Of a stretch of DNA of 64,000 nt, positions 1-64,000 are shown piece by piece (the first letter of the stretch is position 1; each line of letters begins with the position of its first letter). The notes beneath the pieces were generated by a model. The model did no database searches. It was not told the origin of the DNA and worked only from the letters and a program-made list of their open reading frames with translations. Both the position numbers and the translations under genes were made by a program. This DNA is from Aromatoleum toluvorans (GTDB lineage: Bacteria; Pseudomonadota; Gammaproteobacteria; Burkholderiales; Rhodocyclaceae), in NCBI RefSeq assembly GCF_012910905.1, contig NZ_WTVN01000012.1:1-64000 (forward strand). The letters run 5' to 3'.

Positions 1-2
1 CC

Positions 3-122
3 TCCCGCCTCCGCGCCACCCCTCCCGCGCCGGTGCAGGCGGCCGGCGCCCCGTTCGCGATCCCGCTGCGCTGGCGCGACTTCGAAGCCAACCTCGTCGT
101 GCATCTCGACGTCCGTCGCTGA
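3..122 (+). CDS. C-terminal end of an unidentified protein (partial)
   Basis: An open frame enters from the left edge and stops with TGA at 120-122. It encodes about 39 residues ending in a tail of the type F-x-I-P-L-R-W-R-D-F-E-A-N. Codon use is strongly GC3-biased, like the neighbouring genes, which supports real coding. Too little is present to name a family. No terminator is visible in the 125 bases before the next gene. Confidence 0.45.
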   Translation, partial: SRLRATPPAPVQAAGAPFAIPLRWRDFEANLVVHLDVRR

Positions 123-247
123 GCGCCGCACTCAGCGAACGCATGCATTCTCCAGCCCGTGCGCCTAATATGCGGGACTCCCCCATCCTGCAGCGGCGCT
201 GACGCAACCTCACGGTTTCCGGCAGGCCGCGCACACGAATCCGATTC

Positions 248-1672
248 ATGACAAAGATCTCCGCAAGATTCCCGGTCGTCGACGCCCAGGTGTCGCCCAC
301 CGGACGCATGGAAGTGCTTTCCCGCACCGAGGCGGCCCGCCTCTCCAGCCAGGGCCACGGCGGCCTGCGCGAGCTCTTCCGCAATTGCGCGCTCGCCGTT
401 CTCAACTGCGGCAATCCACTCGACGACGGCAAGGAACTGCTCGCGCGCTACCCCGATTTCGAGATCCACATCATCCAGCGCTCGCGCGGCATCAAACTGG
501 ACATCCGCAATGCACCGGCAAGTGCCTTTGTCGACGGCACGATGATCCGCGGCATACAGGAACATCTCTTCGCGGTGCTGCGCGACGTCCTGTACGTCAG
601 CAGAGAGGCCGAGGGAACGGCCGGTGCCGTACCGGCGCGTTTCGACTTCGGCACCTCGGAGGGCATCACCGACGCGGTGTTCCAGATCCTGCGCAACGCA
701 GGGATCATGCAGCCGGTCATCCAGCCCAGCGTCGTGGTGTGCTGGGGCGGGCATTCGATCAGCGGCGCGGAGTACGACTACACGAAGCGCGTCGGCTACG
801 AACTGGGCCTGCGCGGGCTGGATATCTGCACCGGCTGCGGGCCCGGCGCGATGAAGGGACCGATGAAGGGGGCGGCCATCGGGCACGCCAAGCAACGCAT
901 CGGCAAGGCGCGCTATCTCGGCTTCACCGAACCGGGGATCATCGCGGCCGAATCGCCCAATCCCATCGTGAACGATCTGGTAGTCTTCCCGGACGTCGAG
1001 AAACGGCTGGAAGCCTTCGTCCGTACCGGACACGGCTTCGTCGTCTTTCCCGGCGGAGTCGGCACGGCGGAAGAAATCCTGTACGTGCTGGGGATCCTCC
1101 TGCATCCGGCCAACGTCGATCACCCGCTTCCCCTGGTCTTCACCGGCCCGAAGAGCGCCGAGGAATACTTCCGCCGCATCGACGGCTTCATCGCGGAAAC
1201 GCTGGGCGACGAGGCGCGCAGCCGTTACCGCATCATCATCGATGATCCCGCCGCCGTCGCGCGCGAGATGCAGGGTGGAGTCGCAAAAGTGCGCTCCTTC
1301 CGCAAGGAGTATCGCGACGCCTACTATTTCAACTGGCTGCTGCGCATCGAGCACGAGTTCCAGCAACCCTTCCGCCCGACGCACGCGAACATGCGTCGTC
1401 TCAGGCTGAGCCACAACCAGCCGCGCCATCTCCTTGCGGCCGACCTGCGCCGCGCGTTTTCCGGTGTCGTGGCGGGCAATGTCAAGAACGACGGCATTCG
1501 CGAAATCGAGCAGCATGGTCCGTTCGAGATCCACGGCGATGCGGGGATCATGGGCCCGATGGACGCCCTGCTCTCGTCCTTCGTCGCCCAGGGGCGCATG
1601 AAGCTGCCGGGAACGGCCTACAACCCCTGCTATACGGTGGTTTCCGGGAAGCCCGAAGTAACACGATCTTAA
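248..1672 (+). CDS. ppnN: Pyrimidine/purine nucleotide 5'-monophosphate nucleosidase PpnN (YgdH family)
   Basis: A 474-residue protein of the LOG/YgdH family, cytosolic enzymes that hydrolyse nucleoside monophosphates to free base and ribose 5-phosphate. In E. coli the enzyme is activated by (p)ppGpp. The N-terminal domain contains LFRNC(A)LAVLN, the central Rossmann-like domain has CWGGHSI (about 164-170), CTGCGPGAM and the signature PGGVGTAEE (about 265-273), and the C-terminus keeps LAADLRRAFSG and MKLPG. It is close to the E. coli protein in length and stays collinear from 'SPTGRMEVLS' onward, which supports this ATG. No strong Shine-Dalgarno precedes it. It is followed by a small gene and a terminator. 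Confidence 0.95.
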   Translation: MTKISARFPVVDAQVSPTGRMEVLSRTEAARLSSQGHGGLRELFRNCALAVLNCGNPLDDGKELLARYPDFEIHIIQRSRGIKLDIRNAPASAFVDGTMIRGIQEHLFAVLRDVLYVSREAEGTAGAVPARFDFGTSEGITDAVFQILRNAGIMQPVIQPSVVVCWGGHSISGAEYDYTKRVGYELGLRGLDICTGCGPGAMKGPMKGAAIGHAKQRIGKARYLGFTEPGIIAAESPNPIVNDLVVFPDVEKRLEAFVRTGHGFVVFPGGVGTAEEILYVLGILLHPANVDHPLPLVFTGPKSAEEYFRRIDGFIAETLGDEARSRYRIIIDDPAAVAREMQGGVAKVRSFRKEYRDAYYFNWLLRIEHEFQQPFRPTHANMRRLRLSHNQPRHLLAADLRRAFSGVVAGNVKNDGIREIEQHGPFEIHGDAGIMGPMDALLSSFVAQGRMKLPGTAYNPCYTVVSGKPEVTRS

Positions 1673-1723
1673 TCATTGGCAGGTATAGTGGCGATACGAG
1701 ACATCAACACACCAAAAATAACC

Positions 1724-1993
1724 ATGAAAAGCCACACCACAGAGAACTTCCTCCCCGCCGAGCCGGGTTTCCATCGCACGCGCGCCGACGGGTTCTACGA
1801 GCCGATCCGCTTCGTCTTCGTGAACAGGAACATGCGCGAACGCATCCTGAACGAACGCCGCATTATTCTGGATGCGCTCTCCCCCTTGAGCCGGGCGCGC
1901 CAGGAGCGGATCTTCAGCCAGTACGACCCGGACGAGCGGCACCGCAAGTTCCGCGAGATCCTGTTGATGTATGGTCGCCCGGTAAACGCCTGA
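1724..1993 (+). CDS. Small conserved-looking hypothetical protein (89 aa)
   Basis: A short basic/acidic protein with the core FYEPIRFVFVNRNMRERILNE followed by two probable amphipathic helices. It has no signal peptide or membrane segment. The frame opens earlier (1676), but the ATG at 1724 is preferred because the upstream stretch looks like leader sequence. It lies 51 bases after ppnN and is followed within 45 bases by a strong terminator, so it could be the last gene of a ppnN transcript. I do not recognise the family. The overlapping reverse-strand frames have poorer codon use and are treated as shadows. Confidence 0.6.
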   Translation: MKSHTTENFLPAEPGFHRTRADGFYEPIRFVFVNRNMRERILNERRIILDALSPLSRARQERIFSQYDPDERHRKFREILLMYGRPVNA

Positions 1994-2035
1994 GCGCGGG
2001 GTGCGGCCAGGCCGCACTGCGATTCGCCCCAGAGA

Positions 2036-2065
2036 CAAACGCGGCCTCGGCCGCGTTTGTTTTTT
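2036..2065 (+). terminator. Rho-independent terminator after ppnN and the 89-aa gene
   Basis: An 11-bp perfect stem (CAAACGCGGCC / GGCCGCGTTTG) with a 2-base TC loop is followed by six T residues. It would end the rightward ppnN transcript. The A-rich left arm is short, so termination of the convergent phoX transcript is also possible. Confidence 0.85.
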
Positions 2066-2107
2066 GTCCGCGCAGCGGGCGTTCGCGACGCCCGCCGGGT
2101 CTCTGCG

Positions 2108-4300
2108 TCAGACGCCGATCTTGCCGCCGTCCTCGCGCGTGATGACGATGGTGGCCGAGCGCGGACGCGACAGGCCGCCATCCGGCCAGTGGCTGCCGAA
2201 GCTGCCGGTCGCAAAGTCGGGGCGGGTGTCTTCGCCCGGGTGCTGGATGTTGATGAACAGCGCCTTGCCGTCCGGCGTTTCCGCCACACCCGTGATCTCG
2301 CACTCCTTCGGTCCGACGAGGAAGCGCCGCAGGTTTTCCTCGCCCAGCTGCTTCCCGACGTACGTACCCACCGTCCGCGAATCCGTGCCGTTGCTGTTCG
2401 TGATCGTCCGCGGCCCGCCATCGCCGACTTCACCCGGGACGGCCGCCAGCAGCATGCAGTTCGTCACGTCGGTGTAGGCGCCGTCGTCGGTCTCGATCCA
2501 CAGCACACCCGTAGCCTGGCTGAACCAGAGGCCGTCGGGGCTGGAGAAGTCGTTGGCGTCGGTCAGCCCCGAGAGGTTGACGTTCGCCGCATCCGCCGCG
2601 GCTCGCGCGCCGAACAGGAACACGTCCCACTTGAACGCGGTCGCGGCGACGTCGCCGCCGGCTTCAGCGAAGCGGATGATGTGGCCGTTCGGGTTGCCGA
2701 GCTGGTTCTGGCCCGTCGTCTTGCGGTCGTTGTAGAAACGCGGGTTGGCGGCGTCGAGGCGCTCGAGCGGACGGCTCGCGGCATTGGTGTTGGTCAGCGC
2801 CATATAGACCTCGCCGTTGCGCGGATTGACGGCGCCCCATTCGGGACGGTCCATCTTCGTGGCGCCGGCCGCGTCGGCCGCGAGGCGCGCGTGGATGACC
2901 ACGTCGGCCTGATCCGCGAACGGGTATGCGGTGTTCGCGGGCGACACGTTGCCGACGCCGAAGCCCAGCTCGATCCATTGCCCCGTGCCGTCGGCGTCGA
3001 AGCGCGCGACATAGAGCCTGCCGTCGTCGAGGTACTTGTCGCCCGCCGCCATCCCGCCATTGGCGTCGTCCGGGCTCCACATTGCATTCGAGACGTACTT
3101 GTAGATGTACTCGTTGCGCGAGTCGCAGCCCATGTACCACACCAGCGGATGGCCGGTCCGGACGGGGCCGAGCCATGCGCCTTCATGCGCGAAGCGGCCC
3201 AGCGCGGTACGCTTCTTCGGCATTGCGTTGGGATCGAAGGGATCGATCTCGACGACCCAGCCATAGGTGTTCGGGCCGTTGCGATAGTCGTCGCTGCCGT
3301 CGGTCGAAGCACCGAGCTTCATCGCATTCCAGCGGCCGTAGAGATCGTCCGCCGTATCGGGGGTGACGGTCGCCCACAGTTCGCGGCCGTTGCCCGCCAC
3401 GCCGTAGCGTGCCAGGGCGGTCCGCTCCCTGGCCGTGCGGTTCGGGTTGTCGGTCGCAACGATGCGGCGGAAATAGCCGGCCCAGTTCTCCTCGCACGTG
3501 AGGTAGGTGCCCCACGGGGTGTTGCCGCTCGCGCAGTTGTTCGCGGTGCCGCGCGTGCGGCTGCCGTCCGGCGAGTACTTCGTGACCATGTACGGGGTCT
3601 TCCCGGCCGGGCCGGACAGCTCCATCTCGGTCAAGGTATGGACGCGGCGGTTGAAGTGCGAATCGCGCCGGTAACGCCATTCGCCGCCCTCGCGCGCGGT
3701 CTCGATCACGCTCACGCCATGGACGTAGAACTCGCGCAGCACTTCCTCGGCCACCGTGCGCACGCCGCCGACCACCGTGGGGCCGTTCGGATGCAGGAAG
3801 GCCGGCGTGATCGCTTCGTGGTTCAGGCACAGCAGGCCGCGATCCGATTCGTTCTTGTGGTGCCTGCCGTTGGGACCGAGGCCGAAGAAGTGCATGCCGT
3901 CGTGATGGTCGCCGGCGCGCAGTGCGAAGCTGTCGGCGGGGTCCGTGCCGTCGTTCCGGTATTCGCCCACACTACCGTCGATCGGGTCGCCGAGGCGGTA
4001 CAGCACGGTATGGCGATAACCTTCCGGCAGCGAAACCATGTCGGCGAGGCTCTTCGCGACAGGCGTGAAGGCAAGCCTGGGCGGCGTGCGACCGGGCGCG
4101 GCCGCGCCGTTGGCGGCAGGTGCGGCCATCGCGGGTGACAGGCCGGCGCCGAACATCGTCAGCGCGGCGGCACCCATCCCGCCGCCGAGAAGCTGGCGGC
4201 GCGACAGGCGCGCCTGCAGGATGCCGTCGAAAGAAGGATTCGCTGACGGGTTGGTGGATTCGTCGTCGCCGTCGACGTGCAGGACGTTCTGATTGTTCAT
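2108..4300 (-). CDS. phoX: PhoX family (DUF839) Tat-exported phosphatase
   Basis: A 730-residue protein of the PhoX/DUF839 family, periplasmic beta-propeller phosphatases that use Ca2+ and Fe3+ and release phosphate from monoesters. A twin-arginine signal, LSRRQLLGGG, lies near residues 33-42 and is followed by a hydrophobic stretch ending in an AxA-like site. This implies folded export by Tat. The mature part has CLNHEAITP, the TCEENWAGYF segment and YMGCDSRNEYIYKYVS, all typical of the family. The ATG at 4300 is chosen because GAGGAAA lies about 7 bases upstream; the frame is open 16 codons further. The gene is monocistronic, and a degenerate Pho-box-like sequence lies upstream. Confidence 0.9.
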   Translation of the reverse strand: MNNQNVLHVDGDDESTNPSANPSFDGILQARLSRRQLLGGGMGAAALTMFGAGLSPAMAAPAANGAAAPGRTPPRLAFTPVAKSLADMVSLPEGYRHTVLYRLGDPIDGSVGEYRNDGTDPADSFALRAGDHHDGMHFFGLGPNGRHHKNESDRGLLCLNHEAITPAFLHPNGPTVVGGVRTVAEEVLREFYVHGVSVIETAREGGEWRYRRDSHFNRRVHTLTEMELSGPAGKTPYMVTKYSPDGSRTRGTANNCASGNTPWGTYLTCEENWAGYFRRIVATDNPNRTARERTALARYGVAGNGRELWATVTPDTADDLYGRWNAMKLGASTDGSDDYRNGPNTYGWVVEIDPFDPNAMPKKRTALGRFAHEGAWLGPVRTGHPLVWYMGCDSRNEYIYKYVSNAMWSPDDANGGMAAGDKYLDDGRLYVARFDADGTGQWIELGFGVGNVSPANTAYPFADQADVVIHARLAADAAGATKMDRPEWGAVNPRNGEVYMALTNTNAASRPLERLDAANPRFYNDRKTTGQNQLGNPNGHIIRFAEAGGDVAATAFKWDVFLFGARAAADAANVNLSGLTDANDFSSPDGLWFSQATGVLWIETDDGAYTDVTNCMLLAAVPGEVGDGGPRTITNSNGTDSRTVGTYVGKQLGEENLRRFLVGPKECEITGVAETPDGKALFINIQHPGEDTRPDFATGSFGSHWPDGGLSRPRSATIVITREDGGKIGV

Positions 4301-4350
4301 CGTGTGTTTCCTCTGTGGGGGGTGCCAACTGGGCACCGTAAGCCACACAG

Positions 4351-4368
4351 ATTAAAAACACATGACAG
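4351..4368 (-). promoter_or_regulatory. Possible PhoB box upstream of phoX
   Basis: On the reverse strand the sequence CTGTCATGTGTTTTTAAT begins with a perfect CTGTCAT half-site. Eleven bases later is a weak second half (TTTTAAT, 4 of 7 matches). Pho boxes are CTGTCAT-like direct repeats with an 11-bp period, so only the first half is convincing. The position, about 50-70 bases before the phoX start, is reasonable. A short GGTGCC/GGCACC hairpin lies between the site and the start. Confidence 0.4.
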
Positions 4369-4411
4369 AACAATCACTTCGCGAACCGGACGCGGGGAAG
4401 TGTGGACCGTG

Positions 4412-4690
4412 TCACTCCCCGGCACGAAGATCCGCGATGCGCTGCCGCGAACCGACCGCCACCCCCAGGCCCGATGAGTCCGGCCTGCCGCAGGGCTTCG
4501 CCCCGACGCACGCGGCGAGATCCGCCAGCTCCGGCGGAAAATAGAGCATCAGTTCGCAGTGCAACCCGCCGTAGTTCTCGTGCCGCATCAGTACCGCGGT
4601 CGTCGCGTTTCGATCGCCTAGCTGTCCGAACAGTGCACACACGCGATCCAGCTCGTCGCCGGCGAGCATCGCATCACCCAGGTTTGCCAT
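4412..4690 (-). CDS. Hypothetical protein (92 aa)
   Basis: A small soluble protein beginning MANLGDAMLAGDELDRVCAL. It has four cysteines including a GAKPCG segment, but no recognisable metal-binding pattern. The ATG at 4690 has GGAA nine bases upstream; an in-frame ATG five codons earlier is possible. It lies 40 bases downstream of the DUF2189 gene's stop, separated by orientation and divergent from nothing else, so its partner is unclear. I do not recognise the family. Confidence 0.5.
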   Translation of the reverse strand: MANLGDAMLAGDELDRVCALFGQLGDRNATTAVLMRHENYGGLHCELMLYFPPELADLAACVGAKPCGRPDSSGLGVAVGSRQRIADLRAGE

Positions 4691-4730
4691 GAACCATTGT
4701 TCCATTTCCGTCTGGCCTTCTATGCGTGCT

Positions 4731-5522
4731 TCACTTCCGATGGCGAGACTGCTCTTCCGGAACCCGCCCCTGCTCGTCCGGGAACACCGTGCGGTAGAGC
4801 GCTTCGGTCGCGAAGGCCGCTATGGGCAGCGTCACCGTCAGCAGCAGGGGCACGGCGATTGACGCGATGATCGTGCTCGCCAACAGGCAGCTCCACGTCA
4901 GGTTTGCCGGAATGCTGCGGAAGATGGCGCGAACACTCGCGCTCACGGCCACGACGAGATTGGCGCGGCGCTCGATGAGCAGGGGCACGGCATATGCGGT
5001 GATGCTGAATGCGATCACCGCAAAGAGTCCGCCCGCCAGCACCGCTCCGAGGTGGAAACGCAGAAGCTCAACGGAGAACGGAAAGAGCATTCTCCATCCG
5101 GAGTAGCTGCGGCCCAGCATGAAGCTGTAGAGGATCCCGGCATCCGTCATCCAGATCACGAAGAGGAAGAGGCAGACAAGTACCAGGCCCCAGAGTGACG
5201 GCGGCGATTGCAGGAAGCCACCACCCACGTCTCGCCACGTCGGTTTCCGGCCGCGGCGCTGTGCGGCCGACATGGCGAAAAAACCTGTCAGCAGTGCCGG
5301 CGCGACAATCAGGAAGCCTCCCACCAACGGCAACGCCATCGGTGCCAGGCCGACCGTAACCAGCAAGGAAATGAACCCCACGCCGAGCACCGCGAATCCC
5401 CCCGCATACGTCAGCGACAGGGGCGCCGTCTGCACGAACACGCGCAGGCCCGACGACACGGCAGCAACGACCTGCCCGGGGCGGACATGCCGCGGTTCCG
5501 GGCGACTGACATTCATCGACAT
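4731..5522 (-). CDS. DUF2189 family integral membrane protein
   Basis: A 263-residue inner-membrane protein with about six hydrophobic segments: roughly residues 33-60, 63-85, 107-128, 155-180, 185-200 and 205-235. The paired glycine-rich helices near the N-terminus and the SVRAIFRSIPANL segment fit DUF2189. The function of this family is not established. The start is followed by a soluble Arg/Pro-rich N-terminus. The gene is transcribed leftward into the 92-aa gene, which could be cotranscribed 40 bases downstream. Confidence 0.75.
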   Translation of the reverse strand: MSMNVSRPEPRHVRPGQVVAAVSSGLRVFVQTAPLSLTYAGGFAVLGVGFISLLVTVGLAPMALPLVGGFLIVAPALLTGFFAMSAAQRRGRKPTWRDVGGGFLQSPPSLWGLVLVCLFLFVIWMTDAGILYSFMLGRSYSGWRMLFPFSVELLRFHLGAVLAGGLFAVIAFSITAYAVPLLIERRANLVVAVSASVRAIFRSIPANLTWSCLLASTIIASIAVPLLLTVTLPIAAFATEALYRTVFPDEQGRVPEEQSRHRK

Positions 5523-5625
5523 GGGGCACCGTAAGGCAAGTTATCCATTTCATCCTAGTCCGAATCTGCCGTCTGGCATCACGCGCAAGCAAGCGCGGGT
5601 GGCACGGACATAAGATGCATTTTTG

Positions 5626-5653
5626 TTGACTCTTTTTCAAGTCCCCCTATAGT
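5626..5653 (+). promoter_or_regulatory. Promoter-like sequence of the Crp/Fnr gene
   Basis: TTGACT (5626-5631) and TATAGT (5648-5653) are separated by 16 bases and lie 38 bases before the Crp/Fnr start. TTGACT also forms an inverted repeat with AGTCAA (5651-5656) around the promoter. This could be an operator, but its half-site spacing does not match the TGA-N6-TCA pattern of the Crp/Fnr family. Confidence 0.55.
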
Positions 5654-5690
5654 CAAGTGAACGCTCGCCTCGACAGGCCACGAGAACACC

Positions 5691-6455
5691 ATGGGACACG
5701 CGCCACCACTGTCCGCCCTGCGCCCGCAGCCCGGCCCGCTCGCCGGACACGGACGCGCCTTCGCCACAGCGCTGGCGCAACGGCTGGGGGCGCTCGACAT
5801 CTTCTCGCTGCTGCCGCCCGCGGACCTCGAATCGCTTGCGCAAGGCGCGCGCTCGCGCCGCATCGGCCCGGGGGAATCGCTGTGGTTCGCCGGCGAGCAC
5901 GCGAAACATTTCGCGGTGGTCGAAGCGGGCATGGTCGAGATCCGGCGGATGACGCCAACGGGCGAAGGGATCGTCGTCGGGCTATTCCGGCGTGGCGAGG
6001 CGGTCGGCCTCGTCGCCGCACTCGAGAGCGGCAACTTCCCGGCGGACGCCATCGCGCTCGGCGGGCCGGCGGAAGTGCTGCTGATCCGCGCGGAAGCGCT
6101 GCGGGAAGCACTGGGCAACTCCGTAGCTGTCGGGCTGGCGGTGAACCGTGCGCTGCTGCAGCACACCGCTGCGCTGCGCGCGAAGATCGACATCGTCAGC
6201 GCGGGTTCCGTACCGCGCCGCCTCGCTGCGCTGATGCGTTACCTGATCGGGCGATTCGGCCAAGCGACAGAAGACGGCACCATCATCGTCGACGCACACC
6301 TCGGCCGCGATGAAATCAGCCAGCTCGTGAGCGCGCGGGTCGAAACGGTGATACGGATCCTGAGCCGGTGGCAGAAGGCCGGCTGGCTCGCCTCGCGGCC
6401 CGGCAGGATCGAGATCCTGCGTCCCGACATGCTGCAGCGGATCGGCGAATCCTGA
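5691..6455 (+). CDS. Crp/Fnr family transcriptional regulator
   Basis: A 254-residue regulator. An N-terminal cyclic-nucleotide-binding-like beta-barrel (about 35-150) is followed by a long dimerisation helix and a winged helix-turn-helix (about 185-250). There are no cysteines, so it cannot bind an Fe-S cluster the way FNR does. A heme/NO-sensing DNR/NNR-like or another sensing mode is more likely. The recognition helix RVETVIRIL keeps the Glu and Arg that contact TGA half-sites and has Val where CRP has Arg, which favours FNR-type sites. The nearby ferredoxin and hemerythrin genes share an intergenic region with such a site and are plausible targets. Confidence 0.88.
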   Translation: MGHAPPLSALRPQPGPLAGHGRAFATALAQRLGALDIFSLLPPADLESLAQGARSRRIGPGESLWFAGEHAKHFAVVEAGMVEIRRMTPTGEGIVVGLFRRGEAVGLVAALESGNFPADAIALGGPAEVLLIRAEALREALGNSVAVGLAVNRALLQHTAALRAKIDIVSAGSVPRRLAALMRYLIGRFGQATEDGTIIVDAHLGRDEISQLVSARVETVIRILSRWQKAGWLASRPGRIEILRPDMLQRIGES

Positions 6456-6479
6456 CCCGCCACGCGCAGGCCTTCGTCG

Positions 6480-6803
6480 TCAGCGCTCGAGCAGTTTGAG
6501 CTTGTCCTTGACGGTCGCCCAGAAGCCGGCATCCTCAGGCGCCGGCTTCACCTCGACAATCGGGATCCACTTTCTGGCGAGTTCCTCGTTGAGCGGAATG
6601 AAATGCCGCTGGTCAGCGGGCACGTCATCCTCCGAATAGATCGCATCGACCGGGCATTCGGCGACGCACAAGGTGCAGTCGATGCATTCACTCGGATCAA
6701 TGACGAGGAAATTCGGGCCTTCGCGGAAGGCGTCGACGGGGCAGACATCGACGCAATCGGTGTGCTTGCACTTGATGCAGGCTTCGGTGACGACATAGGT
6801 CAT
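6480..6803 (-). CDS. fdxA: Seven-iron ferredoxin FdxA
   Basis: A 107-residue ferredoxin of the Azotobacter ferredoxin I type, a low-potential cytosolic electron carrier with [3Fe-4S] and [4Fe-4S] clusters. The first cysteine set is [14 protein letters not shown] near residues 9-22 and the second is [12 protein letters not shown] near 40-51. The start MTYVVTE matches the family, so the upstream in-frame ATG is not used. GAGAGAGC provides a weak ribosome site. It is divergent from the hemerythrin gene across 184 bases that hold an FNR-type palindrome. Confidence 0.93.
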
Positions 6804-6871
6804 GATTTGCTCTCTCGGGGTGATCGGGTCTTGCAGTGCGGGATCAATGTAGGGCGGACGCGCCGCAGCCT

Positions 6872-6889
6872 GAATGACAAAAATCATTC
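6872..6889. promoter_or_regulatory. FNR/DNR-type operator between fdxA and the hemerythrin gene
   Basis: A perfect inverted repeat, GAATGA-N6-TCATTC, contains the TGA-N6-TCA core of Crp/Fnr-family sites. On the plus strand a -10-like TAGGAT lies at 6910-6915. If +1 is 6922, the operator centre (6880.5) falls at -41.5, the classical position for class II activation by this family. The predicted transcript would start 66 bases before the hemerythrin ATG. Confidence 0.7.
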
Positions 6890-6987
6890 CCCGCGCAGGA
6901 CCCGCTCCCTAGGATGGAATCACACCGCACAGACCGGCTCCGCGGCATCCGGGATGCCGGAATCGCCCACGATTGCTGGAGATCGCC

Positions 6988-7578
6988 ATGTCCGGACACA
7001 TCCTGAAGTGGCAGGCCGAGCACGCCAACTACCACAAGCTGCTCGACCTGCTGCAATCCCTTACCGCATCCTTCATGCACGGCGACGAGCCGGATTACGA
7101 CCTCATGTCCGACATCGTCTACTACATGACCCAGTATCCCGACCACTACCACCATCCACGCGAGGATGTCGCATTCCGGCGGCTGCTTGCGCGCGACCCG
7201 ACCTTGGCTGCCATCGTCGACGAACTCGCGCACCAGCACGGTGCGATATCCGAATGCAGCACGGCACTGGCGGCCGACCTCGCTGCCGCGGCCAATGGCG
7301 CGATGATGCCGCGCTCGACGCTGGCCACGGACGTCCGCAACTACGTCGCCTTCCTGAAAAATCACATGGACGACGAGGAGCGCGAGCTCTTCCCGCGCCT
7401 TGCCGCCGCGCTCGATGACGAAGACTGGTTCCTTGTCGATTCCGCGATTCATTTCGCTGCGGACCCGATCTTCGGCGATTCCGTGCAGGAGCGCTTCAGG
7501 ACCCTGCATCGCCGGATCGCAGGCCAGGCTCACTGCGGATGCAAGGAACCTGCCGCGACCGTCTGCTGCCTCGATTGA
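6988..7578 (+). CDS. Hemerythrin HHE domain protein
   Basis: A 196-residue protein with a four-helix hemerythrin-like fold that should bind a non-heme di-iron centre. Ligand-type residues appear in HANYHKLLD (about 11-19), YPDHYHHPRED (about 50-60), HQHGAISE (about 86-93) and HMDDEERELFP (about 131-141). The C-terminus has extra cysteines (HCGC and CCLD). The ATG at 6988 is preferred because GGAG lies 6 bases upstream. Family members act in oxygen, NO or iron handling or in Fe-S repair (YtfE/RIC-like). Here a predicted FNR-type site at -41.5 supports induction under low oxygen or NO. Confidence 0.85.
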   Translation: MSGHILKWQAEHANYHKLLDLLQSLTASFMHGDEPDYDLMSDIVYYMTQYPDHYHHPREDVAFRRLLARDPTLAAIVDELAHQHGAISECSTALAADLAAAANGAMMPRSTLATDVRNYVAFLKNHMDDEERELFPRLAAALDDEDWFLVDSAIHFAADPIFGDSVQERFRTLHRRIAGQAHCGCKEPAATVCCLD

Positions 7579-7615
7579 GGTCTGGAGCCGGCGGGGAAAC
7601 CGCCGGGCGCACCGC

Positions 7616-8154
7616 TCAGGCGGAGGGCCGGGGCTTGTTCTGTTTGTCCGCGTACATCGCCTCGTCGGCGTGCTTCAGGATATCGTCCGGGTCCTGTCCG
7701 TGCCCGGGATGGAACGCCACGCCGATGCTCGCCCGGGTGCGCAGTATCCGCGCATCGAGATCGAACGGATGGCTGATCGTTTCGCGGATCTTGTCTGCAA
7801 CCTCGTGCGCATCCTCGGGCGTCTGGATGTCCTCGAGCAGCCCTTCTCGGACCAGCACGTCGACCACATCAGGTCCACGCGATGCCCATCCTTGTGGACG
7901 TAGCGGTTCTCGAAACCGATGCGCGCACCACCGGCGATGATCTCGCCGGCTTCCTGCATTGTCCGCTCCCGGTCTTCCGGGGCGAGAAAATCGAACAGGT
8001 GGTGGCCGACCATTTCATCGGCCGAGTAGCCGAGAATCCGCTCGCATGCGGCGTTCACGTACATGATGCGTCCGCCGGGCGCGACGAGAAACACCACGTC
8101 GAGCAGCAGGTCGACGAAGTTGGGCAGGCAGTCATCGCTCGGAATCGCAGACAT
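7616..8154 (-). pseudogene. Decayed PAS-GGDEF diguanylate cyclase gene
   Basis: Reading leftward from 8154, about 100 codons encode a clean PAS domain (FLVAPGGRIMYVNAACERILGY, then HKDGHRVDLMWS). The reading frame then turns to nonsense. The neighbouring frame resumes with the last ~75 residues of a GGDEF domain (EDIQTPEDAHEVADKIRE, RASIGVAFHPGHG, ADEAMYADK) and ends at 7616. The GGDEF active-site motif and the first half of the domain are absent. The junction, near 7860-7875, therefore combines an internal deletion with a frame change. The product cannot be an active cyclase, although an orphan PAS peptide could still be made. Confidence 0.82.
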
Positions 8155-8281
8155 CTGAATAGAATACTATCAGTGCGGCAAGGTATGACGAGGAGCTTGA
8201 CACGGATTCATGACACGGAGTCGAGGAGTCGTGCGCCCCATCGATCACCCCCCGGTTTCACCGATCAAGGCCGGCTGCACG

Positions 8282-8968
8282 TCAGGCCCTGCTGCGGCCC
8301 GACTTGCCCTTCTTCTCGCGCGCACCCTTCACTCCGGCCTTCCTCGTGGCATTGCGACCCGCGTCCGCCTGGTCCAGCCATAGCAGGGCATCCACGTAGG
8401 CGATGAACTGCTGCAGGTACTCCGGCGATATATCGCGCATCTGCCGGAGCGACTGCAGGACGAGGAAATGCGAGTTGAGCGGGCCGGCGTTCTCCGGCGC
8501 CTGGGCGAAAGCCTGCGACAGCTGCCGGTCGACGCTGAGCCGCGCCCAGGTGCTGCGAAAATACCTTACCGATCTCAGTTCCGCTTGCGGCTCGGCGACG
8601 GGGTCTGCTGCCGGTATCGCTCCGCCCGCCCCGCCGTCCGCCGCCTGGCGGGCAATGTGGGCCAGCAGCTCCCCCAAGGGCGTATTGCCCAGCCCTTCGC
8701 GCCGCGCGAGCGCGTCGTGGTCCTTGTCCTCCGCCCGCTCGAAGCGCTCACGGTAGTCGCTCACGAGCGTGGCCAGCCGGGCATCGAGAAAACGTCTGGC
8801 GTCGCCGCGACAGGCCGACGAGCGCCGCGCGAGCGACTCGATGAAGCGGAAGCGGACCGGATCGAAGCGCTCCGCACCGCGTACGCGCAGCGACTCCATC
8901 AGCCGCTCGGTATCGATCCTTGCCAGCGGATGCGACGCCGGCACACCGGACCGGCCTGGATCAGCCAT
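8282..8968 (-). CDS. DUF2894 domain protein, fourth gene of the stator-like operon
   Basis: A 228-residue soluble protein rich in Arg and Glu with a Lys/Arg-rich tail (KGAREKKGKSGRSRA). The helical segment FDPVRFRFIESLARR and the later YFRSTWARLSVDRQL match what I know of DUF2894, a family without a known role. The ATG at 8968 overlaps the upstream OmpA gene by 8 bases, indicating translational coupling. Its place at the end of a MotA/MotB-like operon suggests a cytoplasmic partner of that complex. The basic tail could bind nucleic acid or acidic lipids, but that is inference. Confidence 0.75.
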   Translation of the reverse strand: MADPGRSGVPASHPLARIDTERLMESLRVRGAERFDPVRFRFIESLARRSSACRGDARRFLDARLATLVSDYRERFERAEDKDHDALARREGLGNTPLGELLAHIARQAADGGAGGAIPAADPVAEPQAELRSVRYFRSTWARLSVDRQLSQAFAQAPENAGPLNSHFLVLQSLRQMRDISPEYLQQFIAYVDALLWLDQADAGRNATRKAGVKGAREKKGKSGRSRA

Positions 8969-9602
8969 GTCCCGCGCCCACCTTGCTTCCCTTGGGAACC
9001 GGCGCCATCTCCACGCGACGGTTCCGCGCACGCCCATCGGCGTCGGCGTTGGACGCCACCGGCTGCTCCTGCCCGAAGGCCGCGGCGAAAACCGAGGACG
9101 AAGGAATGCCCTCGTCGACCAGCGCCCGCGTCACCGTCAGGGCGCGCTGGGCGGAGAGTTCCAGGTTGTCGGCGAACTGCCGGTTGGTGTCGCGCACCGG
9201 CCGGTCATCGGTGAAACCGCTCACCATCAGCATCTCGTCGTTCACGGCGAGGTAGGCGGCCAGCGGCGGCGCCAGGCTCTTGAGCAGCTGTCGGCCTTCC
9301 GGCTGCAACTCGTCGGAATTGAGTGCGAACAGCACGCTGCCGCTGATGCCGATGCGCCCATCATTGAGCGTCACGCGCCCCGCGGCGAGCGGCACCGCGA
9401 GGGCTTTCTCCAGTGCCTCGCGCTTCTGCTCCTCGGCATGGCGCTTCTGCACTTCGGCCTCGAGGCTGGTCACGAGATCGAGCTGTACGCCGAGCACACC
9501 GACGAGTATCAGCACGAACGCGCCCAGCAGGCCCGACATCAGGTCACCGAAGACCGCCCATACGGGCGTCGAATGTTCGATGCCGGCTTCGAGCTCGTCC
9601 AT
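8961..9602 (-). CDS. MotB-like OmpA family protein, third gene of the stator-like operon
   Basis: A 213-residue inner-membrane protein with one N-terminal transmembrane helix (about 18-38) and a C-terminal OmpA/peptidoglycan-binding domain (about 85-205). The helix begins VWAVFGDLMSGLLGAF, with Asp20 where MotB and ZorB carry the ion-binding Asp. The OmpA domain has GFTDDRPV and NLELSAQRALTV, the usual peptidoglycan-contact residues. A linker of about 40 residues separates them. It lies 2 bases after the DUF802 gene and overlaps the DUF2894 gene. With the DUF802 protein it should form an ion-driven stator-like unit. Confidence 0.85.
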   Translation of the reverse strand: MDELEAGIEHSTPVWAVFGDLMSGLLGAFVLILVGVLGVQLDLVTSLEAEVQKRHAEEQKREALEKALAVPLAAGRVTLNDGRIGISGSVLFALNSDELQPEGRQLLKSLAPPLAAYLAVNDEMLMVSGFTDDRPVRDTNRQFADNLELSAQRALTVTRALVDEGIPSSSVFAAAFGQEQPVASNADADGRARNRRVEMAPVPKGSKVGAGHG

Positions 9603-9604
9603 TG

Positions 9605-11530
9605 TCAGACCTCGCCGACGACGGGCGCCAGTCGACCGGAAAGCGCCTGCAGGTCATCGACGATCTGTCTCTGCGACATGATCGAGAGATCGATGATTTC
9701 CCGCGCCTGGGCCACGTAATAGGCGAGTTGCTCGTCGCTGCGCGTGAGCGACTTGTCCAGCGCCCCTTCGATGCGCTGCAGCGTCGTCATGAGCTTGTCG
9801 TTGGATTCGGTGAAGAGCTGCACCGCGAACCCGAAGGCCTCGCTCAGGCTGGCGACCTCCACCGCTCCACCGGTGACCTGGCCCGCCGCCTCCGCCATCC
9901 GCGCCGACTCCGCGTCGATGTTCTCGGTGAAGCGGCTGCCGGCACGCTCGAGCATGCCCGACGACGAAACCACCAGCGCGTCGATCGCTCCCCTCTGTTC
10001 GATGGATGCGCGATTGATCACATCGAGCAGCGTGTTCAGCGTTTCCATGATGCGGCTGCGCTCGGCCAGCAGTTCGTTGTCGCGCGCGATGCTCGCCGAA
10101 AGTTCCTGTCGCAGCTGGCCGATGACTTCCGCCGCGGCCCGCGGCGCTTCGGCCGCCGTCTGCATGAGGCGGGAGACTTCGGCAATGGTGCTGCCAGCCT
10201 GGGCTTCCACGGACGCCGCGATGTCGCGGGCGGTCTCCCCCAGGGTCTCGCAGATCCGCTCCTGCTGCGCCAGCGTCCGCGCGCCGACCTCCTGCCACTC
10301 GCGTTGCAGCGACGCGGCCATCGACTCCAGCGCCCGGGTCTGCGCGACCCGCCGCGCCTCGTCGCCGGCGGCCAGTTCAGCCTGCAGGGCTCGTGCCGAT
10401 TCGGCGATCGTCGCGACGAGCGCAGTCGAGCGTTGCGCGAAGGCATCGGCAAAGGCTTCGAGCGACTTGTGCAGATCTCCGGCGAGGCGGTCGCTGGTGC
10501 CCTCATGCTTGGCCAGGGCCGTCGTCCAGGTGTCCGCCACCGTGGCGACGCTGGCGCCGAAACGCTCGGAGATCCCGTCGAGCTGCGTCCCGACCGCGTG
10601 CGCGACACGTTCCTGCAACGCGGCGGTCTCGCGCGCAATCCCGTCCATCGTCGCGGCGACCACGGGCTGGATCGTCTCGCCGGCGAGGCGGGCACTCTCG
10701 GTCAGGCTCACCCTGAGGGACTCGTCAACCGAACGCGCCAGATTCGAATACATCTCGCGCGCGTCGCGGTGGAAACGCTCCTGCCCGGAAAGCAGTTGCT
10801 CGTTCAGTTCCCGGCCCTGCCGATCCATCCGCGCCATCATCGCGTCGAACCTCTCCACCAGCTCCGGCAGGAGCTGTGCCTGCACCTGCAAGGCCTTGTA
10901 GGTTTCCTGGCGTTGATGGACGAGCGAAAAACCGCGCAGCGTCGTGGCGATGCGGGTGTCGAGCCGCTGCCCCACCTGCAGCCGCTCGCGCCGGCACACG
11001 GCGGAAATCAGGCCCAGCATCGCGGATGCCGCGACGCCGGCCACCGAGGTGCCGAACGCGACGCCCAGGCCCCGCACCGGCGCGGCAAGCGATGCACGGA
11101 TGGCCTCGAGGTTCGTCGTGCTTTCCAGCGCGATGACCGCCCCGTTGAGCGTCACGACCATGCCGAGAAAGGTACCCAGCATCCCCAGCAGCACCAGCAG
11201 GCCCACGAGGTACGGCGTCATCGCCGGGCCCGGGAGCCCGACGCGCTCGCCCTCGATGCGCAGGCGCACCGGGTTCTGCAGCGAAGCCGGCAAGCCGCGC
11301 AACCACTCACCCGCGTTCTCCAGCCCATCGGGAATGACGTCGAGCGCCCGCGCCAGTGCGGACGTGGTGCGATGAAAGCGCAGCAGCTCGACCGCACCGG
11401 TCACATACACGCCACCGATCAGCGCCGTCATCGTCAGCGCCAGCGCACTCGATCCGACATACCCGGCGCCGACCCACAGCACGGCAATCAGGCCGACGCC
11501 GAAGGCCACTGCACAGATCGTTCTATTCAT
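9605..11530 (-). CDS. DUF802 MotA/TolQ-like protein with long coiled-coil tail, second gene of the stator-like operon
   Basis: A 641-residue protein with four predicted transmembrane helices (about 4-22, 28-50, 106-128, 153-178). The last two carry MotA/TolQ/ExbB-type motifs: LLGMLGTFLGM and GLGVAFGTSVAGVAAS. Residues ~190-640 are an Ala/Glu/Arg-rich, almost wholly helical cytoplasmic tail with heptad character. This layout (MotA core plus long intracellular tail) resembles ZorA of Zorya defence systems, though sequence relation was not tested. The ATG at 11530 overlaps the DUF3348 stop by 4 bases (ATGA). The longer upstream frame lacks any ribosome site. Confidence 0.82.
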   Translation of the reverse strand: MNRTICAVAFGVGLIAVLWVGAGYVGSSALALTMTALIGGVYVTGAVELLRFHRTTSALARALDVIPDGLENAGEWLRGLPASLQNPVRLRIEGERVGLPGPAMTPYLVGLLVLLGMLGTFLGMVVTLNGAVIALESTTNLEAIRASLAAPVRGLGVAFGTSVAGVAASAMLGLISAVCRRERLQVGQRLDTRIATTLRGFSLVHQRQETYKALQVQAQLLPELVERFDAMMARMDRQGRELNEQLLSGQERFHRDAREMYSNLARSVDESLRVSLTESARLAGETIQPVVAATMDGIARETAALQERVAHAVGTQLDGISERFGASVATVADTWTTALAKHEGTSDRLAGDLHKSLEAFADAFAQRSTALVATIAESARALQAELAAGDEARRVAQTRALESMAASLQREWQEVGARTLAQQERICETLGETARDIAASVEAQAGSTIAEVSRLMQTAAEAPRAAAEVIGQLRQELSASIARDNELLAERSRIMETLNTLLDVINRASIEQRGAIDALVVSSSGMLERAGSRFTENIDAESARMAEAAGQVTGGAVEVASLSEAFGFAVQLFTESNDKLMTTLQRIEGALDKSLTRSDEQLAYYVAQAREIIDLSIMSQRQIVDDLQALSGRLAPVVGEV

Positions 11531-12297
11531 TGCTTCCCCGTTGCCACATTCTCGAGTGCCGCGATCATCCCGGCGACCGGTTGCAGGCGAAGGTCCAGCT
11601 CTGCCAGCAGCACCGACTGCATCTCCCGGCAGAACCCCGCCAGCCACCCGCCGGGCTGCATCCACCGGCCCGGTTCGTCGGCTGCCTGCGCTTCGGCCAG
11701 CTTCAGCTGATGTGTCTTGTACAAATGATCAAAGCGCCTGCCCAGGAGCCCCGGCACCGTCGCCAGCAGGTCGCGCTCGCGGCCGGCCAGCGCCTGCTCC
11801 ATGACCGCATCCAGCGCGGCGAGCCGTCCGAGAGCAGGGGTCTGCCCGGACAGCGCCGTACGCACCGTGATCCGCAGGGGGCCGATGCTCGCGCTCATGT
11901 CGCGCTGATGGGCGAGGTAGTACCGATGATAGGGCGCGAAATCGGCCGCGCTCTCGATGCTCGCCTGCGGATCCGGCGTCGGCAGCTCGATGCGCGCCCG
12001 GCCGGGCCTGATCACCCCATCGGTGGTGATCGACTCCACCAGCGCAGCACGCACACGGGCCAGCGCCTGTCGTGCGGCCGAGCTTTCCGCCGAAGGGGCT
12101 GCGGCCAGGACGTCAGACGCCGCCTTGTCGGCATTGATCACCGAGAACAGCGTCAGCGCGTCCGCGAAACCCAGCCATTGGCCGAGCCGGTCCGCGAAAG
12201 ACTGCTTCGACGCGGGCACGTCCGCGACCGCGAGATCGGCAAGCGCGCGTACCAGACTCGAACTATTGAGTCGCGTACGCGGCAAACCCTGCGCCAT
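11527..12297 (-). CDS. DUF3348 protein, first gene of the stator-like operon
   Basis: A 256-residue soluble, mostly helical protein. It contains the stretch YHRYYLAHQRDMSASIGPLR near residues 123-142 and a Trp-containing C-terminal helix (MQPGGWLAGFCREMQSVL). It fits DUF3348, which has no known function and, to my knowledge, occurs with DUF802 genes. The start lies only 48 bases from the attL repeat. Before the element inserted, this operon therefore began about 40 bases after guaA and was probably cotranscribed with it. Confidence 0.72.
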   Translation of the reverse strand: MAQGLPRTRLNSSSLVRALADLAVADVPASKQSFADRLGQWLGFADALTLFSVINADKAASDVLAAAPSAESSAARQALARVRAALVESITTDGVIRPGRARIELPTPDPQASIESAADFAPYHRYYLAHQRDMSASIGPLRITVRTALSGQTPALGRLAALDAVMEQALAGRERDLLATVPGLLGRRFDHLYKTHQLKLAEAQAADEPGRWMQPGGWLAGFCREMQSVLLAELDLRLQPVAGMIAALENVATGKQ

Positions 12298-12345
12298 GCC
12301 TAACGACGCCCGATCGGAGAAAACAGGAGGGGGCCTGCTTTACGA

Positions 12346-12451
12346 CCCGATCACTCCCACTCGATCGTTGCCGGCGGCTTGCCCGAGATGTCGTACACGA
12401 CGCGGTTGATCCCCCGCACCTCGTTGATGATGCGGTTCGACACCTTGCCGA
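12346..12451. repeat. attL: 106-bp direct repeat of the guaA 3' end
   Basis: These 106 bases are identical to 22250-22355, which hold the last ~101 bases of guaA plus 5 bases beyond its stop. Outside the repeat the sequences diverge at once on both sides. This is the signature of site-specific integration into guaA. The copy here has no gene upstream of it and cannot be expressed as GuaA; it is the displaced chromosomal 3' end. Confidence 0.95.
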
Positions 12452-12497
12452 ATGAGGAAAAATCGGCTGCGCATCAATGGGTTACGACACTTCAATT

Positions 12498-12523
12498 GCT
12501 GTACCTCTCCTGCCTGTCCAAGC
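12498..12523. repeat. Left subterminal inverted repeat, candidate integrase arm site
   Basis: Read on the reverse strand this begins GCTTGGACAGG and ends AGGTACAGC. The right end of the element has the same two blocks in the opposite orientation at 22112-22140, with 3 extra bases between them. It lies 46 bases inside attL and just upstream of the integrase start, so it could be an arm-type integrase or excisionase site that also controls int. Confidence 0.7.
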
Positions 12524-12545
12524 CCTGACCGTTTGGGGGCTTGAA

Positions 12546-13583
12546 ATGAACATCCGACAACGGGGCGACCGCTTCCAAGTGCGGGTCACAGTGGCCGGTC
12601 AAACCGCTACCCGCACTTTCACATCGAAGGCGGAGGCTACACGATGGGCACGTCATCAACAAGTTGCGATGGAGCGCGGGGAGTACGAACCACCCCGCCC
12701 TGCCGTCACCCTTGCCGAAGCGATTGATCGCTATGAACGGGAGGTCCTCCCTTCCAAGCGGGGCGCGGCACAGGAGCGCTACACCCTCAAGGCGTGGCGG
12801 GCTTCCGCGCTGGGCCGCTGCTCACTGGCTACGATCAAGGCTGCGGACGTCGCGCAGGCACGCGACAAGCGGCTGCAGGAGGTTTCCAGCGGTTCCGTGC
12901 GTCGCTACCTGGACACCCTATCCGCTGTGTTCGAGGTCGCCGCCCGAGACTGGGAGATCGTCACCGCGAACCCGGTGCGGGCGATACGGAAGCCGCCCAA
13001 CGGGCGCCCGCGCGAACGGCGCCTGCTACCGGGCGAACTGGAACGCATCATTGCCGCGTCCGAATCGCCCGACTTCCCGGCAATCGTCACGCTGGCCGCG
13101 GAAACGGCCATGCGGCGATCCGAAATTCTCGGGCTCGAGTGGCGGTATGTCGATCTGCGCAAGCGCCTTGTAACGCTTCCCCTCACCAAGAACGGCGACT
13201 CCCGCACGGTCCCCCTGACGCGCAAAGCGGTCGAGGTTCTTTCCACGCTGCCGCGCAGGATCGACGGCAGGGTGTTCGACAAGAACGGCACCAGCTTATC
13301 AGGCGCATTCCAGCGCGCCGTCCTGCGGGCCCGCCGCAGCTACGAGCGGGAACGCTCCGAAGCTGGCGCCACGGCCGCGGAAATCGGGCAAGACGGGTAT
13401 CTGTGCGACCTGCGGCTTCACGACCTGCGCCATGAACGCGTCAGTGCGCTGGTTGAGGGCGGGTTCAGTCTGATCGAGGTTGCGGCGATCAGCGGACACA
13501 AGACCATGCAGTGCCTCAAGCGGTACAGCCACGTCCGGCCTACACACTTGGTCGCCAAGCTGGACGTGATGGGAAGTCGATAG
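12546..13583 (+). CDS. int: Tyrosine recombinase / integrase of the guaA element
   Basis: A 345-residue integrase that should catalyse integration into and excision from guaA. An N-terminal arm-binding region (1-50) and a SAM-like core-binding domain (about 54-148) precede the catalytic domain (about 155-335). Active-site residues are visible: Arg190 in TAMRRSEIL, Lys215 in LTKNGDSR, His292 and Arg295 in HDLRHE, His318 in SGHKT and the nucleophile Tyr327 in KRYSHV. The ATG at 12546 is chosen; an open extension to 12477 would run into the subterminal repeat. It reads away from attL into the element. Confidence 0.95.
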   Translation: MNIRQRGDRFQVRVTVAGQTATRTFTSKAEATRWARHQQVAMERGEYEPPRPAVTLAEAIDRYEREVLPSKRGAAQERYTLKAWRASALGRCSLATIKAADVAQARDKRLQEVSSGSVRRYLDTLSAVFEVAARDWEIVTANPVRAIRKPPNGRPRERRLLPGELERIIAASESPDFPAIVTLAAETAMRRSEILGLEWRYVDLRKRLVTLPLTKNGDSRTVPLTRKAVEVLSTLPRRIDGRVFDKNGTSLSGAFQRAVLRARRSYERERSEAGATAAEIGQDGYLCDLRLHDLRHERVSALVEGGFSLIEVAAISGHKTMQCLKRYSHVRPTHLVAKLDVMGSR

Positions 13584-13632
13584 TGCCACCCGGGGCCGGA
13601 ATCGTGCCCCACAACATACCGGAGAAACCACC

Positions 13633-14100
13633 ATGAACACCTTTAAAGCCCTTGTCGACCACCTCGCCGCCCTCCTCCATACGGACCTGGAGGGCGTGGA
13701 GCGCCTCATTCGATGGCCTGAAGCCGAAGGGTTGCAGCGTCGCGGTAGCTTCATGCGGAAGGAGACTTTCGCGCGGGCCTATGCGGGCGGGTGCGTGCAC
13801 GAGCGGGTCACCGCTAACTTGGTCGAGGTCACGCCCCTGGCTCACGACCATATCGAGGCCCTGTCGGGGGTGCAGGACCGTGTCGGCTTCCTGCTCGCCA
13901 ACATCACGAAATCCGCCCCCATTGGCAGCGTAAGGCGCCTGTGCGGGCTCAGTTTCGGGCAGATGGGGCAGGTATTGGGCGTGCATCATCAGACGGCCCG
14001 CGCGCTGTGTGGCCCTTCCTGGCTGTACTACAGGGACCATGACAGGCTTTTCGCGCGGCTGGCTCCGACGCTCGCCGGATGGGTAGGCGCTCGCGGCTGA
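13633..14100 (+). CDS. Unknown protein of the element with a possible helix-turn-helix (155 aa)
   Basis: A soluble protein starting MNTFKALVDHLAALLHTDLE, with GGAG 10 bases before the ATG. Near residues 103-125 the segment VRRLCGLSFGQMGQVLGVHHQT reads like a helix-turn-helix (helix, Gly turn, helix), so a DNA-binding role such as excisionase or regulator is possible. It lies 49 bases after int on the same strand. I do not recognise a family. Confidence 0.65.
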   Translation: MNTFKALVDHLAALLHTDLEGVERLIRWPEAEGLQRRGSFMRKETFARAYAGGCVHERVTANLVEVTPLAHDHIEALSGVQDRVGFLLANITKSAPIGSVRRLCGLSFGQMGQVLGVHHQTARALCGPSWLYYRDHDRLFARLAPTLAGWVGARG

Positions 14101-14197
14101 TTATTCCGTCTGGTTGCTCTTTCAAAATTCGGAAGCTATTCTCGGGCCGGGGCTAGATCGGCCAATCGAACCGGAGCGCAACCCCGTCCGCGCTCCC

Positions 14198-14236
14198 GCC
14201 CCGTCTCTTTTCCGATGGGCGGGCTTGGGACGGGGC
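14198..14236 (+). promoter_or_regulatory. Hairpin that could hide the ribosome site of the 275-aa gene
   Basis: GCCCCGTC (14198-14205) can pair perfectly with GACGGGGC (14229-14236). The second arm contains the GGGG that sits 5 bases before the ATG at 14241. An additional CCCCGTC copy at 14182-14188 could compete for the same arm. This makes translational control plausible, but no protein or ligand is implied by sequence alone. Confidence 0.4.
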
Positions 14237-14240
14237 AATA

Positions 14241-15068
14241 ATGAAAGACTCTATTTTCGCGCGCTCGCAGCGCAACGAACTTGGCGAAACGCTCTCACTT
14301 GAGGACGTCGCAAGGCTTTCGCGGTGCAGCCTTGACGACGTTCACGGCCAGATAAATAACGACGACCCCTTACTTCGGCGACTGTACACCCTTATCAGTT
14401 TGGGGCAGTTGACCCCGGCAAAGACTGAGGACTATCTGATGCCTGAACTCGTGTTGGGGAGTTTTGGTGGGCGGGCCGTCAAAACCCCTTCGAGTCCTGC
14501 GAAGCGTTATTTCATTGATCCCGCCGCACTGCACCCCCATCGCGAGACCCTTGGTGACATCGGCCCTGAACTCAATAAGTGGTTGGAATCGGAGGACCTG
14601 CCCTCGGAAGACCACGCCGACTTCGACGCCAAGTCGGCGCGCGAAACCGCAACGTCCAAACCAAGAGGCGCGAAATTCACCAAACAGGATTGGGAGGACG
14701 ATTACTTCCGGCGCATAAACCCATTGGGGGCAATCTTGGCTGGGGCCGCGAGGAAGGGGAAGGCCGCGCTAGGCGACCTTCTCAACGGTAAGGATCTGAA
14801 ATTTACTATCCCTATGATGTACGAAGCCCTTGGGAAACCTGAGGATCTTAAAGGCTCCGACATACTCCGCCTCCCCCCTGTTAGGGACGCTGAAACCCTG
14901 CGGCACGCTGCCGAGCGTGCCTATCCTAGTTTTGAGTTTCCTCGGACGAAGGTTTCTGACAAGGTCGGCACTCTCGCACTCATGAGGGAATGCTATGAGA
15001 TTGGCGAACCTCTTGTCATGAGTGGCGAGGGGTGCGAGATCCTCAAAAGGGAAGGAATTACCGTCTGA
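14241..15068 (+). CDS. Unknown protein of the element (275 aa)
   Basis: A soluble protein with an N-terminal segment (LSLEDVARLSRCSLDDVHG, about 18-36) that resembles a helix-turn-helix. A charged middle (about 115-155) and a C-terminal region ending KREGITV follow. It contains no catalytic motif I can name. The start has a GGGACGGGG ribosome-site-like stretch that may be sequestered in a hairpin. It is separated from the previous gene by 140 bases, which suggests its own promoter or control. Confidence 0.6.
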   Translation: MKDSIFARSQRNELGETLSLEDVARLSRCSLDDVHGQINNDDPLLRRLYTLISLGQLTPAKTEDYLMPELVLGSFGGRAVKTPSSPAKRYFIDPAALHPHRETLGDIGPELNKWLESEDLPSEDHADFDAKSARETATSKPRGAKFTKQDWEDDYFRRINPLGAILAGAARKGKAALGDLLNGKDLKFTIPMMYEALGKPEDLKGSDILRLPPVRDAETLRHAAERAYPSFEFPRTKVSDKVGTLALMRECYEIGEPLVMSGEGCEILKREGITV

Positions 15069-15073
15069 TTCCA

Positions 15074-15116
15074 TTCCGCGCGGAAAGTCGCGCGGAAAAT
15101 CGCGGAGTCGCGCGAT
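15074..15116. promoter_or_regulatory. Cluster of CGCGCGGAA repeats and a 12-bp palindrome
   Basis: The gap between two unknown genes holds the perfect palindrome TTCCGCGCGGAA (15074-15085). It is followed by repeated TCGCGCGGAAAATCGCGG-like units and a final TCGCGCGATCCG. The reiteration within 43 bases looks like an operator array or a structured RNA element upstream of the replication operon that starts at 15171. No -10/-35 pair is obvious. Confidence 0.5.
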
Positions 15117-15170
15117 CCGTTTTCAGGGGAATTTTAGATTGGCCTCACCTAAACACGAGGGCCAATCCCC

Positions 15171-15917
15171 ATGAAACAAGACCACTTTTCCGTTTCTGAA
15201 ACGGATTTCTACAAGGTCATGCCGCAGATCACGCGGCTTGTCTGGTTGCTCGAAGGAGCGAAGCCGAACCTTCGGCAGGTGCTGCTGCGCGGTCAGGCAC
15301 ATCCGGGTTTTCACCCCCTACAGAGCGAGCTTCGGAATCTGGATCGCGTACTGCGGTCATTGCCGATTGAGCGCGACATCGACGGGGGCCCGTGCTTCTC
15401 CTCCCATGGCAAGGACGTGGGGTGCAGCATGAAACACACGTTTCATATCGCCACGAAACAGGCGGCGCGACTGGCGCGCGTCGAGCCTCATGTTCTTTAC
15501 CAAGCGCGTGCCCGGAACGGTCATTGGCGCGGCATCGCGCCCACGAAACTCCCGAACGGGCGCTTGCTCTGGCGCGGCGATCACATCGCAGAAGTCGCCG
15601 GCATCATCCCCAACTATGCCGACCAGACGCCGGGTGAACGGGCACTGATTACGTTCCTGGAGCAACAGGGGTTTCCGGTCACGGCGGAATACTGGAACCT
15701 CGGCCGCACGCTCCTGGACGTCGAACGCGATCCCTGCGCCGACCCTGCGGACCTTGTTGGGGAAGCGCGCTTCGTTACCGAAATCGTGGTGGCGCTCTGC
15801 ACAAGGGTGGAATGCTCGCTCCCTGCAATAGACGACGTTAGCAAGCGCAGGGTGATTGCCGCACTCGGATTGATCGCTTCGCAAGCTACCTCTTTCACGG
15901 GGGTGGGCGATGAGTAA
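15171..15917 (+). CDS. Unknown protein at the head of the replication operon (248 aa)
   Basis: A soluble protein with no signal peptide. Residues ~92-140 (KQAARLARVEPHVLYQARAR, then GHWRGIAPTKLPNGRLLW) look like a small DNA-binding/excisionase-type module: a helix-turn-helix followed by a basic beta strand. An in-frame ATG at 15429, just before this module, could be an alternative start. The stop codon overlaps the next ATG in the string ATGAGTAA, so translation of the next gene is probably coupled. I do not recognise the N-terminal part. Confidence 0.6.
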   Translation: MKQDHFSVSETDFYKVMPQITRLVWLLEGAKPNLRQVLLRGQAHPGFHPLQSELRNLDRVLRSLPIERDIDGGPCFSSHGKDVGCSMKHTFHIATKQAARLARVEPHVLYQARARNGHWRGIAPTKLPNGRLLWRGDHIAEVAGIIPNYADQTPGERALITFLEQQGFPVTAEYWNLGRTLLDVERDPCADPADLVGEARFVTEIVVALCTRVECSLPAIDDVSKRRVIAALGLIASQATSFTGVGDE

Positions 15918-16161
15918 GCTGAATCTTTCGAGACAAGCGCAGTGCGCCCGCCTCCTCGCCTGGCTGCGCGAACACGGCCAAATAGCGACCAGCGAATGCC
16001 GCGAATTGCTGGCAATCATGAGTCCCGCCGCGCGTATGATGGAGTTGCGTAAACAAGGTTTTTCGATCAAAACCGTGTGGCGCAAGGTTTCCGACTCGGA
16101 AGGGGTGATCCACACGCAAGGCGTTTACATCATGGGCGCGGGGGGCTGCGAGCATGAGTAA
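15910..16161 (+). CDS. Small winged-helix DNA-binding protein (83 aa)
   Basis: A compact helix-turn-helix protein. Helices RQAQCARLLAWLREHG and ATSECRELLAI are followed by a recognition-type helix SPAARMMELRKQGF and a beta wing. Such proteins commonly sit just upstream of replication proteins in phages and satellites. The gene overlaps its neighbours on both sides by 8 bases, each time through ATGAGTAA, implying coupled translation. It could regulate the replication operon or help load the primase; sequence alone does not decide. Confidence 0.75.
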   Translation: MSKLNLSRQAQCARLLAWLREHGQIATSECRELLAIMSPAARMMELRKQGFSIKTVWRKVSDSEGVIHTQGVYIMGAGGCEHE

Positions 16162-18604
16162 TACGCTCGATTTTGCTCTCGCCTACGCGGCGAAACTCCC
16201 CGGACGCATGTTGCCAGTCGTTCCCAAGGGCAAGCGGCCGGCCATCGGGGATTGGGTCAATGCCGCGTCGCGCGACGAGGACACATTGGCGCGTTGGTTC
16301 AGCGAAACGGCGAATAACCTCGGCTGGACGCCTGATCGCGGTGTGTTCGTGCTGGACATCGACACGAAGCCCGACGAGGGCGGGCGCAACGGATTTGACA
16401 CGCTGCACGATTTGGAATCGAGGTTCGGCGCCCTGCCCGCGACCTTGACTGCAACCACGCCGACAGGCGGAAAACACATGCTTTTCCGGTGTGATAACGA
16501 CGTTCCGGTCAAGTCGATTGTCGGATCTAAACTCGGGTACAGCGGTATCGACATTCGCGCATCAAGCGGGCAGATCGTTGTCGCGCCGTCCGTTCGTGCG
16601 GAAGGCGTCTATCAGTGGGACGGGTGGGACCCGACCGCAGAGGACGCCCCGCAGATCGCGGACGCCCCCGATTGGCTGGTTCGCCTTGCCTGCGGGCGTG
16701 ATACAGCGAATGGGAAGGGTACACGGGCAACTGCAGCGCCCAAGGGGCAAGGTGTCGGGCGCGCTGAGGGCAAGGTGTGTGCTGGTGCGCGGAATGCCAC
16801 GCTGGTTTCGGAAGCGGGGGCGCTGCGGCGCCGGGGCTGGGGCTTTACTGCGATCGTGGAGAGCCTCACGGCCTTGTCCGAGAGCCAGTTCGATCCGCCG
16901 TGCGATGACAGGGAGATTCGCGAGGTGGCACGCTGGGCGTGCGGGTTCGATCCCGACGAGGGGGCGGATCTCGCAAGTGGTGTTGGCGCCGACGACTACG
17001 CTTCCATGCTTGATGACGCGGAAGGCGACGCCGGGGCCGTGGTTGAAGTAGCACGCCGGTTCAACGCCGACGAGCGCCTCTCGAGGACGGAAGCGCAAGC
17101 CCTGCTCAAGCGGGCGTCGAAGGCTGCAGGCGTCTCCATGAAGGTGCTGTCGGCCGATCTGCGGGCGCCTGCTGACGCCGGGAACATGCCGGTCATTGAG
17201 ATCAGGCGGGGCGACTTTGCCGGGAGCGTTCGGAGTGCCGAAGCGATGCTGTCATCGGTGCCGGGGCTGCGCGTCCGCTCCGGCGCCCTGGTCGAGGTCG
17301 TGCGGAGCGGCAAGCGCGCCTCCATCGCCGCCGTACAGCCCGCCCGCCTCGCCTTCATGCTCGCGGACGCGGCCCGGTGGCGTTACGGGGACGAGTTTGG
17401 CACCCCTGACCCCGCTGTACTGCAGGCGGTAATGGCGGGGCCGAAACCCGGTGTTCCCGAACTGGACGGGCTAATGACACAGCCCTCGCTCACCGCAACC
17501 GGCGAAATCCTGCTGACACCGGGGAACCACGAGGGATGGGAAGCGGTGTTCGACCCTGCCAGTTTTCCGCCTTTCGAGGGAAGCGGCGCCGACGCGCTAC
17601 AAGCGCTGCGCGGGCTCCTCGCCGGGTTCCCGTTCGCCTCTCCGGTCGATGAGTCGGCGGCGCTCAGTGCGATCCTGACCGCAGCGTGTCGCCCCTCGCT
17701 GCCGACTGCGCCCGCGTTCCTGGTCGCGGGGCACGATCTTGGCAGCGGTAAATCCTTCCTGGCACGGGTTATCGCCGCGTTCGCGGCCGATGAAGCGGAC
17801 ATGAAACGCTGGCCGGGGCGCGGCGAAGAACAAGACAAGGTGCTGACAAGTGCGCTGCTTGCTGGTGAGTTCGTCATGTCCTTCGACAACCTCATGACCA
17901 ACTGGAGTTCGGCGACCCTGGCCGCGATCCTGACCGCGCCGACCTACTCCGATCGACTCCTGGGCGGCAATGAGGTTGCGCGGCTCTCGACCCGCTGCCT
18001 CGTGATTGCGAACGGCAACAACGTGCGCCCTGCTGCCGACCTGGCAAGGCGCGTCGTTACGGTCGAGCTTGATCCGCGCGTGGAACGCCCTTGGGAGCGG
18101 AGCTTCGACTTCGACCCGCTCGCGATCGTGCGCGCAGACAGGGGCAAGTGGGTCATGATCGCCTTGCGCGTCCTGCAGGAGTTCGTCCAGTCCGGGACGG
18201 CTCCCGATCTTTCGCCCTTCGGCTCTTTCGCGGAATGGTCCCGGCTCGTGCGCGGCGCGCTTGTGTTCCACGGCCTGCCCGACCCCGTGCGCGCGGTCAG
18301 CCGCAACGTCGAGGACGACGACGAGCGCGAGTTGTTGGGACGCCTGCTGCAGGCTTGGTTTGACGTGTATGGCGCCGAACCCGTGACACTGCGCGACGCC
18401 CTGCAAGAAGTGCGCGGCATGGCGTCCGGGCCGCGGGAAGCGCTGCGGATCGCCTTCGAAGAGGTGGCGCTGCGGCGCGGCGAGATCGACGCCAAGGCGC
18501 TTGGCAGCTGGATGGCGGCCCGACAAGGGCAGATCGTGAAGGGCAAGCGACTGTTGAGGGCCGGCCGCACCTACAAGGGGGCGGCATGGAAAGTAACGCC
18601 ATGA
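16154..18604 (+). CDS. Bifunctional primase-polymerase / helicase replication protein
   Basis: An 816-residue replication protein. The N-terminal prim-pol domain (about 5-175) has the metal-binding pair D68-I-D70, the TPTGGKHML motif with His108, and D133 in GIDIRASSGQ, as in archaeo-eukaryotic-type primases of plasmids and phages. A middle region (about 190-270) fits a primase C-terminal helical domain. The C-terminal part is an ATPase with Walker A HDLGSGKS (Lys533), an acidic-hydrophobic Walker B-like VMSFDN, a sensor-type IANGNN, and an Arg-containing LARRVVTVEL. It should prime and unwind the excised element. The iteron-rich region follows directly. Confidence 0.88.
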   Translation: MSNTLDFALAYAAKLPGRMLPVVPKGKRPAIGDWVNAASRDEDTLARWFSETANNLGWTPDRGVFVLDIDTKPDEGGRNGFDTLHDLESRFGALPATLTATTPTGGKHMLFRCDNDVPVKSIVGSKLGYSGIDIRASSGQIVVAPSVRAEGVYQWDGWDPTAEDAPQIADAPDWLVRLACGRDTANGKGTRATAAPKGQGVGRAEGKVCAGARNATLVSEAGALRRRGWGFTAIVESLTALSESQFDPPCDDREIREVARWACGFDPDEGADLASGVGADDYASMLDDAEGDAGAVVEVARRFNADERLSRTEAQALLKRASKAAGVSMKVLSADLRAPADAGNMPVIEIRRGDFAGSVRSAEAMLSSVPGLRVRSGALVEVVRSGKRASIAAVQPARLAFMLADAARWRYGDEFGTPDPAVLQAVMAGPKPGVPELDGLMTQPSLTATGEILLTPGNHEGWEAVFDPASFPPFEGSGADALQALRGLLAGFPFASPVDESAALSAILTAACRPSLPTAPAFLVAGHDLGSGKSFLARVIAAFAADEADMKRWPGRGEEQDKVLTSALLAGEFVMSFDNLMTNWSSATLAAILTAPTYSDRLLGGNEVARLSTRCLVIANGNNVRPAADLARRVVTVELDPRVERPWERSFDFDPLAIVRADRGKWVMIALRVLQEFVQSGTAPDLSPFGSFAEWSRLVRGALVFHGLPDPVRAVSRNVEDDDERELLGRLLQAWFDVYGAEPVTLRDALQEVRGMASGPREALRIAFEEVALRRGEIDAKALGSWMAARQGQIVKGKRLLRAGRTYKGAAWKVTP

Positions 18605-19020
18605 CCGCGCAAGCGGTGCTCTCTTGTTCCTCGCGGCCGTCCGTGGAACAATTTTTTCGTGGAACAAGTCAGGGTGTCAGGGTTCGAAAATTCTGGTGTC
18701 AGGGTCCGCAGCCCAGCAACGGCGCGGATTTCAGGCCAAAACCTGACACCCTGACACCCTGACTCTATGCTGGCTGGCTGGAAAACATATATATCGCTCT
18801 ATGCATATACGCTCCGCTCCCCCCCCCACTTGCGCACCCTGAGTCAGGGTGTCAGGTTTTTGCTTTTGTCATACCTAAGCGCTAGTATCGGCGCGGGTTT
18901 CAGAGGCGTCGCCTACCCTGACACCTGTCAGGGAACGTGTCAGGCTTGAGTCAGGGTATCAGGGGCACCGAGCGTGCGACGCCTAGCCCCTCGGGCAAGG
19001 GGTGCCCAGCCGGCGACACC
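18605..19020. other. Non-coding iteron-rich region, putative replication origin
   Basis: Between 18668 and 18965 at least twelve copies of the octamer GTCAGGGT or close variants occur in both orientations. Tandem pairs start at 18668 and 18843, a reverse-strand triplet spans 18741-18763, and more copies are at 18698, 18915, 18927, 18939, 18950 and 18958. An AT-rich stretch (18781-18812, ACATATATATCG-like) in the middle could be a DNA-unwinding element. Position directly after the primase-helicase gene fits an origin. The last part (18966-19020) is GC-rich without repeats. Confidence 0.75.
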
Positions 19021-19061
19021 GTTACGGCGTAACGCTGCTATAATCGCTGTTACTGCGTAAC
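19021..19061 (+). promoter_or_regulatory. Promoter flanked by two palindromic operators for the RHH regulator
   Basis: Two palindromes, GTTACGGCGTAAC (19021-19033) and GTTACTGCGTAAC (19049-19061), bracket a perfect -10 box TATAAT (19039-19044). Their centres are 28 bases apart. The predicted start of transcription, about 19051, lies in the second palindrome. A dimeric repressor bound here would block the promoter. The next gene encodes just such a small DNA-binding protein, so autoregulation is likely. Confidence 0.75.
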
Positions 19062-19076
19062 GTTCGAGATTTTCCG

Positions 19077-19304
19077 GTGGCGACAGCGGCAGAACGACAA
19101 GCGGCTTATCGGCGCCGACGCGCCGAAGGCAACGGCGACAAGCGCCTCAACACCTGGATCAGCGCGGCCGCCAGCGCGGCCCTTGACCGCCTGACGTTGC
19201 ATCACGCGACAACGCGGCGTGCGATGCTCGAACGCCTGATTCTGGAGGCTGACAGCGCCCTGTCCGTCGAGCCCGCCGAAGAGGACAAGGAGAACGACCA
19301 ATGA
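19077..19304 (+). CDS. Ribbon-helix-helix type small regulator (75 aa)
   Basis: A 75-residue protein beginning with GTG. The pattern of a basic N-terminus (AERQAAYRRRRAEG), a short strand (KRLNTWIS) and two helices (AAASAALDRLTLHH and TRRAMLERLILEAD) fits a ribbon-helix-helix repressor such as CopG/Arc. No strong Shine-Dalgarno precedes the GTG. The promoter carries two palindromic operators, and the gene may set the copy number of the element because it adjoins the iteron region. It overlaps the next gene by ATGA. Confidence 0.75.
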   Translation: MATAAERQAAYRRRRAEGNGDKRLNTWISAAASAALDRLTLHHATTRRAMLERLILEADSALSVEPAEEDKENDQ

Positions 19305-19732
19305 GCGACATCACCTCCACCGCCCGTGTAGATGCTAACCGCGAGGAAAGCCGCACCGCGGCCCAAACCGCAGCCGTGGTTCCTGCCCTCGCCCTTGACC
19401 ATCGGGAAGCCAAGGCCCGCGCCCTGTCCGTCTTGTGGACCGGAGATCCCTCGATCGCGGCCCGCGACGCGTTCAACGCCCTGGCCGAACGCAACCGCCA
19501 GCTTGTAAACGGAAGCCCCGCCGAAATCCGCGTCGCGCTCGCGGATCAAGTCGCGCTCCTGGAGGCGACAGTTTCCGCCTACACCATTGCCGCCGCCCGC
19601 GAACGCAAGATTGAGAACCGCCGCGCCCTCGCCGGGGTCGCGCTCCGTGCCTCGACCACGCTCACACAAGTCCTGCTCGCCCTGCACCGCGTCACCGAGG
19701 ACCAGCGCAATGGCGCAGCGATCAACGTCTAA
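19301..19732 (+). CDS. Unknown helical protein of the element (143 aa)
   Basis: An Ala/Arg-rich, probably all-helical soluble protein with the stretch ADQVALLEATVSAYTIAAAR (about 84-103). The ATG overlaps the stop of the RHH regulator by 4 bases (ATGA), so the two are coupled and probably share function or stoichiometry. There are no motifs I can name. Genes of this kind follow plasmid and phage regulators frequently but lack characterised roles. Confidence 0.65.
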   Translation: MSDITSTARVDANREESRTAAQTAAVVPALALDHREAKARALSVLWTGDPSIAARDAFNALAERNRQLVNGSPAEIRVALADQVALLEATVSAYTIAAARERKIENRRALAGVALRASTTLTQVLLALHRVTEDQRNGAAINV

Positions 19733-19949
19733 ATTGCTGCGCATGAGGGCGCAGCGGGCGGAGAGTGCTGGCGCCAAGCGACGCCGCGACCTCGCCCAAC
19801 GTTACCCGGATGTACCTGTGCAGGCGTGGGCGAACATGGGTGACGGGGTGTTACATGGAGTTGGCGCGGCAGCGCTGCGCGATTGGTTGGCTAGCACGGA
19901 AGAACTCGGAACGGCTCTTAAGCTGCCTATACGCTTGCCTCACCGCTAA
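19710..19949 (+). CDS. Small basic hypothetical protein (79 aa)
   Basis: Starting at the ATG of MAQRSTSKLLRMRAQRAES, inside the end of the 143-aa gene (23-base overlap), this frame encodes a Lys/Arg-rich N-terminus and a C-terminal helix (AAALRDWLASTEELG). The frame stays open far upstream, so the start is uncertain. It ends 23 bases inside the convergent Mrr-type gene. It may be a genuine small gene of the regulator operon, but evidence is limited to coupling and codon use. Confidence 0.4.
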   Translation: MAQRSTSKLLRMRAQRAESAGAKRRRDLAQRYPDVPVQAWANMGDGVLHGVGAAALRDWLASTEELGTALKLPIRLPHR

Positions 19950-20670
19950 TCAGAGTCGGAAAATTCTTTTGCACATGCTCGCGCAATCCTGGCAACTCGG
20001 AGTGATGTAGCAACATTACCCCGAGCGCACTTGCAAGCTGCCTTGCAGATGGTGTGTAGTCTGCGTTGGAAACAACCAGCGCAATATCGCACTGCTCGAA
20101 CTGCCGCCCTGCAGCGACCTCCTGCACAGCCTTGTTCCCCACGGGTTGCCCATAACGCTTACACTGAATAGCGACTCGCAAGTTGCCAATTATGGCGACG
20201 AGATCGACGCCCTGATCCCCTGTGCCGCCTTTCCGCACAATTGACCAGCCGTGGCGCCTCAAGACATCGGCGCAATAAACCTCGTAATCGGGACCAGTAA
20301 GTAAGTCGGTATCGAAGGGTACGGCATCGGGAACATACAGCTCCAAACGCTCATCCACGAGGCATTGAATGGTCGTCGCATTGACGGGGCTGAGCCTTGA
20401 AATCTCCCGGTCCGTGTTTATCACCTGGTCTGTGAAATAGACTACCTCTCTTGCCCAGTCATCAAGTCCCGCCTCTTTTCCATAATCATCGGTATATACA
20501 CATTGGTGACGTTTCATCGAGAGAGTTGAAAGATGCTCATTGATTAGTTCAATCGCTCTCTTTGTCGCCACTTGCCGTTTGTCCGTGCTCGCTTTTACAA
20601 AATAGGCGAAGAAAACAGGGATGCAGACTATCAAAACGAAGATGACGATTAGTACGCTGGAAATGCTCAT
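19927..20670 (-). CDS. Membrane-anchored Mrr-type restriction endonuclease
   Basis: A 247-residue protein. An N-terminal transmembrane helix (about 4-24) is followed by a helical linker and an Mrr_cat PD-(D/E)xK nuclease domain (about 122-235). Visible catalytic residues are Glu130 in DYEVYCADVL, Asp156 in GDQGVDLVAI, and Gln169-Cys-Lys171 in AIQCKRYGQPVG. Mrr-type nucleases act as type IV enzymes on modified or foreign DNA. The start has AGGAGG upstream. Reverse orientation relative to the replication genes and lower GC suggest cargo. Defence against phage or competing elements is the likely role, but this is inference. Confidence 0.82.
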   Translation of the reverse strand: MSISSVLIVIFVLIVCIPVFFAYFVKASTDKRQVATKRAIELINEHLSTLSMKRHQCVYTDDYGKEAGLDDWAREVVYFTDQVINTDREISRLSPVNATTIQCLVDERLELYVPDAVPFDTDLLTGPDYEVYCADVLRRHGWSIVRKGGTGDQGVDLVAIIGNLRVAIQCKRYGQPVGNKAVQEVAAGRQFEQCDIALVVSNADYTPSARQLASALGVMLLHHSELPGLREHVQKNFPTLISGEASV

Positions 20671-20765
20671 GCCACCTTCCTCCTTTCACCATGTTTAGTC
20701 GTCATCACACTTGCACAGTATCTGGCGCTCCACTTGTGTTTGGCTCGTAGGCTCCTATTGTTACC

Positions 20766-21173
20766 TTACAACTTGCGCCCGGCAATGTTGGCTGCCTGGG
20801 CGGCGTCGATCTGCGTAGCCGTGAATACGGGACGCCACAGCCACATCTGCAGCGAGTAACCGATCTCGATGTAATAGCTCTTATCGGCCTCGACGACGAA
20901 GGAGGCGGGCGCTCCCGTCGAGGCGACCAACGTCTTACCCACGGGAACGTAGCTTTTCAGGTGGCCGCCCGGCCCGATGTCGCCGATCTGCATGCCATTG
21001 ATGAATACCGGCGCCGCGATTGCAGAGCCGGTAAAGTTATTCGCGCGAACCAGATGCACTGTCGCAGATGGTGCCCCCGCGGGCACCTCGACGTGATAAA
21101 ACTGCGACGTCTCCGCACATCCGGCAGCGAGCAAGCCGGCAATCGCGCCGATCATGAACCCGCGTCGATTCAT
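20766..21173 (-). CDS. Lipoprotein, DUF2846-like (135 aa)
   Basis: The signal peptide MNRRGFMIGAIAGLLAAGC has a lipobox (LAAG-C19), so the mature protein is a lipid-anchored envelope protein. The mature part is beta-rich, with FINGMQIGDIGPGGHLKSYV resembling the small lipoprotein family DUF2846. The ATG at 21173 is chosen because GGAGGT sits 7 bases upstream; the longer frame is not supported. It lies in the cargo part of the element, 23 bases downstream of a second lipoprotein gene. Confidence 0.72.
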   Translation of the reverse strand: MNRRGFMIGAIAGLLAAGCAETSQFYHVEVPAGAPSATVHLVRANNFTGSAIAAPVFINGMQIGDIGPGGHLKSYVPVGKTLVASTGAPASFVVEADKSYYIEIGYSLQMWLWRPVFTATQIDAAQAANIAGRKL

Positions 21174-21196
21174 ATCTGACCTCCGTCGTTCGGACA

Positions 21197-21694
21197 TCAA
21201 TGGGTACAGAATTCTTCCCACGCGACCTCTAATGCAGTCGTTGGGATCGACTCAGAGTTCATATGTTGATTCTGTGGAATTAAATTAAGCGCCATTAACT
21301 GCAACTTTGTCGCATTTACTTGCGCTGTTGCTTCAAATTTTTCAATCGTTACGCGCGCAGATAAATGGTCAATCATTTTCTCAGCGCTATCACGGCTCTT
21401 ATTTCCGCTCGCATATACACCTGACTCATTTCCTACAAGTACAGCGTTTCCAATAACAACATAGCGCGTGAACCCAACCATTGCACCAAAAGAGTTCTTT
21501 GAATTTACCTCGCCACAATATACTTTCTCGCTGTCCACCTCTGAAAATCTACCGACCCGCTGGTTTCTGAATTCCGCGGACGACGCGTCTTTGAGCAAAT
21601 ATCTGACCCGAGTCTCATCCTCACCTTCAAACAGACCACATGCACTCACGAGCATGATGATTAGGCCGGCGCCTATTACGTGATCGATTCGCAT
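21197..21694 (-). CDS. Predicted lipoprotein (165 aa)
   Basis: The start MRIDHVIGAGLIIMLVSAC is a signal peptide with lipobox VSA-C19. The mature region has one further cysteine pair candidate and the hydrophobic strands AMVGFTRYVVIGNAVLV (about 72-88), but no family I can name. AAGGG lies 8 bases before the ATG. Low GC compared with neighbours supports foreign origin. It is probably cotranscribed with the following DUF2846-like lipoprotein. Such envelope cargo could alter phage adsorption or surface exclusion; this is speculation. Confidence 0.65.
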   Translation of the reverse strand: MRIDHVIGAGLIIMLVSACGLFEGEDETRVRYLLKDASSAEFRNQRVGRFSEVDSEKVYCGEVNSKNSFGAMVGFTRYVVIGNAVLVGNESGVYASGNKSRDSAEKMIDHLSARVTIEKFEATAQVNATKLQLMALNLIPQNQHMNSESIPTTALEVAWEEFCTH

Positions 21695-21715
21695 AAATCG
21701 CCCTTTTATGAGCAT

Positions 21716-22194
21716 CAGAAAAGATCTGTCGCCTCTGCCCGACGTCTTCTCCGACCGAGGCTAAAGCCTATCCCGGTCACATACGATATTCACAACATGG
21801 GCTGAGATGATGTGACATTTAACACATTCCCGTGCACAGGCGAGACCTCCGACAGCGTGACCGACTCATCAATCCAAGGTCGAAATCCAAGAGTTTGAAA
21901 ACCTCGCTCGGATCTCAGAGCCCCCTGGGTCGCCATAGCAAAAATTTACCGAAATAAAACTTACTACGTCATCAAACTATCGTCATGACGAGGTTGATAG
22001 TCGCATAAACAATGACGCGGTGCTAATGTAACGACAAGGGCGAGGGGTTCGCCCCGGCAGATGATGGACAGAAAGCTTGTCCATTTTTCTGTCCATTCAC
22101 ACGTTGTAATTGCTTGGACAGGTAGAGGGCTAGGTACAGCGGCAGGGCGAGCGGCCAGCGGGCGGCCATGATGGTACATGTAGGCCACGGAGAC
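21716..22194. other. Gene-free right end of the element, with candidate integrase/excisionase sites
   Basis: No convincing gene is seen in these ~480 bases. The right subterminal inverted repeat (22112-22140) mirrors the left one at 12498-12523. Nearby TGGACAG/CTTGTCC units (22065-22070, 22076-22083, 22089-22095) share its core. One pair forms an inverted repeat, TGGACA-N6-TTGTCCA. The clustering within 130 bases of attR fits arm-type binding sites. The reverse-strand frame at 21964-22188 has no ribosome site and unusual composition. Confidence 0.6.
22112..22140. repeat. Right subterminal inverted repeat, candidate integrase arm site
   Basis: GCTTGGACAGG then AGGTACAGC within 29 bases, the mirror of 12498-12523. 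The two copies lie 46 and 109 bases from their respective direct repeats. Confidence 0.68.
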
Positions 22195-22230
22195 AAAAAA
22201 GCCTAACGTTTTCAGGCGTTAGGCTTTCTT
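22195..22230 (-). terminator. Strong bidirectional terminator at the right end of the element
   Basis: GCCTAACG (22201-22208) pairs with CGTTAGGC (22217-22224), extended by AAA/TTT, with six T residues in the leftward transcript. It lies 24 bases after the guaA stop inside the element, so it would end guaA transcription before it reaches element genes. Confidence 0.85.
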
Positions 22231-22249
22231 GGAACACCGTAGGTTAGAT

Positions 22250-22355
22250 CCCGATCACTCCCACTCGATCGTTGCCGGCGGCTTGCCCGAGATGTCGTAC
22301 ACGACGCGGTTGATCCCCCGCACCTCGTTGATGATGCGGTTCGACACCTTGCCGA
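22250..22355. repeat. attR: 106-bp direct repeat overlapping the functional guaA 3' end
   Basis: Identical to 12346-12451. The element carried its own copy of the last guaA codons, so integration leaves guaA intact. Confidence 0.95.
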
Positions 22356-23820
22356 GCAGGCTGTGCGGGAGCTCCGCCCAGTGCGCGGTCATGAAATCCT
22401 GGGTCTGCACCGCGCGCAGCGCCACCACGTACTCATAGGTGCGCCCGTCGCCCATCACCCCGACACTCTTCACCGGCAGGAACACGGCGAACGCCTGGCT
22501 GGTCTTCTCGTACCAGTCCGCCGCACGCAGCTCGTCGATGAAGATCGCATCGGCACGGCGCAGCAAGTCGGCGAACTCCTTCTTGACCTCGCCGAGGATG
22601 CGGACGCCGAGACCCGGGCCGGGGAAGGGATGGCGGTAGACCATGTCGTGCGGCAGGCCCAGCGCGATGCCGAGTTCGCGCACCTCGTCCTTGAAGAGTT
22701 CGCGCAGCGGCTCCAGCAGCTTCAGGTTCAGCGTCTCCGGCAGCCCACCGACGTTGTGATGGCTCTTGATCGTGTGCGCCTTGCCGGTCTTCGAACCGGC
22801 GGACTCGATCACGTCGGGATAGATCGTGCCCTGCGCCAGCCACTTCGCGTTCGGCAGCTTCTGCGCTTCCGCCTGGAACACCTCGACGAACTCGCGGCCG
22901 ATGATCTTGCGTTTCGCCTCCGGATCCGAGACGCCCTTGAGATGGCCCATGAACTGCTCGGTCGCATCGACGTGAATGACCTTCACGCCGAGGTTGCGCG
23001 AGAAAGTCTCCATCACCTGTTCGGCCTCGTTCAGGCGCAGCAGGCCATTGTCGACGAACACGCAGGTGAGCTGGTCGCCGATCGCGCGATGCAGCAGCGC
23101 CGCCACGACCGACGAATCAACGCCGCCGGACAGGCCGAGGATCACCTCCTCGTCGCCCACCTGCGCACGCACCTTCTCGATCGCCTCCGCGACGTAGTCC
23201 GGCATGTTCCAATCGTGACCGCAACCGCAGATCTCGTGCACGAAGCGGGCAATCATTTCCTTGCCCTTGATCGTGTGCGTGACTTCCGGATGGAACTGCA
23301 CGGCGTAGAACTTGCGCGCTTCGTCGGCGATTGCCGCGATCGGGCAGGCTTCGTTGCTCGCGATCACCTTGAAGCCCGGAGGCATCTCGGTGACCTTGTC
23401 ACCGTGGCTCATCCACACGTCGAGCAGGCCGTGGCCCTCGTCGTTCGTGCGGTCCTGGATACCGCGAAAGAGCTCCGAATGGCCGCGGGCACGGATTTCC
23501 GCGTAGCCGAACTCGCGCTTGCCCGAGCTCTCGACCTTGCCGCCGAGCTGCTGCGCCATCGTCTGCATGCCGTAGCAGATGCCGAGCACCGGAACACCCA
23601 ACTCGAAGACGGCCTGCGGGGCTTTCCAGTCCAGCGCCTCGTACACCGAGTTCGGTCCGCCCGACAGAATGACGCCGGCCGGTGCGAACTTGCGCACGAA
23701 ATCATCGGAAACGTCGAAGGGATGGAGTTCGCAATACACCTGCTGCTCGCGCACGCGACGCGCGATCAGCTGGGTGACCTGGGAACCGAAATCGAGGATG
23801 AGGATTTTCTGGTGAGCCAT
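22255..23820 (-). CDS. guaA: GMP synthase (glutamine-hydrolysing)
   Basis: A 521-residue cytosolic enzyme that converts XMP, ATP and glutamine to GMP. The N-terminal class I amidotransferase domain (1-~195) has the nucleophile in [12 protein letters not shown] and the His/Glu partners in QFHPEV. The ATP-pyrophosphatase domain has the P-loop [17 protein letters not shown] (about 228-244), and the dimerisation domain ends in PPATIEWE. The last ~34 codons are supplied by the integrated element. It is 70 bases downstream of guaB, separated by a terminator-like hairpin. Confidence 0.98.
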
Positions 23821-23840
23821 GGCGACGGTCTCGGGGTACG

Positions 23841-23872
23841 AAAAAAGGAAAGGCGGCCCGCGTGGGCCGCCT
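23841..23872 (-). terminator. Terminator-like hairpin between guaB and guaA
   Basis: On the reverse strand a 9-bp stem (AGGCGGCCC / GGGCCGCCT, ACGC loop) is followed by TTCC and TTTTTT, 21 bases before the guaA start. It could attenuate readthrough from guaB into guaA. Confidence 0.75.
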
Positions 23873-23889
23873 TCGGTGTCGGGATCGGA

Positions 23890-25416
<1,527 letters not shown>

Positions 25417-25433
25417 TCAATGGAGCCCATTCG

Positions 25434-25994
25434 ATGCGTCGCCTTAGCCTGCTTGTGTTGAGCATGACTCTTGCACTGCCCGCCGCGGCCCAGGTGTATC
25501 AATGGCGCGACGCGCAGGGGCGCATCAACTACTCCGACACCCCGCCCCCCGCGGGCACGGCGAAAACCGTCAAGCCCGCCGCGCGGAGCCCGGCGCCGGC
25601 GGTCGCCAATGACGCCCCCGAACAGCCGGCCGATTCCGGGACGCAGAAGCCTGCTGCCGACGGCAGTGCGCAGGGTACCGCGGGTGAAGCGGGCAAAGCC
25701 GCCGCAGGGAAGGCCGATCCGTCCAAACCCAAGACGATGGCCGAAAAGGAAACGGAATTCCGTCAGCGCCGCGTAGCCGCCGCAGAGGCCGAAGCGAAAG
25801 CCGAGAAGGAACGGCAGAAGGCGGCAGAGCTTGCCCGCAGTTGCAGCGAGGCGCGCGCCCAGATCGTTGGCCTGAAGAACAGCCGCCGCATCTCGCGCTA
25901 CAACAGCGAAGGTCAGCGGGAACTCATGGACAGCGCCGAACGCACGGCCGAAATCGAGCGCTCGCAGAAGTACGTCGACCAGAACTGCAAGTAG
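25434..25994 (+). CDS. DUF4124 domain protein, exported
   Basis: A 186-residue envelope protein. A signal peptide (MRRLSLLVLSMTLALPAAAQ) ends at AAA-Q. The DUF4124 motif YQWRDAQGRINYSDTPPPAG follows (about 22-41). A Pro/Ala-rich low-complexity linker (about 42-95) precedes a charged helical tail with two cysteines. Function unknown. It is divergent from guaB and convergent with rnfH. Confidence 0.8.
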   Translation: MRRLSLLVLSMTLALPAAAQVYQWRDAQGRINYSDTPPPAGTAKTVKPAARSPAPAVANDAPEQPADSGTQKPAADGSAQGTAGEAGKAAAGKADPSKPKTMAEKETEFRQRRVAAAEAEAKAEKERQKAAELARSCSEARAQIVGLKNSRRISRYNSEGQRELMDSAERTAEIERSQKYVDQNCK

Positions 25995-26033
25995 CGCGCA
26001 CGCGCCGCGACTTGCACGGGCGGCAGGAGTCCC

Positions 26034-26360
26034 TCATTCCTCGGCCGAGCCGCCGCCCTTCTTCATCACCTTGCCTTCCTCGGCGCGTTGCTTGCGCACC
26101 GCCTTCGGATCGGCGATGAGCGGCCGGTAGATCTCGACGCGGTCGCGGTCGCGCAGCACGGTGTCGAGTCGCGTGAGTTTGGCAAACACGCCGACCTTGT
26201 TGCGCCCGTCGAGCTCGATGTCGGGATGCTTCCGGAGAATTCCCGACGCCTCGATGGCGTCGCGCACCGTCGCCCCCGCCGCGACGCGGACCTTGATCAG
26301 CTCCTGCTTCGCCGTCAGCGCGTACGCAACTTCCACGTCGATGAATGCGGTCATCGTCAT
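26034..26360 (-). CDS. rnfH: RnfH family ubiquitin-like protein
   Basis: A 108-residue beta-grasp protein of the RnfH family. Its start, MTMTAFIDVEVAYALT, and core IYRPLIADPKAVRKQR near residue 80 are typical. The ATG overlaps the ratA stop by 4 bases (ATGA), the usual ratA-rnfH arrangement. Despite its name the function is unsettled; it is not linked here to an rnf operon. A Lys/Gly-rich tail (KVMKKGGGSAEE) ends the protein. Confidence 0.85.
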   Translation of the reverse strand: MTMTAFIDVEVAYALTAKQELIKVRVAAGATVRDAIEASGILRKHPDIELDGRNKVGVFAKLTRLDTVLRDRDRVEIYRPLIADPKAVRKQRAEEGKVMKKGGGSAEE

Positions 26361-26794
26361 CCCTTGGGATACACCTGCTGCGCGCGTTTGATGAACGATT
26401 CCACGAAGGTGCTTGCGATGTGGTTGAAGACCGGCCCCAGGGCCTTTTCGAGCAGCTTGCTCGAGAACTGGTAATGGAGGTTGAACTCGACCTTGCAGGC
26501 GGTATCGCCCAGTGCCGTGAAACGCCACAGTCCGTCGAGGTGCGTGAACGGGCCTTCCCTGAGGCCGATCTTCATCTCGCGCGGATATTCCTTTGTGTTT
26601 TCGGTGGTGAAGTTCGCCTTGATGCCGTGATAGCTGATGTGCAAGGTCGCGACCGTCGTGTTTTCGGTGCGCGTCAGCAGGTCCGCGCCCCCGCACCACG
26701 GAAGGAATTGCGGATAGTCCTCGCAGCGGTCGACGAGCTCGAACATCTGCGCGGGGGTGAACTCGATCAGAACCTGCTTCTTGACGTCAGCCAT
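26357..26794 (-). CDS. ratA: RatA/PasT family START-like protein (COQ10 type)
   Basis: A 145-residue SRPBCC-fold protein. FTPAQMFELVDRCEDYPQFLPWC near residues 12-34 is the family hallmark. It resembles COQ10-type ubiquinone-binding proteins. In E. coli the homologue was described as a ribosome-association toxin (RatA/PasT), a role that remains disputed; here the neighbouring rnfH matches the conserved pair. The ATG at 26794 is preferred over the longer frame because MADVKKQVL aligns with the family. Divergent from smpB. Confidence 0.88.
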   Translation of the reverse strand: MADVKKQVLIEFTPAQMFELVDRCEDYPQFLPWCGGADLLTRTENTTVATLHISYHGIKANFTTENTKEYPREMKIGLREGPFTHLDGLWRFTALGDTACKVEFNLHYQFSSKLLEKALGPVFNHIASTFVESFIKRAQQVYPKG

Positions 26795-26915
26795 GTGCGT
26801 GTGGGGCCGGCGCTTCGCCGAACTGCTAAAATGCGCGATTCTACCGCAATGCACCAGCTACGGCCGCTCCCCGCGCCATGCCGTGCCGCCGCGACGCACA
26901 GGATCCTGAACCCGC

Positions 26916-27362
26916 ATGAGCATCATCGACAACCGCAAGGCCTATCACGACTACTTCATCGAGGAGAAGTATGAAGCCGGCCTTGTGCTCGAGGGTTGGG
27001 AGGTCAAGGCCATCCGGGCGGGCCGCGCCAACATCAAGGAAGCCTACGTCATCATCCGAAACGGCGAGATCTTCATCCTCGGCATGCACATCACCGCGCT
27101 GGCCGCGGCTTCCTCGCACATCAAGCCCGACCCCGTGCGCACCCGCAAGCTCCTGCTGCATGCGAGCGAGATCTCGAAACTCATCGGCAAGGTCGAACGC
27201 GCAGGCTACGCCCTCGTGCCGCTCGACCTGCACTACACGAAAGGCCGCATCAAGGCGCTGGTCGGCCTCGCGAAGGGCAAGAAGCAGTACGACAAGCGCG
27301 AGGACGCGAAGCAGCGCGACTGGGAGCGCGACAAGGCGCGCCTCATGAAGACCAAGGTCTGA
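26916..27362 (+). CDS. smpB: SsrA-binding protein SmpB
   Basis: A 148-residue RNA-binding protein of trans-translation that brings tmRNA to stalled ribosomes. It has [17 protein letters not shown] near the N-terminus, the [21 protein letters not shown] core and the basic C-terminal tail ([22 protein letters not shown]) that enters the mRNA channel. A -10-like TAAAAT lies at 26826-26831. No tmRNA gene was seen in the window. Confidence 0.97.
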
Positions 27363-27375
27363 TCGGCGAACCGCG

Positions 27376-28935
27376 CTACGAACTGCACGACAGCATCGAG
27401 CAGCCGGCGCGATTGCGTGCCCAGTCGGGCCGTCGCGCGGCGAAGCGCTCGCGCCCCGGCTGATCGTCGTAGGGGCGGCGCATCACATCGAGCAGCTCGG
27501 ACACCCGCGCATCGTCGCCCTGCTCCGCCGCGTCGATCGCCTCCTGCGCCAGGTAGTTGCGCAGCACGTAGCGCGGATTGACCGCATCCATCCGCGCCTG
27601 CCGCACGCCGGCGGGCAGGCCGTCGGCGCGCACCCGCGCCGCGTAGCGGCCGAGCCAGTCGGCGAACGCCGCCTCGTGCGCCTTTGCCTTGTCTTCCACG
27701 TAGAAGGCGTCACGCAGGGGGTCGAGCGTGGGCATCTGCGCATCGACGCGGGCGAGCCCGCGGAAGAAGATCGTCATATCGACTTCGGCTGCGGCCATCA
27801 GCTCATGCAGAGTTTCGACGAGCGCATCGTCTTCTTCGCGCAGTTCCTCCAGGCCGAGCTTCGCGGCCAGCATGCCGCGGCTCTCGGCCTCATACACGGC
27901 CGCGTAGCGCGACAGGCCGTCCTGCAGGGGCTCGACGCTACCGAACGCCGGATACAGCGCGTTCGCGAGCTGGAGCAGGTTCCACTGCGCAATATGCGGC
28001 TGGTTGCCGAAGCGGTAGCGGCGCCCCTCGGCGTCGGTCGTGTTCGGCGTCCAGCCCGGATCGAAATTGTCGATCCAGCCATAGGGGCCGTAGTCGATCG
28101 TCAGGCCGAGGATCGACATGTTGTCGGTGTTCATCACGCCATGCACGAATCCGACGCGCATCCACTGGACGATCAGCCGCGCCGTGCGCTCGCACACCGC
28201 ATGGAACCAGTCCACGCGTCGGGTGGCGGTGTCTCCGGAGAGTTTCGGAAAGTCGCGCGCGATCGTGAAATCGACCAGTCTTTCCAGCAGGACCTGATCG
28301 CCGCGTGCGGTAAAGATCTCGAAGTTGCCGAAACGGATGAACGACGGCGCAACGCGGCACACGACCGCTCCCGGCTCGGGGCGTGGCCGTCCGTCGTAGA
28401 ACATGTCGCGGATGACCGCTTCCCCTGTTCCCACGATGGATAGCGCGCGCGTCGTCGGGATGCCCAGGTGGTGCATGGCCTCGCTGCACAGGAATTCCCG
28501 TATCGACGACCTCAGCACCGCGCGCCCGTCCGCGCGCCGCGAATACGGCGTCGGGCCGGCGCCCTTCAGCTGCAGCTCCCAGCGCTCGCCAGCCGCGTTG
28601 ATCGCTTCTCCGAGCGTGATCGCCCGTCCATCGCCGAGCTGGCCCGCCCAGTTGCCGAACTGGTGTCCGCCATAGCAAGCGGCATACGGTTCCATGCCCG
28701 GCAGCAGCGCATTGCCGGCGAACACCTGCGCGAACTCGGGCGAACGCACCTCGGCCTCGTCGAAGCCGACCAGCCGCGCCACCTCGGGCGACCAGGCGAT
28801 CAGGCGCGGTGCCGCGACGGGAGTCGGCATCACGCGCGAATAGCAGGCGCCGTGCACCTGCCGGACATGCGGAGAGTCTTCCGGATCGCCGGGCAGCTCC
28901 CGGACGAAGCGGTTGTCGAACTGAAGGGTTTTCAT
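27376..28935 (-). CDS. selO: SelO (YdiU) protein adenylyltransferase
   Basis: A 519-residue pseudokinase-fold enzyme that transfers AMP to Ser/Thr/Tyr of target proteins (known for E. coli YdiU/SelO). Family signatures are [20 protein letters not shown] (about 87-106), [29 protein letters not shown] and [13 protein letters not shown]. The C-terminus ends SCSS, keeping the redox Cys-Ser-Ser tail in place of the eukaryotic selenocysteine. It converges on smpB with 13 bases between stops. Confidence 0.95.
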
Positions 28936-29020
28936 TATGTGGATGATGCGCGGGGTTGGGGGACTGCCCTCTGAGACGGCACCGGCGGCGCTTGGTTCGC
29001 CGCCGCCGTCCCTTGCGTGC

Positions 29021-30436
29021 TCAGGAACGGCGCGGATCGAAGGCGTCGCGTACGACGTCCGCGAACAGGTTGGCCGACAGCACCAGCACGAACATGAAGG
29101 CGAAGGCCGCCATGAGCGACCACCACACCATCGGTTCGCGCGCGAGTTCGGCTCGCGCCATGTTGATCATGGTGCCGAAGCTGATCGTCGTGGGATCGAC
29201 GCCGATGCCGACATAGGACAGGACGGCCTCGGCGAGCACCAGGCCGGAGAAATCCATCACCAGCGCGATCAGCACGATGTGCATCACGTTGGGGAGCACG
29301 TGCCGGCGCAGGATGGACGGCGTGCGCACGCCGAAGGCACGCGCGGCCTGCACGTACTCGAGCTCGCGCAGCTTCAGCGTCTCGCCGCGCAGCAGGCGGC
29401 ACAGGCCGGTCCAGCTCGTGACGCCGAGGATCAGGCACAGGGCCATCAGGCGCGCATCGGCGCGTTCGGCCGCGGTCGAGAACCACTGCGGATGGGTATC
29501 GATCACGACCTGCATCATCAGCACGGCCGCGGCAATCAGCAGCACGCCGGGGATCGCGTTGAGAACCGTGTAGATGTACTGGATCACGTCATCGACCCAG
29601 CCCCCGAGATACCCCGCCATGATGCCGAGGGCGACTGCGAACGGCATCATCACAAGCGTCGTCAGCGTGCCGATGATCAATGCGGTGCGCACACTCTTGA
29701 GCGACAGGTAAAGCACGTCCTGTCCCACCTTGTCGGTGCCGAACACGTGGTAGAAAGGCGCGAGCTTGATCGCGAGGATCGTCACGAGCAGCACGCACGC
29801 GAGCGTGCCGAGCGCGGCGCGCCACGCGAGAACCGTCCGGCCGCGCCACACGGCACGGGCCGCCTCTGCCATTCCTTGCCTGCGCCTGCGCGCCAGCGCG
29901 AAGACGAGGACGGCCGCGACCGCGATCCAGGCTTCGGCCGCCCCTGCCACACCGGTCGCAATCCGCTGCGCGACGTCCGCATCGCGCCGGTCGGCCGCTT
30001 CACCCAGGTGGGCGCCGCCCCACACCAGGCGCGGATAGATGCGAGCCTGGCCGCCGCCGGGCAGTTCGACCGTCTCGCGCGCATACAACTCGGTCGCAAA
30101 CGGAGCGGAGTAGGTCTTCTCCACCTGCGTGCGCAAGGACGCGAGCAGGACATCCAGTGCGCTGAGCACTTCCGACGAATATGCGACCTGCATGTTCGCG
30201 GGCGCACCCTCCGGCACCGGCAGTTGCGCGCGGAAATGCAGGCTGTCGGCGATTCCGACGGCGAGGAAAGCGAGCAGGATCACCGCCGACGCCATCCCGC
30301 TGGCGCGACTGCCCACGCGTCGCCATGCGGCGCGCAGCGGCTCGTCCCGACGGACGTGAATGACCGTCAGGCCACCGATCGCGAGCAGCAGGAAGAAGAG
30401 CGCATCGGTCCACAGGAGGACGGGCAGGAACCCCAT
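29021..30436 (-). CDS. Peptide-type ABC transporter permease (DppC/YejE-like)
   Basis: A 471-residue inner-membrane permease with an N-terminal TM pair, a large periplasmic insert of about 120 residues and the conserved DppC-type domain (about 195-465). The EAA loop, which contacts the ATPase, reads [22 protein letters not shown]. The oversized N-terminal part makes it YejE-like. It follows the second permease by 3 bases in an operon of substrate-binding protein, permease, permease. No ATPase gene follows; selO lies beyond. Confidence 0.88.
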
Positions 30437-30439
30437 GGC

Positions 30440-31417
30440 CTACTCCAGCCTCACGCGCGGATCGACCAGCGTGTAGGAGATGTCGGTGAGGATCAGGCCG
30501 ACGATGTAGAGCACCGACCCGATGAACACCATTGCCCGCACGACCGCGAAATCCTGCGCATTGATGGCATCGATCGTGTAGCTCCCCAGGCCCGGGATGC
30601 CGAAGAAGGACTCGACCAGCAGGCTGCCCATGAACAACAGCGGAATGACCACGACCACCCCCGTCAGGATGGGAATCATCGCGTTCTTGAGCACGTGCCG
30701 GAACAGCACGACGCGCTCGGACAAACCCTTCGCGCGCGCCGTCCGCACGTAGTCGCGGGAAACCTCCTCGAGGAAGATCGTCCGATACCAGCGCGCATTC
30801 GACCCCACGCCGGCGATCACGCTGATCGCCACCGGCAGGACAAGGAAGCGCCAGGCGTCGAGCCCCGGGGCGTAGCCGGAGATCGGCACCAGCGCCCACA
30901 GTTTCGACACCAGCCATTGCCCGCCGATGATGTAGAAGAGGCTCGATATCGACATCATCGCGACGCACAGCACCACACCCCAGAAATCGAGGTAGCTCGC
31001 ACGGAAGAACACCAGGATCAGTGCGAACGAAATCGACGCGAAGAGGCCCATCACGAAGGTCGGCAGCGCCAGCGCCAGCGAGGGCCCCATGCGATCGCGC
31101 ATCTCCTGGGCGATGTCGCGTCCGTCGTCGGCGCGTCCGAAATCGAAGGCGAACATCCGCAGCGACTTCTGGAAGAAGATCGTGTCCGTGACCTGTCCGC
31201 TCCCCGCAGCCTTGGCGTTGAAGAACAGCGGACGATCGTAACCGCGCTCGGCCTTCCAGCGCTCGATCGCCTCCGGCGTCACGCGCTTCACGCCGAGCTG
31301 CATGCGAGCCATGTCGTCCGGCGAGTTGACGACGAAGAACAGGCCGAAGGTGACCAGATTGACCCCGATCAGGATCGGCACGGCATAAAGGAGCCGGCGC
31401 ACGATGTAGGCGAACAT
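30440..31417 (-). CDS. Peptide-type ABC transporter permease (DppB/YejB-like)
   Basis: A 325-residue permease starting MFAYIVRRLLYAVPILIGVN, the common DppB-family opening. The EAA loop appears as SRDYVRTARAKGLSERVVLFRH. It overlaps the binding-protein gene by one base in TGATG, so translation is coupled. It pairs with the DppC-like subunit to form the channel of a peptide/nickel/opine-type importer. Confidence 0.9.
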   Translation of the reverse strand: MFAYIVRRLLYAVPILIGVNLVTFGLFFVVNSPDDMARMQLGVKRVTPEAIERWKAERGYDRPLFFNAKAAGSGQVTDTIFFQKSLRMFAFDFGRADDGRDIAQEMRDRMGPSLALALPTFVMGLFASISFALILVFFRASYLDFWGVVLCVAMMSISSLFYIIGGQWLVSKLWALVPISGYAPGLDAWRFLVLPVAISVIAGVGSNARWYRTIFLEEVSRDYVRTARAKGLSERVVLFRHVLKNAMIPILTGVVVVIPLLFMGSLLVESFFGIPGLGSYTIDAINAQDFAVVRAMVFIGSVLYIVGLILTDISYTLVDPRVRLE

Positions 31418-33588
31418 CAGCCGCGCCCTCCTACGGCCGTCGCGCGTTCGCGCCGCCGGTAATGCACGAACGCGGGCGCCAGCGCGGCCACGACGAGCAC
31501 CGCCAGGAGCCCCAGCGGCCACACGATCGGTCGATTCCACTGCGCACGCGCCGCGTCACGGCGGCCAAGGTCGATGCGCTGGTACTTCAAGGTGTTGCGC
31601 ACCATGCTGCCCGTCTTGCGATTGAGCACCCAGGCATGCTGCAGCGAGTACGCCTTCGGGTGGAAGCCGAAAATCCAGGGCGCATCCTGCTGCAGGATCG
31701 CGACCATGCGATCGATCACCGCCTGGCGCTCGGGACCGTCGGGCATGCTCTTCATCTTCTCGAACAGGCGGTCGTACTCCGGATTCACGTAGTTCGCCGC
31801 GTTCTGGCCCGATTCCTTGACCTTGGCCTGCGCACCATGCAGCAGGAACAGCATGTTCTCCGGATCCGGATAGTCCGCGTTCCAGCCGAAGAAGAACATC
31901 TGCGCATTGCCCTCGCGGATTTTGTCCTGGAAGCGGTTGTAGTCCGTCGCGCGCACGACGAACTGCACGCCCAGCTCCCGGAACTGCTTCGCGAGCCAGT
32001 CGGACCGCGCCTTGTCGCCGAGCCCACCCGGCGTCGTGTCGAGGTTGAGGATCAGCGGTTCGCCCGTCTTCGCGTCGCGCCCGTCCGGATAGCCGGCCTC
32101 GGCGAGCAGGCGTCGCGCGACCTCCCTGCTGCGCCGCACCGGTCGCCCATCGCGCCACTCGTATACCACCGGATTGATCCCCGCCTCGCCTTCGCGTGCG
32201 CCGAAAATGCCGGGCGGAATCGGGTGCATCGCCACTACGCCGCGCCCATTGAGGAAGATGGAGATGAATTCGTCCATGTCGAGCGCAATCGAGATCGCCT
32301 GGCGCAACTTGCGCGCCCGCGTCTGTCCCTCGGCGCTCTCCCCGCCCCCGAGGACGTTGTCCAGCACGTTGAAGCCGAGGTAGAAGATCGACGGCGACAC
32401 CGAGGTCAATAACCGGATGCCCTGCGCGCGCATCTCGTCGGACAGCGTCACATCGCCCTGGCTCGTCATCGTCACGGCCTGGTCGAAATTGTCCGACGAA
32501 ACGCCGGAGGCATCGTAATAGCCCTGCAGGAACTTGTTCCAGTACGGAATGCCTTCGCGTTCGCGTGTGAACACGACCTCGTCGACGAAAGGCATCGTCT
32601 TGCCGCAATCGTCGAGCAGGCCAGCCTCCCGATCGCCGTGCTCGCCTTCACAGGGATAAGCCTCGCCGCGGAAGTTCGGATTCCGCGCGAGCACCATGCG
32701 CGCGTTCGGATTGTTCTCCGCCAGCATGTAGGGGCCGGTCCCGATCGGCCACCAGTCCAGCGTGAGGTTGCGCTCCGCCATGCCCGGCTGCCCGTAGAAG
32801 CGGTCCGCTTCGGGCGGGACCGGCGCGAAGAACGGCATCGACAGCCAGTACAGGAACTGCGGATAGGCGCCCTTCAGGGTGATGCGATAGGTGTAGCGAT
32901 CGACGACCTCCACGCCCGGTACGGCATGGCGTTCCAGATCGATCCAACCGGAATTCCGCGCCGCTTCCTCGGCGAGCGCGCTCTGCAAGGTCTTCAGTCC
33001 GGGCAGATAGTCGGCGATCAACTCGAAGATCGGCGAATGCAGTCGCGGGTGCGCCAGACGCTTGATCTGATGAACGAAATCCCCGGCCTCGAGCTCGCGC
33101 GTGCCCGTTTCGGCAAAATCGCCGACACCGCGGACGCCTTTCAGGTCCTCGGCACGCAGTTCGGCGTAGCGCAGCGTGCCATCCGCCCGCCGCGCCAGGG
33201 CCGGATGCGGCTGGTAGAGAACTCCCGGCCGAATCCGGATCTCATAAACGCTCTTCGCAACTTGCGACGCCGGCGCGGTCGCGGGAAGTTCCCGTCCCGC
33301 GTCGTCGTATCTGCGCACCTCAGGCATGGCCGCAGCGCTGCCCGGCACGAGCGTGTACGGGCGCTTCAGGTAATGGTACTGGAGTGGCGGTTCGTAGATC
33401 TGATAAAGAAAAGTCGCCTCGTCCTCGCTGTACGACTGCACCGGATCGAGATGCTTCGGGCGGTCGGTAAAGGCGGAGTACATGATGTTCTGCCCCTGCT
33501 CTGCCGCGGGATAGGGGTCGTTCCACACCGACCCGCAGGCAGGCAGCAGCAGACAAGGCAGGAGCAGTAAACAGATGCGCCGGAACAT
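31417..33588 (-). CDS. Peptide-type ABC transporter substrate-binding lipoprotein
   Basis: A 723-residue solute-binding protein (family 5, DppA/OppA-like). Signal MFRRICLLLLPCLLLPAC has lipobox LPA-C. Core motifs include FTDRPKHLDPVQSYSEDEA and GWNADYPDPENMLFLLHG. Unusually, a second hydrophobic segment (RPIVWPLGLLAVLVVAALAP, about 686-705) lies near the C-terminus, followed by RRRER, so the protein may be anchored at both ends. The ATG at 33588 is the one preceding the lipoprotein signal. Confidence 0.88.
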   Translation of the reverse strand: MFRRICLLLLPCLLLPACGSVWNDPYPAAEQGQNIMYSAFTDRPKHLDPVQSYSEDEATFLYQIYEPPLQYHYLKRPYTLVPGSAAAMPEVRRYDDAGRELPATAPASQVAKSVYEIRIRPGVLYQPHPALARRADGTLRYAELRAEDLKGVRGVGDFAETGTRELEAGDFVHQIKRLAHPRLHSPIFELIADYLPGLKTLQSALAEEAARNSGWIDLERHAVPGVEVVDRYTYRITLKGAYPQFLYWLSMPFFAPVPPEADRFYGQPGMAERNLTLDWWPIGTGPYMLAENNPNARMVLARNPNFRGEAYPCEGEHGDREAGLLDDCGKTMPFVDEVVFTREREGIPYWNKFLQGYYDASGVSSDNFDQAVTMTSQGDVTLSDEMRAQGIRLLTSVSPSIFYLGFNVLDNVLGGGESAEGQTRARKLRQAISIALDMDEFISIFLNGRGVVAMHPIPPGIFGAREGEAGINPVVYEWRDGRPVRRSREVARRLLAEAGYPDGRDAKTGEPLILNLDTTPGGLGDKARSDWLAKQFRELGVQFVVRATDYNRFQDKIREGNAQMFFFGWNADYPDPENMLFLLHGAQAKVKESGQNAANYVNPEYDRLFEKMKSMPDGPERQAVIDRMVAILQQDAPWIFGFHPKAYSLQHAWVLNRKTGSMVRNTLKYQRIDLGRRDAARAQWNRPIVWPLGLLAVLVVAALAPAFVHYRRRERATAVGGRG

Positions 33589-33677
33589 GACCGGCGATTC
33601 TACCCGCAAGGCTGCATAATTCACCGCTGACGACACTCGACTGCCGCCGCACCCGTCGACCATCGGCGCCCATCAGC

Positions 33678-33683
33678 TATAAT
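33678..33683 (+). promoter_or_regulatory. -10 box of the fabI promoter
   Basis: A perfect TATAAT lies 32 bases before the fabI ATG. No good -35 is visible at 16-18 bases. The Shine-Dalgarno AAGGAG is at 33699-33704. Confidence 0.6.
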
Positions 33684-33715
33684 CCGCCGACTATCAAGAA
33701 GGAGCATTACCGAAA

Positions 33716-34507
33716 ATGGGCTTTCTCGCCGGAAAACGCATTCTGATCACCGGACTGCTCAGCAATCGCTCGATTTCCTACGGCATCGCCAAAGCCATGC
33801 ATCGTGAAGGCGCAGAACTCGCCTTCACGTACCAGAACGAACGCTTCCAGGACCGCGTGGCCAAGATGGCCGCCGAATTCGGTTCGGATCTCGTCTTTGC
33901 GTGCGACGTGCAAAACGACGCGGAAATCACTTCGCTGTTCGAGCAGCTGTCGCAAAAATGGGACGGTCTCGACGGCCTCGTCCATTCGATCGCCTTCGCA
34001 CCGAGCGATGCACTGGAAGGCGATTTCCTCGACGGTTTCTCGCGTGAGGCCTTCCGCGTATCGCAGGAAATCAGCGCCTGCAGCTTCCCGCTGCTCGCCA
34101 AGGGCGCCCGCCCGATGATGAAGGGCCGCAGGGGTGCGCTCCTGACGATGTCCTACCTGGGTGCGGTGCGCACGATGCCCAACTACAACATCATGGGACT
34201 CGCAAAGGCCAGCCTCGAAAGCGCGGTGCGCTATCTCGCCGTCTGTCTCGGCCCTGAAGGCACGCGCGTGAACGCCATCTCCGCTGGCCCGATCAAGACG
34301 CTTGCGGCATCGGGCATCGGCAGCTTCGGCAAGCTGCTCTCCTTCAACGAGCACAATGCACCGCTGCGTCGCAACGTGACGATCGATGAAGTCGGCAACG
34401 CCGCGGCCTTCCTCTGCTCGGATCTCGCGAGCGGGATGACCGGCGAGATCATGTACGTCGACGGCGGCTTCAACACCACGGCGCTCGGCAACTCCGAACA
34501 GCCCTGA
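33716..34507 (+). CDS. fabI: Enoyl-ACP reductase (NADH) FabI
   Basis: A 263-residue short-chain dehydrogenase that reduces trans-2-enoyl-ACP, the last step of fatty acid elongation. It has the SDR-variant cofactor motif [16 protein letters not shown] (about 13-28) and the catalytic Tyr/Lys in [20 protein letters not shown] (Y-x6-K type), plus [11 protein letters not shown]. It is a triclosan-target type enzyme by family. The gene is monocistronic and ended by a strong terminator. Confidence 0.96.
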
Positions 34508-34561
34508 AGCCGATGCCCTCGGCCGGCTGCGTTACGCGCAGCCGGTGACCGAAAGCAAAAA

Positions 34562-34592
34562 CGCCCGATGCTTGCGCATCGGGCGTTTTTTT
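34562..34592. terminator. Bidirectional terminator between fabI and ppiD
   Basis: A 10-bp perfect stem (CGCCCGATGC / GCATCGGGCG, TTGC loop) has seven T residues on the right. It has A-rich sequence on the left, giving a TTTTTGCTTT tract for leftward ppiD transcripts. Confidence 0.9.
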
Positions 34593-34639
34593 GCGTGCTG
34601 ACCAGGGCGCGCCGAACAGCAGCGCCTTGGTGAAAACGC

Positions 34640-36538
34640 TTATTGCTGCTGCGACCGGATCGCCGCCGTGTTGATATTCACGGCGTAGCGCTGCCGCAGC
34701 GAGTTCAGGAAGGCATTGAAATCGCGCTGGCCAACCAGGCGCTGGTACTGCGCTTCAAGTGCCTTCAGTCGCGGATCCTCCTTCGCGACATCGGGACGAT
34801 TCACGCTTTCGATGCGATACACCGAATAGCCGCCCCCCTGCATCGGTGCCCCGACGTAGGCGGGCAGCTTTCCAGCCGGCGCGCCGAACACTGCCGACAT
34901 CGCCGCCTGCGGCAACTCGGATTTGCCGCGCTGCACGGTGCGCGCTGCAGCCCATTCACCCGACACCGACTCGCCCTTCTGCAGCGAAGCAAGCTCCGCC
35001 TCCCCGCGTGCGGCCGCGAGTTTCGCCGCCTCCTCGGTCCTGAGCAGTTGTTCGATGGAAGCCTTCACCTGCTCGAACGGCGCCCGCTGTGCCGGTTGAT
35101 GCTCGACGACGCGGGCAGACACCAGCGTCCCGCGCGATACCTCGACCGCTTCGACGTTGCGCCCCTTCGTCATCGCTTCGTCGGAGAACAGCGCATTCAG
35201 CAGCTTCTCGTTCGTGTAATCGCCCACGGCCCCGCCGACCCGCTCGATCCAGTCAGTAGTGTGGATCTTCAGTTTCAGTGCCTCGGCCACGGGTTTCAGG
35301 CTGTCGGACTGCTCATAGACGGTGTTCGAGAAGAGCTCGGCCTGTTCGGCGAATTTCTTGCTCGCCTCCTGGCGCTTGAGTTCCTCGACGATCTCGCCCT
35401 TCACTTCCTCGAACGGACGCGCATGTGCGGACTTGATGTCGGTGACCTCGATGATGTGGAAGCCGAAATCCGAACGCACGACATCACTGATCTGCCCCTT
35501 GCCGAGGCTGAACGCGGCATCCTCGAACGGTTTCACCATTGCACCGCGCCCGAAGAACCCGAGATCCCCGCCGCGCGAAGCGGAACCCGGATCCTGCGAC
35601 TCCGCCTTCGCCAGCTCGGCGAAACGCTTCGGATCGGCGCGCAGCTGTTTCAGGATTCCGGCGGCCTTTTCGCCAGCCTTGGTCACCTCGGCTGCCGATG
35701 CGTCCGCCGCCGCGGAAATCAGGATATGTCGCGCGCTGCGCTCTTCAGGCTGGCTGAAACGTTCGGCATTTGCCTCATAGAACTTGCGCGCCGCATCATC
35801 CGACACGCTGACCTGCCCGAGAACCGCATCCTGGTTGAAAACCACGTACTCGGCACGCAGACGCGCTGGCCGCTCGAAGCGCGCCGCATTCGCGTCGTAG
35901 TACTGCTTCGCCGCGTCTTCCGCGAGCTTCACCTCGCCGGTGAACCGGCTCGCCGGAAACTGCAGCTCGCTGACCTTGCGCTCCTCGAGTTGCGCCGTCA
36001 TGAAACGCCTGATCGACTCCCGCGACGCGAACGCGGAGTCGCCGACGGCCTGTGCCACCTGCTGGATGCGCAGATCCTGCGCGAGGCGCGACTCGAACAT
36101 CGCCGGCGTCATTCCCTGCGCACGCACCGCCGCTTCGTAACGCTCGATCGCAAACTTTCCGTCCTGCTGGAACGCTTCAACGCTGCCGATGACCTGCTGC
36201 AATTGCTGCGGCGTCACGACCAGGTGCCGGTCTGCCGCATGCAAGGCGAGCAGACGCTGATTGACCAGACCCTCGACAACCGAACGGCGGATCGGCTCCG
36301 AGTCCAGCAATGCCCGGTCAACTTCGCCGCCCATCGACTCCCGCAGGCGATCCTGCTGCTCGCGCAAGGCCTGATCGAACTCCGCGATCGAAATCTTGGA
36401 CTTCGCGACCGTGGCAACGTCGGCTCCGCCCGGTCCATTGGAAAAATAGGAATCCAGCCCGAAGAAGGCAAAGGGAACGATCAGCAGCGCCAGGATGAGC
36501 TGCGCCACGCGTTTGTTATTGCGAACTGTTTCCAGCAT
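34640..36538 (-). CDS. ppiD: Peptidyl-prolyl isomerase PpiD (SurA_N/parvulin)
   Basis: A 632-residue periplasmic folding factor anchored by one N-terminal helix (about 10-32, RVAQLILALLIVPFAFFGL). An N-terminal chaperone domain (about 40-260) is followed by a parvulin-type PPIase domain (about 268-368). The latter has RSARHILISA, DPGSASRGGDLGFFGRGAMV and SDFGFHIIEVT. A second discontinuous chaperone-like part reaches the C-terminus. The ATG at 36538 matches the family (MLETVRNNKR). It lies downstream of clpB on the same strand, 175 bases away. Confidence 0.92.
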   Translation of the reverse strand: MLETVRNNKRVAQLILALLIVPFAFFGLDSYFSNGPGGADVATVAKSKISIAEFDQALREQQDRLRESMGGEVDRALLDSEPIRRSVVEGLVNQRLLALHAADRHLVVTPQQLQQVIGSVEAFQQDGKFAIERYEAAVRAQGMTPAMFESRLAQDLRIQQVAQAVGDSAFASRESIRRFMTAQLEERKVSELQFPASRFTGEVKLAEDAAKQYYDANAARFERPARLRAEYVVFNQDAVLGQVSVSDDAARKFYEANAERFSQPEERSARHILISAAADASAAEVTKAGEKAAGILKQLRADPKRFAELAKAESQDPGSASRGGDLGFFGRGAMVKPFEDAAFSLGKGQISDVVRSDFGFHIIEVTDIKSAHARPFEEVKGEIVEELKRQEASKKFAEQAELFSNTVYEQSDSLKPVAEALKLKIHTTDWIERVGGAVGDYTNEKLLNALFSDEAMTKGRNVEAVEVSRGTLVSARVVEHQPAQRAPFEQVKASIEQLLRTEEAAKLAAARGEAELASLQKGESVSGEWAAARTVQRGKSELPQAAMSAVFGAPAGKLPAYVGAPMQGGGYSVYRIESVNRPDVAKEDPRLKALEAQYQRLVGQRDFNAFLNSLRQRYAVNINTAAIRSQQQ

Positions 36539-36672
36539 CGTCTGTTTCCGTGAGATCTCAGAAGGAAGGCAGTGCGGCCAAACGCCGCCAATCAAAGCGG
36601 ACAATTATCGCATCGCGCGGCCCGGCAGACCAACCTTTGCAAACGGAATGCCCGATGGAGCGCGTAGAACAA

Positions 36673-36691
36673 GGCAGGCGGTGCGCCTGCC
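36673..36691 (-). terminator. Hairpin after clpB, possible terminator
   Basis: An 8-bp stem GGCAGGCG / CGCCTGCC with a 3-base loop lies 22 bases after the clpB stop. The leftward transcript continues TTGTTC, a weak U tract, so termination may be partial. Confidence 0.5.
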
Positions 36692-36712
36692 CGATCCATC
36701 ACGACGTGCCGA

Positions 36713-39289
<2,577 letters not shown>

Positions 39290-39328
39290 CATTTCCGCAA
39301 TCCTCGTTCCGGTATGGGGTTGGCTGTG

Positions 39329-39356
39329 ATATGGGGTCGCCCCATTCCAATTCAAC
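39329..39356 (-). promoter_or_regulatory. Sigma-32 (heat-shock) promoter of clpB
   Basis: Reverse strand: GTTGAA (39351-39356), 14-base spacer, then CCCCATAT (39329-39336). RpoH consensus is CTTGAA-N13/14-CCCCATnT, so only the first base of the -35 departs. Confidence 0.85.
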
Positions 39357-39574
39357 CTTCGCACCGCCTGGCCATCGGCTCATTATGGGCAGTCCGATAT
39401 CGAGCAGCGAACCAATTCTGCACGCGCACGCTTGCTGCGTTGCAGCAAGCGTGTTCAAATAGCACAGATAACTTTCTGCAGCCATGCCAAGCCGAATCGG
39501 CATGCTATGTTGAAAGAATCAAGCAGGCGTATCCAACGCCGCAAAAAATTTTTCAGCGCTCGTGGAGGAAGAAC

Positions 39575-40081
39575 ATGGCGATCAAGCAGGAACAGTTCAA
39601 CGAAATCCAGAAGAAGAACTTCGAAGCAGCGATGCGCCTGGCGCAGATGTCGATCGAGAACTCCCAGCGCATCATGGAACTCCAGGTTGCGACCGCGAAG
39701 AGCCTGTTCGAAGAAGGCGTGCAGAACGCCAAGGCGCTCTCCTCCGCGAAGGATCCGAAGGAAGTCCTGGAACTGCGTTCGCAGTACACCCAGAGCGCGA
39801 CCGAGAAAATGCTCGCCTGCGCCCGCGAAATGGCCGAACTGGCGAGCCGCACGCAGGCCGAAGTCGGCAAGCTCGTCGGTGAGCAACTGTCCACCGGCAG
39901 CAAGGACGTCTTCGAGTCGATGCAGAAGATGTTCTCGGGCATGCCCATCACCGACCAGAACGCCATGTCCGCGATCCAGAACGCGATGGACACGACGCGC
40001 GCCGCATTCGAACAGATGACCCGCGCTTCGACCGAAGCGTTCCAGCTGTTCACGCAGCAGACCGGCAAGGGCAAGAAATAA
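39575..40081 (+). CDS. phaP: Phasin family protein
   Basis: A 168-residue amphipathic helical protein that coats polyhydroxyalkanoate granules. Signatures are QFNEIQKKNFEAAMRLAQMS near the N-terminus and QNAMDTTRAAFEQMTRASTEAF near the C-terminus. The ATG at 39575 follows GGAGGAAGAAC. Its presence implies that the organism stores PHA. It is monocistronic with a strong terminator. The region upstream (39357-39574) has no gene and lies back-to-back with clpB. Confidence 0.92.
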   Translation: MAIKQEQFNEIQKKNFEAAMRLAQMSIENSQRIMELQVATAKSLFEEGVQNAKALSSAKDPKEVLELRSQYTQSATEKMLACAREMAELASRTQAEVGKLVGEQLSTGSKDVFESMQKMFSGMPITDQNAMSAIQNAMDTTRAAFEQMTRASTEAFQLFTQQTGKGKK

Positions 40082-40099
40082 GCGGGCTCCCTGACCAGA

Positions 40100-40127
40100 A
40101 AAAACGGCGCCCGCGGGCGCCGTTTTT
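40100..40127. terminator. Palindromic terminator after phaP
   Basis: A 20-bp perfect palindrome (ACGGCGCCCG and its complement) is flanked by AAAA and TTTTT. It can serve phaP and the convergent moaE transcript. Confidence 0.9.
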
Positions 40128-40157
40128 CTTTGCCGGGTCGGGCGCGCAGTCCTGGCC

Positions 40158-40610
40158 CTACTGTTCCCAGCGTGCCGCTGCCGAGTCGTCGCTCTCCCGC
40201 GCGTCGACCCAGCGTGCCCCGTCGGGGGTTTCCTCAAGTTTCCAGAACGGCGCCTGCGTCTTCAAATAGTCCATGATGAATTCGCACGCGGCAAAGGATT
40301 CTCCGCGGTGCGCACCGGCAACGCCGACAAACACGATCTGTTCGCCCGGCTCCAGCCGGCCGAAGCGGTGAATGACCCGCACGGCGTACAGCGTCCAGCG
40401 TGCCCGGGCCTGATCGACGATTTCTTCGAGCGATCGCTCCGTCATTCCCGGATAGTGTTCGAGCGTCATCGCACCGACGTGCGCGCCGTGACTCACGTCG
40501 CGCACCAGACCGACAAAGCTGGCGACCGCGCCGACCTCACGGCGTCCCGCAGACAGGGCCGCGATCTCGGCGCCCGCATCGAAATCTTCCTGTTGCACGC
40601 TGACCGACAT
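40158..40610 (-). CDS. moaE: Molybdopterin synthase catalytic subunit MoaE
   Basis: A 150-residue subunit that, with MoaD thiocarboxylate, inserts the dithiolene sulfurs into precursor Z. It has GAVASFVGLVRD (about 27-38), LEHYPGMTE, HRFGRLEPGE and the catalytic region ACEFIMDYLKTQAPFWKLE with the conserved Lys residues. It starts 3 bases after the moaD stop and is last in the moeA-moaD-moaE series, with mobB ahead. Confidence 0.94.
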   Translation of the reverse strand: MSVSVQQEDFDAGAEIAALSAGRREVGAVASFVGLVRDVSHGAHVGAMTLEHYPGMTERSLEEIVDQARARWTLYAVRVIHRFGRLEPGEQIVFVGVAGAHRGESFAACEFIMDYLKTQAPFWKLEETPDGARWVDARESDDSAAARWEQ

Positions 40611-40613
40611 GAC

Positions 40614-40868
40614 TCAGCCTCCCGTCACGGGGGGGAAGAACGCGATTTCATCTCCGGGAAGCACCGGATCGGCGGGAGCCGCCATCCGCTGGTTTCGCGC
40701 CGCCCGGATGTTCCGCCCTTCGCCCAGCGCGTTCCATGGTTCGCCGCGCCCGGCGAGAAAGGTGCGCAGTTCGCCAATCGTCGATACGCCGGACGGCAGC
40801 ACGAAATCCTCCCCGGCACAGCCGAGGGCTTCCTTCAGTGACGCGAAATACAGGATCTTGACGGTCAT
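40614..40868 (-). CDS. moaD: Molybdopterin synthase sulfur carrier MoaD
   Basis: An 84-residue ubiquitin-like protein starting MTVKILYFASLKEALG and ending in the essential Gly-Gly (PPVTGG), which receives sulfur as a thiocarboxylate. It has NIRAARNQRMA in the middle, and DEIAFFPPV near the end. It lies 4 bases after moeA and 3 bases before moaE, so the genes form one transcript. Confidence 0.94.
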   Translation of the reverse strand: MTVKILYFASLKEALGCAGEDFVLPSGVSTIGELRTFLAGRGEPWNALGEGRNIRAARNQRMAAPADPVLPGDEIAFFPPVTGG

Positions 40869-40872
40869 GGTG

Positions 40873-42078
40873 TCAGTACAGGAGTTGGCCATAAGGGAGG
40901 AAACGTATCGTCTGCCCCTTGCGGATGGGCGTCTCGGCCGGCACATCGGCCAGCCCCTCCGCCCACACGATGGACGACAAGGCGGCGGCACCCTGATTGC
41001 CGTATAGCTCGACCGCGCCGGCATCGTTGATGCGGGCACGCAGGAATTCGCGGCGACGATCCGGTCTGGGCCAGTCGAAATCCGCCTGCAGCATCAAGGC
41101 CTTCGGCGTCACCGCGGTGGCGCCTTGCGTCGCCAGGATGAACGGACGGACCATGAGCAGGAAGGTCACGAAACTCGACACCGGATTGCCCGGCAGGCCG
41201 ATGAACGCCGCGGCACCGACCTGCCCGTAGGCAAGCGGCTTACCCGGCTTCATCGCAATCTTCCAAAGGTCCAGCGAACCCTCGGCCTGAACTGCGGGCT
41301 TGACGTGATCTTCCTCGCCCACCGATACGCCCCCGCTGGTCAGAATCAGGTCATGCCCTTCCGCCGCTTCGCGCAGCACGGAGCGCGTGGCATCCAGGCG
41401 GTCTGGGACGATACCGAAGTCGGTCACCGTGCAACCCAACTGATCGAGGAGCACGCGCAGCTGAAATCGATTCGAGTTATAGACGCCGCCTGGCGGGAGC
41501 GGCTCGCCGGGCATCACGAGTTCGTCGCCGGTGGAGAACAGCGCAACACGCATCCTGCGCACGACGGGGATCTGTGCGATGCCGACCGAGGCCGCAAGGC
41601 CGATCTCCTGGGCTCGAATGCGGGTCCCGGCAGGCAGGACGATGTCGCCGGCCGCGATCTCGCTACCGGCAAGCCGCACTGCTTCGCCGGCACGGGGAAG
41701 ATGGTTGATCGCCACTTCGTCGCCGGCATGCTCGCACAGTTCCTGCATCACGACCGCGTCGGCGCCGGACGGCAGTGGCGCTCCGGTAAAGATGCGTGCC
41801 GCCGTTCCCGGTTCGAGGGTCTTGCCCACGCTTCCGGCGGGAATCCGTTGCGACACCGGCAGGCGCGTCCCACTTTCGGCCACATCGCACACGCGCACCG
41901 CGTAGCCATCCATCATCGATGTGTCCAGCGCGGGGACCACGAGCGGCGATCGGACGTCCGCAGCCATGACGCGCCCGAGTGCGACGAGCGTGTCCGCCAT
42001 CTCGATCTCGCGGATCGGGCGGGCTTTCGCCAGCAGCGTGGCCAGCGCTTCGTCAAACGACAGCATGTTTGGATTCAT
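40873..42078 (-). CDS. moeA: Molybdopterin molybdenumtransferase MoeA
   Basis: A 401-residue enzyme that inserts molybdate into adenylylated molybdopterin. It has the opening FDEALATLLAKA, the metal-site DTSMMDGYAV (about 51-60), RIFTGAPLPSGAD, STGDEL and LILTSGGVSVGEEDHV (about 257-272). The ATG at 42078 lies inside the end of mobB (26-base overlap), indicating coupled translation. Confidence 0.94.
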   Translation of the reverse strand: MNPNMLSFDEALATLLAKARPIREIEMADTLVALGRVMAADVRSPLVVPALDTSMMDGYAVRVCDVAESGTRLPVSQRIPAGSVGKTLEPGTAARIFTGAPLPSGADAVVMQELCEHAGDEVAINHLPRAGEAVRLAGSEIAAGDIVLPAGTRIRAQEIGLAASVGIAQIPVVRRMRVALFSTGDELVMPGEPLPPGGVYNSNRFQLRVLLDQLGCTVTDFGIVPDRLDATRSVLREAAEGHDLILTSGGVSVGEEDHVKPAVQAEGSLDLWKIAMKPGKPLAYGQVGAAAFIGLPGNPVSSFVTFLLMVRPFILATQGATAVTPKALMLQADFDWPRPDRRREFLRARINDAGAVELYGNQGAAALSSIVWAEGLADVPAETPIRKGQTIRFLPYGQLLY

Positions 42079-42568
42079 GGCGGGCAGCGTACTCGAGAAT
42101 GAACCGGACGATTTCGGATGCGTCGTTGAGCGACAGGCAGGGCAACGGGCATTCCAGTTGCGCGTCCGACGCCACTGCCACCACGTGGGGGTTTTCAATC
42201 CAGAGCGGCGGCTTGCCATGCGTCGGCCTATGGACCTCGACCTTGGGGACTGCGGCCGCCTTGAAACCTTCGATCAGCACGACATCGCACGGCGAAAGCA
42301 CTCGCAACTGGTCGTCGAGCGTCGGTTCGGGTGCGCCTCTCAGCTCATGCATCAGCACCCAGCGGTCGTTGGAGAGCATCAGCACCTGGCTCGCACCCGC
42401 TTCCCGATGGCGATACGAGTCCTTCCCGGGCTTGTCGAGGTCGAAGCCATGGTGAGCGTGCTTGATGACGGACACCGAAAGGCCGCGGGACGAAAATTCC
42501 GGGATCAGTTTCTCGATCAGCGTGGTCTTGCCTGAGCCGGACCAACCGGCGATACCGAAGACGATCAT
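42053..42568 (-). CDS. mobB: Molybdopterin-guanine dinucleotide biosynthesis adaptor MobB
   Basis: A 171-residue GTP-binding P-loop protein: Walker A GIAGWSGSGKTTLIEKL (about 5-21), then KHAHHGFDLDKPGKDSYRHREAG and LIEGFKAA. It assists MobA in forming Mo-bis-MGD. It leads the cluster moeA-moaD-moaE, completing part of the molybdenum cofactor pathway. A mobA gene is not visible in the window. Confidence 0.93.
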   Translation of the reverse strand: MIVFGIAGWSGSGKTTLIEKLIPEFSSRGLSVSVIKHAHHGFDLDKPGKDSYRHREAGASQVLMLSNDRWVLMHELRGAPEPTLDDQLRVLSPCDVVLIEGFKAAAVPKVEVHRPTHGKPPLWIENPHVVAVASDAQLECPLPCLSLNDASEIVRFILEYAARHESKHAVV

Positions 42569-42626
42569 CGTGTTGGCGCCAATGTTTTCACGGATTCAAA
42601 GCATACCTCAGGGATTACCTCTGCGC

Positions 42627-43946
42627 TCACGGCAACGCAACAACGGTGGCGAACCCGCCGCCGGGGGTACGGAAATTGGTCGTCTGGCCACGATACAACC
42701 GAGCCGCCGCGAGCTGAATCGCGCCCCGGTACGCATAGACGCGCAGGTCCATCTTGAGATCCGTCACGACCCCGCCGACGGACAGGCGCCGGGCGCTCGG
42801 GGGGACAAGCTGCTGCGCGATGTAATCGCCTGCCAGAATGCTCTCGAACACGCTCTTCGTGAGCTTGTCTCCGCGGTACGCCGCCCTGCTCCCGAAACCG
42901 GTCGCAGGCTTGAAGAAAAGCTCGCGGCGATTCTTCCACAAGGCTTCGGCATCTTCCCGACGCACGCGCACGGTATGGGGAATGCCGTTCTCGAGGACGG
43001 TCCGGGTAGGCAAATCGGCGCCGATCCATCGCAGGAAGCCATCGTCGCACAGCAAGGAGAGGTTCCCCTTGTCCGCGTAGATCGCATGTGCGCGCGGATG
43101 CGGCGTGATCACGGCCGCCTGCGCATGCCATGCCTTGGCCATGGCAGACGAAGCCGGTTCGCCCAGACTGAAGTCCGTGAGCCGGTTGTAGACCAGATCG
43201 ACTTCGTGCTCCTCGAGCAGCAGTCGACCATCGACGAAGCGCAGGGCTTCGGGATCGCAGATCCACGCGGTCAGGCCATGGCGCTCGAACATCCGCTGGA
43301 ACAGCAGGAATTCCGGCAGGAGGTACTGGTTCTGCGGTTCGCGATCGACGATCGCGACCGTCCGCAGCGGAGTGTCGCCCCGCATGGCACGCCACTCGGC
43401 GAGGAACATGTCCATGAACGCGTGCTCGGGATCTCCTGCCGCCGTCGTTACCGCCAGTGGCGCCACCTCCGCGCAACAGGCTCTCTGCGCACGCGCAAGG
43501 GCCACGTTCAGCAGCCCGCCGCCGGCATTGGTATTGATCTCGATGAGCTTCGGCCCGTCGGGGCCGAGGTGAAAATCGTAGCCGAGAAATACTCCGGACG
43601 CCGCGCAATCGATCGCGGCGCTCGCGGGCGCGTGTTCGAGTACCGTGGATTGCCACGCCCGCAGCTTCACCACCCGCTCCACCGCCGCCACGATCCCGGC
43701 CGCCGCCTCCAGATGGCTGGCCGCAACGAAGGCAACCGAATCGGCGAACAGGTGGGGGCGCGTCGCATTGATGGTGGCCAGCAAGGCTCCGTCACGCGGG
43801 TCGCGTTCGAGTTCGGCCTTCAAGCGATCATGGTCCAGTGAAACGCACTGGCAGCCACGGTTCATGCGTTCGACGATGTCCTGATGATCCACGTCCGCAA
43901 TGGCCTGGATGAGCGGATCGCTTTCAACTGTCGGTAATGCGGTCAT
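42627..43946 (-). CDS. Uncharacterised ATP-grasp-like protein (439 aa)
   Basis: A 439-residue soluble protein. The segment FLGYDFHLGPDGPKLIEINTNAGG (about 118-141) resembles the substrate/metal side of glutathione-synthetase-like ATP-grasp enzymes. Later RRELFFKPATGFGSRAAYRG (about 344-363) resembles the nucleotide-binding lysine strand with a Gly-rich loop. The order is the reverse of a standard ATP-grasp, which suggests a circularly permuted fold. It lies 29 bases after the helicase stop on the same strand. The substrate is unknown; amide or peptide ligation is plausible but inferred. Confidence 0.62.
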   Translation of the reverse strand: MTALPTVESDPLIQAIADVDHQDIVERMNRGCQCVSLDHDRLKAELERDPRDGALLATINATRPHLFADSVAFVAASHLEAAAGIVAAVERVVKLRAWQSTVLEHAPASAAIDCAASGVFLGYDFHLGPDGPKLIEINTNAGGGLLNVALARAQRACCAEVAPLAVTTAAGDPEHAFMDMFLAEWRAMRGDTPLRTVAIVDREPQNQYLLPEFLLFQRMFERHGLTAWICDPEALRFVDGRLLLEEHEVDLVYNRLTDFSLGEPASSAMAKAWHAQAAVITPHPRAHAIYADKGNLSLLCDDGFLRWIGADLPTRTVLENGIPHTVRVRREDAEALWKNRRELFFKPATGFGSRAAYRGDKLTKSVFESILAGDYIAQQLVPPSARRLSVGGVVTDLKMDLRVYAYRGAIQLAAARLYRGQTTNFRTPGGGFATVVALP

Positions 43947-43975
43947 GCCAGCCCCCGGATCTTCCGAACGCCCGC

Positions 43976-45931
43976 TCAAGCACCGGCAGGCGGCGGGAGT
44001 TGTTCAAGGAATGCGACGGCGTCCGCTTCGGCACGCGTGCGTCGCATCGGTGGCAGGCTGCGCCACACGATTTTCCCGTATTGCTTCTCGATCATGCGGG
44101 GATCGCAGATGCACAGCACACCGCGATCACGCTCGCTGCGAATCAAGCGTCCGGCCCCCTGCTTCATGTTGATGACCGCGCGGGGCAGCTGATAGTGCAT
44201 GAAGGGGTTGTGGCCGCTCTTCTGCAGGTGTTCGACGCGCGCGGCGAGGACCGGATCGTCGGGCGGGGCGAACGGCAGCTTGTCGATCACGACGACCGAC
44301 AAGGCATCCCCGGGCACGTCCACGCCTTCCCAGAAACTCTGGCTCGCCACGAGCACGGCATTGCCGAGGCGTCGAAAGCGATCGAGCAGCTCGGTCCGCG
44401 AACCTTCGCCCTGCAGCAGCAGCGGCAGCTTTTCGCCGGCGCGTTCGAGCCCATCGGCGATCAGGCCGTGAATACGCTTCATCGCACGCAGGGAAGTGCA
44501 TAGGACGAAGGTGCGCCCGCGCGCCGCACGGATCAGCGGCAAGGCGACCCGGGCGACGGCCTCCGCGTACTCGGGGTGGTTCGGGTCCGGCATCCCCGCC
44601 GGCGCATACAGCAAGGCCTGCCGTTCGTAGTCGAACGGGCTTCCCCAGACGGCAGTCACGGGCGGAGGCTCGATCCAGCTCAAGCCCATCTCGTTGCAGT
44701 AATGGCTGAAGTTCTGTCCGACGGCCAGCGTCGCGGACGTGAAGATCCATGCCCGCGGGTGGCTCTCCAGCTGGCGGCGAAAGACTCCGGACACGTGAAG
44801 CGGCGTGGCATTGAGCGCGGCAGACTGGCTGAACACTTCGACCCACCGGATGAACTCGCCCACCTCCGGCGAACGCCATCGGACCAGCCGTTCCCCCACT
44901 TCAGCCGCGCGACGCAGGCAGTTCGCGAGTCCCTCGCTGCGCTCGGCCTGCGTTTCCAGCACGGCCGAAAAGGCGTCGAGCTCCTTGCACAGGGCGTCGA
45001 GGTTCTTGTCGAACTCCGGCAGGGCCGCCACCTGCGCAGCGGAAAGACGGGCCGGATCGGCACCGAATGCGAGCCGCAGATCACGCGCGGCCTTTTCCAG
45101 CGAGCGCGTCGCATCGATGAGCGCCCGACAGTCACGCGCACCGGCCAGGGTCTCGGAGCGGGTGTCGCGTGCGAGCTCCAGGACCTGAGCCGTCGACACG
45201 CTCTCGCCGAAGAACAGGCTCGCCGTTTCCGGGAGCTGATGGGCTTCGTCGAAAATGACCGCGTTGCACGACGGCAGCAGCTCGCCCATTCCTTCGTCGC
45301 GCAGCATCACATCGGCGAAGAAAAGGTGATGATTCACGACGACGACCTCTGCGTCCATCGCCGCGCGCCGCGCCGCCAGCACGAAACATTCCTTGACGTT
45401 CGGACACTCCTGTCCCAGGCAGTTGTCCCGCGTCGAAGTGGCGGCCATCCAGGCGGGCGAATCTTCCCGCACTTCGGAACACTCGGCCTTGTCTCCGCTT
45501 TGCGTGATCTGGGCAAACCGGACGATCGAGCGCAAGTCTGCTGCGTCCTGGGCGGTAAGGAAGCGCCCGTCCCGCGCGTTGCGCTCGAGATGGTAGGGAC
45601 ACACATAATTCGCGCGCCCCTTCAGGAGGGCGATCGTGACCGGCACCTTGAGCGCCGCGCGAATGGTCGGAAGGTCGCGATTGAAAAGCTGATCCTGGAG
45701 CGTTTTCGTCCCGGTGGAAAGGATGATCTTTCCCCCCGACAGCAGCGCCGGGACGAGATAGGCGAACGTCTTTCCGGTACCCGTTCCGGCTTCGGCAACC
45801 AGTACGCGATTGTCCCTGAGGGCATCGGCGATATGACGTGCCATCTCGAACTGCTGCGGACGCGGGCGAAACGAAGGCACTGCCGCAGCGAGCGGTCCGT
45901 CCGGCGAGAAGGCGGTTTCCAGATCGGTCAT
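43976..45931 (-). CDS. yoaA: DinG/YoaA family Fe-S DNA helicase
   Basis: A 651-residue XPD-like superfamily 2 helicase. It has Walker A VLVAEAGTGTGKTFAYLVPAL (about 44-64), four Fe-S cysteines (VCPY near 110, then ECSEV, NCLGQECPNVKEC), DEAH in VIFDEAHQLPE, and motif VI-like KQGAGRLIRSERDRG. It unwinds 5'-3' in replication and repair. YoaA associates with the clamp loader chi subunit in E. coli. It lies 36 bases after zapE on the same strand. DinG proper is an alternative name. Confidence 0.88.
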   Translation of the reverse strand: MTDLETAFSPDGPLAAAVPSFRPRPQQFEMARHIADALRDNRVLVAEAGTGTGKTFAYLVPALLSGGKIILSTGTKTLQDQLFNRDLPTIRAALKVPVTIALLKGRANYVCPYHLERNARDGRFLTAQDAADLRSIVRFAQITQSGDKAECSEVREDSPAWMAATSTRDNCLGQECPNVKECFVLAARRAAMDAEVVVVNHHLFFADVMLRDEGMGELLPSCNAVIFDEAHQLPETASLFFGESVSTAQVLELARDTRSETLAGARDCRALIDATRSLEKAARDLRLAFGADPARLSAAQVAALPEFDKNLDALCKELDAFSAVLETQAERSEGLANCLRRAAEVGERLVRWRSPEVGEFIRWVEVFSQSAALNATPLHVSGVFRRQLESHPRAWIFTSATLAVGQNFSHYCNEMGLSWIEPPPVTAVWGSPFDYERQALLYAPAGMPDPNHPEYAEAVARVALPLIRAARGRTFVLCTSLRAMKRIHGLIADGLERAGEKLPLLLQGEGSRTELLDRFRRLGNAVLVASQSFWEGVDVPGDALSVVVIDKLPFAPPDDPVLAARVEHLQKSGHNPFMHYQLPRAVINMKQGAGRLIRSERDRGVLCICDPRMIEKQYGKIVWRSLPPMRRTRAEADAVAFLEQLPPPAGA

Positions 45932-45967
45932 CGGTAATCCACGGACCTGATAAAGTGGGTGCGCCCC

Positions 45968-47080
45968 TCAGTCGACGCGATGCCCCTGAGCGAGATACTC
46001 GCGGCTGCGCATCTCGATCAGCCGGCTAACGGTGCGGACGAACTCATGGGCGTAGTGCCCTTCGGTATAAAGTTCGGGCGCTTCAACCTCCGCGCTCATG
46101 ATCAGCTTCACCCTGTGGTCATACAATACGTCGACCAGCCAGGTAAAGCGCCTGGCTTCCGCGGCATTGCCGGCGGTCATGCGCGGCACGCCCGACAACA
46201 GGAGCGTGTGATGTTCGCGCGCGATCTCGAGGTAATCGTTTTGCGATCGGGGGCCGCCGCACAGGGTCGCAAAATCGAACCAGATCACCCCGGGACCATG
46301 CGCCAGCACCGGCATCTTGCGCTCGAACAGGTCGATTTCCCCGGCCGCCGCCTCTGTGCCCGAGAGACGACGAAAGTCCCCTCTCATCTTCCGGTCCGAC
46401 TCCTTGTCGGAGGGCACCAGGTAGATCTCGATCCGCTCGAGTGTACGCAGTCGATAGTCGGTCCCGTGATCCACTTCGATGACATCGAACCGGCGCTTGA
46501 TCATTTCGATCGCCGGCAGGAAATTGATCCGCTGGAGACCGTTCGGGTATAGCCCCTCAGGCGGATAGTTCGAGGTCATCACGAAGATGACTCCCCGTGC
46601 AAACAGGGCATCGAGAAGCCGGCCCAGGATCATCGCGTCGGCGATGTCCGACACATGGAACTCGTCGAAGCACAGCAACCGTGTCTGCCGCGCGACCCGA
46701 TCCGCGACACGCTGCAGGGGATCAGGTTCGTTGTTGAAGTTCTTGAGGTCGTTCTGCACCTCCTGCATGAAGGCATGAAAGTGCACGCGACGCTTTCGCT
46801 GGTAGGGCACGGCGTCGAAGAAGCAATCCATCAGGAAGCTCTTCCCCCGACCTACCCCTCCCCAGAAATAAACGCTGCGCGGCATGCGCGGACGCGCGAA
46901 CATCTTCCTGAGGGTTCCCCGCCGCGCCGCCTTGAAACCGATGAGTTCCGTATACATCTGCTGGAGCCGCTGCGCGGCCGCGCGCTGCTCGGGGTCGGAC
47001 TTGTAACCGCGCGACTTCAGCTGCGCCTCGTAGGCGTCGAGCATGCCGTGCTGCGGGACGTTCAGGACACGGTGGGGCAT
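45968..47080 (-). CDS. zapE: Cell division protein ZapE (AFG1-like ATPase)
   Basis: A 370-residue AAA-type ATPase. It has Walker A YFWGGVGRGKSFLMDCFF (about 71-88), RVHFHAFMQEVQNDL, Walker B LLCFDEFHVSDIADAMILGRLL (about 136-157), and the SNYPPEGLYPNGLQR loop. In E. coli ZapE binds FtsZ under low oxygen or heat. It follows lpd by 84 bases on the same strand and precedes the helicase gene. Confidence 0.92.
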   Translation of the reverse strand: MPHRVLNVPQHGMLDAYEAQLKSRGYKSDPEQRAAAQRLQQMYTELIGFKAARRGTLRKMFARPRMPRSVYFWGGVGRGKSFLMDCFFDAVPYQRKRRVHFHAFMQEVQNDLKNFNNEPDPLQRVADRVARQTRLLCFDEFHVSDIADAMILGRLLDALFARGVIFVMTSNYPPEGLYPNGLQRINFLPAIEMIKRRFDVIEVDHGTDYRLRTLERIEIYLVPSDKESDRKMRGDFRRLSGTEAAAGEIDLFERKMPVLAHGPGVIWFDFATLCGGPRSQNDYLEIAREHHTLLLSGVPRMTAGNAAEARRFTWLVDVLYDHRVKLIMSAEVEAPELYTEGHYAHEFVRTVSRLIEMRSREYLAQGHRVD

Positions 47081-47164
47081 GGAAACTGGGATGCGAGAAT
47101 CGATAAAGAAACGAGGGGTGGTCGGGGATTATCCCGCACCACCCCTCTCCGGACCAGCGATCGA

Positions 47165-48595
47165 TCAGAAGTGCAGCGGGCGCTTGTCCACCGCGAGAGC
47201 CGCCTCGTGCACCACCTCCGACAACGTCGGGTGGGCATGGCAGATCCGCGCCAGATCCTCGGAAGCGCCGCCGAATTCCATCGCCACCACCGCCTCCGAG
47301 ATCAGCTCGGAAGCGTTGGCACCGATGATATGCACGCCGAGGATGCGGTCGGTGTTGGCGTCAGCCAGCATCTTGACGAAGCCGGTCGGATCGCCGGAAC
47401 CGAGCGCGCGGCCGTTGGCCATGAACGGGATCTTGCCCGCGCGATAAGCCACCCCCTCGGCCTTGAGCTGCTGCTCGGTCTTGCCGACCCACGCGATCTC
47501 GGGCGAGGTGTAGATGACGCCCGGGACGGTGTCCATGTTGCAGTGGCCGGCCTGTCCCGCGATGATCTCGGCGACCATCACGCCCTCTTCCATCGCCTTG
47601 TGCGCGAGCATCGGGCCGCGCACGACGTCGCCGACCGCGTACACGTTCGGCAGATTGGTCTTGCAGTGTCCATCGACCGCGATCTGGCCCCGCTCGTTGA
47701 CGTTCAGCCCGACCGCCGCGGCGTTCAGGCCGTCGGTGTTCGGCACGCGCCCCACCGACACGATCAGGCGATCGCATTCGAGCTTTGCTTCCTTGCCGTC
47801 CTTGTCGGTATAGGCGAGCGACACGCCCTTCTTCGTGACCTTCGTCTCGCCGATGGTCACGCCGGTCTCGATCACGAGTCCCTGCTTCTTGAAGACCTTC
47901 AGCGCTTCCTTGGCGACATCGACGTCCGCGAAGGACATGAAGTCCGGCAGCGCTTCGAGCACGGTCACGTCTGCACCCAGGCGGCGCCACACCGAGCCCA
48001 TTTCGAGACCGATCACGCCAGCGCCAATCACGCCCAGCTTCTTCGGCACCGAGTCGAAATCCAGCGCACCGACGTTGTCGCAAACGATCTTGTTATCGAC
48101 CGGGATGCCTGGCAGGTGACGAGGCTTCGAACCGGTCGCGATGATGACGTGCTTCGCCTCGACCGTCTCGTTGCCGACCTTGACGACATAGCCCCCCGCA
48201 CCCGCGCTCTCGAAGCTGCCGTGCCCGGCGAGGAAGGTCACCTTGTTCTTCTTGAACAGACCCTTGATGCCCGTGGTGAGCTGGTCGACCACCTTATCCT
48301 TGCGGGCGATCATCGTCGGCACGTCGATGCTGACCTTGCCACCGACCTTGATGCCCTGCCCTTCGAAGGAATGCTCTGCTTCCTCGAACAGATGCGAGGT
48401 GTGAAGCAATGCCTTGGACGGAATGCAACCCACGTTGAGGCAGGTGCCTCCGAGACGGGGCTCGCCCTTCGGATCGGCATACGGGTTGGATTCGGCGCAC
48501 GCCGTCTTGAAACCGAGTTGAGCAGCACGGATCGCCGCCACGTATCCGCCCGGGCCACCGCCGATAACGAGTACGTCGAATTGCTTGTCAGCCAT
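47165..48595 (-). CDS. lpd: Dihydrolipoyl dehydrogenase (E3)
   Basis: A 476-residue FAD disulfide oxidoreductase, the E3 of the 2-oxoglutarate (and possibly pyruvate) dehydrogenase complex. It has [21 protein letters not shown] (N-terminal FAD motif), the redox pair [30 protein letters not shown], and the C-terminal catalytic His-Pro-Thr in [10 protein letters not shown]. The ATG at 48595 fits. A terminator hairpin with its U tract ends only 14 bases before this start, so lpd expression may be attenuated relative to sucAB. Confidence 0.97.
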
Positions 48596-48609
48596 TATTC
48601 TTGACTCCG

Positions 48610-48663
48610 AAAAAAGAAAAACGTGGCGCCGCCGGGCGATTGCGTCCCGGCGGATCGCCACGC
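48610..48663 (-). terminator. Terminator-like hairpin between sucB and lpd
   Basis: On the reverse strand CGTGGCG pairs with CGCCACG, and CCGCCGGG with CCCGGCGG, across a short loop. TTTTTCTTTTTT follows. It begins 11 bases after the sucB stop. Because lpd starts immediately after the T tract, it is likely a partial terminator or attenuator. Confidence 0.85.
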
Positions 48664-48673
48664 GAGCGTGAAA

Positions 48674-49861
48674 TTACACGTCGAGGATCAGGCGGGCCGG
48701 ATCTTCCAGCGCTTCCTTCATCGTCACGAGGCCGAGCACGGCTTCGCGGCCGTCGATGATACGGTGGTCGTACGACATGGCCAGGTAGTTGATCGGACGG
48801 ATCACGATCTGGCCGTTCTCGACCACCGGACGGTCCTTGGTTGCATGGATGCCAAGGATGGCGGACTGCGGCGGGTTGATGATCGGCGTCGACAGCATGG
48901 AACCGAACACGCCGCCGTTGGAGATCGAGAAGGTGCCGCCCGAAAGCTCCTCGAGCGACAGCTTGCCGTCCTTGGCCTTCTGGCCGAATTCGGCGATCTT
49001 CTTCTCGATGTCGGCGATCGACATCTGGTCCGCGTCGCGCAGGATCGGCACGACGAGGCCACGCGGCGAACCGACGGCGATGCCGATGTCGATGTAGCCG
49101 TGGTAGATGATGTCGCTGCCGTCAACCGAGGCGTTCAGGATCGGGAACTTCTTCAGCGCTGCAACGGCAGCCTTGACGAAGAAGCCCATGAAGCCCAGGC
49201 GCACACCATGTGCCTTCTCGAACTTGTCGCCGTACTGCTTGCGCATGGCCATCACAGGCGCCATGTTCACTTCGTTGAACGTGGTCAGGATGGCGTTCTC
49301 GTTCTTCGACTGGATCAGGCGCTCGGCGATGCGGGCACGCAGACGGGTCATCGGGACGCGCTCTTCCGGACGCTCGCCCGTCAGGGCAAGCGGCGCGGGC
49401 GCAGCAGCGGCCGCCGCCGAACGCACCTGAGCGGCAACCGCGTCTTCCTTGGTCACACGGCCGCCACGGCCGGTGCCGGCCACATCCCCGGCCACGATGC
49501 CCTTCTCTTCGAGGATCTTGCGCGCTGCGGGGCTGGCCGTACCGGCTGCCGTCGCGGGCGCCGCAGCAGCGGGCGCCGCTGCCGCAGCCGCGGCAGGCGC
49601 TGCCGCACCGGCAGCAGCCTTCGCTTCGGTGTCGATCTGGGCGATCAACTCGCCCGAGTTCACGTTGTCACCGTTGGCCTTGACGATCTTCACGAGAACG
49701 CCATCGGCGGGGGCCGGGGTCTCGAGCACGACCTTGTCGGTTTCGATGTCGATCAGGTTCTCGTCGCGCGCGACGGCGTCCCCTTCCTTCTTGTGCCACG
49801 ACACCAGCGTGGCTTCGGAGACGGATTCCGACAGTTGCGGCACTTTTACTTCGATCAGCAT
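48674..49861 (-). CDS. sucB: 2-oxoglutarate dehydrogenase E2 (dihydrolipoyl succinyltransferase)
   Basis: A 395-residue E2 core subunit. An N-terminal lipoyl domain has the lipoylated Lys in [16 protein letters not shown] (about Lys43). It is joined by an Ala/Pro-rich linker to a peripheral-subunit-binding domain ([16 protein letters not shown]) and a catalytic domain ending [16 protein letters not shown] with the active-site His. It follows sucA by 31 bases. Confidence 0.97.
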
Positions 49862-49892
49862 GTAAGGAACTCCCGATTGCTATATTTATTAG

Positions 49893-52739
49893 TTAGTTAG
49901 GCGATTGCTGCGTCGTGTCCTGGATCGGACCGAAGGCATTTTCGATGACGGCCTTCTGTTGCGCGTTGTGCTTCGCGTAGTAGCCGACCGCGGGCGATGC
50001 CGAGGCAGGACGGCTGACGAGCAGCAGGCGGCGCTTGCCGAGCACGTTCACGAGGTGCTGGCGCGAGGCGAGCCAGTACCATGCACCCTGGTTGCGCGGC
50101 TCTTCCTGGCACCACACCACTTCCTTGGCGTTCGGGAACTGGTTGATCGCCGCGGCGAAGGCCTCCGTCGGGAACGGATAGATCTGCTCGATGCGGACGA
50201 GCGCCGTATCGGTGATCTTGTTCTCGCGACGATGCGCCAGCAGTTCGTAGTAGATCTTGCCCTGGCACAGTACGACGCGCTTGACCTTCTTCGGATCGAG
50301 TTTCTCGACCTCCGGGATCACGGTCTGGAAGCTGCCGTTCGCCAGTTCGTCGATCGTCGAGATCGCTTCCTTGTGACGCAGCAGCGACTTCGGCGTGACG
50401 ATGATCAGCGGCTTGCGCAGCTTGCGCACCATCTGGCGGCGCAACAAATGGAAGATCTGTGCCGGCGTGGTCGGCACGCACATCTGCCAGTTGTTTTCCG
50501 CCGCGAGGCTCATGAAACGCTCCGGACGGCACGACGAGTGCTCCGGTCCCTGGCCTTCGTAGCCGTGCGGCAGCATCATCACGAGTCCGCTCAGACGGCC
50601 CCACTTCGCCTCGCCGGAGCTGATGAACTGGTCGATGACGACCTGGGCACCGTTTACGAAGTCGCCGAACTGGGCTTCCCATACGACGAGCTCGTTCGGT
50701 TCGGTGGTCGAGTATCCGTATTCGAACGCCAGCACTGCCTCTTCGGACAGCACGGAATCGAAGCACTGGAAGCCGGCCTGGCCATCCTGGATATGGTCGA
50801 GCGGCTTGTAGATACCCTCGTCCCAACGCTCGCGCTTCTGATCGTGCAGAACGGCATGGCGATGGAAGAAGGTGCCGCGCCCCACGTCCTCACCGGAAAG
50901 TCGAACGCGATAACCCTGCGCAAGCAGGCTGGCGTAGGCGAGGTTCTCACCCATGCCCCAGTCGAGCGGCAGTTCGCCGCGTGCCATCGCGGCGCGATCG
51001 TCGATGATCTTCTTGACGCGCGAATGCAGCGCAAAGGTCGTCGGAATCGTCGACAGGCGCTCGCCCAGGCGCTTGACTTCGGGCACGGGAATGGCCGTGT
51101 CGGCGGCGTCGGTATACGGCTTCTTCAGGAACGGCGTCCAATCCACCGAGAACTGGCGGTTGTGTCCGGGCAATACCGGGTTCGATAGCAGCTCGCCGCG
51201 GTCCAGATGCTCGCGGTACTCGGCGATGATGCGATCGGGCTCGTCGGTCTTGCAGGTGCCTTCGGTGACCAGGCGATCGGCGTAAAGCTTGCGCGTGCCC
51301 GGATGCTTCTGGATGGTCCGATACATCAGCGGCTGCGTCACCATCGGCTCGTCCTGCTCGTTGTGGCCGAGCTTGCGGAAGCAGATGATGTCGATGACGA
51401 CGTCCTTCTTGAACTCCTGACGGAATTCGACCGCGAGTTTCGTCACGAATGCGACAGCTTCGGGATCGTCGCCGTTCACGTGGAAAATCGGCGCCTCGAC
51501 CATCTTGAAGATGTCGGTGCAATACAGCGAGCTGCGGTAGTCACGCGGATCGGAGGTCGTGAAGCCGATCTGGTTGTTGATGACGATGTGGATCGTGCCG
51601 CCCGTTCCGTAGCCGCGCGTCTGGGAGAAATTCAGCATCTCCTGGTTCACGCCTTGGCCGGCGACCGCCGCGTCACCGTGGATGAGCACGGGGATGACCT
51701 GGGTCTTGCTTTCATCGCTGCGCCGGACCTGGCGGGCATACACCGAACCTTCGACCACCGGGTTGATGATCTCGAGGTGCGACGGGTTGAACGCCAGCGT
51801 CAGGTGCATCGGCCCGCCCTGGGTCATGACGTCGCTGGAGAAACCCATGTGATACTTGACGTCGCCGGCGGTCAGGTCGGCGGCGGCCTTGCCCTCGAAC
51901 TCCGAGAACAGCATCGACGGCGACTTGCCCAGCGTATTCACGAGCACGTTGAGACGGCCGCGGTGCGCCATGCCGATGACGACTTCCTGCGCACCGAGCC
52001 CGCCGCCAACGTTGATCAGCTCATCCATCGCGACGATCGCCGATTCACCGCCCTCGAGCGAGAAGCGCTTCTGGCCGACGTACTTCGTGTGCAGGTAGCG
52101 TTCGAGCGTTTCGGCGGCGGTAACGCGTTCCAGAATGCGTTTCTTCTTCGCTGCGTCGTAGCGCGGCGTCGCACGCGCGCTTTCGAGACGCGCCTGGATC
52201 CAGCGCTTCTGCGAGATCTCGGAGATGTACATGTACTCCGAACCGACCGAGCCGCAATAGGTCTGGCGCACGGCCTCGAGGATCTCGCGCAGCGTCGCGT
52301 GATCGGTCGAGAAACCGTGGAAGGATCCGGTGTTGAAGCTGCGCGAGAGGTCAGCTTCGGTAAATCCGTAATAGGACGGTTCAAGCTCGGCGATATGCGG
52401 ACGCTCGGTCCGACGCAGCGGATCGAGGTTCGCCCAGCGGTTGCCGAGGAAGCGGTAAGCGTTAATCAACTGCAGCGTGCTGACCTGGCGCTTGTCGTCG
52501 CCTTCCGGCGCCACGGTGCGCACCGGACCGCGCTTGGCCATTTCGGCGAAGGCCGCGATCACCGGGCCATGCGCCACGTCGCGCAGCGCCGCACCGCTCT
52601 GCGCCTGGAGTTTGTCAAAGTATTCACGCCACGATTCGGATACCGACGCCGGATCCGAAAGATAGTTCTCATAGAGCTCCTCGATGAACGGCGCATTGCT
52701 GCCGAACAAGTGAGAAGTTGCCTTTTTCTGAGTCGTCAT
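49893..52739 (-). CDS. sucA: 2-oxoglutarate dehydrogenase E1
   Basis: A 948-residue thiamine-diphosphate enzyme that decarboxylates 2-oxoglutarate and succinylates the lipoyl of E2. It has LSDPASVSESWREYF, GMAHRGRLNVLVNTLGK (about 261-277), the ThDP-motif region HGDAAVAGQGVNQEMLN, and HGYEGQGPEHSS. The start is preceded by gltA's terminator, so it probably has its own promoter or is partly fed by readthrough. Confidence 0.98.
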   Translation of the reverse strand: MTTQKKATSHLFGSNAPFIEELYENYLSDPASVSESWREYFDKLQAQSGAALRDVAHGPVIAAFAEMAKRGPVRTVAPEGDDKRQVSTLQLINAYRFLGNRWANLDPLRRTERPHIAELEPSYYGFTEADLSRSFNTGSFHGFSTDHATLREILEAVRQTYCGSVGSEYMYISEISQKRWIQARLESARATPRYDAAKKKRILERVTAAETLERYLHTKYVGQKRFSLEGGESAIVAMDELINVGGGLGAQEVVIGMAHRGRLNVLVNTLGKSPSMLFSEFEGKAAADLTAGDVKYHMGFSSDVMTQGGPMHLTLAFNPSHLEIINPVVEGSVYARQVRRSDESKTQVIPVLIHGDAAVAGQGVNQEMLNFSQTRGYGTGGTIHIVINNQIGFTTSDPRDYRSSLYCTDIFKMVEAPIFHVNGDDPEAVAFVTKLAVEFRQEFKKDVVIDIICFRKLGHNEQDEPMVTQPLMYRTIQKHPGTRKLYADRLVTEGTCKTDEPDRIIAEYREHLDRGELLSNPVLPGHNRQFSVDWTPFLKKPYTDAADTAIPVPEVKRLGERLSTIPTTFALHSRVKKIIDDRAAMARGELPLDWGMGENLAYASLLAQGYRVRLSGEDVGRGTFFHRHAVLHDQKRERWDEGIYKPLDHIQDGQAGFQCFDSVLSEEAVLAFEYGYSTTEPNELVVWEAQFGDFVNGAQVVIDQFISSGEAKWGRLSGLVMMLPHGYEGQGPEHSSCRPERFMSLAAENNWQMCVPTTPAQIFHLLRRQMVRKLRKPLIIVTPKSLLRHKEAISTIDELANGSFQTVIPEVEKLDPKKVKRVVLCQGKIYYELLAHRRENKITDTALVRIEQIYPFPTEAFAAAINQFPNAKEVVWCQEEPRNQGAWYWLASRQHLVNVLGKRRLLLVSRPASASPAVGYYAKHNAQQKAVIENAFGPIQDTTQQSPN

Positions 52740-52807
52740 TGTGATGCCACCTGTAGTCTTGTTGCTCTGCTTGGGCTATTCGACGCTAAAACCCGGCGTC
52801 TCCGAAC

Positions 52808-52842
52808 AAAAAACGGGATGGCCGCGTCGAACGACCATCCCG
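52808..52842 (-). terminator. Terminator between gltA and sucA
   Basis: An 8-bp stem CGGGATGG / CCATCCCG with a 13-base loop (which itself can pair CGCG/CG) is followed on the reverse strand by TTTTTTG. It ends the sdhCDAB-sdhE-gltA transcript. Confidence 0.85.
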
Positions 52843-52887
52843 CGGAGATCACAGCCGGGATTCTCTCCCGCCCCTGGTCATCATCTC

Positions 52888-54183
52888 TTACGGACGCTGA
52901 GCCAGTTCCGGCACATTGCGGCGTGCCGCGCCGACGTACAGCTGACGCGGACGCCCGATCTTGTATTCCGGATCGGTGATCATTTCTTCCCACTGGGTGA
53001 TCCAGCCGACCGTACGGGCAAGCGCGAAGATGCAGGTGAACATCGAGGTCGGAATACCGAGGGCCTTCTGCACGATGCCCGAATAGAAGTCGACGTTCGG
53101 ATACAGCTTCTTCTCGACGAAATATTCGTCCTCGAGCGCGATCTTCTCGAGTTCCTTGGCCAGCTTGAACAGGCGGTCGTTCTCGAGCCCCAGCTCGCCG
53201 AGCACGTCGGCGCAGACCTTGCCCATGAGCTTCGCGCGCGGGTCGAAGTTCTTGTACACGCGGTGACCGAAGCCCATCAGCTTGAAGCTGTCGTTCTTGT
53301 CCTTGGCACGCTTGATGTACTCGCCGACACGCGACACGTCGCCGATTTCTTCGAGCATGTTCAGGCAGGCTTCGTTCGCACCACCGTGCGCCGGGCCCCA
53401 CAGGCAGGCGATGCCCGCCGAGATGCACGCGAACGGGTTGGCGCCCGACGAACCCGCGAGGCGCACCGTCGAGGTCGACGCGTTCTGCTCGTGATCGGCG
53501 TGGAGCGTGAAGATGACGTCGAGCGCACGCACCAGGACCGGGTTCGGCTCGTACTTCTCGCACGGCGTGCCGAACATCATGTGCATGAAGTTCGCCGTGT
53601 AATCGAGGTCGTTGCGCGGGTACATGAACGGCTGGCCCATGTTGTACTTGTACGCCATCGCCACGATCGTCGGCAACTTCGCGATCAGGCGGTTGATCGA
53701 GATGTTGCGGTGCGCAGCATCCGAGAAATCCATCGCCTCATGGTAGAACGCCGACAGCGCGCCCACCACGCCGACCATCACCGCCATCGGATGCGCATCG
53801 CGACGGAAGCCCGTGTAGAACTTCGTCATCTGATCGTGCAGCATCGTGTGGTTCTTGATCGTCGTCTCGAACTCACCCTTCTGCGTGGCGTTCGGCAGCT
53901 CGCCGTTCTTCAGCAGATAGGCGACTTCCAGGAAGTTGCACTTCTCGGCCAGTTGCTCGATGGGATAACCGCGATACAGCAGCTCGCCCTTGTCACCGTC
54001 GATGAAGGTAATCGTGGACTTGCAGCTCGCGGTCGAAAGGAACCCGGAGTCATAGGTGAAGAGACCGGTCTTGGCACCAAGAGTACGGATGTCGATGACA
54101 TCATTGCCATGGGTGCCGGTCATCACCGGGAATTCGACGGTCTTGCCATCGACGGTAAGCGTTGCGGTGCGTTCAGTGCTCAT
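52888..54183 (-). CDS. gltA: Citrate synthase (type II hexameric)
   Basis: A 431-residue synthase condensing oxaloacetate and acetyl-CoA. It has the N-terminal NADH-sensitive extension domain ([17 protein letters not shown]), the [21 protein letters not shown] segment with catalytic His, and [15 protein letters not shown] with the second His. An Asp-containing [15 protein letters not shown]-like segment (here [18 protein letters not shown]) is also present. The ATG at 54183 is preferred; the longer frame covers the 62-base gap to sdhE. Confidence 0.98.
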
Positions 54184-54245
54184 AGGTCGTCCCTTATGCG
54201 TGCCCGTATTAACTACTTGCTCCCTGTAATGACCGCCCTGCCGAA

Positions 54246-54482
54246 TCAACGCTGACTCAGCAGGCCGATCATCTCCTTCCAGCGATCGACCTCGCAGGGC
54301 TTGCTGCCGTTGACCATGGCCCACAGCTCATGGTCCTCGCAGCGCAGCAAATCCTCGAGGTCTGCCAGTTGACTGTCCGTGAGACGGTCAAAATCCCTTT
54401 CCAGAAAACGTGCGAAGACAAGGTCGAGCTCCAGAAGAGCCCGACGGCATTGCCAGCGCACGCGTCCCCGGTTGATGCTCAT
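54246..54482 (-). CDS. sdhE: FAD assembly factor SdhE
   Basis: A 78-residue SdhE/YgfY family protein that promotes covalent flavinylation of SdhA. The [17 protein letters not shown] segment is the conserved flavin-transfer region (family RGxxE-type surface), and [14 protein letters not shown] follows. ATG overlaps the sdhB stop by 4 bases (ATGA), so it is coupled to the operon. Ends 62 bases before gltA. Confidence 0.93.
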
Positions 54483-55189
54483 ACTGCCCGGCTGACCATC
54501 ATGTCCTTGATCTTGCCGATCGCGCGCGTCGGATTCAGACTCTTCGGACACACGTCGACACAGTTCATGATGGTGTGGCAGCGGAACAGGCGATACGGGT
54601 CCTCGAGGTTGTCGAGGCGCTCGCTCGTCGCCTCGTCGCGCGTATCGGCGAGGAAGCGGTACGCCGCGAGCAGGCCCGCCGGGCCGACGAACTTGTCCGG
54701 GTTCCACCAGAACGACGGGCAGGACGTCGAGCAGCAGGCGCACAGGATGCACTCGTAGAGCCCGTTGAGTTCTTCGCGGTCTTCCGGCGATTGCAGGCGC
54801 TCGCGCTCGGGTGCCGGCGCGTCGTTGATCAGGTACGGCTTGATCGAGTGGTACTGCTTGAAGAACTGGGTCATGTCCACGATCAGGTCGCGGATCACGG
54901 GCAGCCCGGGCAGCGGACGCAGCACGATGGGCTGCGGCAGGCTGTCGATGTCGGTGAGGCATGCGAGACGGTTCTTGCCGTTGACGTTCATTGCGTCGGA
55001 ACCGCAAACGCCTTCGCGGCAGGAACGGCGGAAAGACAGCGAATCGTCCTTCGACTTCAGGCGAACCAGCGCGTCGAGCAGCTTCTTGTCCGACGGCTCC
55101 AGTTCGAGGGTGTAGTCCTGCATGTACGGCTTGTCGTCCTTGTCCGGATCGTAGCGGTACATCTTCAATTGAATGGTGCGCTTGCTCAT
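54479..55189 (-). CDS. sdhB: Succinate dehydrogenase iron-sulfur subunit
   Basis: A 236-residue subunit carrying [2Fe-2S], [4Fe-4S] and [3Fe-4S] clusters. Cysteine sets are CREGVCGSDAMNVNG with LAC (about 56-75), CILCACCSTSCP (about 144-155) and CVDVCPKSLNPT (about 200-211). It relays electrons from FAD to ubiquinone. It lies 19 bases after sdhA. The ATG at 55189 (MSKRTIQLKMYRY) fits the family. Confidence 0.97.
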   Translation of the reverse strand: MSKRTIQLKMYRYDPDKDDKPYMQDYTLELEPSDKKLLDALVRLKSKDDSLSFRRSCREGVCGSDAMNVNGKNRLACLTDIDSLPQPIVLRPLPGLPVIRDLIVDMTQFFKQYHSIKPYLINDAPAPERERLQSPEDREELNGLYECILCACCSTSCPSFWWNPDKFVGPAGLLAAYRFLADTRDEATSERLDNLEDPYRLFRCHTIMNCVDVCPKSLNPTRAIGKIKDMMVSRAV

Positions 55190-55208
55190 TTCAGTATTTC
55201 TCCCGCGC

Positions 55209-57002
55209 TCAATAGGTGCGCTTTGCGAGCGCAATCGGGTCCACATCTTGCGACAACGGCTGCATCGTCACCGGCTTGTATTCGAGCCGGTTTCCGTCTC
55301 TGTACCACAAGGTGTGCTTGAGCCATTCATTGTCATTGCGGCCGTTCGGGAATTCCGCCGTATCCGGCGCGTCGTCGCGCACGTGGGCACCGCGGGATTC
55401 CTTCCGCGCCTCGGCCGACACCATGGTCGCCTTTGCGACTTCGATGAGGTTGTCGAGTTCGAGCGCTTCGGTGCGTGCAGTGTTCCAGACCTTCGATTTG
55501 TCCTTGATCTCGGTACGCTTCGAACGTTCGGCCACGTCGAGGATGGCGGCGACGCCTTCCTTCAGCAGCTTGTCGAAACGGAACACGCCCGCGTGCTTCT
55601 GCATCGTGCGACGCATTTCAAGGCCGACATCGAACACGCTCTCGCCATTGGTCTGCCCCTCGAGGCGTGCCAGACGCGCGAGCGAGACGTCGGCGGCGTC
55701 GGCCGGCAGCGGCTTGAGGCTGAGATTGCCGTTGCTCAGGTCCTCGACGACCGACTCGCCCGCCGACTTACCGAACACCAGCAGGTCGAGCAGAGAGTTG
55801 GTACCAAGACGATTGGCGCCGTGCACCGATGCGCAGGCACATTCGCCCGCCGCGTAGAAGCCGGTGATCGGGGCGTTCGGGTTGCCGTTCTTCGGCGCGA
55901 CGACCTGACCCTTGTAGTTGGTCGGGATGCCGCCCATCTGGTAATGCGCCGTCGGCACGACCGGGATGGGAGCCTTGATCGGATCCACCCCCGCGAACTG
56001 GATCGAGATTTCGCGGATGCCGGGCAGGCGCTTCATGATCGTTTCGGGCGACAGGTGCGTGATGTCCAGCAGCACGTGATCCTTGTCGGGCCCGCAGCCG
56101 CGTCCCTCGTTGATCTCGGTGACCATCGAACGCGAAACGACGTCGCGCGACGCGAGGTCCTTCAGGTTCGGCGCATAGCGCTCCATGAAGCGCTCGCCGG
56201 ACGCGTTGCGCAGGATCCCGCCCTCACCGCGCACGCCTTCGGTGATCAGCACTCCCGCGCCGAACACGCCGGTCGGGTGGAATTGCCAGAATTCCATGTC
56301 CTCGAGCGGAACGCCGGCGCGCGCCGCCATCCCCAGACCGTCACCGGTGTTGATGAACGCATTCGTCGAGCTGTGGAAGATACGGCCGGCGCCACCGGTC
56401 GCGAAGATCGTCGCCTTGGCATGGAAGATCGAGACTTCGCCCGTTTCCATTTCCAGCGCAGTCACGCCCAGGACGTCGCCGTCCGCGTTGCGGATCAGGT
56501 CGAGCGCCATCCACTCCACAAAGAACTGCGTATTGGCGCGAACGTTGCGCTGATACAGCGCATGCAGCATCGCGTGGCCGGTACGGTCGGCGGCGGCGCA
56601 GGATCGCGAAACGGGCGACTTGCCGTAGTTCTGCGAGTGGCCGCCGAACGGACGCTGATAGATCTTGCCGTTGTCGGTGCGGTCGAACGGCATGCCGTAA
56701 TGCTCGAGTTCGACGACGACCTCGTTCGCCTTGCGGCACATGAATTCGATGGCATCCTGGTCGCCCAGCCAGTCCGACCCCTTCACGGTGTCGTACATGT
56801 GCCAGTGCCAGTTGTCCTCGGTGGAGTTCCCGAGCGACGCCGCGACGCCGCCCTGGGCTGCCACGGTGTGCGAACGGGTCGGAAACACCTTGGTCAGCAC
56901 GGCAGTTTTCAGGCCGGCTTCGGAAAGTTGCAGGGCCGCACGCAGGCCGGCACCGCCGGCACCAACGATAACTGCGTCAAAAGTACGCTTAGCGACAGTC
57001 AC
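55209..57002 (-). CDS. sdhA: Succinate dehydrogenase flavoprotein subunit
   Basis: A 597-residue flavoprotein with the FAD-binding motif [18 protein letters not shown] and the covalent-FAD His in [11 protein letters not shown]. It also has [21 protein letters not shown] and the catalytic Arg region. The start is taken as GTG at 57002 because GGAGG lies 8 bases upstream; it begins [11 protein letters not shown] and lies 2 bases after the sdhD stop. A TTG five codons earlier is in frame but would overlap sdhD and is spaced badly from the ribosome site. Confidence 0.95.
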
Positions 57003-57004
57003 GC

Positions 57005-57352
57005 TCACAGCCTCCAAAGAATCTGGGCAGCCCAGCCGGCATAGCCGACGAGCAGGAAGATCGTTACAAGATGCAGAGTCAGGCGGACGCCGACCGGCTT
57101 GATGTAATCCATGAAGATGTCACGCACCCCGATCCAGGCGTGATAGAACAGCGCGAGGAAGAAGAGGAAGGCAAAGAAGCGGACGAGACTGTTGCGGAAC
57201 AGACCGGACCAGGTCTGATAGGTCATCTCCGGCAGGCCCAAGGCAGCCGCAGCGAACAGGACGGTGAAGATCACCATGAACAGGGCAGTCGCACGCTGCG
57301 CGATCCAGTCGCGCAAACCATAGTGAGCGCCCACGACAATACGCTTTACCAT
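57005..57352 (-). CDS. sdhD: Succinate dehydrogenase membrane anchor SdhD
   Basis: A 115-residue subunit with three transmembrane helices (about 18-38, 55-75, 88-110). It has the opening [17 protein letters not shown] and [18 protein letters not shown], typical of the SdhD quinone/heme side. It overlaps sdhC by 7 bases and is followed 2 bases later by sdhA. Confidence 0.92.
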
Positions 57353-57735
57353 AGCTTCACCCCAATGATCACGGTCAGCGCGATGCTGACGACCAGCACG
57401 ATGCGCGAGCTGTTACGGGCCGACTGCAGGTCGATGCCCTTGTGAAGATCGAGCAGAAGGAAACGGATGCCGGCGCAGAAGTGATGCATGTAGGCCCAAA
57501 GCAGCCCCAGCAGGAGAAGCTTGACGAGAGGATTCCCGACAACGCTCTTGTATGTCGCGAACGATTCCGGCGATCCGAGGCTGCGATCCAGCAGATACAG
57601 CAGGAACGGCAACATCAGGAACAGCCCCGCCCCGCTGACCCGATGGAGAATGGAAACAAAACCCGGCAACGGGAGCCGGATTTCGTGCAGCGCCAGGAAT
57701 TTGGGTCGCTGCTTGCGCGCTATGGCTTCTGACAT
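57346..57735 (-). CDS. sdhC: Succinate dehydrogenase cytochrome b556 subunit SdhC
   Basis: A 129-residue subunit with three transmembrane helices. The quinone-site signature ILHRVSGAGLFLM (about 30-42) and the heme-ligand region YMHHFCAGIRFLLLDLHKG (about 81-99) are visible. First gene of the TCA operon; a TATAAT-containing promoter precedes it. Confidence 0.93.
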   Translation of the reverse strand: MSEAIARKQRPKFLALHEIRLPLPGFVSILHRVSGAGLFLMLPFLLYLLDRSLGSPESFATYKSVVGNPLVKLLLLGLLWAYMHHFCAGIRFLLLDLHKGIDLQSARNSSRIVLVVSIALTVIIGVKLW

Positions 57736-57800
57736 ATTGTTTTACCCCTAGATGAGCGACGGTTGCCCGCCGCGGTTCTCCCAACTTGTAAAGCGCGAGA

Positions 57801-57806
57801 ATTATA
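57801..57806 (-). promoter_or_regulatory. -10 box upstream of sdhC
   Basis: Reverse strand TATAAT, 65 bases before the sdhC ATG and 33 bases beyond the gntR stop. No -35 match is seen at 16-18 bases, so activation by another factor is likely. An imperfect CGCG-flanked dyad surrounds the box. Confidence 0.6.
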
Positions 57807-57838
57807 TACGCGGAAACCCCTACATCCCGCTTGCCAAT

Positions 57839-58567
57839 TCAGTTCAGCTCGTTCAGATAGAAATGCTCGGCCGTGGAATACAGCCCTCGCCTCCACTCCA
57901 CCGGCCTGTCTCCGTACGTATAGGTGACGCGCTCCACGGACAGGAGCGGCGTCCCCTCCGCCACGCGCAGGGCCTCTGCCGTCGATCGATCGGCACCCAC
58001 GGCCCGTATCCGCTCCTGCGCCCGAATCATGCGCAGACCGAAGCGCGCTTCGAACAGGCTGTAAAGCGAGCCGTTCCAGCTCTGCAGCACTTCGAGCGTC
58101 AAACCCTGAAATATCTCGCCCGGCAAATAGATCTCGTCGATCACGACGGGCTTCTGCGCAAACCTGAGCAGACGTCGCACGATGATGATCGGCTCACCCT
58201 GCTCGATGCCCAGCATCCGTGACGCTTCCTGGCCGGCCCGGGCGCGCCAGCAATCCATCGGCACACTTTGCGGATGCGCAAGGTCGCCATCCATAGGAAC
58301 GAGCCGCAGGAAGCGGAACAAGGCGCGCGGGTCGTTGTGCGATGCGACGAACGTCCCTTTCCCCTGCTTGCGCACGAGAAGATTCTCGGCGGCCATCTCG
58401 TCGATCGCCTTGCGGACGGTACCCTGCGAGACGCTGAACCGCGACGCGAGCTCCTGTTCGCTCGGAATCACCTGACCGGGGCGCCATTCACCCGATTCAA
58501 GTGCCTGAAGAATCAGGCTCTTGATCTGCCGGTACAGCGGACTGAAGGTTGGGGATTCCTGTGCCAT
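57839..58567 (-). CDS. GntR family transcriptional regulator (UTRA domain, HutC subfamily)
   Basis: A 242-residue regulator. A winged helix-turn-helix (about 10-75) contains LASRFSVSQGTVRKAIDEMAAE and KQGKGTFVAS. A UTRA effector domain (about 90-235) follows, with PVVIDEIYLPGEIF. It lies between sdhC and mdh and is divergent from mdh across a perfect 16-bp palindrome. Control of TCA-cycle genes by a small metabolite is the simplest reading; the effector is unknown. Confidence 0.88.
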   Translation of the reverse strand: MAQESPTFSPLYRQIKSLILQALESGEWRPGQVIPSEQELASRFSVSQGTVRKAIDEMAAENLLVRKQGKGTFVASHNDPRALFRFLRLVPMDGDLAHPQSVPMDCWRARAGQEASRMLGIEQGEPIIIVRRLLRFAQKPVVIDEIYLPGEIFQGLTLEVLQSWNGSLYSLFEARFGLRMIRAQERIRAVGADRSTAEALRVAEGTPLLSVERVTYTYGDRPVEWRRGLYSTAEHFYLNELN

Positions 58568-58615
58568 GGGCGCATTTCATCATAAAAATTTTCCAGCGTC
58601 CATTATCAGTCTAAT

Positions 58616-58631
58616 GTCTTATATAAGACAA
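58616..58631. promoter_or_regulatory. Perfect 16-bp palindrome, GntR operator between gntR and mdh
   Basis: TGTCTTATATAAGACA is fully self-complementary and lies 49 bases from the gntR start and upstream of the mdh promoter. Its AT-rich centre and size fit a GntR-family operator, so autoregulation and mdh control are probable. Confidence 0.8.
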
Positions 58632-58642
58632 GTGACATTCAT

Positions 58643-58671
58643 TGACACACAACCGACTTGCTTCTACCATC
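58643..58671 (+). promoter_or_regulatory. mdh promoter
   Basis: TTGACA (58643-58648, perfect) and TACCAT (58666-58671, 4 of 6) are 17 bases apart. The operator lies immediately upstream, so bound GntR could repress or activate. The 5' leader would be about 108 bases. Confidence 0.65.
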
Positions 58672-58785
58672 GCTTCGCCCCGGAATCCGGTTTCCGGTTA
58701 CCCAGAATCGAACGCCAAGCAGCAATCGCGGGCGCACGATCTACAATCAATACCGTCTTCAATTCGCTTTAGAGGGAGTACTCAG

Positions 58786-59775
58786 ATGAGCAAAGCCCCC
58801 GTCCGTGTCGCCGTCACCGGCGCCGCAGGCCAGATCGGTTACAGTCTGCTGTTCCGCATCGCCAGCGGCGAAATGCTGGGCAAAGATCAGCCCGTGATCC
58901 TGCAATTGCTCGATCTGCCGCAAGCACAGAAGGCGGTCAAGGGCGTGATGATGGAGCTGGAAGACTGCGCCTTCCCGCTGCTCGCCGGCATGGTCGCGAC
59001 CGACGATCCGAATGTCGCGTTCAAGGACGCCGATTATTGCCTGCTCGTCGGTGCCCGCCCGCGCGGCCCCGGCATGGAGCGTGCGGACCTGCTGCAGGCC
59101 AACGGCGCGATCTTCACGGTGCAGGGCAAGGCCATCGCCGAGAACGCCAAGGAGGGCGTCAAGGTTCTGGTCGTCGGCAACCCCTGCAACACCAACGCCT
59201 ACATCGCCGCCGCCGCCGCGAAGAAGGTCGGCCGCACCAACCCGAACAACTACCACGGCATGCTGCGCCTGGACCACAACCGCGCCCTGTCGCAACTCGC
59301 TGCCAGGACCGGCCGTTCGGTCTCGAGCCTCAAGAAGATGGTTGTGTGGGGTAACCACTCGCCCTCGATGTACGCCGACTACCGCTTCTGCACCTCGAAC
59401 GGCGACTCGGTGAAGGCGCTCGTCAACGACCACGCCTGGAACAACGACGTGTTCCTGCCGACCGTCGGCAAGCGCGGCGCGGCCATCATCGATGCGCGCG
59501 GTCTCTCGTCCGCTGCCTCGGCCGCAAACGCAGCGATCGACCACATGCACGACTGGGCGCTCGGTTCGGACGACTGGGTCACCATGGGCGTTCCGTCGGA
59601 CGGCTCCTATGGCATTCCCAAGGACGTCGTCTTCGGCTTCCCCTGCGAATGCAAGAACGGCGAATTCAAGATCATCCAGGGTCTCGAAATCGACGAATAT
59701 TCGCGCGAAAAGATCAACAAGACCCTCGCCGAGCTCGAGGACGAGCGCGCCGCAGTTGCCGACATGCTGAAGTAA
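58786..59775 (+). CDS. mdh: Malate dehydrogenase
   Basis: A 329-residue NAD-dependent enzyme oxidising malate to oxaloacetate. It has the nucleotide-binding [20 protein letters not shown], the substrate-binding [25 protein letters not shown] with catalytic Asp/Arg, and [13 protein letters not shown] with catalytic His. The ATG at 58786 follows AGAGGGAG. It is the longer cytosolic-type (lactate dehydrogenase-like group 2) enzyme common in betaproteobacteria. Confidence 0.97.
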
Positions 59776-59802
59776 ATCGGCTGCCGCAACATCGCACCGA
59801 GA

Positions 59803-59831
59803 GCCGCGGCGAAGCGCCGCGGCTTTTTTTT
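59803..59831 (+). terminator. Terminator after mdh
   Basis: A 9-bp stem GCCGCGGCG / CGCCGCGGC with an AAG loop is followed by eight T residues. Confidence 0.9.
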
Positions 59832-59883
59832 GCCTGTGGATTTCCGCAAAATCAGTCCATCACGACGCACCGTGGATAACCGA

Positions 59884-60867
59884 ATGAAACATCCTGCCGA
59901 AGTTCTTTTTGCCGGCGAAAAGCCGTTTCCGGTCCTGCCCGCCGTGGATCACTACGCCGGCTCGGAAAAGCTGATGCGGAAGGCTCTCCAGCTTCAGCAG
60001 GAGCTCGGACCCATCTTCGACCTCACCTGCGACTGCGAAGACGGCGCCCACGCGGGCGCCGAAGCGGAGCATGCGGCCATGGCGGCGGAGATCATCCTCT
60101 CCGCCGACAACCATTTCGGACGCGTCGGAGCCCGCATCCACGACATCACGCACCCCCATTGGCGCAAGGATCTCGAGATCCTCGTCGGAAACGCCGGGCG
60201 CCGGCTTGCCTTCGTGACCCTGCCGAAAGTGCGTACCGCAGCGGATGTCGCCGCCCAGATCGACGCGCTGCGGGCCGTCGAGCAGGCCCACGGACTTGCA
60301 ACGCAAATCCCCGTGCACGTGTTGATCGAAACGCACGGAGCCCTTCGCGAGGCATGGGAGATCGCAGCGCTGGAGAGCGTCGAATCCCTCGATTTCGGCC
60401 TGATGGATTTTGTTTCAGGGCACCATGGAGCCATTCCCGGAAGCGCGATGACAAGCCCCGGACAGTTCACGCACCCCTTGATCGTTCGCGCCAAGGCGGA
60501 GATTGCCGCGGCGGCGCTGGGCAACGGCGTTGTGCCGTCCCACAACGTCACGACCGAACTCAAGGACGTCGCGTTCATCGGCAGTGACGCCGAACGCGCC
60601 CGCCGCGAATTCGGCTACTTGCGCATGTGGAGCATCCACCCCAACCAGATTCTCCCCATCGTCGAGGCAATGCGCCCGGATTTCTCCGAGGTGGAGGCTG
60701 CCGTGGAAATTCTTGTCAACGCGCAGGACGTTGGCTGGGGGCCCACGCAGCACCGCGGCAAACTCCACGATCGGGCGTCTTACCGGTACTACTGGGAGCT
60801 GCTCTCACGCGCCAAGGCGACGGGCATGGCGATTGGCGACGAGGCGGAACGGCGCTTCTTTTCCTGA
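59884..60867 (+). CDS. HpcH/HpaI aldolase / citrate lyase beta-like protein
   Basis: A 327-residue TIM-barrel protein of the citrate lyase beta/malyl-CoA lyase group. It has DLTCDCEDGAHAGAEAEHAA (about 46-65) with the metal-type Asp/Glu, LPKVRTAADV, HVLIETHGALREAWEI (Glu ligand, about 140-155) and MWSIHPNQILPIVEAM. The substrate is not readable: CoA-thioester cleavage is the family theme. It sits 52 bases after the mdh terminator, so probably separately expressed. The ATG at 59884 aligns with the family. Confidence 0.82.
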   Translation: MKHPAEVLFAGEKPFPVLPAVDHYAGSEKLMRKALQLQQELGPIFDLTCDCEDGAHAGAEAEHAAMAAEIILSADNHFGRVGARIHDITHPHWRKDLEILVGNAGRRLAFVTLPKVRTAADVAAQIDALRAVEQAHGLATQIPVHVLIETHGALREAWEIAALESVESLDFGLMDFVSGHHGAIPGSAMTSPGQFTHPLIVRAKAEIAAAALGNGVVPSHNVTTELKDVAFIGSDAERARREFGYLRMWSIHPNQILPIVEAMRPDFSEVEAAVEILVNAQDVGWGPTQHRGKLHDRASYRYYWELLSRAKATGMAIGDEAERRFFS

Positions 60868-61069
60868 AGCGCGACGGGCGCTACCTGCAGACGCAATACG
60901 ACGTTCCATCCGAAGGGGGAGTGATCTTCAGGCGCTCCCGTAGCCCGACATGCGGTGGCTTGCGACGCCGACAAGAACGCTTGCGCGCGGCCGGGAGCAC
61001 TGCGACGCGCCGTCTCCCCTCAGCGACTTCCCGCGCACCCCGCGCGCGAGCGCGGCACGCGATGAAGCA

Positions 61070-61339
61070 TCAACGCCGGCGCTGATGCTGAGGGCCCGGC
61101 CGGGGCGCATCAAGCCGCTCTTCCTTGTGGCGAAAGCTGATGCGGGCCTTCGTAAGATCATACGGGGAGAGTTCCACGCTCACCCGGTCGCCAGCAAGGA
61201 TGCGAATGCGGTGTTTGCGCATCTTGCCCGACGCGTACGCCTGAACCTCGACCCCATTTTCCAGCGTCACCCTGAAGCGCGTGTCTGGCAGCACTTCATT
61301 CACAACGCCTTCCATTTCCAGCAGTTCTTCCTTCGCCAT
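61070..61339 (-). CDS. infA: Translation initiation factor IF-1
   Basis: An 89-residue OB-fold protein beginning [20 protein letters not shown], then [21 protein letters not shown] and [20 protein letters not shown]. The usual length is about 72, so the Pro/Arg-rich tail [13 protein letters not shown] is an extension that could touch rRNA. The ATG follows GAAGGAG. It is not in a ribosomal protein operon here, so this is probably a second infA-type gene. A long leader with a hairpin precedes it. The gap 60868-61069 holds no gene. Confidence 0.93.
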
Positions 61340-61492
61340 TTCGACTCCTTCAAAACAACCAATAACCGCGTCGACCTCATGGAGGCTCCATCGGCAAGAC
61401 TGCAAGGTGGGGCCACGCCCGGCACACGACGACCATCGGGGCGAACCGGACCAATCCAGGCGGACGGAAATCTACGAGGCAGTGACGGGCGA

Positions 61493-61587
61493 TGGCGTCT
61501 CGACTGAGACGCCAGGGATGACCGGGACAACCGGCAGAGAACCGGCCGGAATGACTGCCCGGCCATGAACTTCAGCATTACATTGTA
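61493..61587 (-). promoter_or_regulatory. infA promoter and leader hairpin
   Basis: Reverse strand TACAAT (61582-61587) is a -10 candidate with TTGGGG about 18 bases upstream. This would give a leader of about 235 bases. Within it TGGCGTCTC (61493-61501) and GAGACGCCA (61506-61514) form a 9-bp perfect stem with a GACT loop. No T tract follows, so it is not a terminator. Confidence 0.5.
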
Positions 61588-61663
61588 CCGGAAGGCACCA
61601 CCGCCCCCCAAATCCGGGAGCCTCGTATGCGAATATGCGTCCAGTCCACCGGCTTTCTTTCTT

Positions 61664-61669
61664 TATAAT
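61664..61669 (+). promoter_or_regulatory. -10 box directly before the cyclase-FHA gene
   Basis: A perfect TATAAT ends 7 bases before the ATG at 61676, so +1 would coincide with the start codon. No -35 consensus is seen. This points to a leaderless mRNA. Confidence 0.5.
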
Positions 61670-61675
61670 GGCGCG

Positions 61676-62569
61676 ATGACTGTCCCCGAATCCGTCCCGG
61701 ACGCTTGCACGGTATTCTTTGCCGACTTGGCTGGCAGCACCCGTCTATACGAACGGGCCGGGGACGCCGTTGCGTATCGTCTTGTCGAACAATGCCTGCA
61801 GGGCATGCGACAGGAGATCCTGGCCTGTGGAGGCCGGGTCGTCAAGAATACGGGCGACGGCCTGCTGGCGGTTTTTTCCGACCCGAATGGCGCTCCGGAG
61901 GCGGCGATCCGGATGCATAACGCGGTTCAGGACCTGCCTCGCGTATCCGGACAAAAAATGGCTGTCCGTGTTGCCTTCCACACCGGAACGGTCATCGTCA
62001 GCGATGAGGACGTCTTCGGCGACACCGTGAACGTTGCCGCCCGGTTGCTCGAACTCGCAACCCCCGGACGCGCCATAGCCTCGGAACAGAGCGTGCAGGA
62101 GCTGCAGCCGGAATGGCGCAATCTGATGCACCCGCTTCAAAGCCGAAGCTTGCGCGGCGTGTCGCGACTTACCGCCCCGTTCGAGCTTGTGTGCGAATCG
62201 GTTGGCGATCTGACGGTCGTGCAAACGGTGAATCTGGACGCCGACGACTCTCCGGAGCTTCGACTGACCGCTGGAAGCCGCTCGCTGACCTTGAATGCGC
62301 AAACACCGAGCGCCCGCCTCGGTCGCGCGGCCTCGTCCGATATTCGCGTGACGGACACCCGTGCATCACGCGAGCATGCGCACATCGAGTTGCGTGGCGA
62401 CAAATTCGTGCTCGTCGACCGCAGCAGCAACGGGACCTTCGTGGCCATCGACGGTGAGCGTGAATTCGTCCTTTCGCATGAGGAGGTCGTCCTCAGAAAA
62501 CGGGGCCGCCTGGCGCTCGGCCGTTCATCCGCTGAAAGCCGCGACGTGATCGAATTCATCTGCCTGTAG
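61676..62569 (+). CDS. Class III adenylate/guanylate cyclase with C-terminal FHA domain
   Basis: A 297-residue signalling protein. The cyclase domain (about 8-165) keeps the metal Asp in FFADLAGSTRLYE, the Lys and second metal Asp in VVKNTGDGLLAVF, and the Asp-Asn-Arg set in DVFGDTVNVAARL. It should therefore be active; the Lys/Asp pair favours ATP. An FHA domain follows (about 200-290), with SARLGRAASSDIRVTD, SREHAHIEL and SSNGTF, so it may bind a phosphothreonine partner. No membrane segment. A longer frame upstream is ignored because the -10 box lies within it. Confidence 0.87.
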   Translation: MTVPESVPDACTVFFADLAGSTRLYERAGDAVAYRLVEQCLQGMRQEILACGGRVVKNTGDGLLAVFSDPNGAPEAAIRMHNAVQDLPRVSGQKMAVRVAFHTGTVIVSDEDVFGDTVNVAARLLELATPGRAIASEQSVQELQPEWRNLMHPLQSRSLRGVSRLTAPFELVCESVGDLTVVQTVNLDADDSPELRLTAGSRSLTLNAQTPSARLGRAASSDIRVTDTRASREHAHIELRGDKFVLVDRSSNGTFVAIDGEREFVLSHEEVVLRKRGRLALGRSSAESRDVIEFICL

Positions 62570-62603
62570 CTGCCTGCGCCATCGATCGCGTTTCTGCAGG
62601 ATT

Positions 62604-62933
62604 TCAAGGCTTCGCGCAGTCGCGCGGGCAGTTAGCGCAGTTGCTCCGATCAACGCGCTTGCCGAGTGCCTGTTGCAACGCACATACGGACCGCCTGCAA
62701 CACACGACTGACGCCCCTTCCCTGCTGGCGGCCTCCCGGAAACGCTGCATCACGTTATGCCCGAGGAAGTCGGTGAACAGAATCACCATGCCGATCCCGG
62801 CCGGCAGTGACGCGTTTCGCCGCTGGTGGGCGGTTTCACGACCACTGACGTGCGCAGCGATGCGAATGCCAAATTCCGAAAGGACGTTCGGAATGTTCCC
62901 GAGACGATCAGCTCCGACGATCAGCGCATCCAT
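62604..62933 (-). CDS. DUF2325 protein with C-terminal cysteine cluster
   Basis: A 109-residue protein starting MDALIVGADRLGNIPNVL, a Rossmann-like strand-loop pattern typical of DUF2325. The C-terminal part has CCRRSVC and CANCPRDC, five or more cysteines that may bind metal. AAGGGGG lies 5 bases before the ATG. It is divergent from an Fe3+-transport gene, with Fur-like sequences between, so a role in iron or metal homeostasis is possible. Function is otherwise unknown. Confidence 0.78.
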   Translation of the reverse strand: MDALIVGADRLGNIPNVLSEFGIRIAAHVSGRETAHQRRNASLPAGIGMVILFTDFLGHNVMQRFREAASREGASVVCCRRSVCALQQALGKRVDRSNCANCPRDCAKP

Positions 62934-62953
62934 GCCACCCCCTTAATTCAGTA

Positions 62954-63020
62954 TTGAGAACCATTCGCATCCATACTGGACCCAATGGGAACTAATTGCA
63001 AGTAGGAATTGTTCTCGTTA
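62954..63020. promoter_or_regulatory. Two Fur-box-like sequences between the DUF2325 and Fe3+-transport genes
   Basis: TTGAGAACCATTCGCAT (62954-62970) and AATTGTTCTCGTTA (63007-63020) contain GAGAAC/GTTCTC and (A)ATT blocks like Fur sites of proteobacteria (NATWAT hexamers). They are degenerate, but both divergent genes fit iron control. The second site lies 40-53 bases before the Fe3+-transport start. Confidence 0.5.
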
Positions 63021-63059
63021 GTATGGTGCCATTAGTCCACGACCACGCAAGGGAATGAC

Positions 63060-64000
63060 ATGAAGAAGACGCTCCTCGCCGCTGCCCTCCTCGGTTTCGG
63101 CACCATGACCATCCAGGCCATCGCAGCAGACGGCGAACTGAACCTGTACTCCGCGCGTCACTACCAGACTGACGAGGCCTTGTACTCGAACTTCACGAAG
63201 CAGACGGGCATCAAGATCAACCGTATCGAGGCAAAGGAAGACGAACTTCTGGAGCGCATCCGCAACGAGGGTGCGAACAGCCCCGCGGACGTGTTCATCA
63301 CGGTCGACGCCTCGCGTCTGGCAAAGGCGGACGAGTTGGGTATCTTTGCGCCGGTGAAATCGAAAATTCTCGAGGCGCGTATCCCTGCACATCTGCGTGC
63401 CGACAACTGGTATGCCTATTCAACGCGCGCCCGTGTGATCGTGTACAACAAGGAATCGGTCAAGGCGGAGGACGTGCAAACCTACGAGAGCCTTGCCGGT
63501 CCGGCGCTGAAGGGAAAGGTGTGCTCCCGCTCGGGTAGCCATCCGTACAACATCTCGCTGGGCGCAGCGCTCATCAAGCACAACGGCGCCGAAGCGACCG
63601 AGACCTGGGCGAAGAACGTCGTTGCCAACTTCGCACGTGCCCCCAAGGGCGGCGACACGGACCAGATCAAGGCGGTGGCTGCCGGCGAATGCGGTGTCAC
63701 GATCGCCAATACCTATTACCTCGCCCGTCTGATGAATTCGGACAAGGCCGAGGACAAGGCCGTGATGGCGAAGGTCGGAACGGTTTGGCCCAACCAGAAG
63801 AGCTGGGGTACGCACATCAACGTTTCGGGCGCGGGGATGCTGAAGAACGCTCCGAACAAGGGCGCCGCGGTGAAGTTCCTCGAATACCTTGCCTCCGACG
63901 AAGCGCAGGCCTACTTCGCCAACGGGAACAACGAATGGCCCGTCGTCGGAAGCGTCAAGGTCAGCAATCCGGCGCTCGACACCTTGGGCAAGTTCAAGGC
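63060..64000 (+). CDS. Fe3+ ABC transporter substrate-binding protein (3' end outside the window)
   Basis: The first 313 residues of a periplasmic ferric-iron binding protein (FbpA/FutA-like, family 1). Signal peptide MKKTLLAAALLGFGTMTIQA leads into a mature protein with LNLYSARHYQTDEALYSNF. The adjacent Tyr219-Tyr220 in ANTYYLAR and Tyr/His near the N-terminus fit Fe3+ ligands. The gene continues beyond 64000. Permease and ATPase genes are expected downstream. Confidence 0.92.
   Translation, partial: MKKTLLAAALLGFGTMTIQAIAADGELNLYSARHYQTDEALYSNFTKQTGIKINRIEAKEDELLERIRNEGANSPADVFITVDASRLAKADELGIFAPVKSKILEARIPAHLRADNWYAYSTRARVIVYNKESVKAEDVQTYESLAGPALKGKVCSRSGSHPYNISLGAALIKHNGAEATETWAKNVVANFARAPKGGDTDQIKAVAAGECGVTIANTYYLARLMNSDKAEDKAVMAKVGTVWPNQKSWGTHINVSGAGMLKNAPNKGAAVKFLEYLASDEAQAYFANGNNEWPVVGSVKVSNPALDTLGKFK

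Follow-up and report, generated by a model that had tools for sequence, protein, structure and literature searches.

Which kind of mobile element lies between two copies of the 3' end of guaA in Aromatoleum toluvorans, and by what route could it spread? We analysed a 64,000-nucleotide window (contig NZ_WTVN01000012.1, positions 1 to 64,000) together with related loci, here numbered L. Judged from sequence, the full reading that we favour is evenly poised: a self-excising, self-replicating integrative element that is organised like a Gram-negative phage-inducible chromosomal island (PICI) and is most probably a phage satellite.

Integration at the 3' end of guaA

The boundaries of the element are marked by a pair of direct repeats spaced 9,904 bp apart.

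12346..12451, unstranded: left attachment repeat, a 3' fragment of guaA; 106/106 identity with 22250-22355
22201..22217, minus: terminator-like hairpin at the right end of the element; the same stretch also follows guaA in Thauera terpenica
22250..22355, unstranded: right attachment repeat, the 3' end of intact guaA
22255..23820, minus: guaA, intact host gene; 521-aa ORF, 99% to guaA of the congeneric genome G233

The first-pass annotation had proposed perfect 106-bp repeats and a precise insertion that restores guaA. Both proposals hold, as the guaA ORF is intact and its TGA stop (22255-22257) falls within the right repeat. No empty guaA site was found among 17 loci of the genus, a count that includes the window itself and one locus ending at a contig edge, and blastn of the left flank of the window gave no match downstream of guaA in these loci. 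In G233 the left-flank gene of the window is shared, 13 kb from guaA, and the interval beside guaA is occupied by a different island encoding HigB, DUF3375, SMC-like and AbiEii proteins; this genome thus offers no clean empty allele. Two of the 17 genus genomes (L081 and L083) carry another integrase near guaA, 56-62% to the integrase of an ICE-like element in T. terpenica.

Integrase and left-side genes

The left part of the element is a run of plus-strand genes beginning with an integrase.

12477..13583, plus: tyrosine integrase; PF00589 E 2.9e-21, phrog_1 integrase 2.3e-56; alternative start ATG 12546
13633..14100, plus: g2, 155 aa; 83% identity in L031
14241..15068, plus: g3, 275 aa, directly after an int-alpA-like RNA; N-terminal part 36% in L033, 25% in L049
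15171..15917, plus: g4, 248 aa; 37.7% to a part in L049/L100
15910..16161, plus: winged HTH protein, PF14090 9.6e-17, overlapping rep; also in L031, L032, L033, L036, L049 and L106

The profile matches confirm the tyrosine integrase named at first pass; its gene is complete, and the protein contains the motifs MRRSE, HDLRH and GHKTMQCLKRYSH, which we take to be catalytic. Pfam, PHROG and other profile scans gave no credible family for g2, and neither Pfam nor PHROG matched g3.

Replication module and putative origin

16154..18604, plus: rep, 816 aa, comprising a Prim-Pol primase, PriCT and a P-loop helicase-type part; PF09250 E 4.9e-26, PriCT_1 2.3e-4
18667..18966, unstranded: putative replication origin, with GTCAGGGT-type 8-bp iterons in two inverted sets and a spacer of ~87 bp between them

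These matches identify Rep as the Prim-Pol/helicase replicase that had been predicted, and its motifs DID, GGKH, GSGKS, FDN and GNN are presumably functional. The predicted structure of Rep was poor (pLDDT 44.4) and was hence set aside for fold comparison; against solved structures nothing credible was found (best E 0.15). Matches to rep in phage records were only distant, every one of them below 60% identity and below 80% coverage.

The suspected iteron region also stands. Within the 472 bp after rep, the best 6-mer occurs in 12 copies, a number reached by none of 500 dinucleotide shuffles. At 45% AT the spacer is only mildly enriched: the origin region as a whole has 42%, and the element 39% (GC 0.606). 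Among the relatives, the iteron words differ from element to element with the origin layout kept; the words in L031 (24/500 shuffles) and L106 (117/500) are not significant.

Regulator, conserved small genes and cargo

19021..19062, unstranded: two GTTACkGCGTAACG palindromes around TATAAT, a putative autoregulatory operator; the same pair in L031 and L054
19077..19304, plus: small regulator, RHH/CopB-like (weak assignment; phrog_536 E 0.011, NF010256 E 0.036); kept in L031, L032, L034 and L036
19301..19732, plus: g143, family hallmark gene; 53-90% identity in five relatives
19710..19949, plus: 79-aa gene, which we call 'WLAS'; conserved, overlapping g143
19927..20670, minus: Mrr-type nuclease (cargo); PF04471 (Mrr_cat) E 2.3e-21; 37% relative at the same end of L101
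20766..21221, minus: putative lipoprotein (start may be 21173); DUF2846 3.6e-6, below cut-off; ~90% in L031
21197..21715, minus: putative lipoprotein; phrog_2320 8.7e-18 (unknown function); 78% in L031

The palindrome matches three times in the window, at two sites, against 0.05 expected. This conserved pair upstream fits the regulator proposed at first pass, whereas its RHH family assignment comes from weak profile matches, with no Pfam family above cut-off. For g143, the structure model is all-helical (pLDDT 71.7), a fold search returned no match at E<=0.001, and the sequence matched none of the plasmid and phage records. The adjoining 79-aa gene was absent from the earlier gene list. In tblastn with three queries it has relatives in 10 of the 12 other element loci, and an eleventh, L103, supplied a query; no relative was found in L108. 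Profile scans assigned the protein to no family.

The nuclease cargo is as annotated. A defence-system library gave only partial nuclease-domain matches, all to the Mrr protein, and we therefore claim no defence system. As to the lipoprotein cargo, the N-termini do read as lipoprotein, whereas profile support amounts to the one sub-cut-off DUF2846 match.

A mosaic family of related elements

Five related elements keep both of their repeats, at 99-100% identity, in three kinds of target.

L031, moaC: repeats 114 bp, 99.1%
L032, moaC: repeats 82 bp, 100%
L036, moaC: repeats 102 bp, 100%
L033, tRNA-Met gene: repeats 50 bp, 100%
L106, LUD-domain gene: repeats 101 bp, 99.0%

Related elements at guaA, which the first-pass annotation led us to expect, were recovered in part: a sixth relative, in T. 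terpenica, is bounded by guaA sequences and is split over two contigs, and the five others occupy other sites. The six complete elements (the window element plus five) span 7.6-11.2 kb. Their common order is int, variable genes, wHTH, rep, origin region, regulator, g143 and the 79-aa gene; individual loci show gaps. An AlpA match (PF05930, 7.2e-12) occurs in L106, and a DUF5906 protein in L103.

The integrase tree places the window and T. terpenica together (100), whereas the rep tree joins T. terpenica with T. phenolivorans (100); integration modules have thus been exchanged between elements. By sequence, these loci make up a mosaic element family found mainly in Azoarcus/Thauera-type betaproteobacteria. 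What emerges is the outline of a compact group of integrative replicons that share a backbone and have swappable integrases (guaA, moaC, LUD-domain gene, tRNA), further characterised by swappable primase and helicase parts. No earlier description of the family appears in the titles and abstracts of the matches listed, a search with most subscription papers and preprints outside its scope.

An int-alpA-like RNA ahead of the replication block

14146..14219, plus: int-alpA RNA-like (RF02996), full model 1-71; 26.0 bits against a cut-off of 35.8

The match in the window has an E-value of 0.057 over 10.1 kb and of 0.0014 over 251 b. Full-length matches are present in five of the six complete elements, in each case between int and the replication block, which is the placement of the int-alpA class. 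Three exceed the Rfam gathering score (L031 37.2, L036 42.2 and L106 43.4 bits) and two fall below it (L033 34.8 and the window 26.0); none was found in L032. The L031 match appears only with permissive filters and was missed by the gathering-threshold search, and the cmscan alignments were judged by eye. The window departs from the class in that its RNA is followed by g3 instead of alpA.

We know of no function for the int-alpA class, and among the matches listed the literature on it consists, in its accessible parts, of an E. coli vesicle RNA study. In P4, the CI RNA acts as a comparable immunity switch. By analogy, and as a rather doubtful suggestion, the int-alpA RNA might be the immunity switch of an undescribed Azoarcus/Thauera-type satellite lineage. 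As a leader ahead of g3/alpA and rep, under the element's repressor, it would keep the replication operon silent until the arrival of a helper phage, with g143 and the 79-aa protein as helper-facing genes. An orphan RNA class has a fixed place in the element backbone, which makes its function directly testable.

How the element may replicate and spread

We propose that recombination between the two 106-bp repeats, carried out by the integrase, frees the element as a circle. Rep would bind its own iterons, melt the spacer and prime replication; the small regulator would be an autorepressor of its operon, and g3 and rep would be gated by the int-alpA-like leader RNA. The element might then be spread by helper-phage particles. 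The integrative-replicative part of this explanation is very probable, and the integrase, Rep, the guaA insertion and the relatives support the earlier view of an integrative element equipped with a replication module of its own. The phage-satellite step is finely balanced at best, and we infer that the element depends on a helper.

In agreement with the lack of transfer and capsid genes noted at first pass, scans of the element's proteins turned up no recognised gene for a capsid, terminase, relaxase or T4SS. Against the satellite reading, packaging and capsid-remodelling genes were recognised neither in the window element nor in the scanned genes of its relatives. The one TerL family sought, phrog_2, is absent from the element's own draft genome and present in 11 of 14 control genomes. 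Megablast against plasmid and phage records gave no match to the element, and only two matches, both distant, were found for the integrase in IMG/VR.

The alternative that survives best, and which we regard as fairly unlikely, is a cryptic integrative plasmid that excises and replicates as a small plasmid does, integrates by its own integrase and, with no dedicated transfer, is passed on through generalised transduction or by uptake of DNA. Small plasmids of M. nodulans (12.6 kb) and Psychrobacter (6.5 and 17.7 kb) do encode homologues of the Rep helicase part, and IMG/VR viral contigs yielded no relative of rep or g143 in scans that require an exact short peptide pattern. Cryptic integrated primase (AEP) elements with neither conjugation nor phage genes have been published (PMC5862659, accessible part), and one satellite has been described as capable of transfer through natural competence (PMC13376191, accessible part). 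However, the origin and gene order fit PICIs rather than a random plasmid, and the co-occurrence of g143 and the 79-aa protein in 11 of the 12 other loci suggests a shared function beyond replication.

Less probable again is an integrative mobilisable element with an unrecognised oriT, served by a conjugative helper in trans or an adjacent ICE in cis. As this explanation would have it, the element of T. terpenica adjoins a guaA fragment at its integrase end, and beyond that fragment lie a second integrase and conjugation genes, among them TrbI and a TrbE/VirB4 type ATPase; such a tandem is present in one relative only, and the window element's proteins gave no relaxase match. PF03135 (TrbE/VirB4) is absent from its own genome, a result to be read beside only one positive among 14 controls, yet the profile detects the T. 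terpenica gene. A degenerate prophage remnant that retains integrase and replication genes is highly improbable: phages commonly have related integrases and primases, but structural genes were not recognised among the genes scanned, and random decay would not leave six elements of this size range that agree in gene order and have near-perfect repeats.

Comparison with known systems

P4-type satellites combine int, a primase-helicase replicase and an iteron origin with psu, delta and sid. The window element has the first three, whereas counterparts of psu, delta and sid were not recognised in it. It differs from ICEs and IMEs in the absence of relaxase and T4SS matches among its proteins.

The published AEP elements include one located in a GMP synthase gene, within its 3' region (PMC5862659), and the window element resembles this class in its presumed AEP gene, its direct repeats and its lack of conjugation and phage genes, the features on which the fit was judged. 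In contrast, the accessible part of that paper describes highly variable gene contents, with no common backbone, origin or RNA.

For the PICMI satellites of Vibrionaceae, the accessible text gives a model that requires int, alpA, a DUF3987/DUF5906 primase and fis, and it notes that such 'minimalist' satellites also have no capsid-remodelling genes (PMC10803314). The small excision and replication gene set, the missing capsid-remodelling genes and the conserved-gene site are alike; alpA, the DUF3987/DUF5906 primase and fis were not found in the window element, which has Prim-Pol PF09250 and a guaA site instead.

Gram-negative PICIs come closest. The window element differs from them in having no AlpA or MerR match in Pfam or PHROG (alpA being present only in the relative L106) and no recognised terS or capsid genes. 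The protein-gene 3' ends used as sites, guaA and moaC, also set it apart, and its Prim-Pol primase domain may do so. The first-pass annotation recognised no described family with this order; the published one, as far as the accessible text of PMC6092414 gives it, is a precedent: it starts with int at the left, the backbone runs rightward, an iteron origin comes after primase-rep, and accessory genes lie at the right. As in PICIs such as EcCICFT073, int lies at the left of an element in a specific chromosomal site, with accessory genes at the right end. All genes from int to the 79-aa gene are on the plus strand and the three cargo genes on the minus strand. The two inverted iteron sets, whose repetition no shuffle equalled, correspond to the PICI origin immediately 3' of primase-rep, with the AT-rich spacer only weakly developed.

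Boundaries and gene content of the guaA element

The direct repeats bounding the element in guaA (12346-22355) are identical at 106/106 positions and spaced 9,904 bp apart, as first described. The right-hand guaA is a full open reading frame of 521 aa that shares 99% identity with its counterpart in a congeneric genome, G233, and the left repeat is a guaA 3′ fragment, which upholds the claim that insertion restores the gene. Genome G249 belongs to the host's GTDB genus as well. The element has a G+C content of 0.606, the remainder of the window 0.641. Three of its genes recur below:

16154-18604 (+), rep, an 816-aa Prim-Pol/PriCT/helicase-type protein
19301-19732 (+), g143, the hallmark gene of the family
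19710-19949 (+), a 79-aa gene overlapping g143

The forward-strand set runs from a tyrosine integrase through g2, g3, g4 and a winged HTH protein to rep, a small regulator, g143 and the 79-aa gene. The opposite strand encodes a nuclease of Mrr type along with two putative lipoproteins. Primase and P-loop motifs were found in rep and catalytic-type motifs in the integrase, all of which we take to carry their usual functional meaning. Among the element proteins scanned, none matched terminase, capsid, relaxase or T4SS families, in agreement with the first-pass annotation, which saw no transfer or capsid genes. The integrative, replicative nature of the element is well supported.

Distribution and complete relatives

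Searching the host's taxonomic family with rep gave matches at E ≤ 1e-10 in 39 of 395 genomes, own included, the majority distant; g143 was found in 11/395, own included. Across the taxonomic order, g143 occurred in 2 of 300 genomes, the host and G520 from another family, where a rep match upstream of g143 (query 4-815, 40.6%) runs across one in-frame stop. A g143 scan of the genome collection returned 295 candidate stretches, of which four were confirmed (Azoarcus sp. Aa7, Thauera terpenica, Thauera phenolivorans and Methyloversatilis universalis). Both repeats are present in six elements of 7.6-11.2 kb, listed below with locus numbers for those cut from other genomes. The rep of L036 is in two parts, with an IS66-type transposase in the gap.

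Table. Elements with both flanking repeats: element; insertion site; repeat
Window element; guaA; 106/106
L031; moaC; 114 bp, 99.1%
L032; moaC; 82/82
L033; tRNA-Met; 50/50
L036; moaC; 102/102
L106; LUD-domain gene; 101 bp, 99.0%

The expectation of a related element flanked by guaA elsewhere was borne out in part: T. terpenica has a relative bounded on either outer side by guaA sequence, though split over two contigs. Both contigs break within rep, and their ends, placed on the T. phenolivorans element, fall ≤5 bp apart, as would be expected of an insertion that duplicated a short target; the first 90 bp of the two contigs have no matches longer than 7 bp in common. Since its integrase match (L049:3620-4684) contains a stop codon and rep is broken at the contig end, this copy may be inactive.

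Other occupants of guaA were also seen. On a T. terpenica contig (L100:4744-20000), a guaA fragment adjoins the element integrase, and beyond the fragment come a second integrase and genes for conjugation (TrbI, TrbE/VirB4 type); these are two different elements in tandem. Another integrase, 56-62% to this second one, lies near guaA in L081 and L083 (genomes G262 and G100); guaA seems to be a site that different elements share. Downstream of guaA in G233 (L099:2445-15657), an island bounded by guaA and a gene we read as DUF3348-like encodes HigB, AbiEii, and DUF3375 and SMC-like proteins, the latter two read as Wadjet; no integrase was noticed there and no repeat >21 bp. Separately, integrative elements with a rep relative between direct repeats and no g143 match occur at L048:5811-16267 (80 bp, 98.8%) and L050:7242-14330 (50 bp, 90%).

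Putative origin, palindromes and int-alpA RNA

Directly 3′ of rep lies a putative origin of inverted iteron sets with a 76-93 bp spacer, in the window element, L031, L032, L033 and L036, each with different iteron words. When the commonest 6-mer per region was compared with 500 shuffles, 0/500 reached the count in the window, L032, L033, L034, L036 (confined to the 627 bp adjoining rep) and L101, L032 and L034 being near-identical and not independent; the words were not significant in L031 (24/500) or L106 (117/500). Ahead of the regulator gene, TATAAT is flanked by two GTTACkGCGTAACG palindromes (the window holds 3 matches, at 2 sites, with 0.05 expected). L031 and L054/L101 have such a pair too, and L036 has one copy ~40 nt upstream of its int-alpA RNA.

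That RNA (Rfam RF02996) has a full-length match at 14146-14219 of the window, scoring 26.0 bits, below the cut-off of 35.8 (E 0.057 in 10.1 kb). L036, L106, L031 and L033 carry matches in the equivalent position, with 42.2, 43.4, 37.2 and 34.8 bits, and L032, L049, L101, L102, L105 and L035, several of them partial loci, gave no match. The CUAG and CGAA segments are conserved in the alignments and the closing stem varies on both sides, its fourth pair, for instance, being G-C, C-G, A-U or U-A, as read by eye from printed alignments. An int-alpA RNA also adjoins an integrase and a distant rep relative at L042:12573-12640, in a region without a g143 match that may be a prophage; the one long ORF checked there had no Pfam match.

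Exchange of modules

The integrase tree groups the window and T. terpenica, both in guaA, against the rest (support 100), whereas the rep tree places T. terpenica with T. phenolivorans (moaC; support 100) and the window with L031 (moaC; support 90). This conflict indicates that backbones have swapped integrases, and the insertion site along with them. DNA of the window element and L031 is 81-85% identical in three blocks (643-3,848 bp) and 68% identical over a short stretch within the integrase region, compared with 96.7% for the guaA 3′ ends of the two hosts.

The rep N-terminal part is of two kinds, Pfam Prim-Pol being seen in the window and not in L032. In the helicase position, L104 and L105 encode AAA_25 and L103 encodes D5_N/DUF5906; these loci, near tRNA genes, keep g143 and the 79-aa gene alongside the other helicase types, and the pair persists when the replicase is exchanged. 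A tblastn search with three queries, one from L103, located the 79-aa gene type in L031, L101, L102, L032, L033, L034, L036, L104, L105 and L106, and not in L108; a text search had it in 8/10 other loci. Window-like and L103-like forms match inside their own group, the two being joined by position and by eye only.

Comparison with known systems

Interest lies in the element family, in the origin its members carry and in its association with int-alpA RNA. We infer a helper phage for the window element. Three results count against a satellite reading. Scans of viral contigs found no relative by rep or g143 and, with the integrase, two distant matches; rep relatives occur on plasmids; and the host's draft genome had no match to phrog_2, the one terminase family searched, or to PF03135, and so shows no sign of a resident helper of either kind.

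The view that no described family has such a gene order does not stand, since the order and origin published for Gram-negative phage-inducible chromosomal islands (PICIs; PMC6092414) agree with those of the window element. It is not filed as a PICI because no AlpA and no packaging genes were found in it and sequence does not show phage induction. PICMIs, satellites of Vibrionaceae, indicate that satellites can do without capsid-remodelling genes (PMC10803314). Integrated elements with AEP-type primases and no conjugation or phage genes have been described, as has an AEP element within a GMP synthase gene (PMC5862659).
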